From: Haloimpatiens lingqiaonensis
Lineage (GTDB): Bacteria > Bacillota > Clostridia > Clostridiales > Clostridiaceae
Direction of reading: 5' to 3'
Assembly: GCF_901447495.1 (NCBI RefSeq)
Contig: NZ_CABDWS010000010.1
Location: 1 to 53,093 of the forward strand
Length of the DNA stretch: 53,093 bases
Every line of letters starts with the position of its first letter. Within the stretch, counting starts at the first letter, position 1. Positions 1 through 53,093 of this stretch are shown here, one piece after another. A program made the position numbers and the translations under genes. The notes below the pieces were generated by a model, which had not been told where the DNA came from, ran no database searches, and worked only from the letters and a program-made list of their open reading frames with translations.

Positions 1-605
1 TCTTTCTTTTTAGACTTTTTTCCTTTAGGTTTATCTTTTCCTTGGATACTCAACCAAATTCCATCCATTTCTTGAAATAAAACTTTAACTTCTTTCGATC
101 CATTTAATTTACCTTTTTTATTTAATAGTATTTTTCTTTCTTCTTTTTCTTCAAGTTTAGAACCTAATTTTTGTACTACATTCCATACTGCTGTATGACT
201 GATTTCTTGGTTGGTTAACTCTTTAATGTTTTTTGCAGTATCCCTATAAGAAACATTAGTCACATTATCTACGATTTTTTCTACTAACGTAGTTGAAATA
301 TGTCCTATTGTATCCATTTGCAAATATTCATCTAATAAAAATTTATAAGCCAGTTTACCATCATCAGTTTTATACTCATATATACGTCTATCAAGTTCTA
401 TATTTCCCATTATAGTTTTTAAACACGTATGTTTAAAACCTTTATTTCTATAAACTTTAGTATCTCTTTCATCCAACAACCTTCGGTCTAGGTGCGTTAG
501 CACCTCTTTCATGAACCTACATGCTTCTTCACATACATATTTATATATTTTTTTCTCTAAATCATTGAAAGTTATCTCTTTATCGTTTAAACTTGTATTG
601 TACAT
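1..605 (-). mobile_element. ISLre2-type (UPF0236) transposase, 5' part only
   Basis: An open frame runs without a stop from 605 off the left edge, so only about the first 201 residues are visible. The translation begins MYNTSLNDKEITFNDLE and contains ERDTKVYRNKGFKHTCLKT, RRIYEYKTDDGKLAYKFLLD and, near the edge, VKVLFQEMDGIW. These segments are typical of the N-terminal half of ISLre2-family transposases, where the DG near the end starts the catalytic core. An ATG at 617 is also in frame, but GGTGAT just before the ATG at 605 fits better as ribosome binding site. The family call is from remembered sequence pattern. Whether the element is intact cannot be seen. In many clostridia smpB follows rnr; here this element lies on that side. 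Confidence 0.8.
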
Positions 606-823
606 AATATCACCCATTATCTTATAGTTTTCTTAACTTACATTATAATGGATTTTTTATGTACATGGGAGATACTTTTTGTATCTCCTTTTAAATTTTC
701 TAAGCAGTAATTACTACTATCTTTGCCTACTAAAATTATACTCTAAGCACAAAGAATTAAGAATTAATAGTTAAAGTGAATTTTTCTTCATTGCATTACG
801 AAAAATTTTTAAAATTTAAAAAA

Positions 824-858
824 GATAACATAATTTCACGTTGTGAAATTATGTTATC
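824..858 (-). terminator. Rho-independent terminator, probably for rnr
   Basis: A perfect 16-bp inverted repeat (GATAACATAATTTCAC with its complement) is followed, on the minus strand, by a run of six T. It is the first U-tract hairpin downstream of rnr, about 350 bp past the stop, with repeats in between. Confidence 0.8.
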
Positions 859-960
859 CATCCTTTTGGTCTTAACTTAAATCATTTGACGATTAGTGAT
901 TGGGAACTAGGGACTAAAAGAACGGCTACGCCTAAAAAATATTATTAGCCTTTCTTTTTT

Positions 961-1095
961 ATAAACAGAGCTCTTAGCTTCAGATGGAGTTTTTACTCCA
1001 TCTGAAGGTTAGAGATCGTTATCCAGGGACGTAGCTGCCGTTATCTCCCACTTTGTTAGAAGTGGGAGTGTTACGGCAGGTAGTCATCGGATAAA
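961..1095. repeat. 135-bp structured dispersed repeat, copy 1
   Basis: Begins ATAAACAGAG and ends GGATAAA. It has two strong hairpins: CTTCAGATGGAGT/ACTCCATCTGAAG in the left half, and CTGCCG with CTCCCACTT against AAGTGGGAG and CGGCAG in the right half, the latter closed by TTATCC/GGATAA. Three more copies lie at 10284, 46319 and 48578, all in the same orientation. No ORF. Confidence 0.9.
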
Positions 1096-1137
1096 TCAAA
1101 GATTTTCCATAGCAAAGCGGAGGAAAATCCTCCTTCA

Positions 1138-1171
1138 CTAGCCCTCTAGTCCTCTAGCACACTAGCACACT
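1138..1171. repeat. CTAG-rich array
   Basis: Tandem imperfect units of CTAGCCCT, CTAGTCCT and CTAGCACA, of the same type as the arrays next to gpmI, tpiA, pgk and the transglutaminase gene. It follows a GATTTTCC...GGAGGAAAATCCTCC motif at about 1099-1136. Confidence 0.8.
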
Positions 1172-1176
1172 TAAGC

Positions 1177-1208
1177 CAGAAATTGCGGCACTTGTGCCGC
1201 AATTTCTG
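1177..1208. repeat. Perfect 32-bp palindrome after rnr stop
   Basis: CAGAAATTGCGGCAC, two bases, then its exact complement. It ends one base from the rnr stop codon. There is no following T run on either strand, so it is more likely a 3' stabilising or RNase-blocking hairpin than a terminator. Confidence 0.8.
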
Positions 1209-1209
1209 C

Positions 1210-3420
1210 TTACTCTTCGCTTTCGAAGTCCTCTAGTGATATTATTTTATATTCATAAGATGGTATATCATCTTCTTTAGATTCTATTGGCTCCTCCGCT
1301 GGTTTTTCTTCCTTTAATAATGTAAAGTTTACTTCGTAAGCATCTAAATCTACGCTTTCTACTTTAACTTTTACTTTATTACCTAATCTATAGGTATTTT
1401 TAGTTTTTTCACCTATTAAACAAAGGTGTTTTTCGTCATAAATATAGTAATCGTCATCTAAGGTGCTTATGTGTACAAGTCCTTCTACGGTATTTGGAAG
1501 CTCTACAAACATTCCAAAGTTTGTTACTGAAGAAATTATTCCGCTATATTCTTCTCCAATTCTTTCGCTCATGTATTCAGCTTTCTTTAAGTCATCTACT
1601 TCTCTTTCTGCTTCATCTGCAACTCTTTCTCTTTCTGAAGATTGAATAGATGCATAATCCACTGCCTTTTCTAAACTAGCAAATTTCTTTTGATCTAATC
1701 TTCCATTTATAAATTCCTTTATAATTCTATGAATTATAAGGTCTGGATATCTTCTTATTGGAGATGTAAAGTGACAGTAGTATTTAGCTGCCAAGCCAAA
1801 GTGACCTATGCACTCTGGTGAATACCTAGCTTGTTTTAAGGAACGAAGTAAAAGTGTGTTTATGACAACTTCTTCATCTTTACCCTTTACCTGCTCTATT
1901 ACCCCTTGAAGTATTTTAGGATGTATTTCATTAGCCCATCTTATAGCTACCCCTAAGTTATGAGCAAATTCACTAAAGTGCGCTAATTTTTCTTCATCTG
2001 GATCCTCGTGAACTCTATATACAAAAGGAGTGTTAGCCCAGAACATGTGCTCAGCTACTGTTTCATTACAAACTAGCATAAACTCTTCTATCATTCTATT
2101 AGCTATGGCTCTTTCATATGGTTTAATGTCTATAGGTTTACCCTGTGGATTTAGTATTATTTTGCATTCTTCAAAGTCAAAATCTATAGCGCCTCTTTTT
2201 AATCTCTTATTGTAAAGTATATTACAAAGCTCTTCCATTGCCTTAAAGTCTTCTATTAAATAATCATACTTTTGTATAAGTTCTTGATCATTATCCCTTA
2301 ATATTTTAGTTACATCAGTATAAGTCATTCTTTCATCTGTTCTGATTATACTTTCTACTATTTCGTACTTTACAACTTTACCCTCTTTGTTTATCTCCAT
2401 TAAACAGCTTAAGGTTAATCTATCTTCCTTTGGATTTAAACTACATATGCCATTGGATAACTTTTTAGGAAGCATTGGAATTACTCTGTCTATTAAGTAA
2501 ACAGATGTAGCTCTTTTTAAGGCTTCCTTATCTAAAGGACAATTTTCCTTTACATAATGAGAAACATCTGCTATATGTACGCCTAAATAGTAATTTCCAT
2601 TTTCAAGTTTTTTTATAGAAACTGCATCATCTAGGTCTTTAGCATCTTCTCCGTCTATAGTAACCATTCTTACATCTCTTAAATCTTTTCTTCTTTTATA
2701 TTCTTCCTGTGGTATTTCCATTTCTATGGCATCTGTATAATTTTCAACTTTTGGTGGGAACTCTTCTGGCAAGCCATATTTCTTTATTATGGACAATATG
2801 TCGATGCCTTTTTCACCTTTTTTACCTAGTATCTCTAATATTCTTCCTTCTGGGTTTCTTCTAGGCTCTGGCCATTGAGTAATTTCTACAATTACTATAT
2901 CATCCTTTTGGGCACCATTCTTTTCCCCCTTAGGAATAAATATATCCTGTGCTATTCTCTTATCGTGGGGAATTACAAATCCAAAATTTCTACTGTCTTC
3001 ATAAGTACCTATTACATTGGCATTAGCCCTTTCTAGTATTCTTATTATTTCTCCTTCACACTTTTTGTTAGCTATTTTCTCTCTTGTAACCTTTACCATT
3101 ACTCTATCGCCATTCATAGCTCCATTCATATTGGATGAAGATACAAAAATATCTGGCCCCTCTTCATCAGTTATGACAAATCCATATCCTCTAGCATGAC
3201 ATTGAAGTTTCCCAGGCAATAATCCCATTTTATCTGGAAGTCCATAGTGCTCTGTTCTAGTTTTTACTATTTGCCCATCCTTCTCCATACTCTTTAATGT
3301 GTTTTTAAAGGCCTTCATTTCCTTTTTTCCTATACCAAATATTTTAGCTAATTCAGTTATATCCATCGGTTTATATGCCTTTTCCTTCATAAAAGAAAGA
3401 ATAACTTCTCTTATATTCAT
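1210..3420 (-). CDS. rnr: Ribonuclease R (3'-5' exoribonuclease)
   Basis: Processive 3'-5' exoribonuclease of the RNB family, able to degrade structured RNA and involved in rRNA, mRNA and tmRNA quality control. The 736 aa match the family length. Order: N-terminal winged helix (about 1-70), cold-shock OB folds (about 70-220, CHARGYGFVI), RNB catalytic domain from about residue 250 with the metal-binding Asp cluster DGEDAKDLDDAV, then an S1 domain near 625-705 (YSGIISSVTNFGMFVEL) and an acidic tail. The ATG at 3420 is used because it gives the full winged helix, although no strong ribosome binding site precedes it. In many clostridia rnr follows secG directly; here hppA and the opposing opp operon lie between. 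Confidence 0.96.
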   Translation of the reverse strand: MNIREVILSFMKEKAYKPMDITELAKIFGIGKKEMKAFKNTLKSMEKDGQIVKTRTEHYGLPDKMGLLPGKLQCHARGYGFVITDEEGPDIFVSSSNMNGAMNGDRVMVKVTREKIANKKCEGEIIRILERANANVIGTYEDSRNFGFVIPHDKRIAQDIFIPKGEKNGAQKDDIVIVEITQWPEPRRNPEGRILEILGKKGEKGIDILSIIKKYGLPEEFPPKVENYTDAIEMEIPQEEYKRRKDLRDVRMVTIDGEDAKDLDDAVSIKKLENGNYYLGVHIADVSHYVKENCPLDKEALKRATSVYLIDRVIPMLPKKLSNGICSLNPKEDRLTLSCLMEINKEGKVVKYEIVESIIRTDERMTYTDVTKILRDNDQELIQKYDYLIEDFKAMEELCNILYNKRLKRGAIDFDFEECKIILNPQGKPIDIKPYERAIANRMIEEFMLVCNETVAEHMFWANTPFVYRVHEDPDEEKLAHFSEFAHNLGVAIRWANEIHPKILQGVIEQVKGKDEEVVINTLLLRSLKQARYSPECIGHFGLAAKYYCHFTSPIRRYPDLIIHRIIKEFINGRLDQKKFASLEKAVDYASIQSSERERVADEAEREVDDLKKAEYMSERIGEEYSGIISSVTNFGMFVELPNTVEGLVHISTLDDDYYIYDEKHLCLIGEKTKNTYRLGNKVKVKVESVDLDAYEVNFTLLKEEKPAEEPIESKEDDIPSYEYKIISLEDFESEE

Positions 3421-3926
3421 AATATCGTTACTTTATATATGCTAAAATTTCTTTAACTTATTACTTCAACTATGCTTTTAGCAAATTAGTAACTTTCCCT
3501 CCTCTCAATATGTTTTATTTTATTATTTTATGTAATTTTGCTATAATCATGTATTTTTCTTGAAACACCTTAAAATAATATTTATTATTCTCATATTACC
3601 ATTATACTACATACATTACCATAGATTTCTTAAGATATGGAGTTTTTGAAATTTATAATACATTTATATAATTATATAACATTTATATTTCATATATATT
3701 TTATGTTTTTTAATTATAGTTATTGATATTTTTAAGTGTTAGTAAAATAATAACAATATAACCATTATTTATTTTGCAAAATATGATTAATTTATACATT
3801 TTCCCTATAGATACCGTCATATTCATACAAAATGTCTATAATGTGTTTTTTGTATTGATAAATATTGCCATGTAACCTATAATGAATTTCGGGTTAAACC
3901 GACATTATTATAAAGGGGGAAGCTAG
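3421..3926. other. Divergent intergenic region, rnr / oppA
   Basis: AT-rich region between divergent genes. It carries the oppA promoter (3855-3883). On the minus strand an AGGAGGG sits near 3497 but is not placed to serve the rnr ATG. No gene or repeat seen. Confidence 0.6.
3855..3883 (+). promoter_or_regulatory. Sigma-A promoter of oppA
   Basis: TTGATA at 3855-3860 and TATAAT at 3878-3883, separated by exactly 17 bp, 43 bp before the oppA start. Confidence 0.8.
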
Positions 3927-5522
3927 ATGAAAAAGAAAAAAATATTAAGTCTTCTTCTTGCGGTAACTTGTAGCTTAGGTCTTGTGGCTTGTGGAAATTC
4001 TACAGCTAAAAAAGACACAAAAGCAACTGCTGCTAAAGAAGAAAAAATTAAAGATGGTGGAACAATGGTTTTTGCTTTTGGCACAGACCCTACAAAACTA
4101 AATCCATTTTATCAAGATAACAGAGTAACTTTTACTGTTAATAATGCTTTATTTAGTCCATTGTTTGTTATGGACAGTAACGAAATTAGATATTATTTAG
4201 CTGATAAAGTAGAGGAATCAGCTGATAAACTAACTTATAAAATTAAATTAAAGGACAATCTTAAATGGCATGATGGAAAGAAAATAACTGTAGATGACAT
4301 TATTTTCTCCATAAATACTATTTGGGATGAAAAGCAAGGTATAGGTGATAGGGAAGGTTTTTTAATAGGCGGCAAGAAATTTGAAATGAAAAAAATAGAT
4401 GATTTAAATTTAGAAATCAAATTACCTCAAGTATATATGCCTTTTAAAGGAGCTATCGGTAGCTTACGTCCAATTCCAAAACATGTTTATGAAAGTGAAA
4501 AAGACTTAGCTAAATCAGAAAAAAATAATACACCTGTTGGATCAGGTCCTTACAAATTTAAAGAATGGAAAAAGGGAGATCACTTAACTCTTGAAAGATT
4601 TAATGATTATTTTGGTGGTAAACCTCATATAGAACAAATCGTTTATAAAGTTTCTGCTGATAAAAATAGCAGCTCTATCGCTTTTGAAAATGGAGAAATA
4701 AATGCAACATACTTAAGCGAAAAGAAATTCAACACTTATTCAAAAGACTCAAAATACAAAACTTATAAATTTGATGAGTCTATGCCAGAATATATGGCAT
4801 TTAATTTTGAAAATAAACTTATAGCTAAAAAAGAGGTTAGACAGGCTATAAGCTATGCTATAAATAAACAAGATTTACTAAAAAGTGTATTTGAAAATGT
4901 AGAAAATGCTAAACCAGCTTATTCTGTATTCCCACCAAGCACTTTATATTATACAGATAAAGTTGAACATTATGATTATAATGTAGAAAAAGCTAAGGAA
5001 TTAATGAAAAAAGCTAATGTTTCAAATGGCACTTTAAAATTTGGATATATAGCCGGAAGCGAAAGAGATATAAATCAATTTAATGTGATTAAAGAAAACT
5101 TAAAAGCTATAGGAATAGATGTTAAACCAGTACCACTTGAACAACAAGCATTCTTCTCTCAATTATTTGGAGAAACTCCTAAAACTTTTGATATGACATT
5201 AAATGCTTATGTTTGTGGCACAGACCCTGATTCTTACTCTGGATTATTTGTAAAAGGCGGCGCTATGAACTGGACTGGATACTCTAATGCTGAATTAGAC
5301 GACCTATGGAAAAAAGCTGCCATAGAGACTAATGAAGCTAAGAGAAAAGAAATGTATGAAACTATTCAAAAGAAATTAGCTGAAGATGCTGCTCAATACA
5401 ATATTGATTACGCTATTTCAATGATAGGTGTAAGCGGCAATATTGGTGGAGTAGAGAAGGCTAAAACAGTTCCAATATACATGTTTGAAGATTTATCCAA
5501 ATTATACTTTATTGAAAAATAA
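3927..5522 (+). CDS. Oligopeptide ABC transporter substrate-binding lipoprotein
   Basis: Extracellular peptide-binding protein of the SBP_bac_5 (OppA/DppA) family, 531 aa. The signal peptide KKKKILSLLLAVTCSLG ends in a lipobox LVAC, with Cys22 as predicted lipidation site. The mature part starts with the family pattern GGTMVFAFGTDPTKLNPF and contains LKDNLKWHDGKKITVDDI, typical of domain I. The start has an excellent AAAGGGGGA ribosome binding site 6 bp upstream. It is the first gene of a plus-strand set with two permeases. Substrate (peptide, dipeptide or nickel-like) is not decidable from sequence; peptide is the default. Confidence 0.93.
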   Translation: MKKKKILSLLLAVTCSLGLVACGNSTAKKDTKATAAKEEKIKDGGTMVFAFGTDPTKLNPFYQDNRVTFTVNNALFSPLFVMDSNEIRYYLADKVEESADKLTYKIKLKDNLKWHDGKKITVDDIIFSINTIWDEKQGIGDREGFLIGGKKFEMKKIDDLNLEIKLPQVYMPFKGAIGSLRPIPKHVYESEKDLAKSEKNNTPVGSGPYKFKEWKKGDHLTLERFNDYFGGKPHIEQIVYKVSADKNSSSIAFENGEINATYLSEKKFNTYSKDSKYKTYKFDESMPEYMAFNFENKLIAKKEVRQAISYAINKQDLLKSVFENVENAKPAYSVFPPSTLYYTDKVEHYDYNVEKAKELMKKANVSNGTLKFGYIAGSERDINQFNVIKENLKAIGIDVKPVPLEQQAFFSQLFGETPKTFDMTLNAYVCGTDPDSYSGLFVKGGAMNWTGYSNAELDDLWKKAAIETNEAKRKEMYETIQKKLAEDAAQYNIDYAISMIGVSGNIGGVEKAKTVPIYMFEDLSKLYFIEK

Positions 5523-5800
5523 CACCCCAAGGGTGCAAAGCTATCGTATATCAATACCAATATGCAGCCAATGCTGTTATATGGTGTATACAATCTAAAG
5601 CATTTAAGCGGTGCATCAATGGTAATATAAGGGCAATTGAAATATAAAAATTCATATTAGAATTATAGAATTATGGGAGTATGGGGTGTAGACTTTAGTT
5701 TGCACCCCTATAATTTCCATATGGTATTCAAATAATAATGTAATTAAATCCAAATTTGCTAATATTTGCACCCATGGGGTGCATGAAGGGTTGGTGAACT
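5523..5800 (+). promoter_or_regulatory. oppA-oppB spacer with GGGTGC/GCACCC hairpins
   Basis: A 278-bp spacer inside the opp gene set. CACCCCAAGGGTGC follows the oppA stop, GGGGTGTAG...TGCACCCC lies near 5679-5706, and the palindrome GCACCCATGGGGTGC (5768-5782) sits just upstream of the oppB ribosome binding site. The repeated GGGTGC/GCACCC motifs could be an attenuator, mRNA-processing hairpins that lower permease expression, or operators. No known riboswitch class recognised. Confidence 0.5.
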
Positions 5801-6754
5801 ATGAAAAAATACGTATTTAAAAGAATTTTGCAAGCTATACCTATGTTGTTTGTTATATCTATAATTTCTTTTGCACTTATGAACTTAGCACCGGGGAATC
5901 CAGCTCATGCTTTTATAACCCCTAAAATGAGCGCTGCACAAGTTACTAGGATTAAAGAAAGTCTAGGTTTAAATGATCCCATACCTATAAGATATGTAAA
6001 GTGGCTAAAAAATTCTATGCAAGGTAATTTAGGGTTTTCCTATATTACTCATGAACCTGTTATTAAAGAAATAGCTGCTCGTCTCCCTACTACCCTTGGA
6101 CTTATGGGAGTTACTATGCTAATTTCTGTAATTATCTCTATTCCCTTGGGCATGATTTCTGCTTTAAAGAAAAATAGAAAAACAGACAATATTATTACGG
6201 GTATATCCTATGTGGGTATATCTATTCCAAGCTTTTGGTTTGCCATGCTAATTGTTATACTTTTCTCTAGCAAACTAAAAATATTACCTGCATCAGGTAT
6301 GAGAAGTATAGGAGTAGATTCTACTTGGGATTTAATTAAGCATAGTATAATGCCTTGTACTGTGTTGTGTTTTCCAAATGTAGCGGTGCTTACAAGATAT
6401 ATACGTTCTAGTGCCTTAGATCAATTAAATGAAGATTATGTAATAACAGCTTTAAGTAAAGGGCTTTCCACTAGAGCAGTTTTATATAGGCATGTTTTAA
6501 AAAATTCAATTCTTCCTTTAATAACCATATTGGGAATGAGTCTTCCAGAGCTTGTTTCAGGAGCCTTTATTACAGAAACTATATTCGGATGGCCGGGTAT
6601 GGGGAGATTTGGTGTAGAAGCTATTTTTAACAGAGATTATCCTGTAATTATGGCTATAACTATGATATCTTCTTCATTGCTTATTTTAGGAAACTTAATT
6701 TCAGACATTCTTTATGGAATTGTAGATCCAAGAATTAGGGTGGTGGATAAATAA
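5801..6754 (+). CDS. Oligopeptide ABC transporter permease (OppB-like)
   Basis: Inner-membrane permease of the DppB/OppB family, 317 aa with about six membrane segments. It starts MKKYVFKRILQAIPMLFVIS and has the typical PGNPA segment near residue 31, the coupling loop YVITALSKGLSTRAVLYRHVLKN that contacts the ATPase, and the C-terminal ETIFGWPGMGRFGVEAI. GGTGAA lies 3-8 bp before the ATG. Its stop overlaps the next start by one base (TAATG), so the two permeases are translationally coupled. Confidence 0.93.
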   Translation: MKKYVFKRILQAIPMLFVISIISFALMNLAPGNPAHAFITPKMSAAQVTRIKESLGLNDPIPIRYVKWLKNSMQGNLGFSYITHEPVIKEIAARLPTTLGLMGVTMLISVIISIPLGMISALKKNRKTDNIITGISYVGISIPSFWFAMLIVILFSSKLKILPASGMRSIGVDSTWDLIKHSIMPCTVLCFPNVAVLTRYIRSSALDQLNEDYVITALSKGLSTRAVLYRHVLKNSILPLITILGMSLPELVSGAFITETIFGWPGMGRFGVEAIFNRDYPVIMAITMISSSLLILGNLISDILYGIVDPRIRVVDK

Positions 6755-7608
6755 TGAGTAGCAGACTTTTTATAAATTTAAAAATACATTTTAAAAAAAA
6801 TAAACTAGCCTTAATTTCACTAATAATATTAGGAATAATTATTTTATGTTCCTTATTGGCTTTTTTATCTCCTTATGATCCAAACAAAATAAATGTTTCA
6901 AATAAATTAGCCAGCCCAAGTCTGCAACACCTATTTGGAACCGATGAACTGGGAAGAGATTATTTTACAAGAGCTCTTTATGGTGGAAGAATATCACTTA
7001 AGGTAGGTTTTCTATCCATGTTGGTATCAATTTCCCTTGGAACTATAATAGGCGTTGTAAGTGGTTATTTAGGAGGTATAGTAGATAGCCTGCTTATGAG
7101 ACTTATAGATATACTTATGTGCATACCTACTTTCTTTCTTATATTAATAGCTAATGCGTATTTGGAACCAAATATAAATAATATAATCATTATAATCGGT
7201 CTATTTGGTTGGATGGGCGTTGCTAGAGTAGTACGTTCTGAAACTCTTTCTTATAAACAAAGGGAATATGTTTTATGTTCTAAATCCCTAGGTGCTGGTA
7301 ATTTCCATATAATTTTGAAACACATTATACCAGATGTTATTTCTTCTATTATTGTTATGTCTACATTAAATATAGCCGGGGCAATACTTACTGAGTCCTC
7401 TTTAAGTTTCTTAGGCCTTGGGGTTCAGCAGCCTATGGCTTCTTGGGGGAGTATGCTTCAAAATGCACAAGGCTATATAACAGACAAGCCGCATATGGCT
7501 ATATTTCCTGGAATGTTTATTTTACTTACAGTCCTTAGCTTCAACCTATTAGGAGAAACCCTTAGAATTGCCCTAGATCCCCACATGGATACACCTCAAG
7601 GTTCATAG
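6754..7608 (+). CDS. Oligopeptide ABC transporter permease (OppC-like)
   Basis: Partner permease of the DppC/OppC family, 284 aa, about six membrane segments. Visible marks are HLFGTDELGRDYFTRALYGGR after the first helix, the coupling loop YVLCSKSLGAGNFHIILKHI and the terminal LRIALDPHMD. It ends the set: no oppD or oppF ATP-binding gene follows, the next gene being convergent hppA. The ATPases must come from another locus or be shared with another peptide transporter. Confidence 0.93.
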   Translation: MSSRLFINLKIHFKKNKLALISLIILGIIILCSLLAFLSPYDPNKINVSNKLASPSLQHLFGTDELGRDYFTRALYGGRISLKVGFLSMLVSISLGTIIGVVSGYLGGIVDSLLMRLIDILMCIPTFFLILIANAYLEPNINNIIIIIGLFGWMGVARVVRSETLSYKQREYVLCSKSLGAGNFHIILKHIIPDVISSIIVMSTLNIAGAILTESSLSFLGLGVQQPMASWGSMLQNAQGYITDKPHMAIFPGMFILLTVLSFNLLGETLRIALDPHMDTPQGS

Positions 7609-7632
7609 CTGTCAAGATAAGAAAATTTAAAA

Positions 7633-7665
7633 GTGGATTATACCATATCATGGTCAATAATCCAC
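7633..7665 (+). terminator. Hairpin downstream of oppC
   Basis: GTGGATTAT and ATAATCCAC enclose an inner ACCAT/ATGGT stem. It is followed on the plus strand by CTTATGTTTTG, a weak U tract. It probably ends the opp transcript. Confidence 0.6.
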
Positions 7666-7705
7666 CTTATGTTTTGTGCATAAAAGTAAAATTTTATCCC
7701 CTAAG

Positions 7706-7740
7706 GTAAAAAAATAAAGCGCACTGTAAAGTGCGCTTTT
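7706..7740 (-). terminator. Rho-independent terminator of hppA
   Basis: AAAGCGCAC/GTGCGCTTT stem with a 6-base loop, followed on the minus strand by TTTATTTTTTT, just after the hppA stop. Confidence 0.85.
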
Positions 7741-7746
7741 AATATC

Positions 7747-9777
7747 TTATTTGAAAAGATTTAATAATACTCCACCAAATTTAACTATTACTGGTGCAAA
7801 TACTAGTGAAACTATTGTCATAAGTTTTATTAATATGTTCATAGCTGGGCCTGATGTATCTTTGAATGGGTCTCCTACAGTGTCACCAACAACTGCTGCT
7901 TTGTGAGCGTCGCTGCCTTTTCCACCGTGAGCTCCACCTTCGATATATTTCTTAGCATTATCCCATGCACCACCAGAGTTAGCCATGAATATAGCCATAA
8001 GAACTCCTGTTGCAACAGCTCCACCTATTAGTCCACCTAGAGCTTCTGCTCCTAGTAATAAACCTATTAATAGAGGAACTACTATAGCAAGTATTCCTGG
8101 TAATAACATTTCTTTTAATGCTGCACCTGTTGAAATGTCAACGCATTTCTTATAGTCGGGCTTGCCTTTTCCTTCCATGATTCCTGGAATTGTTTTAAAT
8201 TGTCTTCTAACTTCTTCTATCATTTCATTAGCTGCTTTACCAACTGATTCCATTGTTAAAGCGCCAAATAGGAATGGAAGCATTGCTCCTACTAATAATC
8301 CTGTAAGTGTTACTGGATTTAATAAGTCTATTCCTTTTAATCCAACTGCTTGAGCATAAGATGCAAATAATCCAAGAGCTGTAAGAGCTGCTGAACCTAT
8401 TGCAAATCCTTTACCTATAGCTGCAGTTGTGTTACCAACTGAGTCTAGTTTGTCAGTTATTTCTCTTACTTCGTGAGGAAGTCCTGACATTTCAGCTATA
8501 CCACCAGCATTATCTGCTATTGGGCCATATGCATCAACTGCAACAGTTATACCTGTAGTTGAAAGCATACCTACAGCTGCTAGTGCTATACCATATAATC
8601 CATGTGGTACTTCAGTTGCTCCACCCATTACGAAGAATGAAACTAAAACTCCTATACCAATAAGTATTATTGGTAATACAGTAGAGTACATTCCTACTGC
8701 TAATCCAGATATTATTGTTGTAGCTGCACCTGTTTCTGATTGCATACCAATTTTCTTAACAGATTTATATTCATCAGAAGTATACATTTCTGTTATTTTA
8801 CCTATTAACATACCAACAACTAATCCTGCTGTTATAGCAGCAAAAGCTTTTAAGTTACCAAATACATAGTTACTTAATACAAAAGCCACTATTATAACTA
8901 AAACACCACTTATAGTTGTTCCTGTATTTAAAGCCTTTTGTGGGTTTGAAGATTTACTCTTTCTAGCTATTAAAATACCAATGATTGAAGCTACAATTCC
9001 TACTGCTGATAATAACATTGGGAATACTACAGCTCCTTTTTCAATGCTAACTGTTCCTGTAAATAAAGCACCAAGAGTTAAAGCTGATATTATAGATCCA
9101 ACATAAGATTCAAATAAGTCAGCTCCCATACCAGCAACGTCACCAACATTGTCTCCAACGTTGTCTGCTATAACTGCTGGGTTTCTTGGGTCATCTTCTG
9201 GTATTCCTGCTTCTACCTTACCAACAAGGTCTGCTCCAACGTCTGCTGCTTTAGTGTATATTCCACCACCAACACGGGCAAATAAAGCTATTGAGCTGGC
9301 ACCTAGTCCAAAACCTGTTATAAAGTTAGTGTTTCCACCGAATACTAGGTATAATACACTTAAACCTACTATTCCAAGACCAACAACTGACATTCCCATA
9401 ACAGCTCCACCTGAGAATGCAATTTCAAGAGCCTTTGATTGTCCATTTCTAGCTGCATTTGCAGTTCTTACGTTTGCTTTAGTAGCAACAACCATTCCGA
9501 AGTAACCTGCTAATATTGAGAATATAGCTCCTACTACGAAACATATTGCTGTTTCCCATGCTAATAAGAAACCAATAAGTAAAAATACTATTACTATAAA
9601 TATTGATAATGCCTTATACTCTCTTCCTAAGAAAGCCATAGCACCCTCATGTATGTAGCCTGCTATTTCTTTCATTCTGTCAGTACCAACTTCTTCTTTA
9701 GATATGGCACTTCCAAGAACAAAAGCAAATATTAATGCTAAAACACCGGCAATAGTTGCATAAATATAACTATTCAC
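7747..9777 (-). CDS. hppA: Membrane-bound ion-pumping pyrophosphatase
   Basis: Integral membrane pyrophosphatase of 676 aa with about 16 helices. It hydrolyses PPi from biosynthesis and pumps H+ or Na+ out of the cytoplasm. Diagnostic motifs: [32 protein letters not shown]-type catalytic region (substrate-binding Asp and Lys), and [26 protein letters not shown] carries Ala where K+-independent enzymes have Lys, so this is the K+-stimulated class. Whether it pumps H+ or Na+ cannot be settled by eye. It lies 24 bp downstream of secG and is probably cotranscribed. Confidence 0.95.
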
Positions 9778-9801
9778 TTTCTATTCCTCCTATATTAACT
9801 T

Positions 9802-10032
9802 TTATTTTATTATATTTATTGCCATTGTAACAACGGCAAATAATACACTTGATATTACAGTAATTCTTGCTAAAACTTTTTCTGACGTTCTCACATTATG
9901 TCTTGCGTAAAAAGTATCCTGACTTGGTGCTGCAAAATTATTAAAACCATCTGCTTTACTTGGCTGCATTAGTATTGATACAATGATTGCAATTGAAAAA
10001 ATTATTTGCATAGCCACTAGTAATTTTTGCAT
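9802..10032 (-). CDS. secG: Preprotein translocase subunit SecG
   Basis: Small Sec translocon subunit, 76 aa, with two membrane helices: residues about 3-23 (LLVAMQIIFSIAIIVSILMQ) and about 55-74. Conserved spacer SKADGFNNF. The ATG at 10032 is chosen because GGGGAGGTGA lies 6 bp upstream; the open frame extends 17 codons further to 10083, but that part carries the ribosome binding site. It precedes hppA. Confidence 0.93.
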   Translation of the reverse strand: MQKLLVAMQIIFSIAIIVSILMQPSKADGFNNFAAPSQDTFYARHNVRTSEKVLARITVISSVLFAVVTMAINIIK

Positions 10033-10099
10033 AGTTTCACCTCCCCGTGTGATAAAACACATGACTATTTTAGCACACCCCACATAAAATTACAATAAC

Positions 10100-10131
10100 A
10101 ATAAAGGGGTACTTCATGTGACCCCTTTATT
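10100..10131 (-). terminator. Terminator-like hairpin between eno and secG
   Basis: AATAAAGGGGT and ACCCCTTTATT around a 10-base loop. T-rich flanks on both strands. It probably separates eno from secG-hppA. Confidence 0.65.
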
Positions 10132-10283
10132 CTATTCTGTATTTTACAATTATATCACAAAATACAATATTTATTCAATATTATAAACATTCTATATTAA
10201 GATATTTTATTATATTTATTATATTTCAAGATCTTTTATAGTTTTTATTATATTTCAAGATCTTTTATAGTTTTATTACGTTT

Positions 10284-10418
10284 ATAAACAGAACTCTTAG
10301 CTTCAGATGGAGTTTTTACTCCAACTGAAGCTAAGAGATCGTTATCCAGGGACGTAGCTGCCGTTATCTCCCACTTTGTTAGAAGTGGGAGTGTTACGCC
10401 AGGTAGTCATGGGATAAA
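10284..10418. repeat. 135-bp structured dispersed repeat, copy 2
   Basis: Same orientation and boundaries as copy 1 (ATAAACAG...GGATAAA). Its left hairpin is perfect in the outer stem (CTCTTAGCTTCAG/CTGAAGCTAAGAG), where the other copies carry mismatches. The right hairpin has CGCCAG instead of CGGCAG. Confidence 0.9.
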
Positions 10419-10430
10419 ATATTATGTTTA

Positions 10431-11732
<1,302 letters not shown>

Positions 11733-12123
11733 CTAATTATCCCTCCGATTTTTTTAATTAATAATTAATGCTGAATAATTAATATTGAATAAATCAACTT
11801 TCATATATAAATTTTAATTTCTAAATTGAATAAATAAATGCTTTTAATTTAAAATTTAGAATGAAAGTTAAAATACTAATACATTATTAATTACCGCAAT
11901 ATTAATTATTATTATTATATATAATTTTTTAAATTACATAATATTTACTTAGTTATTATTTACCTAGTTTTTATTTATTATTAATACTTAATTTATAGGA
12001 TTTCTTTCCAGAACCCACTAAATTAGCAGATTTTTTAGCTCGCTAAAAAAATCCCCCTTATCTAGCACCCTAGCACACTAGCCCACTAGCACACTAAATA
12101 CGGCCCACTAGCACACTAGCACA
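11733..12123. repeat. gpmI-eno spacer: AT-rich, ends in CTAG array
   Basis: AT-rich stretch with repeated TTAATTATT and a dispersed 25-mer-like string (CAACTTTCATATATAAATTT, near 11799). From 12058 to the gpmI stop there is a dense array of CTAGCACA/CTAGCCCA units with TACGGCCCA interruptions. No gene seen. Confidence 0.7.
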
Positions 12124-13656
12124 CTAAATAATCGCTTCCCCTGTCATTTCCTCAGGTTTTTGAATTCCCATTTCCTTAAGTATAGTTGGAGCTATGTCTG
12201 CTAATTTTCCACCATCTTTTAAAGTTTTGCCAGCGGAATTATTAGACACATATAAAAATGGTACAGGACCTGTGGTATGAGCTGTCATAGGCTTTCCTGT
12301 GGAATAATCTATCATTTGCTCTGAATTTCCATGGTCTGCAGTTATAAATACAGTTCCGTCTTTTTCTAAAACCTTGTTTACAACTTTGCCAATACATTCA
12401 TCCACTGTTTCTATAGCCTTTTTAGCAGCTTCAAATACACCTGTATGTCCAACCATATCTGGATTTGCATAATTTAATATAATAAGATCATATTTATCTT
12501 CATCTAATCTTTTTAATAATTCTTCTGTAACTTCATAAGCACTCATTTCTGGTTTCAAATCATAAGTTGCAACCTTTGGAGAAGGTATCAATGCTCTATC
12601 TTCACCTTCATTTGGTGCTTCCACTCCTCCATTAAAGAAGAAAGTTACATGGGCATATTTTTCTGTTTCAGCAATTCTTAGTTGCTTTTTACCCAAACTA
12701 CTTATATATTCTCCAAGAGTATTCTCTAAGGTTTGTGGTTTATAAGCTATTTTTACATTTTCTATAGTTTTATCATATTGTGTCATGCATACAAAATGCA
12801 AATCTAAATTTTCTCTTTTGAAACCTTCAAACACCTTGTCATTTAAGGCTCTAGTTAATTCTCTAGCTCTATCTGGTCTAAAGTTAAAGAATATAATTGA
12901 ATCTCCATTTTTAATAGTAGCTGTAGGCTTTCCATCTTCTAATACTATTGTAGGAAGAACAAATTCATCAGTTTTATTGTCATTATAGGATTTTTCTATA
13001 CCTTCTAATGCACTATTAACTTCTTCACCTTTACCTAAAACCAAAGCATTGTATGCAAGTTCTACTCTTTCCCATCTATTATCTCTATCCATAGCATAAT
13101 ATCTTCCAGCTATAGTAGCTAACTTTCCAATACCTATTTTACCACAGTATTCTTCTATATCTCTTATGTATTTTTTCGCTGAAGCTGGTGGTACATCACG
13201 GCCATCTAAAAATCCGTGAATATATACCTTCTTTAATCCTTTATTCTTGGCAAGATCCAATAATCCTTTTAAATGTTCTATATGTGAATGAACTCCTCCA
13301 TCAGATAATAACCCCATTAGGTGTAATGCGGAGTCCTTTTCTTTTGCATTATCTATTGCCCATAAAAAAGCTTCATTTTGCTCAAATTTTCCTTCTTGCT
13401 TTTCCTTTGTTATTCTAGTTAATTCTTGATAAACTATTCTACCTGCTCCTATATTTAAGTGTCCAACTTCTGAGTTACCCATTTGTCCTTCTGGAAGTCC
13501 AACGCTTAAACCACTGGCATTTAGCTGAGTGTGAGGATAGTTATTGTATAGCGTATCATAATTTGGCTTATGCGCAGCTTTTACTGCATTACCATCTTCT
13601 TTATCTGAAATTCCGTATCCATCTAATATCATCAGCATAACTGGCTTCTTTTCCAT
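12124..13656 (-). CDS. gpmI: 2,3-bisphosphoglycerate-independent phosphoglycerate mutase
   Basis: Mn-dependent interconversion of 3- and 2-phosphoglycerate, 510 aa, alkaline phosphatase superfamily. Metal-site and catalytic motifs: MLMILDGYG (Asp), GQMGNSEVGHLNIGAGR with the phosphorylated Ser, HGFLDGRDVPP, NYANPDMVGHTG and TADHGNSEQM. AAAGGGGTG precedes the ATG. It lies 242 bp downstream of tpiA, that gap being filled by a composite repeat. The TAG stop sits at the edge of a CTAG array. Confidence 0.98.
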   Translation of the reverse strand: MEKKPVMLMILDGYGISDKEDGNAVKAAHKPNYDTLYNNYPHTQLNASGLSVGLPEGQMGNSEVGHLNIGAGRIVYQELTRITKEKQEGKFEQNEAFLWAIDNAKEKDSALHLMGLLSDGGVHSHIEHLKGLLDLAKNKGLKKVYIHGFLDGRDVPPASAKKYIRDIEEYCGKIGIGKLATIAGRYYAMDRDNRWERVELAYNALVLGKGEEVNSALEGIEKSYNDNKTDEFVLPTIVLEDGKPTATIKNGDSIIFFNFRPDRARELTRALNDKVFEGFKRENLDLHFVCMTQYDKTIENVKIAYKPQTLENTLGEYISSLGKKQLRIAETEKYAHVTFFFNGGVEAPNEGEDRALIPSPKVATYDLKPEMSAYEVTEELLKRLDEDKYDLIILNYANPDMVGHTGVFEAAKKAIETVDECIGKVVNKVLEKDGTVFITADHGNSEQMIDYSTGKPMTAHTTGPVPFLYVSNNSAGKTLKDGGKLADIAPTILKEMGIQKPEEMTGEAII

Positions 13657-13898
13657 TTGAACACCCCTTTCGTTAGAGGGCTAGGGGGCTAGAGGGCTAG
13701 GTTTTCATCCTAGCTTTTGCTCTAATCTCCGTGTCCCATTAATCCCCGATTCTTTGTTGGCTAGTTGGCGGAAAAGCTCCGCTTTTCCCGCCAACTAAAC
13801 TATAAATCAAGATTTTCCATAGCGCAGCGGAGGAAAACCCTCCTTCTCTAGCACTCTAGCACACTAGCACTCTAGCACACTAATCTCCGGCCCACTAA
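13657..13898. repeat. Composite CTAG-framed repeat between tpiA and gpmI
   Basis: One end (13672-13702) is an array of GAGGGCTAG. The centre has one TTGGCTAG unit (13757), the hairpin GGCGGAAAAGC/GCTTTTCCCGCC and the motif GATTTTCC...GGAGGAAAACCCTCC. The other end is an array of CTAGCACA/CTAGCACT that touches the tpiA stop. The end arrays are inverted with respect to each other. It is homologous to 14646-14964. Confidence 0.85.
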
Positions 13899-14645
13899 TT
13901 AAAAGTTTACTATTTTAGAGAAATCATCAGCTTTTAGACTTGCTCCTCCAACTAAGGCGCCATCTATGTGTGACATACTCATTTGTTCCTTTATTGTAGC
14001 TGGTTTAACAGATCCACCATATTGTATTCTAACTTTTTCTGCTATTTCACTATTATATATCTTTTCTACAGTTTTTCTAATGAATCCTATAGTTTCATTA
14101 GCTTGCTCAGATGTAGCAGTTTTTCCTGTACCTATAGCCCAAATTGGCTCGTAAGCTATTACTAAATTGGCAACCTGCTCAGCAGTTAATCCTGCAAGGT
14201 CTAATTTAACTTGTGTTGCTAAAACTTCCTCAGTTATATTTCCTTCTCTTTCTTGAAGGCTTTCACCTATACATAATATTGGTGCTATATTATGTTCAAA
14301 AGCTTTCTTTAACTTTTTATTTACAGTTTCATCTGTTTCATTAAAATATTGTCTTCTTTCACTATGTCCAATTATTACATAGTGAACACCCATTTCTTTA
14401 AGCATAGCTGGAGCCACTTCTCCTGTGAAAGCTCCACTTTCTTCAAAATGCATGTTTTGAGCTCCAACTTTTATATTGCTTCCCTCTGCAGCTTTTAAAA
14501 CTGCATCTAAGCATACAAATGTTGGACAAACAACTACATCACATTTTGCATCTTTTACTAATGGTTTTAATTCATCTATAAATGCAACAGCCTCTTTAAC
14601 TGTTTTATTCATCTTCCAATTTCCCGCAATAATTGCCTTTCTCAT
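13899..14645 (-). CDS. tpiA: Triosephosphate isomerase
   Basis: TIM-barrel enzyme interconverting dihydroxyacetone phosphate and glyceraldehyde-3-phosphate, 248 aa, cytoplasmic. Motifs: AGNWKMN with the substrate Lys, [10 protein letters not shown] with catalytic His, [14 protein letters not shown] with catalytic Glu, and IQYGGSV plus GALVGGASL for phosphate binding. The ATG at 14645 is used: GGGAGG lies 9 bp upstream, whereas an in-frame TTG at 14654 would abut that site. Both flanking gaps are filled with paralogous composite repeats. Confidence 0.98.
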
Positions 14646-14964
14646 ATTAAACAACCTCCCTTATTTTAGGGGGCTAGTGGACTGGAGGGCTAGAGGGCTA
14701 GAGGGCTAGTTTTTTCACCCCAGATTTTTGCTCTAGTCTCCCTCTCCATTTCTACCCCAGTTTTTTTGTTGGCTAGTTGGCTAGTTGGCTAGTTGGCTAG
14801 TTGGCTAGTTGGCTAGTTGGCTAGTTGGCGGAAAAGCTCCGCTTTTCCCACCAACTAAACTATAAATGAAGATTTTCCGTAGCATCGCGGAGGAAAATCC
14901 TCCTTCTCTAGCCCTCTAGCACACTGACTACGCCCCTCTAGCACACTAATTTCTTTCCTTTAGA
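14646..14964. repeat. Composite CTAG-framed repeat between pgk and tpiA, with 7x 8-bp VNTR
   Basis: Homologous to 13657-13898 but longer. GAGGGCTAG array (about 14669-14709), seven perfect TTGGCTAG units (14769-14824), the GGCGGAAAAGC hairpin (14825-14853), GATTTTCC...GGAGGAAAATCCTCC (14870-14902) and a CTAGCCCT/CTAGCACA tail that reaches to 18 bp from the pgk stop. Confidence 0.9.
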
Positions 14965-16161
14965 CTATTTATCATTAAGTGCTGCTATTCCTGGTAATTC
15001 TTTTCCTTCTAAGAATTCAAGTGATGCTCCACCACCAGTTGAAATGTGAGTCATCTTTTCACCGTATCCTAATCCATTAACAGCTGCTGCACTATCTCCG
15101 CCGCCTATTATAGTAGTAGCACTGCTATCTGCCATAGCTTTTGCTACTGCAAGTGTTCCTTTTGCAAAGTTAGGGAATTCAAAAACTCCCATTGGTCCGT
15201 TCCAAACTACTGTTTTTGCTTCTTTTATTGCTTCAGCAAATAATTCAGCTGATTTTGGTCCAATGTCTAATCCTAAGCAATCTGCTGGCACATCTCTTCC
15301 TTCTGAAACTATTGGCTCAGCCTTTTCAGCGAATTCTTTTGCACAAACTCCATCCACTGGAAGCAATAATTTTATTCCTTTGCTTTCTGCTTTTTCTATC
15401 ATATTTTTTGCATATTCTATCTTATCTTCTTCTAGAAGTGACTTTCCTATTTCATGACCTAGAGCCTTTAAGAATGTGTAAGCCATTCCTCCACCTATTA
15501 TTAAAGTATCAACTTTATCTAATAAGTTATCTATAACTCCTAATTTATCAGAAACCTTTGATCCTCCTAAAATTGCTACAAATGGTCTTTCAGGATTTTC
15601 TACTGCATTTCCTAAGAATTTTAATTCCTTTTGTATTAAGTATCCGCAAACAGCTGTATCTAAGAATTCAGTAACCCCTACTGTAGAACAGTGAGCTCTA
15701 TGAGCAGTTCCGAAAGCATCATTTACAAATACATCTGCTAATGAAGCTAATTCTTTTGAAAAAGTTTCTACATTTTTAGTTTCTTCTTTTCTGTATCTTG
15801 TATTTTCTAATAATACTACATCGCCATCTTGCATTGCTGCTACAGCTTTTTTAGCATTTTCTCCAACTACATTTTCGTCTCTAGCAAAAACTACTTTTTT
15901 TCCTAACATTTCTGAAAGTCTTTTAGCCACTGGAGCTAATGAAAGTTCTGGTTTTGGCTCTCCCTTTGGTTTTCCAAGGTGTGAGCAAAGTATTACCTTG
16001 GCACCCTTTTCTATTAAATATTTTATAGTAGGCATAGCTCCAACTAGTCTATTTTCGTCAGTAATAACGCCTTCCTTTAATGGAACGTTAAAATCACATC
16101 TTACTAATACCTTTTTACCCTTTACTACTATATCCTCTATTGTTTTTTTATTAAATTGCAT
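14965..16161 (-). CDS. pgk: Phosphoglycerate kinase
   Basis: ATP-generating step of glycolysis, 398 aa, two Rossmann-like lobes. Motifs: [43 protein letters not shown] in the N-lobe; [27 protein letters not shown] and [10 protein letters not shown] in the nucleotide lobe. The ATG at 16161 has GAAAGGAGAG upstream; the in-frame GTG at 16179 lies within that ribosome binding region and is rejected. Second structural gene after gap. Confidence 0.98.
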
Positions 16162-16568
16162 ATTTTTCTCTCCTTTCACATGGATGAATTAAAAAATACT
16201 TATTCTTAGTTTAATTGTAAATCACTAATTTCATATTAATATAAAATTACTGACCTAATATAAAATTACTGATTTGCAATTAATATCCCCATACCATTTT
16301 ACCACTTTTATATAAATGTGTTAATATAAATAAGCATTTTATTTTTAAAAAGTATATATTATTTTAGTTTTTTTACTAATAATACACCTTTTTACCTTAT
16401 TATGTTACACTATTCCTTTGAAAGCTCCTTTTTTAAATTTAAAGTTTAGAATGTATAATTTATTATACATTTACTTTTTTTTAAAGTTAAGAGTGAAAAG
16501 TTATACAAGCTTTGCACATAAAACCTTTCACTCTTAATTCTTAATTCTTAATTATTAATTCTTAATTC
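16162..16568. other. gap-pgk spacer
   Basis: Over 400 bp of AT-rich sequence. It includes a direct repeat of AATATAAAATTACTGA (near 16240-16273), an imperfect hairpin around ATGTATAATTTATTATACAT (16450-16469) and a run of TTAATTC heptamers just downstream of the gap stop. No gene; a secondary promoter for pgk cannot be excluded. Confidence 0.6.
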
Positions 16569-17582
<1,014 letters not shown>

Positions 17583-17653
17583 TTACCTCCTGTTTTTTAT
17601 CTCTCTCTTTTATTTTTTTGTTTTTCTTTATATAAAATGCATTGTAAACTAAA

Positions 17654-18694
17654 TTATTTTAAATTATTTTCTTGTAGTATATTCATAATTTCCCTAGCTG
17701 CGCCTTCATCAGTTATAAGAACTTTAGCATTTAAGTTTAGTTCTGCTGATAATATTGCCTGTGCTTTACTTTTGCCGCCGGCAATGGCTATACTTAGGTC
17801 TATATTTTCCAATTGTTCTCTTCTTATGCCTATGGTAGGAGTAAAGTGGACTATATCACCATTACTATTAAAATAATATCCAAAAGCTTCTGCCACGGCT
17901 CCTTTTGTCTTTAGTTCATTTATTTCTTTTTCTGTAACGCCTCTCTTGATGGCCATCTCTTCAGCTTTACCAATGCCAAAAACCAATATATTAGTTTTGT
18001 GAATTTTATCAACTATTTCTTTTATATTTTTTTCATTTAACATAGCTTCTAAAGCATGGTCGCTTAAATTGTCTGGCACATGCAGAAGTTTGTAATTTCC
18101 TGATATTTTTTCTGCAAATTTTGCTGCCAGGGTATTGGATTGAGTTTCTAAATTCTTGCCAATGCCTCCTCTAGCAGGTAAAACTGTTATGTTTTTAAAT
18201 TTATTTATCTTTGGTATATTGTCTATTACAGCTTTAACAGTGCTTCCACCAGTTAAGGATATAATATAATCTTCTTTTAAGTTTTCCTTTATGTATTTAG
18301 CAGCGGTTTTTCCTAGTTCATTTATTATCAATGCTTCCTCGTCTAAATCTCCTGGTACTATTAAAATATCTTGAAGCTTTAAACTTTTTCTTAAATACTC
18401 TTCTACATCATCTAACCCCTTTATGCTATACATAAAATCCTTTAGTTTTTCCAATACTTCATTACCCTCTTCAGTTACAGTCATTCCTGGTGTGTTTATA
18501 TCTATTAAGTTTTGACTTTTTAAGAAATTAACTTCTGCTCGTACAATTCTTTCTCCAATGCCTAGGTTATTTGCTAATATTCTTCTACCTATAGGCTGGT
18601 TATATTGTATATTTCTTAATATATTGTATCTTTTCTCTATAACCTCCACCAACTCCGGAACGATTTTTTGTTCTAATTTAACTAATTCATGCAA
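17654..18694 (-). CDS. cggR: Central glycolytic genes regulator (SorC/DeoR family)
   Basis: Repressor of the gapA operon that responds to fructose-1,6-bisphosphate in Bacillus. N-terminal HTH around PIGRRILANNLGIGERIVRA, then the sugar-binding domain with SLTGGSTVKAV, LPARGGIG, NILVFGIGKAE and TDEGAA. The open frame extends to ATG codons at 18727 and 18715, but neither has a ribosome binding site and the first lies in the operator. A TTG at 18694 has AAAGAGGTG 5 bp upstream and aligns with the start of Bacillus CggR (LHELVKLEQKIVPEL against MNQLIQAQKKLLPDL), giving 346 aa. It heads the glycolytic operon. Confidence 0.93.
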   Translation of the reverse strand: MHELVKLEQKIVPELVEVIEKRYNILRNIQYNQPIGRRILANNLGIGERIVRAEVNFLKSQNLIDINTPGMTVTEEGNEVLEKLKDFMYSIKGLDDVEEYLRKSLKLQDILIVPGDLDEEALIINELGKTAAKYIKENLKEDYIISLTGGSTVKAVIDNIPKINKFKNITVLPARGGIGKNLETQSNTLAAKFAEKISGNYKLLHVPDNLSDHALEAMLNEKNIKEIVDKIHKTNILVFGIGKAEEMAIKRGVTEKEINELKTKGAVAEAFGYYFNSNGDIVHFTPTIGIRREQLENIDLSIAIAGGKSKAQAILSAELNLNAKVLITDEGAAREIMNILQENNLK

Positions 18695-18715
18695 ACTGAA
18701 CACCTCTTTGGTCAT

Positions 18716-18746
18716 TTTATGTCCCATACATTAAATTTATGTCCCA
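18716..18746 (-). promoter_or_regulatory. CggR-type operator: two direct repeats 20 bp apart
   Basis: TTTATGTCCCA occurs at 18716-18726 and 18736-18746 (TGGGACATAAA on the minus strand), exactly two helical turns apart and between the cggR -10 box and its start. GGGAC-bearing tandem sites are the known pattern of CggR operators in Bacillus. Confidence 0.75.
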
Positions 18747-18751
18747 ATACT

Positions 18752-18780
18752 ATTATAAAATATAAGAAGACATTTTTAAA
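18752..18780 (-). promoter_or_regulatory. Probable cggR-gap operon promoter
   Basis: TATAAT (18752-18757, minus strand) with a weak TTTAAA at -35 after 17 bp. It lies just upstream of the operator repeats, so bound CggR would cover the start site and early transcribed region. Confidence 0.5.
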
Positions 18781-18814
18781 CATTTTTCTTAAAAAAGATG
18801 TGAACAAACTGTTA

Positions 18815-18850
18815 ACATTTTAGAATATAGGAAAATTCCTATATTCTAAA
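18815..18850 (-). terminator. Palindrome overlapping rpoN stop
   Basis: TTTTAGAATATAGGAA is followed by its complement, a nearly perfect inverted repeat spanning the rpoN stop codon. Only a weak U tract follows on the minus strand. Confidence 0.55.
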
Positions 18851-20222
18851 ACCTTTTTCTCTTACTAGAAGACTTTATTCCTAATTCTTCTCTATATTTT
18901 GCCACAGTTCTTCTTGAAATATTCATGCCTTCTTCTATTAACATGTCGCATATTTTCTGGTCTGATAATGGTTTTTTCTTATCCTCTTTATTTACATATT
19001 CCTCTATTCTGTTTTTTATTTTTACTACGGACACATCTTCTCCTGAATCTACAGAGGAAATTGCCGTTGTGAATAAATCCTTTATTTTTATAGTACCTAT
19101 ATTGGTATATATATATTTATCTTTTATGGCTCTGCTAACAGTAGATTCATGTACTTGTATTTCATTGGCTACTTCCTTTAGTGTCATGGGTTTCAAATGC
19201 TCTTTTCCATATTCAAAAAAGTCTCTTTGACGCTTAAGTATCTCCTCCAAAACTTTATATATAGTACTTTTCCTTTGTTCTATGCTCTTCATTAAAAACA
19301 TAGCACTATTTATTTTATCCTTTACGTATTCTACTGTACCATCCTTTTTTTCACCATTTAAAATTATACTTTTATATACAGGGTTTATATTTAATTTAGG
19401 AAGAACACTATCATTCATTATAATATGGTACTCATCATTTATCTTCCTTATATATGCATCTGGTATAATATATTTTACACTTTCCCCAGTATAAAAACCT
19501 CTAGAAGGTTTAGGCTCCAATGTTTTTATTAAATCCGTATATTTTTGAGCTTCCTGCACTGAAATCGAAAGTTTTTTAGCTATATCAGCTATTTTATTTT
19601 CAGCTAATAACTCTAGATAATTATCAATAAGTGCTAATAGTTTCTCATTTTCTATATTTTTATTTTTTAATTGTATCTTAAGACATTCTTTTAAATCCCT
19701 GCATCCAATTCCATATGGCTCTAAACCTTGCACTATACCAAGTGCATATTCTAAGTTCTCTTTATTTGCATGAATTTCCTTGGCCATGTTTTCTATAGTA
19801 TTGTCCAAATACCCTCTAGCATCTAAATTTCCCACTATATATCTACAGATCTCTTTTGTATATTCATCTTCATGCAATTCTAATATCTGCTCTTCTAAAA
19901 AATCCTTTAAAGATTTTTCATTAGTTATAAAATTAAAGGGCGATACTTCTTCATCATCAGTATTTACATAATTTTTACTGCTATAATTGTCAAATTCTAA
20001 ATATTCTATAAATTTCTTGTAGTCTATTTTATCCTTATTATTTTCTATATGGTTTTCTTCACTATAATTAGCATCTAATACGGGGTTTTCTTGCATTTCT
20101 TTTTCTATATACTGTTGAAGTTCAAAGCCCGACATTTGAAGCATTTTTATAGACAATTGCATCTGCTGTGTCATTACTAATTTTTGTTCTTGAGTGAGTT
20201 TTAAATTAAAATCTAATTTCAT
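18846..20222 (-). CDS. rpoN: RNA polymerase sigma-54 factor
   Basis: Sigma factor for -24/-12 promoters needing an AAA+ activator. 458 aa. Region I is Gln/Leu-rich (LTQEQKLVMTQQMQLSIKML), region II is acidic, the core-binding domain includes EPYGIGCRDLKECL, the HTH is VANEIQVHESTVSRAIKDKY, and the RpoN box is ISRRTVAKYREEL near the C-terminus. GGTGAAAG precedes the ATG. It lies upstream of cggR in the same direction, as in several clostridia. Its stop codon overlaps the terminator palindrome at 18815-18850. Confidence 0.97.
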   Translation of the reverse strand: MKLDFNLKLTQEQKLVMTQQMQLSIKMLQMSGFELQQYIEKEMQENPVLDANYSEENHIENNKDKIDYKKFIEYLEFDNYSSKNYVNTDDEEVSPFNFITNEKSLKDFLEEQILELHEDEYTKEICRYIVGNLDARGYLDNTIENMAKEIHANKENLEYALGIVQGLEPYGIGCRDLKECLKIQLKNKNIENEKLLALIDNYLELLAENKIADIAKKLSISVQEAQKYTDLIKTLEPKPSRGFYTGESVKYIIPDAYIRKINDEYHIIMNDSVLPKLNINPVYKSIILNGEKKDGTVEYVKDKINSAMFLMKSIEQRKSTIYKVLEEILKRQRDFFEYGKEHLKPMTLKEVANEIQVHESTVSRAIKDKYIYTNIGTIKIKDLFTTAISSVDSGEDVSVVKIKNRIEEYVNKEDKKKPLSDQKICDMLIEEGMNISRRTVAKYREELGIKSSSKRKRF

Positions 20223-20881
20223 TCTTTCACCACACAGTCCCTTTTTAGTTTGTAGTACCTATTCTCTAATCACTACTCCTCAGTCTCCATTATATAATCC
20301 CTAGTCCCTAGTGTCCATTCCTCTGAAGCTGAAGCTTTAATATGCACTTTTAGAATTTTATATATTCTTTTTTCATTTATACTGCTACAATTTATTATAT
20401 CATTATACGTTAATTAAATTCCACTTATATATCTATTAATAATTCAACTTTCACAGGTAAGTAATAGGTAATAGCTAAAAAGTAAGAAGTAAGAGTTAAG
20501 AGTTAAGGATAAAACTCAAAGAGTTTTTTATAATTAATTTGTAAGTAACAAGTAATAAGTAAGAGTTATGGTGAAAATTCAGCTTACTGAATTTTTTTCA
20601 ATAACTTTTATTTTTCACTTCTTACTTTTTTTACTTCTTACTTCTTACTTTTTATCTAATCTCTACTACCTAGTACCTAGCACCTAGCACCTAATCTCTA
20701 CTACCTAATCTCCACTATAAAAACTATCAATTTTAAAATTAAAAGTTGCTTACTAAATAAAAAAGCCCTAGCTTATATTATAGTTTAACGCTAGGGTTTT
20801 AATACTAATTCATATTTTATTCAAAATGATAAAATATCATAGTACTTTGATGATATTTTACCATAATACTTTATTATGGCA
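20223..20881. repeat. rpoN upstream region with dispersed repeat modules
   Basis: Contains CCTAGTACCTAGCACC-type units, AAGTAAGAAGTAAG strings and a module at 20476-20600 with the hairpins AAAACTC/GAGTTTT and AATTCAG/CTGAATT. That module recurs at 51925-52036. The terminator of the transporter operon lies at 20752-20800. No gene. Confidence 0.75.
20752..20800 (-). terminator. Rho-independent terminator of the nucleoside transporter operon
   Basis: AAAACCCTAGC and GCTAGGGCTTTT enclose an AT-rich loop, followed on the minus strand by TTTTTTATTT, about 80 bp past the last permease gene. Confidence 0.8.
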
Positions 20882-21811
20882 CTATCTTTCTCCCTTTACA
20901 TAAGGTTTTCCATCTGCTGCTGGCGCTGTAGTTTTTCCTACAAAACCTGCTAATGCAAGCATGGTTAACAAGTATGGCAATATTGAATAAAATTCTGTTG
21001 GTAAATGCCAGCTAAAGCTTTGAGCCACCATTTGGAATGCAGTACCAAAGGCAAATAGTAAACTAGCTAACATGGTTCCCTTAGGTGTCCAGTTACCAAA
21101 TATAACCGCTGCTAGAGCTATAAATCCACGACCAGCAACCATTCCTTCTCTGTAAACTGGAGTTATACCTATGGAAAGCGCTGCTCCACCAAGTCCTGCT
21201 AAAACCCCTGATAATATAACACATAAATATCTTGTTTTATATACATTTATTCCTAAAGTATCTGCTGCTGCTGGATGCTCACCCACAGCTCTTATTCTTA
21301 GGCCTATTGGTGTTTTATATAATACATAGCTAGATACAAAAACAAGTATTATAGCTATTATAACAAACCAGTTAAGTCCTGACAAAAATTGTCCTAATAC
21401 TGGTATTTTAGCAATTGATTTTGGAATTGAATATCCAAGTCCTTTAACTATATCTGTTTGACCGCCTTTGTGAAAAACTTTAATTATTAGAAAGCTAGCA
21501 AGAGCTGATGCAAACAAGTTAATAGCTGTTCCTGATATAACTTGATCTGCTCTTAAAGTTATACTTAAGAAAGCATGAATCAATGCTATAGCTCCACCGG
21601 CTACCATAGCGAAAAGTATACCCATTATAGGACTTCCAGTAACATGAGAACCTAATACTGCAAAAAAGGCTCCTATAACCATCATACCTTCAAGTCCAAT
21701 GTTAACTACCCCTGACTTTTCAGAAAATACTCCCCCAAGTCCTGCAAAAATTAAAGGAGCTGCCATTCTAAGTGTAGAGTTTATAAGAGAGATAATTAAG
21801 TTATTATCCAT
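20882..21811 (-). CDS. Nucleoside-type ABC transporter permease (NupQ-like)
   Basis: 309 aa, BPD_transp_2 family, about eight to nine membrane segments. Conserved marks: GGVFSEKSGVVNIGLEGMMVIGAF at the N-terminus, GLRIRAVGEHPAAADTLGINV as the coupling region, and AGRGFIALAAVIFGNWTP. Ribosome binding site GGGAG before the ATG. Overlaps the upstream permease by 8 bp. Last gene of a four-gene operon resembling Bacillus nupNOPQ for purine nucleosides; substrate inferred from that likeness. Confidence 0.9.
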   Translation of the reverse strand: MDNNLIISLINSTLRMAAPLIFAGLGGVFSEKSGVVNIGLEGMMVIGAFFAVLGSHVTGSPIMGILFAMVAGGAIALIHAFLSITLRADQVISGTAINLFASALASFLIIKVFHKGGQTDIVKGLGYSIPKSIAKIPVLGQFLSGLNWFVIIAIILVFVSSYVLYKTPIGLRIRAVGEHPAAADTLGINVYKTRYLCVILSGVLAGLGGAALSIGITPVYREGMVAGRGFIALAAVIFGNWTPKGTMLASLLFAFGTAFQMVAQSFSWHLPTEFYSILPYLLTMLALAGFVGKTTAPAADGKPYVKGER

Positions 21812-22898
21812 TGATCATTGCTCCCTTCTTCTTTCTATTTTTAAAGTACTCAACTATATAGTCTGTAGCTACAAATATGATAATTACCGCTTGTATTAAA
21901 GCAACTATTTCCTTAGGTATACCATTTAACTGCAATACCTTTGAGCTACTGTTTAATGCTCCAAACAACACTGCTGCTGGTATACATCCTATAGGATTAT
22001 TTTTAGCAAGTAGTGCAACAGCTATACCATCAAAACCGAAGTTAGGGAAAGCCATCATATCTTGAGCTTGATGTAAAACTCCTGATATATGGGTAGCTCC
22101 TCCCATACCTGCTATAGCTCCTGATAAAACCATTGCTAAAATAATATTTTTAGATATATTTATTCCACCATATTCTGAACCATATGGGTTTATTCCTACT
22201 GACCTTATTTCATAACCTACAGTAGTTTTCCATAATAGCCAGTAAATAAATATAGCAACAAATATAGCTATTATTAAACTTATATTAGCATTACTAATTT
22301 TACTAAATTTAAGGAGCTGGGCACTCTTTTGTATTATTGGTGTGCTTGATGTAGCCTTAACTCCAAATCTTGTCCTTAAAATGATCCAGTTTACAAGGTA
22401 CATTCCTATAAAGTTCATCATTATAGTATTGATAACTTCATTAGTTCCAAATTTAGCTTTTAAGTACCCCGGTATTCCTCCCCAGATACCGCCTGCAATG
22501 ATACCTACTATTATTATTAAAGGTATATGAATTACAGGGCTTAATCCAGGTATTAAACCTACTAAAGCTGCTGAGCCCATTCCAACTATAAATTGTCCTT
22601 CAACACCTATATTGAAAAGTCCACATTTGAAAGCTATAGCATTAGCTACACCAGTAAATATCAATGGTGTTACAAAAACCAAAGTATTTAAAGCATTTCT
22701 CTTAGTTGCAAAGCTTCCTTTCCATATTATCTTAAATAGTGTTCCTAAAGCTGTAAAATATTGAGTTATAGAATATCCCTTAGCCCACATAACGAAGAAA
22801 ACTGCAACAAATATGGATAATATTATGGCTAAAAATGGGAATAATAAACTTTTTAATGTTCTTATTAATGCATTGGAGGTTTTTTCTTTATTACTCAA
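21804..22898 (-). CDS. Nucleoside-type ABC transporter permease (NupP-like)
   Basis: 364 aa membrane protein of the same permease family. Seen: ANAIAFKCGLFNIGVEGQFIVG, the coupling loop GYEIRSVGINPYGSEYGGINI, GGATHISGVLHQ and FGFDGIAVALLAKNNPIG. The start is TTG at 22898 with GAGGTG upstream; it overlaps the end of the ATPase gene by 8 bp, and the downstream permease gene by another 8 bp, implying coupled translation. Confidence 0.9.
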   Translation of the reverse strand: MSNKEKTSNALIRTLKSLLFPFLAIILSIFVAVFFVMWAKGYSITQYFTALGTLFKIIWKGSFATKRNALNTLVFVTPLIFTGVANAIAFKCGLFNIGVEGQFIVGMGSAALVGLIPGLSPVIHIPLIIIVGIIAGGIWGGIPGYLKAKFGTNEVINTIMMNFIGMYLVNWIILRTRFGVKATSSTPIIQKSAQLLKFSKISNANISLIIAIFVAIFIYWLLWKTTVGYEIRSVGINPYGSEYGGINISKNIILAMVLSGAIAGMGGATHISGVLHQAQDMMAFPNFGFDGIAVALLAKNNPIGCIPAAVLFGALNSSSKVLQLNGIPKEIVALIQAVIIIFVATDYIVEYFKNRKKKGAMING

Positions 22899-24432
22899 CC
22901 TTTGACACCTCTCCCTCTTTATCTTTTAAGCTTCCACCTGCCATAAGTATGCCTAGCTTCTGCTCATTTGCATCTTTTCTATCTAGTACATCTACTATAT
23001 GACCATCGTACATAACTGCTATTCTATCTGATAAAGCTAGAATTTCATCTAGTTCTAAGGAAACAAGTAAAACTGCCTTGCCATTATCTCTTTCTCCTAC
23101 AAGTCTTTTATGAATAAATTCTATAGCTCCTACGTCTACTCCTCTAGTAGGCTGTGATGCTATTAAAAGCTCTGGATCCTTAGAAATTTCTCTTGCTACA
23201 ATTAGTTTTTGCTGATTACCCCCTGATAAAGATGCTGCTGTCACTTCATCATTAGGGGTTCTTACGTCAAATTCCTTTATAAGCTTTTGACAATATTCTC
23301 TTATGTTTTTGTAGTTCATAACTCCTTTTTTACTAAAAGGCTCACTACGATGGCTTCCAAGAATAGAGTTTTCATATAATGAATAATCAAGTATAAGTCC
23401 TCTTTTATGTCTATCTTCAGGTATATGTGCTAATCCTGAATTTATAATGTCCATTGGTTCTTTAGCGTATATGTCATTTCCCTTTAAGGTTATTTTCCCC
23501 TTTTCTGGCTTTCTAAGACCAGTTAATGCTTCAATAAATTCTGTCTGTCCATTTCCATCTACTCCAGCTATTCCTAATATTTCTCCCCCATGAACAGTTA
23601 AATCTATACCTTTTACTGCTTCTATTCCTCTGGAGTCTTTTACATATAGATCTTCTATTTGCAGTACTACATCCTTTAATTGAGCTTCCTTTTTATCTAC
23701 TACTAATTGAACTTTTCTACCTACCATTAATTCTGCTAATTCATCTATGTTAGTCTCTTTAGTGTTAACGCTTCCTGTAACCTTACCTCTTCTTATGATA
23801 GTTACTCTATCACTCATTTTCATAACTTCTTTTAGTTTATGAGTTATAAGAATTACCGATTTACCTTCTTTTTCTAAGTTATTAATAATTACTCCAAGTT
23901 CATCAATTTCTTGTGGTGTTAATACTGCTGTAGGTTCATCTAATATTAATATGTCAGCTCCTCTATAAAGAGCTTTAAGAATTTCAACCTTTTGCTGCTG
24001 TCCTACAGAAATATCCTCTATTATCGCATCTGGGTCTATAGCAAAACCGTATTTGTCAGCTATTTCCTTAACATCTCTTTTAGCCTTTTCTATATCTATA
24101 GATAATCCTTTTTTAGGCTCTGTTCCCAAAACTATATTTTGAGTTACAGTAAAATTATGCACAAGCATAAAGTGCTGGTGTACCATACCTATGCCTAATT
24201 TTATGGCATCATTAGGATTTGTTAAGCTTACTTTATTTCCCTTTACGTATATGTCGCCTTTTTCTGGTTGATATAAACCGTATAGTATATTCATTAAAGT
24301 AGTTTTTCCTGCACCATTTTCACCAAGAAGTACATGAGTTTCACCCTTTAGTAGTTCAAAATTCACATCATCATTGGCTACAGTACCAGGAAATATCTTG
24401 GTTATGCCTTTCATTTCTACTACTTTTTCCAT
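22891..24432 (-). CDS. Nucleoside-type ABC transporter ATP-binding protein (double ATPase)
   Basis: 513 aa with two fused ABC domains. First: Walker [11 protein letters not shown]-loop MVHQHFMLV, signature [12 protein letters not shown], Walker [12 protein letters not shown]. Second: degenerate Walker [11 protein letters not shown] lacking the Lys, and signature [14 protein letters not shown], as in RbsA/YufO-type proteins, so only one site is likely to hydrolyse ATP fully. AGGAGGAA precedes the ATG. It follows the lipoprotein gene after a hairpin. Confidence 0.93.
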
Positions 24433-24477
24433 TATCTTTCCTCCTATTTGCCTAAGAATAGCTATGGATATTTATAA

Positions 24478-24504
24478 AAAGCTAGATGTAATTACATCTA
24501 GCTT
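24478..24504 (-). terminator. Attenuator hairpin after the BMP lipoprotein gene
   Basis: AAAGCTAGATGTAATTACATCTAGCTTTTTAT on the minus strand (shown here as AAAGCTAGATGT plus complement and T5). It lies between the binding-protein gene and the ATPase, where partial termination would yield excess binding protein over membrane parts. Confidence 0.7.
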
Positions 24505-24529
24505 TATTTAGTTACCTGCTTAATAGTTT

Positions 24530-25621
24530 CTATTTTACTGCGTCTGTTGTAAATTTCATTGCATCTTCTTTAGTTTCTGGAACTTTTATTTGTCCATCTA
24601 CTATAGCTTTTTCATATTTTTTAACTAATTCTAAAACATCTGCTGGTACATTGTCTTTTGAAGTCTCTGCTACACCAACACCATTTTCTTTTAAACCATA
24701 TACTTTTGTTTCACCTTTAAATGTTCCATTAACAATAGATTCAACTGATTCTTTAGTAGCTATGTCAACTCTTTTTATCATACTTGTTAATATTATATTT
24801 TTATATTCTGGAACTGTAACAGCTTGGTCTTGGTCAACACCTATAGCCCATACATTTTTTCCAGCTTTTTTAAGTTCATCTGCAGCTTTGAATAATCCTA
24901 TTCCAACTCCACCAGCTGCATGGTAAACTACATCGCATCCTTCATTGTATAAAGATTTACCAAATTCATAACCTTTGTTTGTATCTGAGAAAGAATCTGC
25001 ATATTTAACAACTACTTTAATGTTAGGGTTTACAGCTCTTGCACCTGCTATGTATCCTGCTGTAAATTTATTTATACTTGGAACGTCTTTTCCGCCTATA
25101 TATCCTATTGTACCACTTTTAGTAGTCTTAGCAGCAATTGCTCCCACTAAGAAAGAACCTTCTTCTTCTTTAAACATTAATGATCTAACATTAGGTAATT
25201 CTACAACTGAATCTACTATAGCGTATTTTTTATCAGTATTTGCTTTAGCTATTTTTTCTAGAGCTTCTTGCATTTGATATCCTATAGCAAATGTTAAATC
25301 ACAGTTTTGATCTAATGATAATGTTTGTAAATTTTGCTCATAGTCTTCCTTTTGTTTTGATTCTATTGGGAAATATTGAACTCCTGTTTCTTTTTGAGCA
25401 TCTTTAATTCCCTTATCTGCTGATTGGTTGAAGGATTTATCGTTCAATCCACCTTCATCTGTGGAAAGACCTATTTTTATATCCTTACCCTTTTGTTCTT
25501 GCTTTTGTCCCTCTTTTGCGTCATTGGTAGCGTTTTCATTTCCGGCTTTACCACATCCTACAAATAAAGACGCAACCATTGCTAATGAAGCAAGTATTGC
25601 CACTATTTTCTTTTTACTCAT
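24530..25621 (-). CDS. BMP-family nucleoside-binding lipoprotein
   Basis: 363 aa extracellular binding protein of the BmpA/Med family. The signal peptide KKKIVAILASLAMVASLF ends in a lipobox FVGC (predicted lipid Cys23). Mature features: IGLSTDEGGLNDKSFNQSADKG, which is the BMP signature, and VYHAAGGVGIGLFKAA in domain 2. GGGGAGG lies about 10 bp before the ATG. First gene of the transporter operon; purine nucleoside uptake is the likely role by family and context. Confidence 0.92.
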   Translation of the reverse strand: MSKKKIVAILASLAMVASLFVGCGKAGNENATNDAKEGQKQEQKGKDIKIGLSTDEGGLNDKSFNQSADKGIKDAQKETGVQYFPIESKQKEDYEQNLQTLSLDQNCDLTFAIGYQMQEALEKIAKANTDKKYAIVDSVVELPNVRSLMFKEEEGSFLVGAIAAKTTKSGTIGYIGGKDVPSINKFTAGYIAGARAVNPNIKVVVKYADSFSDTNKGYEFGKSLYNEGCDVVYHAAGGVGIGLFKAADELKKAGKNVWAIGVDQDQAVTVPEYKNIILTSMIKRVDIATKESVESIVNGTFKGETKVYGLKENGVGVAETSKDNVPADVLELVKKYEKAIVDGQIKVPETKEDAMKFTTDAVK

Positions 25622-25913
25622 TTTATTTTTACCTCCCCTTTAGTTGTAGTTAATGTACTACTATTTTACTATTTAAAATAGCAAATATAAAGTGCCATTT
25701 CCTTACACAAAAGATAACCTTAAAGCACTTTATTATAAAATAATACAAACTTTATTTGTATTATAACCTATACATTAAACCTTTTCAATATTATATTAAT
25801 ATATTTTTAAATTTAACAATAAACATATATATAACCAACTATTTATTTGCAATATTTTAATTTATAATTTAAATTATATTTAAAAACACATTGTAAATTA
25901 TACTTAAAACATA

Positions 25914-25979
25914 CTTCTAATACTGGTAAGTCTTTTCCTATATGATATTTTCCATTCATATGTAATTTAGCTATACATC
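25914..25979 (-). pseudogene. Degenerate 66-bp duplicate of internal grdC sequence
   Basis: Aligned without gaps to 28011-28076 within grdC, it differs at 5 of 66 positions. The parent segment encodes TAKLGMNGKSHIGKDLPVLED. Orientation is the same as grdC. The copy has no start and is flanked by AT-rich repeats, so it is a relic, not a gene. Confidence 0.85.
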
Positions 25980-26044
25980 TTGAAGATTATATTTAAAACC
26001 ATATTGTGTAAATTGTAATTAAAATTATATTAAGTTTAAAACTA

Positions 26045-26083
26045 AATAAGAATCAAAAGTCATAACATACTTTTGATCCTTAT
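26045..26083 (-). terminator. Terminator of the grd operon
   Basis: AATAAGGATCAAAAGT and ACTTTTGATTCTTATT flank an 8-base loop, about 115 bp past the grdD stop. A moderate U tract follows. Confidence 0.7.
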
Positions 26084-26196
26084 TCATATAAAACGCGCGT
26101 TTTTTTATTTAATTTTAGTAGTGTGTTTTTTTAATTTATTTTTAATTTATTTTTAATTTATTTTTAATTGATTTCCAATTTGTTTTTAATTGATTT

Positions 26197-27357
26197 TTAT
26201 CCTATATAACCTGCTTTTTTAAGTATTTCTTGTGCTTTTTCGCCTTCATCTTCTCCTACAAGGATTACAGGACCTGTACATCCCATTCCACTTTCTGAAT
26301 ATACTCCTTCTTTCCAAAGAGATTTACATGCATCTTCAAGTTCAAGTATATCAATACCTGGAATAGCGAATGTTACTACCTTTTTAGGAGGCATCTTAAC
26401 TTCTTCTGCTGCAGCTGGGGCTGCTTTTTTAGTTACTTTATCTATTTCTTCTTGAAGACCTGCTTTTTTAGCAGCTTTAAATTCATTAGAAGCTATAGAT
26501 AATACTTTATTTTGTGCACAAGTTGCACAATATCTTAAAGCTTCACATATAAGTGGAGCACCTGATGCTCTTGATACTATGTTAACTAATTTGTCATAGT
26601 TATCACCAATTCCTGGTCCATAACCATATCCAACAGTTTCATAGTTTCCACCTGTAGTGAATGAAGAGAATATTTTTATAAGAAGATTTCCTGTTAATGA
26701 ATCACATACCATAACATCTGGAGTACCTGCAAGAAGGTCATTTCCTCTCATTACAGCTCCGCCGTCTGCTCTTAGTGATTCAGCAAAGTTAAATTCGTAT
26801 CCTCTGTTTTTAACTTCTGTTAATATTCTTTCAACTTGTCTAGCTCCATCAACGTTTAGGATACCAACCTTAGGATTTTCTATTCCTAAAGCTTTAGCAG
26901 TAGATATACCAGATATAGCATTAATAACCATACCTTCAACTCTGTTTGTTGATGTAGTTCCAGTAGTTGTAGCTATTATCATTTCTCTTCCCATACCTGG
27001 AGTTACTACTCTTCCTACAGTAGATACTCCTATTGGGAAATCAAAGTGTTGAGTTACACATCCGTCTATCTGACCTTTTTCAAGAAGCTCAACCATCTTC
27101 TTATGGCCTTCTTCTGCATCACTTACTTCTATAGTTTCAAATTCATCAGTAACTTTTGATCCTATTAAAACTATATCAAAATCACCGTATTTACCTTTAG
27201 CTAATTTAGCAGCTTTAACCATTTCTTCTACGCCATGCTCTGAGCCTAAAATAGTTAAGCCTATTCTTACTTTTTTCTTAAAGCTTCCGCTTTTGATACC
27301 TTCAGCGATTTCATTAAACACTTCAGCAATCATTGCTTTTGTAGCGTTACTAGCCAA
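26197..27357 (-). CDS. grdD: Glycine reductase complex component C subunit D
   Basis: 386 aa, PlsX-like. With GrdC it forms component C, which takes the carboxymethyl-selenoether from GrdA and releases acetyl phosphate. Seen: ASNATKAMIAEVFNEIAEG at the N-terminus, ATTTGTTSTNRVEGM, YCATCAQNK, and a conserved C-terminal ESGMGCTGPVILV whose Cys is the expected acetyl-thioester residue. TTG at 27357 is chosen: AAAGGGG lies 8 bp upstream, while an in-frame GTG at 27366 is part of that site. Last gene of the operon. Confidence 0.95.
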   Translation of the reverse strand: MASNATKAMIAEVFNEIAEGIKSGSFKKKVRIGLTILGSEHGVEEMVKAAKLAKGKYGDFDIVLIGSKVTDEFETIEVSDAEEGHKKMVELLEKGQIDGCVTQHFDFPIGVSTVGRVVTPGMGREMIIATTTGTTSTNRVEGMVINAISGISTAKALGIENPKVGILNVDGARQVERILTEVKNRGYEFNFAESLRADGGAVMRGNDLLAGTPDVMVCDSLTGNLLIKIFSSFTTGGNYETVGYGYGPGIGDNYDKLVNIVSRASGAPLICEALRYCATCAQNKVLSIASNEFKAAKKAGLQEEIDKVTKKAAPAAAEEVKMPPKKVVTFAIPGIDILELEDACKSLWKEGVYSESGMGCTGPVILVGEDEGEKAQEILKKAGYIG

Positions 27358-27390
27358 GTGAGACACCCCTTTCTATAATGTATTAATGCA

Positions 27391-28935
27391 TTATTCTTCT
27401 ACTTTTGCTCCTAAGAAATTAGCAAAATCTTTCATAGCGTCTGCAACCATTTCTTTAACTTCTTCTTTGCTGATTCCGCCTTCTTCTTCTACTTTTCCTG
27501 TGTTTTTCTCAACTAGTATAGAAATACCATCGAATAGGTTAGTCATTCTTCCTAGGAATAAGCTTCCTTTTCCTATGATCATGAAGTTGTTTAATTTTCC
27601 TTCTTTCATTAAATCAATTCCATGACCAACTATTGGAACACCTGATGGAATATGTCCTTGAGTTGGAGCAAATCCTGGGTATCCATGCTCTTTTACGAAT
27701 GCTGGTAATTCTTTTCTATCTAATTGACCTGCTTTAACAGCTAATGCACCTATCATTTTGTAGTTTTGAGTTGGTACATCTCCTGCTCCTGCTGGTTCAG
27801 TTATTTCAGATGTTTGCATTTCTGGTGAGAATTTATCTATTTGTGGTATTGTCATTCCATTATCAACTAATGGCTTAAGTACTAATGCATCTAGTACTGC
27901 TTGTGGTGAAGCTCCACTTGCTATAGTATGTCTTCCTATAACATCTGTTCTTATGATTGGATTAACTCCATCATTTTCAGAAACTAATATTGCAAAAGCT
28001 CCTAAACAGTCTTCTAATACTGGCAAGTCTTTTCCTATATGAGATTTTCCATTCATACCTAATTTAGCTGTACATCCACCAGCTACTACTAAAACATGTT
28101 TAAACATACCTGATTTTACAAGAGATGCTGCATTGATTAAAGCATGAGATGGTCCAGCACAGAATCCTCTCATATCAATACCAGTAGCTCCCTTAAATCC
28201 AGCTATTTCTCCTACAGATTTAGCTAAGTTTCCGCCACCTCTTTGGTTCATGTCACCTACAGCTTCTTCTGAACACTCTATAACATATCCAACTTCTTCA
28301 ACTGGAATATCTAATCCTTTTATAATATACATAGCAGCAAGTACTCCTGAAGCTTTAACTGCTAAGTTTTCAAGCATAAATTCTGCAGAAAGGTTAGAGT
28401 CAAATTCATGAGCTCTCTTAACGCATCCTATTAATTTTCCATCTTGATATAATCCTTCTGCTCCATTTTGATTTACAGCTTTTTCGATATCAGCCATATC
28501 TACGCCACTGCCTAAAGCTGCAACTTTATCTTTTAGTAATTCGTGTGCTTCTATTTTTCCTTTTACACCTTCAACAAATGATGTTTCTAAAAGTACAAGA
28601 TCAAAAACGTCTACAATTTTCATTACAGCGTAAAATTCATCTTGTGGCATTATTTCTCCGAATTTACCATATCTATTAGCACCTTCTACATTTGTAGCAT
28701 GCCAAGGTTTTGCAGTATTTGCTAATTCCTCTGGAGTCATGTTTCCTATATAAGTTTGATTTGGTGCATATCCAACTACTTGCTCATAACTTCTTAAATG
28801 GCTTTTTATAGCTTTTAAGTATTCTGAATCTTTATTTTGTTCTCTTTCTAACATTTGTGTAGTACCATTATGTATTACCATATCTGGTGTATTTACTAAC
28901 ACATAAGCCGCTTTTTTTAGAACTGGGAAACTCAT
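27391..28935 (-). CDS. grdC: Glycine reductase complex component C subunit C
   Basis: 514 aa, thiolase-like fold, partner of GrdD in acetyl phosphate formation. Thiolase-like features include GFCAGPSHALINAASLVKSG and VLVVAGGCTAKLGMNGKSH. ATG at 28935 has AGAGGAGGT upstream; an in-frame TTG at 28959 precedes the ribosome binding site and is rejected. A 66-bp piece (28011-28076) is duplicated downstream of grdD. It is separated from grdB by a hairpin and a weak candidate promoter. Confidence 0.95.
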   Translation of the reverse strand: MSFPVLKKAAYVLVNTPDMVIHNGTTQMLEREQNKDSEYLKAIKSHLRSYEQVVGYAPNQTYIGNMTPEELANTAKPWHATNVEGANRYGKFGEIMPQDEFYAVMKIVDVFDLVLLETSFVEGVKGKIEAHELLKDKVAALGSGVDMADIEKAVNQNGAEGLYQDGKLIGCVKRAHEFDSNLSAEFMLENLAVKASGVLAAMYIIKGLDIPVEEVGYVIECSEEAVGDMNQRGGGNLAKSVGEIAGFKGATGIDMRGFCAGPSHALINAASLVKSGMFKHVLVVAGGCTAKLGMNGKSHIGKDLPVLEDCLGAFAILVSENDGVNPIIRTDVIGRHTIASGASPQAVLDALVLKPLVDNGMTIPQIDKFSPEMQTSEITEPAGAGDVPTQNYKMIGALAVKAGQLDRKELPAFVKEHGYPGFAPTQGHIPSGVPIVGHGIDLMKEGKLNNFMIIGKGSLFLGRMTNLFDGISILVEKNTGKVEEEGGISKEEVKEMVADAMKDFANFLGAKVEE

Positions 28936-29001
28936 TGTAATACCTCCTCTTATTTTCAAAAATACATTCTTAATAATTTTATTAAAAACAAAAAATTAGT
29001 A

Positions 29002-29029
29002 ACAATAATTCTTCATTCCCAACTGTCAA
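29002..29029 (-). promoter_or_regulatory. Weak candidate promoter upstream of grdC
   Basis: TTGACA (29024-29029, minus strand) and TATTGT (29002-29007), spacing 16. The -35 is perfect, the -10 poor. It lies after the grdB hairpin and could provide extra grdCD expression. Confidence 0.35.
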
Positions 29030-29115
29030 CTTTCTATTTTCAATTCCACTACTTATTACTAACTTTTTATTTTCAATATTTATGTATACACGATGACTTA
29101 TTTTGCTTATTTAAA

Positions 29116-29156
29116 CAAAAGTGCTGGGAACACACGGTTCCCAAACACTTTTTTAT
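29116..29156. terminator. Hairpin between grdB and grdC
   Basis: AAAAGTGCTGGGAAC and GTTCCCAAACACTTTT form a strong stem 14 bp past the grdB stop. The U tract is better on the plus strand; on the minus strand it would act as partial terminator or processing site. Confidence 0.6.
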
Positions 29157-29169
29157 TGAATTAACTGTA

Positions 29170-30477
29170 TTAGTCTTCAAAAACCTTTTGTCCGTCAACT
29201 TCAGTTTCAAGAGCTCTTAAAGCTTTTTTAACTAATCCTTTTCTTAATTCATATTCATCTTCCTTAGATAGAGATGGGTTTCCTAGTGGGTGTGGAATAG
29301 CAATTGTAGGTACTATTCTGTTTGCACCAACTGTTAATGATATTGGTACTACTGTACACATATGAACTACTGGAATTCCGCCTCTTTCTATTTCTTTAAC
29401 TAACGTTGCACCGCAACGAGTACAAGTTCCTCATGTAGAAGTTAGTATAACTGCATCTACACCATCAGCTTTTAATTCAGCAACGATTTCTTCACCGAAT
29501 TTCTTAGTTGATGCAACAGCAGTTCCGTTACCAACTGTTGAGTAGAAGTATCTATGAAGAGAACCGATTTCTCCGTTTTTCTCCATTTCTCTTAATACGT
29601 CAACTGGTATAACTCTGTCTGAGTCTTCGTTAGCATAAGTTGGGTCATATCCACCGTGAGCTGTTTCATAAGTTTCAGAAGTTAAATCCATAACACCTTC
29701 AATATCGTATTTTCCATAGTGAGATGCACTTGAAGATTCGATATGGTCTGGATTTCCCTTTGGAACTGTACCACCAGATGTAACAATAGCAATCTTAGCT
29801 TTTGTTATATCTTTTACAGCTGGGTTTGGATCTACTCTATCGAAGTTTGGCATTGGGAATTCTGTTACGAATTCTTCAGCTTTAATCTTCTTAACAAGCA
29901 TATCTACAGCTCTTTTTGCTCCTCTTTCTTCATGGAAGAAGTTCTTTCTTATTCCTCTTGGAATATATCCTTCTTCTGCTGGAGTTCCTACTGCTTCACC
30001 TTTAGCTAATTTAACAGCTAATTTAGCAATTGCTGGTAAAGCCTGTCTCATACCTACTGCACTATTTCTAGTTTCAACGATGTATACGTCTTTTTTGTAC
30101 ATATCAGCACCTGGGTTTTCAATGTACATTGCAGTTAATACTGGTATGTTTAATTTTTCTTTAACTTCTTTAGCTATAGTTCCACAAGCAACACCGTATC
30201 TACCAGCGTTAAATGCAGGACCTGCTATGAATAGATCTGGGTTGTATTTTTTCACCATTTCTATTACTTCTTCTTTTGCTTCATCTATATTTTCATTGAA
30301 ATAAGAGTCACCACATATTACTGTTGCAACTATTTCAATTCCTTCTTTTTTAAGTAATCCATTAAGACCCATTCCTGGTCCCACGAATCCTTCTCTTACT
30401 TCTGGTTTATAATCAGCTTTTTCTTCTCCACCAATTCCAGCATAGAATTGATTTATATAGTGAACTACTTTAATCAC
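29170..30477 (-). CDS. grdB: Glycine reductase component B selenoprotein (in-frame UGA = Sec349)
   Basis: Selenoprotein subunit of the substrate-specific component B, 435 aa. It takes glycine bound as Schiff base to GrdE pyruvate and forms the adduct passed to GrdA. The reading frame is interrupted only by TGA at 29431-29433, codon 349, giving VILTSTUGTCTRCGATL. Sec followed by two CxxC-type Cys is the family signature, so this is recoding, not a frameshift or nonsense mutation. N-terminus VVHYINQFYAGIGGEEKAD is diagnostic. ATG at 30477 follows GAAAGGGGGAG. Automated calls often split it into two ORFs. Confidence 0.96.
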
Positions 30478-30514
30478 TTTTTCTCCCCCTTTCAGGATTT
30501 AAAGTTATGGATTC

Positions 30515-30985
30515 CTATTTGTTAAATTTAGAATATTGGTCTCTTACAGTTTTAACTTCATTTATTATATCGTCAACATCTAAAACCATTTCCATCATGC
30601 CGCATTGCTCATCATATACTGCAGCATCACATTCGTCTTTAATTTCTGGCTCTACTACGTGGTAAACGCCTAATCCTAATTCTACTCCAGCAAGTGGGCC
30701 TGCAAAAGTTGGGTCTCCAGCTGTTACTGTTTCTGCTGATAATCCTGAAGCTTCACCTTCAGCTCCACCTAATACTACTACTAAATTTTCAGGGCCTACC
30801 TTTTCAGCTAAGTCCTTTACTCTTTGTTGGATCTCCAGATCCATAGCTCCTGCAGCTGTTCAAACAAAGCATTCTGTTGATGCGAAAACTACTTCTGCTC
30901 CAGCACTTTCTACGCAAGCTTGTATAGCTGGTCCTGGTATACCATCTCTATCGCCTATAGCGACAACTTTTTTTCCTTGTAACAT
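30515..30985 (-). CDS. grdA: Glycine reductase component A selenoprotein (in-frame UGA = Sec42)
   Basis: Small selenoprotein PA, 156 aa, common to glycine, sarcosine and betaine reductases; its selenol receives the carboxymethyl group and is re-reduced by thioredoxin. Start ATG at 30985 with AAAGGATGA upstream. The frame reads through TGA at 30860-30862, codon 42, in [16 protein letters not shown], the conserved CxxU redox motif. Directly 3' of the UGA, AGCT-GCAGG-AGCT can form a short SECIS-like hairpin. An ATG-started frame after the UGA (30844) is only the C-terminal part. Confidence 0.96.
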
Positions 30986-31058
30986 TTATAATCATCCTTT
31001 CTGTTCGGTTTTTATATGGACATTTGAAATTTTCTTTTAAACTGTTAATGGACTAATA

Positions 31059-32345
31059 TTAGAATCCTCTTGCAGTTAAGTAGTTGAATCCAACTTCACT
31101 AGTTGCTCCAGTTATAACTTGGATTTCAGCTTCTATAGAACCGTCTTCTCTTAAACTTCCAACGTGTCCTCCAGCTATTATGTTAGCTGCTTCTGGATGT
31201 CCTATTACTCTCTTCATTGGAGGTAATACAACTACTTCGTTAGCGTTTCCGCCTGTTACAACTGCATCTCCCTTTGGAGTTGAGTCTGCTAATGATTGAG
31301 AACTTCCGTCTTGTCCTGCATATTCGTCAGTTATAAGAACTGTTTTGATTCCCTTGTCTGTTATCTTGTTACAGTTCATAACAAGGTCAGCATCTGGGTT
31401 ACCAAAACCTTCTTCAGAAATTATAACAGCGTCTGCTCCTAAGTATTCAACTAATTTAGCTGTCCAGTTAGAAGATCTTTCTTTGTCAGCAAGATATACG
31501 TTTTCGTTTGTGATTACACATCCTAAGAAGTTGAAGTCTTTTCCATGTCTTTCGTATAATTCTTCAATTACTGGATGGTTCATATGAACGTATGATGGGT
31601 TTTTGTCGCAAGCAGATACGCAGTTACCACTAACGATTGCTCCATCAAATACTTCTGTTGGATATAAGAATGTTGGGATTATTTTCTTAGCATCTACTCC
31701 GTATACATATGTATCATGTAGTAAGCCTTGGCTTTGTAACATGTATACATAAACTACCTTTGGTAATTCTGGGTATTGAGCTGCTTGTTTTAATAATGGT
31801 AATGTTTCAAATACCTTTACTTCATCTGGCTCAATAGCTTTTCCAGCTTTTCCTAAGTAAGCAGCTGCTTTAAATCCTATTGTTCTTACAGCTTCTTCAT
31901 GTTGGTGTTGGTTTATTCCTTCTTTTGGTTCACAGATAATAACTAAGTTGTTAGTTTTAGAGAATGGAGTGTATTTTGCACCCTCTCCGCACATATCTAT
32001 GATACCTTCTTGGAATCCAACTATTTTACCAGTTGTAACTACTGCTGCACCCTTAAGTACATGAGTTCTTCCTTCTCCAACGATATCAACTTTACTTATA
32101 AAGCCTGGCATTATGCCACCTTTACCCTCAACTTTAACTCTTGGCTCGATTACGTCTTTAACAGGGATTATTCTTACTTCCTCACCTGGTCTAACGATAT
32201 CAAAATCGATACTAGCTACTCTTTCGTCTCCGCCTACTTCATTTAATAATTCTTCTTTGTTTACATAAAGAACACCATTTTCAACCTTAGTTTCGCTACC
32301 AAATTGCATGTCCTTTATAAATATTTTACCTAATTCAAGACGCAA
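31059..32345 (-). CDS. grdE: Glycine reductase component B proprotein (pyruvoyl-forming)
   Basis: 428 aa precursor that self-cleaves at an Asn-Cys or similar bond into two subunits, the new N-terminal residue becoming a pyruvoyl group that binds glycine. The cleavage region is visible as AIVSGNCVSACDKNPSY. N-terminus RLELGKIFIKDMQFG is typical. The start is TTG at 32345 with AGGGAGGTGA 5 bp upstream; an in-frame ATG at 32375 precedes that site. It lies between trxA and grdA. The cleavage chemistry is known for the family; here only the conserved motif is seen. Confidence 0.95.
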   Translation of the reverse strand: MRLELGKIFIKDMQFGSETKVENGVLYVNKEELLNEVGGDERVASIDFDIVRPGEEVRIIPVKDVIEPRVKVEGKGGIMPGFISKVDIVGEGRTHVLKGAAVVTTGKIVGFQEGIIDMCGEGAKYTPFSKTNNLVIICEPKEGINQHQHEEAVRTIGFKAAAYLGKAGKAIEPDEVKVFETLPLLKQAAQYPELPKVVYVYMLQSQGLLHDTYVYGVDAKKIIPTFLYPTEVFDGAIVSGNCVSACDKNPSYVHMNHPVIEELYERHGKDFNFLGCVITNENVYLADKERSSNWTAKLVEYLGADAVIISEEGFGNPDADLVMNCNKITDKGIKTVLITDEYAGQDGSSQSLADSTPKGDAVVTGGNANEVVVLPPMKRVIGHPEAANIIAGGHVGSLREDGSIEAEIQVITGATSEVGFNYLTARGF

Positions 32346-32394
32346 GATGTTCACCTCCCTAAAAAATTTAAACACTTGTCAGATTTTTTATATT

Positions 32395-32430
32395 AAAGAC
32401 TTTAAAGGCGAAAGCCTTTGAAAGTCTTTA
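32395..32430. terminator. Hairpin between trxA and grdE
   Basis: AAAGACTTTAAAGGC and GCCTTTGAAAGTCTTT around a 4-base loop. Only a weak U tract on the minus strand; a processing or attenuation site that would separate the regulatory/redox genes from the abundant structural ones. Confidence 0.55.
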
Positions 32431-32510
32431 AAATCATTTGGATTTTTAACTTATACTTGTAATTTAAGCAAATATAAATATTTTTATACCCAATAATTGA
32501 ACTTTATAAA

Positions 32511-32843
32511 TTATAAAGTTTCGTAATATTCTTTTATGAAGTTTTCAATATCTTCAAGTGAACTTACTTTGTCTGGAGTTATTGTTTTTACACATTCTCC
32601 GCCGTTGTATATTTTCATTGTTGGTAAGCCTAAAACTTTTTGTCCAATAGCAACTCTTCTAGCTCCACCTATGTTTAAGCTAGCGAATTTTATTTTGTCA
32701 GAGAATTTTTCCTCTAAGCCATGAACTCCTGGCATTAATTGTTTACATATTTCGCATTTGTCTCCCCAAAAGTCAACAAATACTGGTTTGTCAGTGTAGT
32801 TAATAACTTCTGAGTCAAAATTAGTTTTATCTAATTCTACCAT
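32511..32843 (-). CDS. trxA: Glycine-reductase-associated thioredoxin with CEIC active site
   Basis: Thioredoxin fold, 110 aa; electron donor that reduces the selenenylsulfide of GrdA after each turnover. Active site FVDFWGDKCEICKQLMPG: the dithiol motif is CEIC, not CGPC, and the usual WC of WCGPC is KC. The cis-Pro loop GLPTMKIYNGG is kept. Lacking the Pro in CxPC normally alters redox potential. TrxB lies next to it and is presumably its partner. ATG preceded by AGGAGGT. Confidence 0.93.
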   Translation of the reverse strand: MVELDKTNFDSEVINYTDKPVFVDFWGDKCEICKQLMPGVHGLEEKFSDKIKFASLNIGGARRVAIGQKVLGLPTMKIYNGGECVKTITPDKVSSLEDIENFIKEYYETL

Positions 32844-33020
32844 TTTACAGACCTCCTATTTATTTTATATTAATAATATTTACTTTTTTTTGAATATTAT
32901 TAATAATTATTTTACTTTAATATTTTGAACTTTAATAATAAAATTTTTATTTTAATTATTTTGAATTTTATTATTAAAATTTTTAACAATGATACCTTGA
33001 TTTTTTTTACTGATTATATA

Positions 33021-33953
33021 CTACTCAGCAAAATTGTTTTCTATATAATGCTCAGCATTTGTAGCAGCAATTGCTCCATCTGCAGCAGCTGTGATAACTT
33101 GTCTTAAGGATTTTTCTCTTATGTCTCCAGCAGCAAATACACCTTCAACATCTGTTCTCATTTCTTCGTCAGTTACGATGTCTCCTCTGTCATTCATTTT
33201 TACCTTTCCTTTGAATACTTCTGATATTGGAAGGTATCCAACGAATACAAATACACCATTAACTTCTAATTCACTTACTTCACCTGTTTCTCTGTTTTTG
33301 ATTACTAAGCCTTCTAGTATTTCATCACCTTTAGCTTCTTCTACTACAGAGTTCCAAATAAATTTGATTTTTGGATTTTTGAATGCTTTTTCTTGAAGAG
33401 ATTTTGCAGCTCTTAATTGATCTCTTCTATGAATTACTGTTACTGTTTCAGCAAATTTAGTTAGGTATATAGCTTCAGTTATAGCTGAGTCTCCTCCACC
33501 TATAACAGCTATGTCTAAATCAGTGAAGAAATCTGCATCACAAGTTGCGCAATAAGAAACTCCTCTTCCTCTTAATTCTATTTCATTTTTAAATCCACCT
33601 AATCTTGGATATGCTCCAGTAGCTATTATTATAGTTTTAGCTTCGTAAGTTTCTCCATTTTTGCATTTAACAGTCTTTATCTTTCCTGAGAAGTCTACAT
33701 CAGCTACTTCGTTTTTAACAAAGCTTACGCCAAATTCTTCTGCTTGCTTTCTCATTCTTTCTGTTAAACTGCTTCCAGTACAATCTTCAATAGATCCTGG
33801 ATAGTTTTCTAATTCATCAGTTGTTGTTGCTTGACCACCAAATTTTGCTCTTTCAATTAATAAAGTATCCATTCTTGATCTTGCTGCGTAAAGTCCTGCA
33901 GATAATCCAGCTGGACCTCCACCTATTATTATAGTGTCATAAATGTGTGCCAT
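33021..33953 (-). CDS. trxB: Thioredoxin reductase (NADPH)
   Basis: 310 aa low-Mr flavoenzyme of the TrxB type. FAD-binding GGGPAGLSAGLYAAR at the N-terminus, redox motif CATCD near residue 137, second dinucleotide motif IGGGDSAITEAIYL followed by HRRDQLRAAKS (the HRRxxxR pattern that contacts the NADPH phosphate), and C-terminal FAAGDIREKSLRQV. AAGGAGGATGA precedes the ATG. Its place inside the grd operon shows that it feeds electrons to glycine reductase through the CEIC thioredoxin. Confidence 0.96.
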   Translation of the reverse strand: MAHIYDTIIIGGGPAGLSAGLYAARSRMDTLLIERAKFGGQATTTDELENYPGSIEDCTGSSLTERMRKQAEEFGVSFVKNEVADVDFSGKIKTVKCKNGETYEAKTIIIATGAYPRLGGFKNEIELRGRGVSYCATCDADFFTDLDIAVIGGGDSAITEAIYLTKFAETVTVIHRRDQLRAAKSLQEKAFKNPKIKFIWNSVVEEAKGDEILEGLVIKNRETGEVSELEVNGVFVFVGYLPISEVFKGKVKMNDRGDIVTDEEMRTDVEGVFAAGDIREKSLRQVITAAADGAIAATNAEHYIENNFAE

Positions 33954-33966
33954 GATTTCATCCTCC

Positions 33967-34353
33967 TTAAATTAATACATGATATATTAAATCATAGTCT
34001 ATTACTTGAAAATCATTTAATACGTTTTCAGTCCAGTTAGGAGTTTTTCCTATTTTTAAAAACTTATTCGTAGTGGCTATTGCCCCTTCAATAATTGTTA
34101 AGGACTGCATATCTAAAGAACTATCTGGCTTAACTGTAATACTTACAGTTCTATATGGGGTTTCATTAGGCTTTACACTACTCATAAGAGGGTGTGTTAA
34201 AAGTTTATGACCTTTATGGACGTAATCTCTAACCTTTTCAAAAACCTTCATAACAGTTTCATCAATAAAAATTATTTCTACAACTCTTTCTTCATTGGCC
34301 AACTTTTCTTTAGCCAATGGATTGTTTGTGATTACTATCATATTTTCTACCAC
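33967..34353 (-). CDS. grdX: GrdX family protein (function unknown)
   Basis: About 128 aa, the usual first gene of clostridial grd operons; role not known. Recognised by the start MIVITNNPLAKEKL and internal HKLLTHPLMSSVKPNETPYRT. The open frame goes back to 34479, but that extension translates the glycine riboswitch aptamer and its terminator and is not coding. GTG at 34353 has AAAGGAG 8 bp upstream and gives MVENMIVITNN; ATG at 34341 is the alternative, with a poorer distance. Confidence 0.85.
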   Translation of the reverse strand: MVENMIVITNNPLAKEKLANEERVVEIIFIDETVMKVFEKVRDYVHKGHKLLTHPLMSSVKPNETPYRTVSITVKPDSSLDMQSLTIIEGAIATTNKFLKIGKTPNWTENVLNDFQVIDYDLIYHVLI

Positions 34354-34396
34354 AACAAATTCTCCTTTGCATATGAAAAGCATATAAAAAAGCATA

Positions 34397-34444
34397 TAAA
34401 AAACAGAGCAATAAAAGACTATGTCTGTGCCTCTTATTCTCTGT
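34397..34444 (-). terminator. Riboswitch-controlled terminator
   Basis: On the minus strand ACAGAGAATAAGAG pairs with CTTTTATTGCTCTGT, followed by TTTTTTAT. The ACAGAG arm is also the 3' P1 strand of aptamer 2, so ligand binding and termination exclude each other. Confidence 0.85.
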
Positions 34445-34600
34445 CCAATAACCTGAGAGTTTTGCTCCTTCGGTGCCATAAGGCTTTCCAGAGTTATGTC
34501 AGTTTTAGGTCCTTTTTGCCTGAGAGATTCATATTGCTTCGGCTCACAATACTTACTCCTTCGGCTACTTGCTAACGCAGCAAGTTATCTCCCATAAACA
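34439..34600 (-). ncRNA. Tandem glycine riboswitch controlling the grd operon
   Basis: Two aptamers read on the minus strand. Aptamer 1: GGGAGATAAC, GCCGAAGGAGTAAG, then AATCTCTCAGGCAAAAAGGAC. Aptamer 2: ACTCTGGAAAGC, GCACCGAAGGAGCAAAA, CTCTCAGGTTATTGGACAGAG. These are the conserved elements of the gcvT/glycine class. The architecture predicts an ON switch: glycine stabilises P1 of aptamer 2, which blocks the terminator and lets grdX and the rest be transcribed. Confidence 0.95.
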
Positions 34601-34637
34601 TCATCCATAATAAATATTTTATTTTCTATTTGATTTC

Positions 34638-34643
34638 ATTATA
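34638..34643 (-). promoter_or_regulatory. -10 box of the grd operon promoter
   Basis: TATAAT on the minus strand, about 40 bp upstream of aptamer 1. The -35 is poor (a TTGTAG about 20 bp upstream). It is the only good -10 in this spacer. Confidence 0.5.
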
Positions 34644-34782
34644 CATCAATATTGATAATTTTTCTACAAAAAAACCTAAGTTATTCATTAGTTTTTCATA
34701 TACCTTCTATAAGTTTATTAAATAGTTGAATAATTTATATAATAATAAAAAGTCCTATTAAATAATTTAAATTTTATATTTT

Positions 34783-35643
34783 CTAATATTCTTCTATAAA
34801 GAATACTCCGCAAGCGCCCCCACCTGAGTGAGTTCCCACTATGCAGCCTACATGAGCCTCTACAAATTCTCTATCTAATGAATCCACTTTAGTCTTTAAA
34901 TCTTCTAATATATCTTTATTATCAGCATTTAATAATATGCTAGTTGCGCCTTGTTTAATTCCTTTTTCATCCATATAACTTATAATCTTCTTAACAGCCT
35001 TTTTTCCCCCTCTTAATTTATCCATTACAGCCATTTCTCCATCTTTTACTTCTAATATAAGCTTTATACCTAGTATATTTCCTATCATTCCAGCTGTTTT
35101 CGATAGTCTTCCTCCCTTTACTAAATTATCTAAACTTGAAAAGGCAAGACAACTTTTTACATGGGGTATTCTTTCTATAATTCCCTGTTGAATTTCTTTT
35201 ATAGTTTTTCCTTCATCTCTAAGTTTACAAGATTCTATAACCAAAATCCCTAGTCCTGAGGTTACATTTAAACTATCAATGACAACTATATCATCTGGAT
35301 TTTTAAGTAAAGAGTCACTTATTAACATTTCTACAGCCATTTTAGCTGATTGATAGGTTCCACTCATTTTTGATGATAGATGTATAGATATTATTTTATA
35401 ACCTTCTTCTATATATTTTTTATAACATTCATAAAATCTTTGGGGATTCACTTGAGTAGTAGTCGGGAACATATCTGAAGTATACATTCTTTCTAAAAAT
35501 TCTTCTAAATGTATGTCTACTCCATCCCTAAAGGACTCCTCTCCAAAGTTTACAAACAGAGGAAGCACTTCTATTCCGTATTTATCCACTATGTGCTTTG
35601 GTAAATCCGCTGTGCTATCTGTTATTATTTTGATTTTTTCCAT
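34783..35643 (-). CDS. DegV family fatty-acid-binding protein
   Basis: 286 aa cytoplasmic lipid-binding protein (FakB-like). Two-domain DegV fold: IITDSTADLPKH and EVLPLFVNFGEESFRDGVDI at the N-terminus, TTTQVNP, and SSKMSGTYQSAKMA, which form the head-group site; C-terminal HSGGGACGVFFIEE. In Firmicutes FakB proteins present fatty acid to FakA kinase, but no kinase gene is adjacent. GAGAGGAG before the ATG. Lies 18 bp downstream of the tRNA methyltransferase gene and is probably cotranscribed. Confidence 0.9.
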   Translation of the reverse strand: MEKIKIITDSTADLPKHIVDKYGIEVLPLFVNFGEESFRDGVDIHLEEFLERMYTSDMFPTTTQVNPQRFYECYKKYIEEGYKIISIHLSSKMSGTYQSAKMAVEMLISDSLLKNPDDIVVIDSLNVTSGLGILVIESCKLRDEGKTIKEIQQGIIERIPHVKSCLAFSSLDNLVKGGRLSKTAGMIGNILGIKLILEVKDGEMAVMDKLRGGKKAVKKIISYMDEKGIKQGATSILLNADNKDILEDLKTKVDSLDREFVEAHVGCIVGTHSGGGACGVFFIEEY

Positions 35644-35661
35644 GTGGCTCTTTCTCCTCTC

Positions 35662-36138
35662 TTATTTCATATGTGGAAATCCCATCTGTTTGAGAGCTTC
35701 ATAAGCTACTATAGCTACAGTATTGGATAGATTAAGAGATCTAGTAGTTGTCTCTACCATAGGAACTCTTATACATCGCTCTGGGGCACTTTCTCTTATG
35801 TAATCCGGAAGCCCTGAAGATTCTCTTCCAAATATTATAAAGTCACCTTCTTTGAATTGAACATCTGTATAATAATTATCTCCATGAGTAGTTATAAAGT
35901 AAAAATTAGCGTCTTTATATTTTTCTCTCATTTCTTCGTAGTTTTCATGTAATTCTAAATTCACCTGGGACCAATAATCCAATCCACATCTTTTCACTTG
36001 TTTATCATCTATGTTAAATCCCAAGGGTTTTATTAAATGAAGCTTACTATTAGTAAGCACACAAGTTCTTCCTATATTTCCTGTATTTTGAGGAATTTCT
36101 GGCTGAAATAGCGCTATATTTAATACATTTTCTTCCAA
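35662..36138 (-). CDS. trmL: tRNA (cytidine/uridine-34 2'-O)-methyltransferase
   Basis: 158 aa SPOUT-class methyltransferase that methylates the wobble ribose of tRNA-Leu isoacceptors using SAM. Family marks: ALFQPEIPQNTGNIGRTC, LHLIKPLGFNIDDKQVKRCGLDYW, and the trefoil-knot SAM site FGRESSGLP followed by IRVPMVETTTRSLNLSNTVAIVAYEALKQ. The start is TTG at 36138 with GCAGGAGGT 7 bp upstream. First gene of a two-gene set with degV. Confidence 0.94.
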   Translation of the reverse strand: MEENVLNIALFQPEIPQNTGNIGRTCVLTNSKLHLIKPLGFNIDDKQVKRCGLDYWSQVNLELHENYEEMREKYKDANFYFITTHGDNYYTDVQFKEGDFIIFGRESSGLPDYIRESAPERCIRVPMVETTTRSLNLSNTVAIVAYEALKQMGFPHMK

Positions 36139-36475
36139 TTTACTACCTCCTGCTAAATTCGAGAATATATCTATTTTATATTACCCTAATTATATATAAT
36201 AGTAAAGACACGTATTACTTTATTAACAAATACTTCAAAAATCCCCGTTGGCGAGTATATTTGTTGGCTAGTTGGCTAGTTGGCGGAAAAGCTCCGCTTT
36301 TCCCGCCAACTAAACTATACAATGAAGATTTTCCGTAGCATCGCGAAGGAAAATCCACCTCCCCTAGCCCACTAGCACACTGGCACACTGACTACGCCCC
36401 CCTAGCCCACTAGCACACTGGCACTCTAACACACTGAATACGGCACTCTAGCCCACTGAATACGTCCCCTAATTC
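36139..36475. repeat. Composite CTAG-framed repeat downstream of the transglutaminase gene
   Basis: Third copy of the composite. Two TTGGCTAG units (36264-36279), hairpin GGCGGAAAAGC/GCTTTTCCCGCC (36280-36307), GATTTTCC motif (36324-36355) and a long irregular CTAGCCCA/CTGGCACA array with ACTACGCCC interruptions running to the stop codon at 36476. It lacks the GAGGGCTAG end. Confidence 0.85.
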
Positions 36476-38785
36476 CTATGGCATAAAATTATAAAAAAAT
36501 AGTTTTATATAATACTTCAATTTTCCTTCTACTGAAAGTATATACTTTTCTATGAAATCTATGAACTCTTTTCTATCAAAATCACTGTCCGTTATATTGC
36601 CATAATGCTCTTTATAGTATACATCTACCATATTTAAAAGCTTATTTCTAAGTTCATCATCTTTTATACTTTCTACAAATTCCTTATCTCCTATACTTTC
36701 CCCTCTTGTTATATCTATACTCTTAAGTCTTCTAGCTGTGAAACAATAAAGAGGTATAATGCCTTTTGCTTTTATAAGTCTTTTTCTTCTAAACTTATAC
36801 AGTGCATAATTCAATGCTAATATGGCTATAAAAATTAATGTAATAGAAATTACCTTTATCTGCTTAGGAGTTAACTTAATTCCACTTTTTTCTCCACTAA
36901 CTTCTTGATTTTGCATGTTGGTTTGTTTGTTTTTACTTTTATTGATCTTTATATCATCAATATTAATGTTTGTATTTTTTTTCTTTTTCTTTCTTCTATA
37001 TTCCACGGGAGTAGGGGCAGGGTCCGCTATAGTCCAAATATCTCTTTCAGGATCAATTAAAACTTCACTCCAAGCATGAGCCTCCTGATTCGTTACATCT
37101 ATGCGGGTATTTCGCTCTCCCTTATTTTCTACTTTAAATCCCTCTGAATACCTAGCAGGAACCCCTGCTATTCTGCACATAATAGTGGTAGCTGTAGCAA
37201 AATATGTACAGTAACCCTTTTTTTCATCAAAAAGAAAATAATCCACAAAATCCTTTTCCTCTGGTACATCAAAAACTTCTAGTGAGTACTGATAGTTTTT
37301 ATTTAGATAATTTATTATTCTCTCTACCTTTTCCTCACTGCTTTTACTTCCTTTTATTATATCATAAGTTAATTTATAGACTCTTTCTGAAACTGAATTA
37401 GGCATCTGCAAATATTCATTATATTTAGTTTTCACCGTATCTCCATCCATTATACTGCAGGTTCTTCCTAAATTTCGTTGAATTTCAGGCTCTGTACTTT
37501 TAAAACTCTTTTCTTCCTCAGTAGAATTTATCATTTCACCTAAGAAATAAGTAGTATGATTTCTCCCATGCTCCTTAAAATGCTTTTGAAACTCCTCTAT
37601 GCTTTCCATAGCACCACCTACATACTTTACAGAATATGGGGAATTTTGAATCTCAGAACTCATAAACACTGGAGTATTATCATAATACAAATTTCCATTT
37701 ATACCGTTAATTTCATAAGGATATATAGGAACCATTATTGATGTGGTTTTAATCTCCCTTGGAGTTATTTTAACTTCACACTTTTTACTATCCTGTGAGT
37801 TGAATACATTATGTTCTCTTATATTTTGATTATCTTTTTTCCAATAGGATATATTATTACTTTTCCACATGTTGCCAGTATAATAGTTTTTCATAGAACC
37901 CCTAATGTATTTTATATACTGTCCTTCCATTTCAAAGGCTACTTTGTCATCTAATATTATCCTGCCTCCTAGCTTTTTATCATTATTTGAGTATCCTGAT
38001 AATTTTAAATCGTAGGAACTTCCCTTTGCCACGTCCAAGGGATTTTTTTGAAATCCTTCTGAGAATTTATTAATAAATTTGCCTTTATGATAAGTATAGT
38101 ATTTCCCTTTAAAGTTTTGAGGCAAAATTATAGATATGCTGGATACTATTAAAGAAAACACACAAGAAAGTACAACCATCTTTTTAAAATCAAGTTTTAC
38201 TTTAATATTATCTTTAGTAAATTTTCTGTAAACCTTACTATAAGCAAAAATTGCACTAGAAAATAATGTTATAAATAAATATAGTTTTAAATTTTTCTTT
38301 ACATCCTCAATATATCCTAGAAACCACATAGATGCTACATAAGCTAAATTTATAAAAATTATTAGTTTATGAAATTTATAGCTTATACCTAAAACTATAG
38401 GCACTAATATTGCAAAAGCTAATATGAACATAAATTTATATTGACCAAAAGCTGTAGGTTCTGCCTTTTCGGTTAATCTATAAAGTTCATTAAAATTATC
38501 AATCAAATTTCCCATTATAAAATTATCAAATTTCATTTTATTAGGATAAATAATTAAAAATATAATTATCAAAAGGGACATAGTAGCTATTATTCTATGT
38601 TTATGATTTTTTAAAACATAACTGTATATCCAATATATAAATAAACTTATTAGAAATAAAAATATAACATAAGAATAACTAAAGCCTTTTATTATCAATG
38701 TATCCTTTAACAATTTTACAGCAAAAAGTATATTAATGAGGATTCCAAGAATTAGAGCCCCTCTTTCCTTTATCCAATTCAACAT
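36476..38785 (-). CDS. Membrane transglutaminase-like protein (TgpA type)
   Basis: 769 aa. About six N-terminal membrane helices (first 210 residues), a large extracytoplasmic part, a transglutaminase core with catalytic Cys in KKGYCTYFATATTIMCRIAGVPARY, His in NQEAHAWSEV and Asp in WTIADPAP, a Lys/Asn-rich linker, one more membrane helix near 640-660 and a cytoplasmic tail. ATG at 38785 with GGGGGGAA upstream; the in-frame TTG at 38797 lies in that site. It forms the usual MoxR-DUF58-TgpA trio with the next two genes; exact role unknown. Confidence 0.88.
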   Translation of the reverse strand: MLNWIKERGALILGILINILFAVKLLKDTLIIKGFSYSYVIFLFLISLFIYWIYSYVLKNHKHRIIATMSLLIIIFLIIYPNKMKFDNFIMGNLIDNFNELYRLTEKAEPTAFGQYKFMFILAFAILVPIVLGISYKFHKLIIFINLAYVASMWFLGYIEDVKKNLKLYLFITLFSSAIFAYSKVYRKFTKDNIKVKLDFKKMVVLSCVFSLIVSSISIILPQNFKGKYYTYHKGKFINKFSEGFQKNPLDVAKGSSYDLKLSGYSNNDKKLGGRIILDDKVAFEMEGQYIKYIRGSMKNYYTGNMWKSNNISYWKKDNQNIREHNVFNSQDSKKCEVKITPREIKTTSIMVPIYPYEINGINGNLYYDNTPVFMSSEIQNSPYSVKYVGGAMESIEEFQKHFKEHGRNHTTYFLGEMINSTEEEKSFKSTEPEIQRNLGRTCSIMDGDTVKTKYNEYLQMPNSVSERVYKLTYDIIKGSKSSEEKVERIINYLNKNYQYSLEVFDVPEEKDFVDYFLFDEKKGYCTYFATATTIMCRIAGVPARYSEGFKVENKGERNTRIDVTNQEAHAWSEVLIDPERDIWTIADPAPTPVEYRRKKKKKNTNINIDDIKINKSKNKQTNMQNQEVSGEKSGIKLTPKQIKVISITLIFIAILALNYALYKFRRKRLIKAKGIIPLYCFTARRLKSIDITRGESIGDKEFVESIKDDELRNKLLNMVDVYYKEHYGNITDSDFDRKEFIDFIEKYILSVEGKLKYYIKLFFYNFMP

Positions 38786-38907
38786 ATTCCCCCCCAATTT
38801 AATAGTGAATAATTAAGGAGTGAACTTTGGCGCATAATTTTTAAACTCGCATTAGGTGAATAAATATTTTAATGCTCCCCAAAAGTCCTTCCCTTAATTG
38901 ATTATTT

Positions 38908-40068
38908 TTAACTTAACTTGCTCTGAATTATATTATTTATATTTATAGTTTTAACCCCTATTTTATCAAGTGATTGAACATCTTCAGAATTATAAGCCTC
39001 CTTTAATCCATATAGTAATACTACTTTATAGTTTTTATTTATCAAAGAATATATAGTATCACAGAGTTTTTTATGAATTTGTGGAGTAATTATATAGATA
39101 ATTCCCCTATAGGAAACATGTTTTATGTTTATATTTATAAAATCACAAAACTCTATATCACCATCGCTTTTTTCTTTTACCATATCCTCCATAAATTCAT
39201 TGAAAGATTGATGGTTATATATCTCTAATTTACTCTCCTTGCTATCACTTATTAATATTTTACTTTTGATACCATTGTCTATCATATAATTTATCAAGGA
39301 TGCAGCTATTTCTATACACTTATCCTCCATTTCCTTGCCATTATCCGCTGAGTAGCTTCCTGTACTCATATTTAAAAATATGTTTCCAAGCTTTCCACTG
39401 GTACTTTCAAAATTTTTAACATAAAGTTGTCTGTGTTTAGCACTTAACTTCCAATGTACTCTTTTTAGGCTATCACCACTTACATATTTTCTTATATCCT
39501 TTATTAATGATGTATCCTCATTAAAATTTCTATTAATATTCCTACTATCACAGGTACCGTCTCCAAAAAACCATTTACCGTCTATGGGATATATTTTAGG
39601 ATAAACTTTTATTTTTTTGTCTTCCACATAATACTCTTTTTTTAAAGAAAATATATTAAATAAATCATAGGATATCACATTGAATTTTCCTAAATCAAAT
39701 ACACCTCTAGAGCTAAAGGTCAAATTTAAATTTATAATTTCACTTTTATTAGAATCCACATATACACAATGACCATTATAATTTTTATCAAACAATTTAA
39801 AAGCACTATTAAATAAATAGAGATATGGAATACTATAGTTTTTTACTAATATCTCTAAGTTGTCACTTTCTCCTGCAGTATAAGAGTTGTTTTTACCTTT
39901 AAATGCTATATGCAACTTATGTGCAACTTTATAAATATATATAAGCTCTAAAACTAATGTAACCACAAAGGCATAAAAAACAGCATAGGGGAAATTACCA
40001 CCTAATACGATTGCTACTATTAAAGAAATTATAAGAATTAATATGAATTTTTTACTTATCTTTATCAT
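38908..40068 (-). CDS. DUF58 domain protein
   Basis: 386 aa. Two N-terminal membrane helices (about 7-45), an extracytoplasmic or linker beta domain, then the DUF58 signature GDSLKRVHWKLSAKHRQLYVKNFE near residue 200. DUF58 proteins have a vWA-like fold and partner MoxR ATPases. It overlaps the moxR gene by 17 bp. The second ATG (40068) is preferred: AAAGGTGA lies 6 bp upstream, while the ATG at 40074 touches it. Confidence 0.85.
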   Translation of the reverse strand: MIKISKKFILILIISLIVAIVLGGNFPYAVFYAFVVTLVLELIYIYKVAHKLHIAFKGKNNSYTAGESDNLEILVKNYSIPYLYLFNSAFKLFDKNYNGHCVYVDSNKSEIINLNLTFSSRGVFDLGKFNVISYDLFNIFSLKKEYYVEDKKIKVYPKIYPIDGKWFFGDGTCDSRNINRNFNEDTSLIKDIRKYVSGDSLKRVHWKLSAKHRQLYVKNFESTSGKLGNIFLNMSTGSYSADNGKEMEDKCIEIAASLINYMIDNGIKSKILISDSKESKLEIYNHQSFNEFMEDMVKEKSDGDIEFCDFININIKHVSYRGIIYIITPQIHKKLCDTIYSLINKNYKVVLLYGLKEAYNSEDVQSLDKIGVKTININNIIQSKLS

Positions 40069-41011
40069 TTTCATTCACCTTTGGCACAGGCACAATATTT
40101 AAGATATCTCTAACTACATCATCTGATGTATAATTGCTCACCCTTGCTGAAGGGGTTAATATTATTCTGTGGCTTAATACTGATAGAGCATTTTCTTTTA
40201 CATCCTCAGGTACTACATAATTTCTTCCATTCATAAGTGCATTAGCTTGTGATACTCTAAGCAGTGCTAATGTAGCTCTAGTACTAGCACCTAATACCAA
40301 AAATTTATTATTTCTAGTGGCATTGATTATGTTTATTATATACTTATTTATATCATCATTAACATACACTTCTCTAACCTTAGCTTGCAATGATAGTATA
40401 TCCTCAGCTTCTGCCACTGCTCCTATAGTTTCAATTGGTTCATTTCTTCTATAAACATTTAATATGCTTAATTCTGCTTCTTCACTTGGATAACCTATAC
40501 TAACCTTCATCATAAATCTATCTAGCTGAGCTTCTGGTAATGGATATGTACCCTCATACTCTATAGGATTTTGAGTGGCTAAAACAAAAAAAGGTCTCTG
40601 AAGCTTATAAACATTATTTCCTTCTGATACCTGTCTCTCTTCCATTACCTCAAGAAGTGCTGCTTGTGTTTTGGGTGATGTTCTATTTATCTCATCTCCT
40701 AAAACTATATTAGCAAATATAGGTCCCTTTATAAATTGGAATTCCATGGTTTTTTGATTATAAATAGATACTCCTGTTATATCTGAAGGCAGTAAATCAG
40801 GTGTGAATTGTATTCTACTATAGGATAAATTAAAAGATTTGGCAAGAGCTTTCACCAGCATAGTTTTACCAACACCAGGTATGTCTTCAATTAAGATATG
40901 ACCATTAGATATTATACCTTTTAATATATTTCTTATTTCCCAATTCTTTCCTATTATAACTTTTTCCATATTGCCTATTATTTTTTCAATTAACTCTACT
41001 TCTTTGCTCAT
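40052..41011 (-). CDS. MoxR family AAA+ ATPase
   Basis: 319 aa chaperone-like ATPase. Walker A GVGKTMLVKAL, Walker B VLGDEINRTSPKTQAALLEVMEE, sensor 1 FVLATQNPIEYEGTYPLPEAQLDRFM, and the C-terminal lid with GASTRATLALLRVSQANAL. MoxR proteins act with vWA or DUF58 partners in maturation or envelope-related processes; here the DUF58 gene overlaps. AGGGGG before the ATG. First gene of the trio. Confidence 0.93.
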   Translation of the reverse strand: MSKEVELIEKIIGNMEKVIIGKNWEIRNILKGIISNGHILIEDIPGVGKTMLVKALAKSFNLSYSRIQFTPDLLPSDITGVSIYNQKTMEFQFIKGPIFANIVLGDEINRTSPKTQAALLEVMEERQVSEGNNVYKLQRPFFVLATQNPIEYEGTYPLPEAQLDRFMMKVSIGYPSEEAELSILNVYRRNEPIETIGAVAEAEDILSLQAKVREVYVNDDINKYIINIINATRNNKFLVLGASTRATLALLRVSQANALMNGRNYVVPEDVKENALSVLSHRIILTPSARVSNYTSDDVVRDILNIVPVPKVNENDKDK

Positions 41012-41674
41012 TTTTTAGCCCCCTATTTTCTTAATAATTCAACTTTAGCAAATGTAAAATTCCAATTACTCTTTTTAAATAACTCAACTTTCGCATATAA
41101 ATTTTAAGCATATTATTAATGTCAAGCACTACACTATACAAGGTAAGAAGTAAGGCATCATTCTAGGTGCTAGGTGCTAGATAATAAGTAAGGAGCATTC
41201 CTTACCTACATTTTTTTATTTTAGTACCTAGTACCCAGTACCTAGTACCTAAACTAAGTATTACTTACCTACATTTTTTACTTTAGTACCTAGCACCCAG
41301 TACCTAGTACCTAAACCAAGCATTACTTACCTACATTTTTTACTTTAGTACCTAGTACCCAGTACCTAGTACCTAAACCAAGTATTACTTACCTACATTT
41401 TTTACTTTAGTACCTAGTACCCAGTACCTAGTACCTAAACTAAGTATTAATTATCTGCAAATTTTATATTTTTATTCTATAGCTGCAAAAGTTGAATAAA
41501 TACCTAACATAAATTCTAAATATTAGGTGCTTACATCTATTATATAACTTTACCATGAATTTTTCTATTTTTTCCATAAAAATAATACTCATAAAAATAT
41601 GAGTATTATTCTTTGCATTATATCTAATTATATTTCATTCCAATTAGCTTGTAATTTTAAAATTTTTATTGAAT
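41012..41674. repeat. Spacer with four 62-bp tandem repeats
   Basis: TTAGTACCTA recurs at 41221, 41283, 41345 and 41407, an exact 62-bp period from about 41205 to 41450. Each unit reads TTACCTACATTTTTTACTTT, then AGTACCTAGTACCCAGTACC, TAGTACCTAAAC and AAGTATTAC. Inside each unit CCTAGTA/CCCAGTA is itself repeated. The dispersed string CAACTTTCGCATATAAATTT is at 41089. The vanW-type gene's terminator lies at the right end. No gene. Confidence 0.9.
41579..41612 (-). terminator. Terminator of the VanW/G5 gene
   Basis: AATAATACTCATA and TATGAGTATTATT with a short loop, followed by TTTTTATGG on the minus strand, 62 bp past the stop. Confidence 0.8.
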
Positions 41675-43198
41675 TTAATTTGCATTATTATTTAAATCTA
41701 CACTTGGTTTTGTTGGATCTGTTATTGGCTTGGGAGTTTCACCTGGTTTTGTAGTTTCACCTGGTTTTGTGCTTCCACCAGGCTTTGTAACTTCACCAGG
41801 TTTTGTTGTTTCACCTGGCTTAGTAGTTTCTTCCGGTTTCTTTTCAGGCTTTTTAGTTCCTTTTTTTATAATTCCATTTACAGGTCTGTAAAAATCGTCT
41901 GATACCAATTCTTTTTTAATAAGATTACCATTTTCATATATATTTCTATAAACTTTAACTTTATATCCCGTATGTGCAGCTTGTACCTGTTCTGTCTTAC
42001 CCTCTTCTAAATTTGGATCATCTTGTGTTTGGACAGTGGCTTCTAAGGTTTGGTATACGTTATTCTCCAAAGAATAAGTCCTGTTTTTTAATTTCTTATT
42101 ACCATATATATTGAAGGTTACTACTCTACCACCAGTGTAACCTACAATGTAAATAGGATATTCAAATGTATTTTTAAACTTGTAATCTATATTTCCATAG
42201 TCCACCGTAGCATCCATGCCATAAGGCACATAACTGGATGGAAAAGAATGATGAACTCTTTCCACTGAACTTAATCCCATTTTTAATACAGCATTATATA
42301 AAGTACTGGATACTTGACATACGCCTCCGCCTAAACCTGATTCCAATTTATTACCTACTATAACTCCTGCAGCCATATACCCCTTCTCAGCAGTTCTTTT
42401 TCCCACTACATTATTAAAGCTAAATACTTCTCCGGGCATTATTAGTGTTCCATTTATGCTTTCAGTAGCTAACTTCACGTTAGTAGCTCTTTCATAGGAA
42501 GAAGTTCTATAGCTTGTACTAAAAGACGCTAATAAGGTATCTACTTGTTTAAGTTTTTCTTTAGTTACTTTTGGTTTTGCAATTTCTACTGGTGCTTCTA
42601 ATACAAATTCATCACCATTATGCTTCTCTATTCCTTCTTTTATGTACTTCTTTAACTTGTCCTTTTGAAGTTTTTTTCCCTCTACCTCTGGAATTACTTC
42701 TATTCCTCCAGCATTAGTAAATTTAATTTTTGCATCTTTAGGTTCTTTATTTACCTCTTTAGAAATTTCAGCAATTACATTATTTATTTCTTCATCATTA
42801 TAAGTAAAATTTAAGGAAAAGTTTTTTTCTTTTGCCTGTTTTATTTGAAAATATCTAGTAAAAATATTGCCTGTTTTACCGTAGGAATAAGCTTCATCCA
42901 AAACTGATTTAATATGGTATTTAATATTTAAGTTAGAATACTGTATATAATAGCTTTTTCCGTCGGAATTTATGGTAATTTTACTATTTGTTCCTAGGTT
43001 GTTTTGTTTATCATCTAGTATTTTCAAAGCCTCTTCTTTGGTTTTTCCTGATAAGTCCAAACCACTCACCTTAACACCAGGTAATATAACTCCCTCATAT
43101 TTTTTTACTTTAAAATAGACATAGCTAGCAAATCCTATTAAAAAAAGCATTATTATAGCTATAAAAATAACGACTAATTTTTTACCTGTTTTTCGCAT
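41675..43198 (-). CDS. VanW family protein with PG-binding-4 and G5 domains
   Basis: 507 aa, predicted cell-wall-facing protein. One N-terminal membrane anchor (about 8-28), two peptidoglycan-binding-4 type regions (about 40-200, GVKVSGLDLSGKTKEEALKIL), a VanW domain (about 220-360, INGTLIMPGEVFSFNNVVGKR and GGGVCQVSSTLYNAV), a G5 domain (about 370-450) and a C-terminal tail of TKPGET/TKPGEV/TKPGGS repeats ending in NNNAN. AAAGGAGAG before the ATG. Family is common in spore formers; enzymatic role unknown. The tail is a likely length-variable region. Confidence 0.9.
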   Translation of the reverse strand: MRKTGKKLVVIFIAIIMLFLIGFASYVYFKVKKYEGVILPGVKVSGLDLSGKTKEEALKILDDKQNNLGTNSKITINSDGKSYYIQYSNLNIKYHIKSVLDEAYSYGKTGNIFTRYFQIKQAKEKNFSLNFTYNDEEINNVIAEISKEVNKEPKDAKIKFTNAGGIEVIPEVEGKKLQKDKLKKYIKEGIEKHNGDEFVLEAPVEIAKPKVTKEKLKQVDTLLASFSTSYRTSSYERATNVKLATESINGTLIMPGEVFSFNNVVGKRTAEKGYMAAGVIVGNKLESGLGGGVCQVSSTLYNAVLKMGLSSVERVHHSFPSSYVPYGMDATVDYGNIDYKFKNTFEYPIYIVGYTGGRVVTFNIYGNKKLKNRTYSLENNVYQTLEATVQTQDDPNLEEGKTEQVQAAHTGYKVKVYRNIYENGNLIKKELVSDDFYRPVNGIIKKGTKKPEKKPEETTKPGETTKPGEVTKPGGSTKPGETTKPGETPKPITDPTKPSVDLNNNAN

Positions 43199-43832
43199 CT
43201 TACTTCTCTCCTTTACATGTCCTAAATCATTATACTACAAAAAACAATAATGTTAATATATTTTTCTATTTAAGTATATTGTAATTTCACTCCTTTATTA
43301 CCATTTTAATCAGGATATTTCTAGCTATTCATAATAATTAACTGAACTTTCGCACATAAATTCTAATTTATATATATATAAGTAATCGGGAAGTTTATTT
43401 AGGTGCTAGGTGCTAAGTACTAGGGGATGAGGATAAAACTCCTGAGGGAGTTTTAAGAAAATATAAATTTAAGAAATTCCATAGGAATTTCAACATTATT
43501 TGATATTTGATATTTAATATTTCTATATTTTCTCTGGCTATCGCCAATAAAAAAATTTTTAAGCCCTTAAAAGAAAAGGTATAACTACTCCATTTGATGA
43601 ATCAGTTATACCTTTTCTCACTACCTTATTTATTCAATTAAATATTTCCCGTAACATAGTGGAGGGAAATCATCCTTTCCTAGTACCTAGTAACCAGTAC
43701 CTAGTACCTAATCTTTTCACTCTTACTTCTTACTTAATTGTCCATTGTCACTTGTCAATTGTCCATTGTCACTTCGTGCTTCCTCCACAAATTCCAATTT
43801 TAAATTTTAAATAATTTTATAATAAAATAATT
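43199..43832. repeat. Repeat-filled spacer upstream of the VanW gene
   Basis: The dispersed GAACTTTCGCACATAAATTC at 43354, AGGTGCTAGGTGCTAAGTAC units, an AAAACTCC/GGAGTTTT hairpin (43434-43455), then a 215-bp module (43466-43680) that recurs at 52322-52540, with GAAATTCC/GGAATTTC and GAAAAGGTATAAC/GTTATACCTTTTC hairpins, CTAGTACC units and TTGTCCATTGTCACTTGTCA strings. No gene. Confidence 0.8.
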
Positions 43833-44588
43833 TTATATTTGTAAATTCTTATTATTTTTTCTAATACTTTTTATGTGCTCTCGTTCCTCTTGGCTCAGCC
43901 TCTTGGATTCTAGTATCTTTTGTATAGACTTATTTCTAACTTCCTTAGAAATTTTATCACTATTTATAAATTCTATAGTCAAAACATTATCTACAAAATA
44001 ACAGGTGCTTATAAGCCATGCCATTCCCATAGTTACATAATACTCCTTATTGTCTACATATTTTATCATAAGGAATATATCTTCTATATGTTTTTCATCA
44101 GTAAAATAATTGTTAAGTAAAACTAATCCAAATCTAATCTCCCAAGGATTAGTGCTTCGTATATATTTTTTAGTTCTTATAAAAAAGCTCTCTTTATTTT
44201 TATTGACAACTTTTTTCAAACTAGCTACAAAACTATCACACAAAGCCCAATTATGAATTCTTAGAATGTATAAATCTATATTATTAAATATTTCTTTAGT
44301 ATCCTCATAGGGTAAGTTAGGAAGCAGTATTCCTTGAATTATTTTTTCTTCATAGGTATCTCCCTCTTCTAGAAAATTATAAAAACTCATTATATCCTTG
44401 TTTTTAAAAAGACTTTTACTTATTTTCTTTAATTCAGGCATTCTAATACCTATAGCTTTTCCTAAGTTAGGAATAATCCTCTCGCTAAACTTTTTATATT
44501 CTTCATCCCTTATTGAATATAAAAACTCCTTAAATTCTTCATAACTTTTCTTGTTCCATTGAGTATTACTTAAATCATATACATCCAT
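43833..44588 (-). CDS. DNA alkylation repair family protein (AlkD-like)
   Basis: 251 aa, all-helical HEAT-like repeat protein related to AlkD/AlkC DNA glycosylases that excise alkylated bases. Seen: SERIIPNLGKAIGIRMPELKKISK, IQGILLPNLPYED, HNWALCDSFVASLK, and STNPWEIRFGLVLLNNYF, which match the family pattern of Trp/Asp-bearing helices. GGAGAGG before the ATG. It follows the TPM-domain gene by 27 bp. Substrate not provable from sequence; divergent members of the family lack glycosylase activity. Confidence 0.82.
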   Translation of the reverse strand: MDVYDLSNTQWNKKSYEEFKEFLYSIRDEEYKKFSERIIPNLGKAIGIRMPELKKISKSLFKNKDIMSFYNFLEEGDTYEEKIIQGILLPNLPYEDTKEIFNNIDLYILRIHNWALCDSFVASLKKVVNKNKESFFIRTKKYIRSTNPWEIRFGLVLLNNYFTDEKHIEDIFLMIKYVDNKEYYVTMGMAWLISTCYFVDNVLTIEFINSDKISKEVRNKSIQKILESKRLSQEEREHIKSIRKNNKNLQI

Positions 44589-44615
44589 ATAACCTCTCCT
44601 AATTTTTTTTTCAAA

Positions 44616-45464
44616 TTACCAGCTACCTGAAGAACCTCCACCGGAAGAACTTCCCCCGCCAAATCCTCCAAAGCCGCCGGAACTGCCACCAGAGCCTCCT
44701 CCACCAAAACCTCCAAAGCCGCCAAAGTGGTCATCATCATCGTCATCATAAAATTTTCTTCTTCCTCTTCCATTGAAAATAGCATCCCAAAACATAAATT
44801 CAATTAACTTGCCTAGAACTCTTCCCTTATTTGCAAAAATATCTAGTATTATTAATATAACTATTATACTTATAAATTTATTTCCGCTTTTGGAGCTGCT
44901 GCTTGATGATTTTTTCCCGGGCAAAGTAATTTTTTTATTTTTATCTAAACTTACATTGTACTCCTTGGCTATTTTATCTGCTAGAGCAGAATAACTATAC
45001 TTTAAACCTTTTCCATAATTACCCTTTTTAGCTTCTGGTGTAAAATACTCATCCACTATTCTTCTAGATTGTATATCCGTAACAGCACCCTCTAGGCCTG
45101 TACCTACTTCCACTTTCCATTTTCTATCATCTTTAGCTATTAATATTAACAATCCATTGTTTTTACCTTCCTGTCCTATGCCCCACTTTCGAAAAAGCTT
45201 GTTAGCATAGTCATCTAAGTCATTGTCTTCTAAGGATTTTATAGTAACTATTACCGCCTGTGCACCGGTTTTATCCTCCAACTCTTTTCCTATAGAAACT
45301 ATAGTTTCCAATTCCTCTTTTTTAATTATATTTGCATAGTCATTCACATACTTATATTCTGTAGGCTTTGGATAATCAACCGCATATACCTGTTGAAAAC
45401 ATAAAAAACTTAGTAAAAAAACACCTAATAATCTAAATAAAAATTTATTTTTCAACTTTTTCAT
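44616..45464 (-). CDS. TPM-domain membrane protein with Gly-rich tail (YgcG-like)
   Basis: About 282 aa. Signal peptide (KKLKNKFLFRLLGVFLLSFLC to VYA), extracytoplasmic TPM domain (YVNDYANIIKKEEL, KTGAQAVIVTI, NNGLLILIAKDDRKWKVEVG), a Ser-rich linker, one membrane helix (about 195-212) and a tail with six Asp followed by FGGFGGFGGGG and SSGGG repeats. TPM proteins of this shape usually sit beside LemA, as here. ATG at 45464 (MKKLKN) is preferred by distance from GGGATG; 45470 and 45479 are alternatives. Function unknown; suggested envelope role by association. Confidence 0.85.
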   Translation of the reverse strand: MKKLKNKFLFRLLGVFLLSFLCFQQVYAVDYPKPTEYKYVNDYANIIKKEELETIVSIGKELEDKTGAQAVIVTIKSLEDNDLDDYANKLFRKWGIGQEGKNNGLLILIAKDDRKWKVEVGTGLEGAVTDIQSRRIVDEYFTPEAKKGNYGKGLKYSYSALADKIAKEYNVSLDKNKKITLPGKKSSSSSSKSGNKFISIIVILIILDIFANKGRVLGKLIEFMFWDAIFNGRGRRKFYDDDDDDHFGGFGGFGGGGSGGSSGGFGGFGGGSSSGGGSSGSW

Positions 45465-45629
45465 AATCATACATCCCATTTAATTATTTTAATTATAATA
45501 TGATAAAACTCACTTTTATATAGTTACAATTACCTTTATAAAACATCATTTGCAAATATCTAATATCCAATTCCTAAAATATTTTAAATAGTTAATTTTA
45601 AACTTTAAATTCTTAATTTTAAGCTAACA

Positions 45630-46211
45630 TTACTTTCCATTTACATTAGAAAAGTCTACTTTTGGAACTTCTTTTGCTCCATTTGAAGCCTTGTAGTATT
45701 CCTTTTTCTCAAATCTAAAAATACCTGCAACTATAGAACTAGGGAATTTTCTTATGGCTACATTGTATTTATTTACACTGTCATTGTAATCCCCTCTAGC
45801 TATGGTTATTCTGTTTTCTGTTCCTTCTAAAGATGTCATTAAATCTCTAAAGTTTTCGTTTGACTTTAATTCTGGATATTTTTCAACTACTACTAGCAAT
45901 CTAGATAATGCCGAAGATAATTGCCCATCTGCATTGGCTTTTTCTTGCATGTTTCCTGCTCCTGCCAATTTTGATCTAGCCTCAGCTATATCAGTAAATA
46001 TCTCCTTTTCTTGTGTAGCATAGCCCTTAACCGTTTCCACAAGGTTAGGTATTAAATCCATTCTTCTTTGAAGCTGCTTTTCTATTTCACTTTGACTTTG
46101 TTCTACCTTTTGTTCTAAAGATACCATCTTATTATATGTTCCAATCAATGGCAATGTTATTACTAAAATTACTGCTAAAACTATTAATACAGTTTTTAAA
46201 GTTTTATTCAT
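45630..46211 (-). CDS. lemA: LemA family protein
   Basis: 193 aa. One N-terminal membrane helix (about 5-25), then the LemA coiled-coil domain: GTYNKMVSLEQKVEQSQSEIEKQLQRRMDLIPNLVETVKGYA, with the conserved RRMDLIPNLV, and TENRITIARGDYNDSVNKYN. Ends in KVDFSN. ATG at 46211 has TGGAGGTA upstream; the in-frame TTG at 46226 is upstream of that site. Same direction as the TPM gene 165 bp downstream. Molecular role of LemA is unknown. Confidence 0.93.
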   Translation of the reverse strand: MNKTLKTVLIVLAVILVITLPLIGTYNKMVSLEQKVEQSQSEIEKQLQRRMDLIPNLVETVKGYATQEKEIFTDIAEARSKLAGAGNMQEKANADGQLSSALSRLLVVVEKYPELKSNENFRDLMTSLEGTENRITIARGDYNDSVNKYNVAIRKFPSSIVAGIFRFEKKEYYKASNGAKEVPKVDFSNVNGK

Positions 46212-46534
46212 AATATCTACCTCCAAATACTCTATTCTTAATTTTAAATATTAATATATCTATTATAATATATTTATGAGAAAAATCCAGCTATTATGTG
46301 ATATAGATATGTCTTAACATAAACAGAGCTGTTAGCTTCAGATGGAGTTTTTACTCCAACTGAAGGTTAGAGATTGTTATCCAGGGACGTAGCTGCCGTT
46401 ATCTCCCACTTTGTTAGAAGTGGGAGTGTTACGGCAGGTACGTCTCTGGATAAAATTTAAAATATTCTCGCTACAATTCAACTTAACAACTCTTACTTCC
46501 TACCTTACTTCTTACTCTTACTCTTACTTACAAA
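46212..46534. other. Spacer holding copy 3 of the structured repeat
   Basis: Mostly the 136-bp repeat at 46319-46454, plus TTACTTCTTACTCTTACTC strings next to the kinase stop. No gene. Confidence 0.75.
46319..46454. repeat. 135-bp structured dispersed repeat, copy 3 (variant right end)
   Basis: Same frame as the other copies, but the right end reads GGTACGTCTCTGGATAA instead of GGTAGTCATCGGATAA. This variant pairs fully with TTATCCAGGGACGTA, so the whole right half folds into one long near-perfect hairpin. Confidence 0.9.
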
Positions 46535-48199
46535 TTAATTATTGTTGTTACTGTATATGTCTGAAAATTCTATATTGATTCTTTCAATATTATTATAATT
46601 TTTTATAGAATTTTCTTCATAACATTTACAGTTTTCCTCTACTAATTTTACTGGAAGTTTTATTGTAAATTCTGTACCCTCATTTTCTTCACTAGTTAAA
46701 AAAATCTCTCCATCATGCATTTTTACTAAAGATTCTACCAATGAAAGCCCTATACCACTGCCCTCTCTATTCCTAGATAAAGATTTATCCACTTGAATAA
46801 ATCTGCTAAATACATCCTTTTGTTTTTCTTTCGGTATTCCTATACCTGTATCCTTCACTACTATATTCACATACTCACCTTTGTCATATACATTGACATA
46901 AATATTTCCACCTGTTTTAGTAAATTTAATAGCATTAGATAATAAATTTAACATTATTCTCTCTATTTTATCTGGATCGCAAGCAATAATCTTTTCTTCT
47001 ACATCAGTATCAAAGGTCAATTTTATGCCATTCTTCTCTATATATTCCCTTACAGATAAGGATATATCCTCCACTAAATTCACCACATTACAATTGCATT
47101 TATGTATTTCATAAAATCCCGTGCTTATTTTTGTAATGTCTATAAGATTATTAACTATTCTAATTAATCTATAACAATTTTGTTTCATTATACTTAGGTA
47201 TTTGTTATTAAGCTTATGAGACTTTGATATATTTTGTTCATTTTTATATAACTCCATAACTTGAATAGCAGAAAATATTACATTTACAGGAGTTTTTAAC
47301 TCATGAGAAATATTAGCAAAAAATTCATTTCTTATTCTATCATATTCTTTACGCTGCTTTAATTGAGCAGTTTTTATCTTAACTTTTTCTTTTAATTCCT
47401 CTATCCTATTCTTTTCTGATATATCTCTTACTATTTCCATAACAGAAACTTCTTCTTCAAAAGGAACTAAGGTGCAGGTAATTTCTACATCTATAATTTT
47501 ATTATCAATCTTTCTTATAAATTTCGCTTCTGTTGAGGGTATTACCCCTTCCCTTTTTACCCTATCTAGCCTCTGTTGATTTATGGATATATACTTTTCA
47601 TGAACATTAACTAGGCTACGTATATTTTTACCCAATATATCCTTAGGTGAATCATATCCAATTAATTTAGCAAAATAATCATTGCAATATTTAACTATTC
47701 CATTGTCATGAACTATTACACCATCTGGCATAAATTTCAAAAGACTTCTGTATCTATTCTTACTTTCTTCCAGCTGCTGTTCTACTCTTTTTCTTTGAGT
47801 AATGTCAAAGGCAAAACCCAAATTAAATTCTTTTCCTTCCATACTTACTTTTTCACTACTAAATTGAATCCATCTCTCCTCACCACATTTGGTTATAAGC
47901 TTAAAATCACTAGTCCAATGTGATTTACTGCCCTGGCTATTCAATTCCTTATGAAATAATTTTTCTCTATAATCCTTGTGAAACAAATGACTAAATTGCA
48001 TATTACTAAGCTCTTCTTTAGAGTATCCTGTATATTCCTCTGCAATAGCATTCATATAAATACATTTATCTTCGGCATATATAAATGTAATTACAGAATC
48101 TATTTCAGTTAGTAACTTAAATTTTATTGAGTCTTCAGTGTTTTGGTTAATAACTCCACATGGTTGCATTTCTTCCCTTCTATAAAAATCCCCCATCAT
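46535..48199 (-). CDS. PAS-domain sensor histidine kinase (orphan)
   Basis: About 554 aa, no membrane segment, so likely a cytoplasmic sensor. Two PAS domains (about 25-145, with YMNAIAEEYTGYSKEEL; and about 150-265, with YCNDYFAKLIGYDS), a coiled-coil linker, HisKA with H-box EFFANISHELKTPVNVIFSA, and HATPase with N-box RIMLNLLSNAIKFT, G1 VVKDTGIGIPKE and G2 GSGIGLSLVESLV. No response regulator adjacent. In clostridia orphan kinases often feed Spo0A, which is possible here but not shown. ATG at 48199 with GGGGGTA upstream. Confidence 0.92.
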   Translation of the reverse strand: MMGDFYRREEMQPCGVINQNTEDSIKFKLLTEIDSVITFIYAEDKCIYMNAIAEEYTGYSKEELSNMQFSHLFHKDYREKLFHKELNSQGSKSHWTSDFKLITKCGEERWIQFSSEKVSMEGKEFNLGFAFDITQRKRVEQQLEESKNRYRSLLKFMPDGVIVHDNGIVKYCNDYFAKLIGYDSPKDILGKNIRSLVNVHEKYISINQQRLDRVKREGVIPSTEAKFIRKIDNKIIDVEITCTLVPFEEEVSVMEIVRDISEKNRIEELKEKVKIKTAQLKQRKEYDRIRNEFFANISHELKTPVNVIFSAIQVMELYKNEQNISKSHKLNNKYLSIMKQNCYRLIRIVNNLIDITKISTGFYEIHKCNCNVVNLVEDISLSVREYIEKNGIKLTFDTDVEEKIIACDPDKIERIMLNLLSNAIKFTKTGGNIYVNVYDKGEYVNIVVKDTGIGIPKEKQKDVFSRFIQVDKSLSRNREGSGIGLSLVESLVKMHDGEIFLTSEENEGTEFTIKLPVKLVEENCKCYEENSIKNYNNIERINIEFSDIYSNNNN

Positions 48200-48303
48200 T
48201 TTGCTTACCCCCAAATATAATGTTTTTATACATTATATATTTAATATATACCTTTATATTCCACATTTTTTTTGTAAATTCCTTCTTTTAAATCAATACT
48301 TTT

Positions 48304-48558
48304 CTAATGTTTTAAATTATAGTTCATAACATTAATTAACTTTTCGCCATAATTTTTTATATTCTCTTTATATATTCTAATGTATCCACTAGATTTATTC
48401 CTATCTAATTGAATAATCCATAAGGATTTTCCCTTAGAATAAAATGTATTATAGTAACTAATTAAACTTATTATTATTACAATTACTGCCATAATTATAT
48501 TTTTTAATATTATATGAGTTTTTTCCTTTCTTCTTCTCTTAATTCTACTTTTTCTCAT
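48304..48558 (-). CDS. Small membrane protein, unknown
   Basis: 84 aa. A very basic N-terminus (RKSRIKRRRKEK), one membrane helix (about 18-36, IIMAVIVIIISLISYY), and an exterior part of about 48 residues. N-in topology is expected from the charges. ATG at 48558 with GGGAGGAAGG upstream is convincing; the frame continues to 48618 but that lies in the structured repeat. The repeat starts 19 bp upstream, so it would form the 5' leader. No family recognised. Confidence 0.65.
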   Translation of the reverse strand: MRKSRIKRRRKEKTHIILKNIIMAVIVIIISLISYYNTFYSKGKSLWIIQLDRNKSSGYIRIYKENIKNYGEKLINVMNYNLKH

Positions 48559-48577
48559 TTTACCTTCCTCCCATCTT

Positions 48578-48712
48578 ATAAACAGAACTCTTAGCTTCAG
48601 ATGGAGTTTTAACTCCAACTGAAGGTTAGAGATCGTTATCCAGAGACGTAGCTGCCGTTATCTCCCACTTTGTTAGAAGTGGGAGTGTTACGGCAGGTAG
48701 TCATCGGATAAA
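48578..48712. repeat. 135-bp structured dispersed repeat, copy 4
   Basis: Same orientation as copies 1-3. Differences include TTTTAACTCC in the left loop and CCAGAGACG in the right stem. It is the only copy lying upstream rather than downstream of a minus-strand gene. Confidence 0.9.
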
Positions 48713-48836
48713 CTTTATGTAAAAAATTTCATTCTGTATTTTGTATTTTATTTATATGTTTTAAGTTCTATTTTTTTCCATATAGCTTGTATTATATATT
48801 ATAAGTTTTGTTCCATTTTTTTACAAGTGATTATGT

Positions 48837-48884
48837 AAAAAAACACCATTTAGATTTAATTTCTTAATATCTAAATGGTGTTTT
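48837..48884 (-). terminator. Rho-independent terminator downstream of nth
   Basis: AAAACACCATTTAGAT and ATCTAAATGGTGTTTT form a 16-bp stem, followed on the minus strand by a run of seven T. Confidence 0.85.
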
Positions 48885-48949
48885 ATAATTCATTTTATTT
48901 ATATGCTAGATTTTTTTAAAGAAGATAAGCATTAAATTACACTGTAGTG

Positions 48950-49200
48950 GAATTATAAAATTTCTCCTCCATGACTTACATAAAAGCTCGGAACAATAAA
49001 TTTGATTTAAGAAATTCTAATCTTTTAGCCATATAAAATTATCTAACGCTCACATTCAGCGTCCTGCCTCAGGTTCGCTAGCCTGGCGTCCTTGCCAGGC
49101 TTACGATAATTTTATCTGTCTAAAAGAAGAATTTCTAAAATTAAATTTAAATAGTTCCTTTGCTTTTTATGCAAGTCATTCCGGAGAAATTTCATAATTC
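48950..49200. repeat. 251-bp imperfect palindrome (MITE-like)
   Basis: The ends GGAATTATAAAATTTCTCC and GGAGAAATTTCATAATTC are complementary, and pairing continues inward through ATGACTTACATAAAAGC / GCTTTTTATGCAAGTCAT, AAGAAATTCT / AGAATTTCT and ATAAAATTATC / GATAATTTTAT. The GC-rich apex has its own GCCTGGC/GCCAGGC and CGCT/AGCG hairpins. No ORF. Confidence 0.88.
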
Positions 49201-49232
49201 AAGTAATTTAACGCCCTTGTAGTACAATCATG

Positions 49233-49865
49233 TTATAGATTATCTTTATAAAACTCACAATAAAAACTTATGGCACAATTTTCACATTGCGGTTTCCTGG
49301 CTTTACATACCTTTCTGCCATGCCATATTATATAGTGATGTGCATCACTCCACATTTCTCTAGGTATATTTTTCATAAGTTCTTTTTCCACTTGATCCAC
49401 ATTCTTACCTTTTCCAATACCAATTCTATTGGACACTCTAAACACATGAGTATCCACAGCTATAGCCGGTATGCCAAAGGCATTGCTTAAAACCACATTG
49501 GCAGTTTTCCTTCCAACTCCTGCAAGACTTATAAGTTCCTCCATGGTGTTAGGTACCTGTCCACTAAATTTCTCTATTATATCCTTTGTGGCTCCTAATA
49601 TATTTTTACTCTTATTCTTATAAAGTCCACAGGATTTTATCTTTTCTCCCAGTTCTTCTTCAGTTAATGTTATGATCCTTTCCGGAGTTCCATATTCCTT
49701 AAATAATTTAGCCGTCACCTTATTAACTCTCTCATCTGTACATTGAGCAGATAATATAGTAGAAATAAGAAGCTGATACGGAGATTTAAAATTCAATGCA
49801 CATTTTGCTCCCGCATATGTTTTACTTAATATATCTAAAACCTTAGAAATACTTTCCCTATCCAT
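49233..49865 (-). CDS. nth: Endonuclease III
   Basis: 210 aa bifunctional DNA glycosylase/AP lyase for oxidised pyrimidines. HhH-GPD fold: STILSAQCTDERVNKVT, hairpin LAGVGRKTANVVLSNAFG with catalytic Lys, VDTHVFRVSNRIG with catalytic Asp, and a [4Fe-4S] loop with Cys spacing C-X6-C-X2-C-X5-C (CKARKPQCENCAISFYC). ATG at 49865 has GAGGTG 6 bp upstream; the in-frame TTG at 49883 precedes it. It follows plsC by 33 bp. Confidence 0.97.
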   Translation of the reverse strand: MDRESISKVLDILSKTYAGAKCALNFKSPYQLLISTILSAQCTDERVNKVTAKLFKEYGTPERIITLTEEELGEKIKSCGLYKNKSKNILGATKDIIEKFSGQVPNTMEELISLAGVGRKTANVVLSNAFGIPAIAVDTHVFRVSNRIGIGKGKNVDQVEKELMKNIPREMWSDAHHYIIWHGRKVCKARKPQCENCAISFYCEFYKDNL

Positions 49866-49885
49866 TGTAAACACCTCATTCAAAT

Positions 49886-49912
49886 AGCCCTCAGCACACT
49901 AGCCCTCTATTT
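49886..49912. repeat. Short CTAG array spanning the plsC stop
   Basis: AGCACACTAGCCCTCTA (plus strand). Read on the minus strand the GAGGGCTAG unit supplies the last Glu-Gly codons and the TAG stop of plsC, so the array reaches into coding sequence. Confidence 0.7.
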
Positions 49913-50606
49913 TATATTCTCCTCTATATTCCTCTGGTATTAACTTAGCTATGCTTGTCATTATGTAATTCATAGCTCTTTCCCTATATTCTTTTTTATC
50001 CTCATCCTTATTAATTTTAGGAAGCTCTATTTGCTCCCCAATATTTACATAAACATCTGCATGCTGAAATTTTTCATTGCCCATATCCTCTTTATCTATA
50101 GGCAAAAGCTTTTCCGTACCCCATATTCCTATAGGAACTATTGGAACTTTAGCCATTTTAGCTATTAAAAATGTACCTTTTTTACCTTCTATCATTGCCC
50201 CAGTTCTACTTCTAGTACCCTCTGGAAATATAAGTACATTTTGTCCATCTTTTAAAGTCTTTACCACATTAGATATAGCATCTTTATCTGCGCTATTAGG
50301 TTTTATAGGTATGGTTTTAACTACATGTATTCCCAATCTAGTAAGTTTATTTTCACTTAACTTTATTCCTGCTACAAATGTAGGATCTTTTTCCTTTAAA
50401 ATTTTATTAAGCACTAATCCATCTGAGTTACTCAAATGATTACTAACAAACAAAACAGGCCCCTTTATCTTGCTTATATTTTCTTCACCCTGTAATTTTA
50501 TATTAGCATATTTATCTATATAGTTATTTAATATTTTTTTTGATAAGCATATCAATAATTTATCAGGCAACATATTTATAAATTTTACCATAAATCCAGA
50601 TATCAT
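49899..50606 (-). CDS. plsC: 1-acyl-sn-glycerol-3-phosphate acyltransferase
   Basis: 235 aa, second acylation step of phospholipid synthesis at the membrane. Motif I NHLSNSDG (HX4D), motif II region AGIKLSENKLTRLG, motif III FPEGTRSRTG, and motif IV VPIVPIGIWG. ATG at 50606 with AGGGTGGAAA upstream; the in-frame GTG at 50624 precedes that site. The last two codons and the stop come from a CTAG repeat unit. Upstream of nth, likely cotranscribed. Confidence 0.94.
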   Translation of the reverse strand: MISGFMVKFINMLPDKLLICLSKKILNNYIDKYANIKLQGEENISKIKGPVLFVSNHLSNSDGLVLNKILKEKDPTFVAGIKLSENKLTRLGIHVVKTIPIKPNSADKDAISNVVKTLKDGQNVLIFPEGTRSRTGAMIEGKKGTFLIAKMAKVPIVPIGIWGTEKLLPIDKEDMGNEKFQHADVYVNIGEQIELPKINKDEDKKEYRERAMNYIMTSIAKLIPEEYRGEYKIEG

Positions 50607-50714
50607 TTCATTTCCACCCTTCACTTCAATTAATCTTATGTTATTTTATTATCTCTTATACAAATATATTATAGATGGAAATTCTTTAAAAGTCTATTGT
50701 TTAGATGGCTATTG

Positions 50715-50748
50715 AAAAAGGGGCTTTATAATTATACAAAGCCCCTTT
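50715..50748 (-). terminator. Rho-independent terminator of sleB
   Basis: AAAGGGGCTTTGTA and TATAAAGCCCCTTT with a short AT loop, followed by TTTTTCAAT on the minus strand, just after the sleB stop. Confidence 0.85.
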
Positions 50749-50755
50749 AAATTTA

Positions 50756-51457
50756 TTATTTACAAAATCTATGTTTTCCAATGATTTTAATTAATGGTCT
50801 TGACCATATCCATTTGCTTGTAGCCTTAGCTGGATTAAAGTAATACATGGCTCCTCCTGAAGGATCCCATCCATTAAGTGCATCTCTTGCAGCTTTTATA
50901 GATGATTCTTCTATTTTTGCATTTATTTGACCATCAACTATAGCCGTAAATGCACCTGGCTGATATATAACTCCTGCTACACTAGATGGAAATCTAGAAT
51001 CCCTTACTCTATTTAAAACCACTGCACCTACTGCTACCTGTCCCTCATAAGGCTCTCCTCTAGCTTCTCCATTTATTAATCTAGCTAATAAATTTACATC
51101 TGAATTATTAGAAGAGTATCTAGTTGAGGTATTTGTTGTTCCAGTGCTTAATCCCAAAGCACCTAAAGTTCTACTTCCTATTACCCCATCTACTTTAAGT
51201 CCATTTTTAGCTTGAAAAGCTTTTATTGCCTGAAAAGTTTGGTAACCATAAATTCCATCTATTTCTCCTTTATAGTATCCCCACTTTTTCAAGTTATACT
51301 GAACTTTATATATTATGTCTGCTTTAGCTCCATAATAATATGTCTGAGTTTCAACAGTCTCCTTATAATCTTTTATATATATTTCTCCTACTGCATATGT
51401 AAGTGTAATGCATATAAAACAAATTATCATTCTGCTTATAACTTCTTTCTTCACCAT
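50756..51457 (-). CDS. sleB: Spore cortex-lytic enzyme SleB-like
   Basis: 233 aa. N-terminal membrane/signal segment (about 8-24), peptidoglycan-binding-1 domain (about 48-105, YKVQYNLKKWGYYKGEIDGIYGYQT and KVDGVIGSRTLGAL), Ser/Thr/Asn-rich linker, and Hydrolase_2 domain from about 120 (LLARLINGEARGEPYEGQVAVGAVVLNRV, with the catalytic Glu of GEARGE) to WDPSGGAMYYFNPAKA. It is a muramidase-type lytic enzyme for cortex degradation in germination. ATG at 51457 with AAAGGGGTG upstream; the 21 codons before it are not coding. No ypeB next to it. Confidence 0.93.
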   Translation of the reverse strand: MVKKEVISRMIICFICITLTYAVGEIYIKDYKETVETQTYYYGAKADIIYKVQYNLKKWGYYKGEIDGIYGYQTFQAIKAFQAKNGLKVDGVIGSRTLGALGLSTGTTNTSTRYSSNNSDVNLLARLINGEARGEPYEGQVAVGAVVLNRVRDSRFPSSVAGVIYQPGAFTAIVDGQINAKIEESSIKAARDALNGWDPSGGAMYYFNPAKATSKWIWSRPLIKIIGKHRFCK

Positions 51458-51543
51458 TAGGACACCCCTTTTGTCTTTTCTAATGATATTATTTTGTGTA
51501 TAAAACAAAAAAAAATACATGAATTAAGAAAATTGTGAAGTAA

Positions 51544-51623
51544 ATGCATAGGAAAAATCTGATTTTAAGTCCACAATAAATATATTTATTGTTCCCTTAA
51601 AATCAGATTTTTCAGTTCATGCA
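51544..51623. repeat. 80-bp inverted repeat
   Basis: ATGCAT and GGAAAAATCTGATTTTAAG on the left pair with CTTAAAATCAGATTTTTC and ATGCAT on the right. The inner ACAATAAATATA/TATTTATTGT also pairs. It shares its GAAAAATCTGATTTTAA arm with the palindrome at 52578-52817. Confidence 0.85.
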
Positions 51624-51924
51624 TATATGGTCACGGGGAGAAAATAGCCTACTAAAGGATGTTTCAGTGGGCTAGTGTGCTAGAGGACCAGAGGGCTAGA
51701 CTAAATATATAAATATCAGATATCAAATATCAAATAATGTGGATTTTCTTCATTTTATTTCAGAAAATCTTTAATTTATAAATAAAAAAGCGCTTATAAT
51801 CTTTTAGGCGGAGCCTTTCGAAAAGTTATATGATACTTATTAAAATAAAATAGTAATTAGAATTAGATTCATTTTGCCGTAAGGCAATTGTTTGTATAAA
51901 TCTTAGTTTGTATAAGAAAAAAGG

Positions 51925-52036
51925 TAAAAAGTAAGAAGTAAGAGTTAAGGATAAAACTCAAGGAGTTTTTTTATAATTAATTTGTAAGTAACAAGCATTA
52001 GTTGTGGTGAAAATTCATATTTGCTGAATTTCTTTA
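51925..52036. repeat. Dispersed module, second copy of 20476-20600
   Basis: Shares AAGTAAGAAGTAAGAGTTAA, GGATAAAACTCAA, GAGTTTTTTATAATTAATTT, GTAAGTAACAAG and GGTGAAAATTCA with the rpoN upstream copy. It has small indels. Confidence 0.85.
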
Positions 52037-52321
52037 AGAACTCTTGCTTAAAGGATTGATAAGTCCGCAGACCGATAGGTCACAAAAAGAGTTATACTTT
52101 CACTTAAACCATAAAACCTAAATAAATAGTTTAAAATTGCATTTTTATTTTAAGCTTTAACTAAAAGTAGATTATTCCAAGCATTTTCTATAATAAGTAT
52201 TTTATTATAAATCAGCTGGCTACGCCAAAAAAATTTTTTAAGTGCTCAACTTCTGATTTTTTACCTATTGGCTTGTTTTACTATTACATCTTACTTAATT
52301 CTTACTTCTTCCACAAATTCT

Positions 52322-52540
52322 AATTTAAGAAATTCCATAGGAATTTCAACATTAATTGATATTTGATATTTAATATCTCTATATTTTCGCTGGCTACCGC
52401 CAATAAAAGATTTTTTAAGCCCTTAAAAGAAAAGGTATAACCACTTCATTTAATGAATCAATTATACCTTTTCCCACTATAGCATTCCTTATATTCAATT
52501 AAAGATTTTCCGTAACGCAGTGGAGGAAAATCCTCCTTTA
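52322..52540. repeat. Dispersed module, second copy of 43466-43680
   Basis: Same order of hairpins: GAAATTCC/GGAATTTC, GGCTACCGCC, GAAAAGGTATAAC/GTTATACC-like, then GATTTTCC...GGAGGAAAATCCTCC. The last part is also the 38-bp motif in the composite CTAG elements. Confidence 0.85.
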
Positions 52541-52577
52541 GTAGGTTCTCTTCCCCCACAAAGTAAGTACTCTGTAA

Positions 52578-52817
52578 CTGAAAAATCTGATTTTAATGGA
52601 GTGATAAATGTGAAATTTAGGACTATTGAACTAGCCTTAGAACTTCTTTATTTGTCCATTTAAAGCACCGTTAAGAAGTTTTCATTGCTTGAGCGAGGAA
52701 CGAGTGAGTTTGAAAACTTTAGGGGCTTAAAATGGACAAATATTAGAAGTTCTTGGCGTATTGTTCAAGTCCAAAATTTCACATTTATCACGGAATTAAA
52801 ATCAGATTTTTCCTACG
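52578..52817. repeat. 240-bp imperfect palindrome (MITE-like)
   Basis: Outer arms TGAAAAATCTGATTTTAA / TTAAAATCAGATTTTTC, then GTGATAAATGTGAAATTT / AAATTTCACATTTATCAC, AGAACTTCT / AGAAGTTCT, TTTGTCCATTT / AAATGGACAAAT and GAAGTTTTCA / GAAAACTT. The apex has TTGAGCGAGGAACGAGTGAG. No ORF of merit. Confidence 0.88.
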
Positions 52818-52839
52818 GCACTTACTTCACAACATATAT

Positions 52840-53058
52840 TTATAGCGTTTCTTTAATTTTTTCTATTTCCTTACTATCTAATCCTGTAGCTTTTTCTATA
52901 ACTTCTATATCAATTCCTAATTTCAGCATATTTTTTGCCACTTCCAGCTTACCTTTTTCTATTCCTTTTTCCATGCCCCTTTCTATACCCTGCTCTATGC
53001 CCTTTTTAATACCTTTCTTTTCCACGCCATCAATTACTTTCTGTATACTATATACCAT
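52840..53058 (-). CDS. Possible nested in-frame small protein (RpnS-like)
   Basis: ATG at 53058, inside the Rpn-type frame, has a near-perfect GGGAGGTGG ribosome binding site 5 bp upstream. This would make a 72-aa protein consisting of the C-terminal repeat/helical region alone (MVYSIQKVIDGVEKKG onward). In E. coli, rpn genes encode such an intragenic C-terminal product that inhibits the full nuclease. Here only the start signal and frame are seen; the function is inference. Confidence 0.45.
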   Translation of the reverse strand: MVYSIQKVIDGVEKKGIKKGIEQGIERGMEKGIEKGKLEVAKNMLKLGIDIEVIEKATGLDSKEIEKIKETL

Positions 53059-53093
53059 AGATTCCACCTCCCATTGATTAGATGTTTCCATTA
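52840..53093 (-). CDS. Rpn-type PD-(D/E)XK nuclease / 'transposase', C-terminal part, truncated by window edge
   Basis: The visible 84 or so C-terminal residues have the Rpn-family tail: a run of G-I-E/K repeats (EKKGIKKGIEQGIERGMEKG) followed by EVAKNMLKLGIDIEVIEKATGL and SKEEI-like end. The frame stays open to the edge, and the nuclease core must lie beyond it. Rpn proteins are DNA nucleases linked to recombination and phage defence. An internal start (53058) is described separately. The family call rests on the tail only. Confidence 0.7.
   Translation of the reverse strand, partial: METSNQWEVESMVYSIQKVIDGVEKKGIKKGIEQGIERGMEKGIEKGKLEVAKNMLKLGIDIEVIEKATGLDSKEIEKIKETL

Follow-up and report, generated by a model that had tools for sequence, protein, structure and literature searches.

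The window analysed here is the whole stretch of 53,093 nucleotides from Haloimpatiens lingqiaonensis (NCBI RefSeq assembly GCF_901447495.1, contig NZ_CABDWS010000010.1). It belongs to a genome of 184 contigs and 3.29 Mb, referred to below as the host genome (G000). Four copies of a two-hairpin element lie in the window. We searched it with R1, a covariance model of 135 positions and 45 pairs that was derived from 37 distinct copies (alignment A2, which includes copies 1–3 of the window and not copy 4). The four copies were recovered, all on the minus strand, at 137–160 bits with E values of 2e-27 to 2e-32. The other matches at E <0.01 were opposite-strand echoes of the same four copies, and the best match elsewhere in the window (817–924) had an E value of 0.02. 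The positions, sharp ends and two-hairpin fold that an earlier note had described from the letters alone were confirmed. On the minus strand, the copies read TTTATCC...CTCTGTTTAT or close variants. The copies, and the parts of copy 1, are as follows.

961–1095, minus strand: element copy 1, including both TTTAT pentamers (135 bp; R1 159.9 bits, sequence and ORF evidence).
1091–1095, minus strand: left TTTAT of copy 1, taken as the target side (TTTAT in 54 of 56 end-to-end host copies).
1019–1094, minus strand: unit 1 (hairpin 1) of copy 1, a long imperfect hairpin closed by TTATCC/GGATAA (fold, covarying helices 1 and 2, module spacing).
968–1017, minus strand: unit 2 (hairpin 2) of copy 1, followed by a tail ending in TGTTTAT (fold, covarying helix 3, similarity to unit 1).
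961–965, minus strand: right TTTAT of copy 1, taken as the element side (TTTAT in 56 of 56 end-to-end host copies).
10284–10418, minus strand: element copy 2 (R1 150.8 bits; without a counterpart in the orthologous intervals of the congeners G001 and G002).
46319–46454, minus strand: element copy 3 (R1 136.6 bits; without a counterpart in the orthologous interval of G001).
48578–48712, minus strand: element copy 4 (R1 155.3 bits; the G001 junction has ATAAA and no element).

Copy 1 sits 114 bp downstream of the rnr stop codon and copy 2, whose hairpin 2 is of a perfectly matched form, 12 bp downstream of that of eno. Copy 3, with the left arm variant TCCAGAGACGTACC, lies between the PAS kinase gene and lemA, and copy 4 lies just upstream of the Shine-Dalgarno-like sequence of a 104-aa ORF. 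Pfam supported the earlier naming of rnr, enolase and the PAS histidine kinase as neighbours, and gave no match for the small ORF beside copy 4. The length of 135 bp given earlier is right when both pentamers are counted, but the repeating unit is 130 bp because stacked copies share one TTTAT. Likewise, the single orientation of the copies applies within the window but not genome-wide, where 80 pattern matches were forward and 77 reverse.

Other repeats and structured RNAs occur in the same window. A SECIS element and a glycine riboswitch lie at 29393–29430 and 34497–34604, respectively, and other short interspersed repeats, with many weaker matches in G000 and G001, occupy 11756–12130 upstream of eno. 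An Rfam TwoAYGGAY match (48996–49150) lies inside a roughly 280-bp near-palindromic repeat (48930–49243), which has at least 10 host copies and, in G001, at least 40, these being lower bounds because 40 candidates per genome were scored. Two other host copies of this repeat also match TwoAYGGAY, and the TwoAYGGAY "cis-regulatory RNA" may be a repeat element here.

The host genome contained 157 matches to a 31-base internal pattern of the element at ≤3 mismatches, and the reversed control gave 0. Single genomes carried 157–202 such pattern matches. In the two congeners, blast gave 25 matches in G001, of which 18 were close to full length, and none in G002. A blast survey of the same taxonomic family with one query sequence found a match in 68 of 146 genomes and 24 of 46 genera, several of the matches being weak. 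R1 matched 30 of 391 genomes in a sample of the class at E≤0.001, 14 in the same family and 16 in eight other families; the best carrier outside the family was G167 (E 6e-26), and several other class matches were weak. Among 80 enolase loci scanned, one weak partial match was found, on a contig of Clostridium sartagoforme. No match to the element was found in the plasmids and phages searched. One IMG/VR contig matched a 19-base core word, which we regard as coincidental since the remainder of the element was absent there. These results indicate that several clostridia carry dozens to hundreds of dispersed copies of the family and that the window copies are a small part of it. Rfam searches at gathering and permissive thresholds gave nothing credible for the element in the window and 23 other loci, and no earlier description was found in the literature, chiefly open-access. 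The family is apparently unnamed.

Copy 1 gave a computed fold of −63.1 kcal/mol, compared with −24.8 kcal/mol for shuffled sequences (z −10.8), and its complement folded at −71.4 kcal/mol (z −10.9). In the 37 distinct rows of the alignment, 94.6% of the cells were paired, and 15 of the 45 pairs had changed on both sides. The covariation score was 0.193, compared with 0.098 for shuffled and at most 0.054 for slid versions, where the structure was taken mainly from the fold of copy 1 itself and so favours the real over the slid versions. The covariance-model check outlined in the earlier note turned up compensatory changes, with a score well over the shuffles. Because the covariation exceeds both the shuffled and the slid controls, we conclude that the palindromes are maintained.

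We then compared the two strands. The opposite strand was on average the more stable in G000, G001, G067 and other genera, and the strands were equal in G135. Flanked single mismatches in the five sets comprised 44 G-T, 35 A-C and 260 others. The diverse alignment held 94 G-T cells against 29 A-C cells, 34 of the G-T cells belonging to one fixed pair; G-T is also tolerated in DNA hairpins. Neither the stability nor the mismatch counts picked out the RNA of one strand. The stem differences between copies noted earlier are real: in 57 host copies, hairpin 2 was imperfect in 37, of one or the other of two perfectly matched forms in 8 and 3, and of other combinations in 9. Such a pattern is as compatible with correction of the palindromes in DNA as with selection on RNA. 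The earlier suggestion that RNA structure matters is not supported over a role of DNA structure despite the strong compensatory changes, since the complement folds equally well or better and the mismatches favour no strand.

The ends of the element were examined in two sets of copies. Among 56 non-redundant end-to-end host copies, a selection that itself favours intact ends, TTTAT was present at the left end in 54 and at the right end in all 56, and no motif was seen in their flanks beyond it. The second set, drawn from G000, G001, G135, G067 and other genera, held 139 copies chosen by inner motifs. The left pentamer deviated from TTTAT in 11 of 139 (TTTGT 7, GTTAT 2, TTTCT 1, TTAAT 1) and the right pentamer in 3 of 131, after 8 rows in which the expression stopped at the internal tail or a chance word had been dropped; the contrast between the sides was borderline (p = 0.053). 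The two pentamers differed from each other in 14 of 131 copies, 11 of them through a change on the left side. A more variable left pentamer is expected if the left one is the target and the right one belongs to the element. No terminal inverted repeats beyond the pentamer were seen by eye.

Six head-to-tail stacks sharing one TTTAT, with a period of 127–130 bp, were found in the host (C67, C91, C1 with three copies, C14, C54 and C120) among the matches listed, about 100 of the 157. An empty site was found in the host itself, where a region containing a RAYT-like gene occurs twice (94.7% identity over 846 bp) and one duplicate lacks the element. The alignment of the duplicates is interrupted by the element, and its two parts overlap by 5 bp, ATAAA, which indicates that the other duplicate is an exact empty site; the right-hand flank at this locus is itself a local repeat present several times. 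Orthologous sites were compared for copies 2–4. The intervals of both G001 and G002 had no copy 2, and those of G001 had neither copy 3 nor copy 4, although these intervals have diverged and only one junction, that of copy 4, was close to base-exact. A comM-like gene in G079 is interrupted by two element copies, each after ATAAA. Empty sites hold TTTAT once. The TTTAT ends, the head-to-tail stacks, the absence at matching sites in relatives and the exact empty site together indicate that the element, which encodes no protein, is mobile DNA. The earlier idea of a conserved 3′ UTR element is contradicted by the absence of copies 2–4 at orthologous sites and by the mixed gene contexts of the element.

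The local repeat at the duplicated locus (L123), ACATAGATTAAAGTTTAGTTTACTTTATCTATG..., was seen near the RAYT genes at about 5613–5809, 6666–6801, 7638–7791, 12389–12583 and 13010–13090, and the element at L123 sits within one copy of it. At L123 6963–7553 and 11583–12173, the RAYT gene and the start of comM are duplicated, and comM itself is single. RAYT and comM are names that we take to apply here; in Pfam, the host proteins match Y1_Tnp and Mg_chelatase/ChlI. Upstream of a comM-like gene there was often a gene for a short RAYT-like Y1 protein, and comM motifs were found beside the latter in 9 of 30 loci (L143–L172); outside the host, comM was identified by short motifs. At L163 1459–2849 (G079), RAYT and comM-like sequence are fused in a 240-aa ORF, and the comM-like part is broken by the two element copies on the opposite strand.

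The element is built of two homologous hairpin units that follow each other in the same orientation. When the hairpin foot and the unit end were used to fix the register, the arms of the two units agreed at 15 of 31 consensus positions (p = 0.006 by shuffling); the likeness had been seen before it was tested. On the TTTAT strand, CTAC lies 5′ of hairpin 1 in 31 of 37 copies and CTAA 5′ of hairpin 2 in 34 of 37. On the ATAAA strand, 35 of 37 copies have GTAG at the foot of hairpin 1, on its 5′ side, and the foot of hairpin 2 reads CTTG (19), CTTA (8), CTTT (5), CTAA (4) or GTTA (1). REP hairpins carry GT[AG]G at this position, as summarized in PMC6006769. In regards to copies from other families, the feet match at 8–10 of 12 positions in five of seven copies and at 5 of 12 in two; ten loci had been tried, three were without the motif, and a CTA-type foot was required on the unit-1 side.

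The two genomes G067 and G135 showed that the loop of hairpin 1 varies in steps. The distance from the left end to the core was 59–67, 110–118 and 161–163 nt in 17, 7 and 3 of 27 measured G067 copies and 55–63, 100–112 and 159–160 nt in 32, 14 and 2 of 48 measured G135 copies; listed left ends were used, and 22 of 49 and 14 of 62 core matches, respectively, were unmeasured. The extra segment, of about 51 nt, lies inside the hairpin 1 loop and was self-folding in the one copy folded. These results indicate that the hairpin 1 loop in G067 and G135 carries 0, 1 or 2 copies of a 51-nt module. Some copies had a second unit-2-like hairpin. A one-hairpin copy in G135 (L234, about 2885–2972, minus strand) seems to end at GATTTAT directly behind unit 1, as though this unit were able to exist by itself.

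We also investigated the orientation of the copies and their gene context. In the host, 45 of 58 copies have their sense on the strand that local GC skew marks as the presumed leading one, skew and gene strand being confounded there. In G067, 36 of 49 core copies lie with the presumed fork (46 of 72 in a wider set, a weaker bias) and 17 of 24 agreed by local GC skew; the skew of G067 changes sign between 2.4 and 2.8 Mb, and its contig start presumably encodes a DnaA-like protein. No orientation bias was observed in G135 (32 of 62 core copies, 9 of 16 by local skew), G001 (5 of 11) or other genera (12 of 24). Between codirectional genes, copies in gene sense and opposite sense numbered 26 and 8 in G000, 11 and 6 in G067, 3 and 6 in G135, and 8 and 8 in other genera. 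According to a simple ORF caller, copies lay inside genes in 0 of 58 cases in G000, in none in G001, G135 and G067, and in 1 of 24 in other genera.

A parent element was sought in Y1 and IS loci, mostly with 1.5-kb flanks. No autonomous copy with the ends of the element was found among them, and no tnpB, iscB or other gene lay between such ends. The ends were sought in 84 Y1 loci, which yielded nothing but weak words here and there and already known copies next to a gene. Pairs of a left end and a remote right end were then sought in all loci examined, and the single match bore no resemblance. Five multi-copy IS200 sets, with ends defined by alignment (all but the right end of the G103 set), were also considered, and none fits. 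The host has an IS605-type tnpA-tnpB pair without such ends nearby.

The presence of a transposase was compared with that of the element. A Y1_Tnp match was found in 59 of 68 carriers, compared with 62 of the 78 non-carriers (p = 0.28). Nine of the 68 family carriers had no Y1_Tnp match; four of the nine were weak carriers, and two were assigned by elimination, five genomes being unlisted. Strong carriers are also found here: G016 had neither a Y1_Tnp nor a RAYT-like match, and G135 had no Y1_Tnp match and one RAYT-like match (E 6e-7). A RAYT-like match of any kind was found in 43 of 68 carriers and 46 of 78 non-carriers (p = 0.61), so that 25 carriers were without a RAYT-like match, whereas REP carriers would be expected to have a RAYT gene. 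Short RAYT genes were found in 24 of 68 carriers and 15 of 78 non-carriers (p = 0.039, the genomes not being independent), and the element lay within 0.2 kb of a short RAYT in 3 of 30 loci, compared with 0 of 37 other chosen Y1 loci (p = 0.085). In one of these three (G000), a paralogous RAYT has no element beside it, so this neighbourhood may be a chance insertion. The case for RAYT as a partner is weak, and such a partner is not needed. No transposase was found whose presence tracks the repeat.

The element is probably a non-autonomous, REP/IS200-IS605-like two-hairpin transposon of single-stranded DNA with a BOX-like modular build. We infer that movement would rely on a Y1 (HUH) transposase provided in trans: after binding the single strand in its folded form, the enzyme would cleave at the TTTAT on each side of the element and insert the 130-nt strand 3′ of a TTTAT elsewhere, the outcome being copies with TTTAT on both sides and head-to-tail stacks. 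The unit 1 loop would tolerate inserted hairpin modules as passengers, as pneumococcal BOX tolerates boxB. Both cleavage sites would be TTTAT, so like guides are expected at the two hairpins, and a common CTAN motif was indeed found 5′ of both; its pairing with TTTAT by the simple IS608 guide rule was not evident. The IS200/IS605 rule, as outlined in PMC6006769, is that the tetranucleotide 5′ of each hairpin reads the left flanking target or the right final tetranucleotide. Among the three guesses of the earlier note, an IS200/IS605-like derivative is the best: the oriented TTTAT, the lack of terminal inverted repeats, the subterminal hairpins and the shared foot motif all agree with it, and it is not proven because no parent was found. 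We also consider it possible, more tentatively, that the copies form a so far undescribed, class-wide clostridial family of modular hairpin transposons, that the enzyme moving them has no previous connection with elements of this kind (whether it comes from a new Y1 clade or from another class), and that they evolve by duplication of the hairpin unit and uptake of 51-nt loop modules.

The Y1 reading has to be weighed against other routes of mobility. Movement by another class of enzyme, such as another HUH protein, a site-specific recombinase or an RNA-based route, would account for carriers without any Y1_Tnp match and for a class-wide family without a found partner; it is nevertheless rather unlikely, since the anatomy of hairpins and foot motifs resembles that of Y1 substrates and transposases can be transient or lost. 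A DDE-type MITE duplicating a fixed 5-bp target would explain why TTTAT flanks nearly all end-to-end copies and occurs once in empty sites. The inverted repeats (judged by eye) and varied target-site duplications of such MITEs were not found, the target always has one orientation, and the unequal pentamers, changed mostly on the left, speak against a duplication, although old copies may have mutated. We consider this explanation unlikely. What the element shows is insertion 3′ of a fixed short target without a terminal inverted repeat, as in the IS200/IS605 derivatives known as PATEs.

A structured RNA (3′ UTR, sRNA or regulatory) kept for its RNA would account for the strong compensatory changes, the fixed G-U pair with the excess of G-T over A-C cells, and the gene-sense bias in G000. 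This is very unlikely, as the element is missing at orthologous sites, the complement is on average the more stable in all sets but G135, 34 of the 94 G-T cells come from a single pair, flanked single mismatches number 44 G-T to 35 A-C, and the sense bias is weaker or gone in G067, G135 and other genera. We give hardly any credence to the idea that the copies are what remains of one end of an omega-RNA/IscB/TnpB or HEARO element. In its favour are a loose resemblance to a structured end and the tnpA-tnpB pair of the host, but Rfam gave no match in the window and 23 loci, no gene lies between the ends in the loci examined, mostly with 1.5-kb flanks, and the host tnpA-tnpB locus has no such ends nearby.

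The preferred reading, a REP/IS200-IS605-like transposon, concerns a very common repeat in several clostridial genomes that has no Rfam match or found literature description. The element accounts for a class of structured sequence between genes that might be taken for regulatory RNA when clostridial genomes are annotated or RNA-seq data are read, and it offers a test system for the spread of hairpin repeats without a visible transposase. The unit doubling and loop modules form a readable record of repeat growth.

The element was finally compared with known systems. It resembles REP/BIME repeats (TnpA-REP, RAYT) in its high-copy intergenic hairpins, GTAG foot, doublets and imperfect stems; stem mismatches are required for the activity of E. 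coli REP according to PMC8266576. It differs from them in the direct order of its units, its sequence conservation across families in the class and its sharp TTTAT ends, and RAYT genes hardly track it. With IS200/IS605 elements and their ends-only derivatives, as PATEs are presented in PMC7290912, it shares an oriented AT-rich target, the lack of inverted repeats, subterminal hairpins, a similar motif at both feet and one end that repeats the target pentamer. Unlike PATEs, it has no found parent, 157–202 pattern matches in single genomes, a class-wide distribution and extra modules. The GTAG-/CGTC-tagged palindromic repeats of Di Nocera et al. 2013 (PMC3733652) are likewise tagged intergenic palindromes, but they measure 20–40 bp, and the main text of that paper contains neither "Clostridi" nor "Firmicutes". 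The BOX elements of pneumococcus and S. suis (boxA-boxBn-boxC) are also mobile-type repeats with a variable number of largely self-folding modules, and the folding of boxB involves few interactions with boxA and boxC, as described in PMC3049150. The present element, compared with BOX by architecture, differs in its 51-nt module, its two homologous end units and the bacterial class in which it is found. The kind of element is known and the variant is new, the novelty being the homologous units in direct order together with the 51-nt loop modules.
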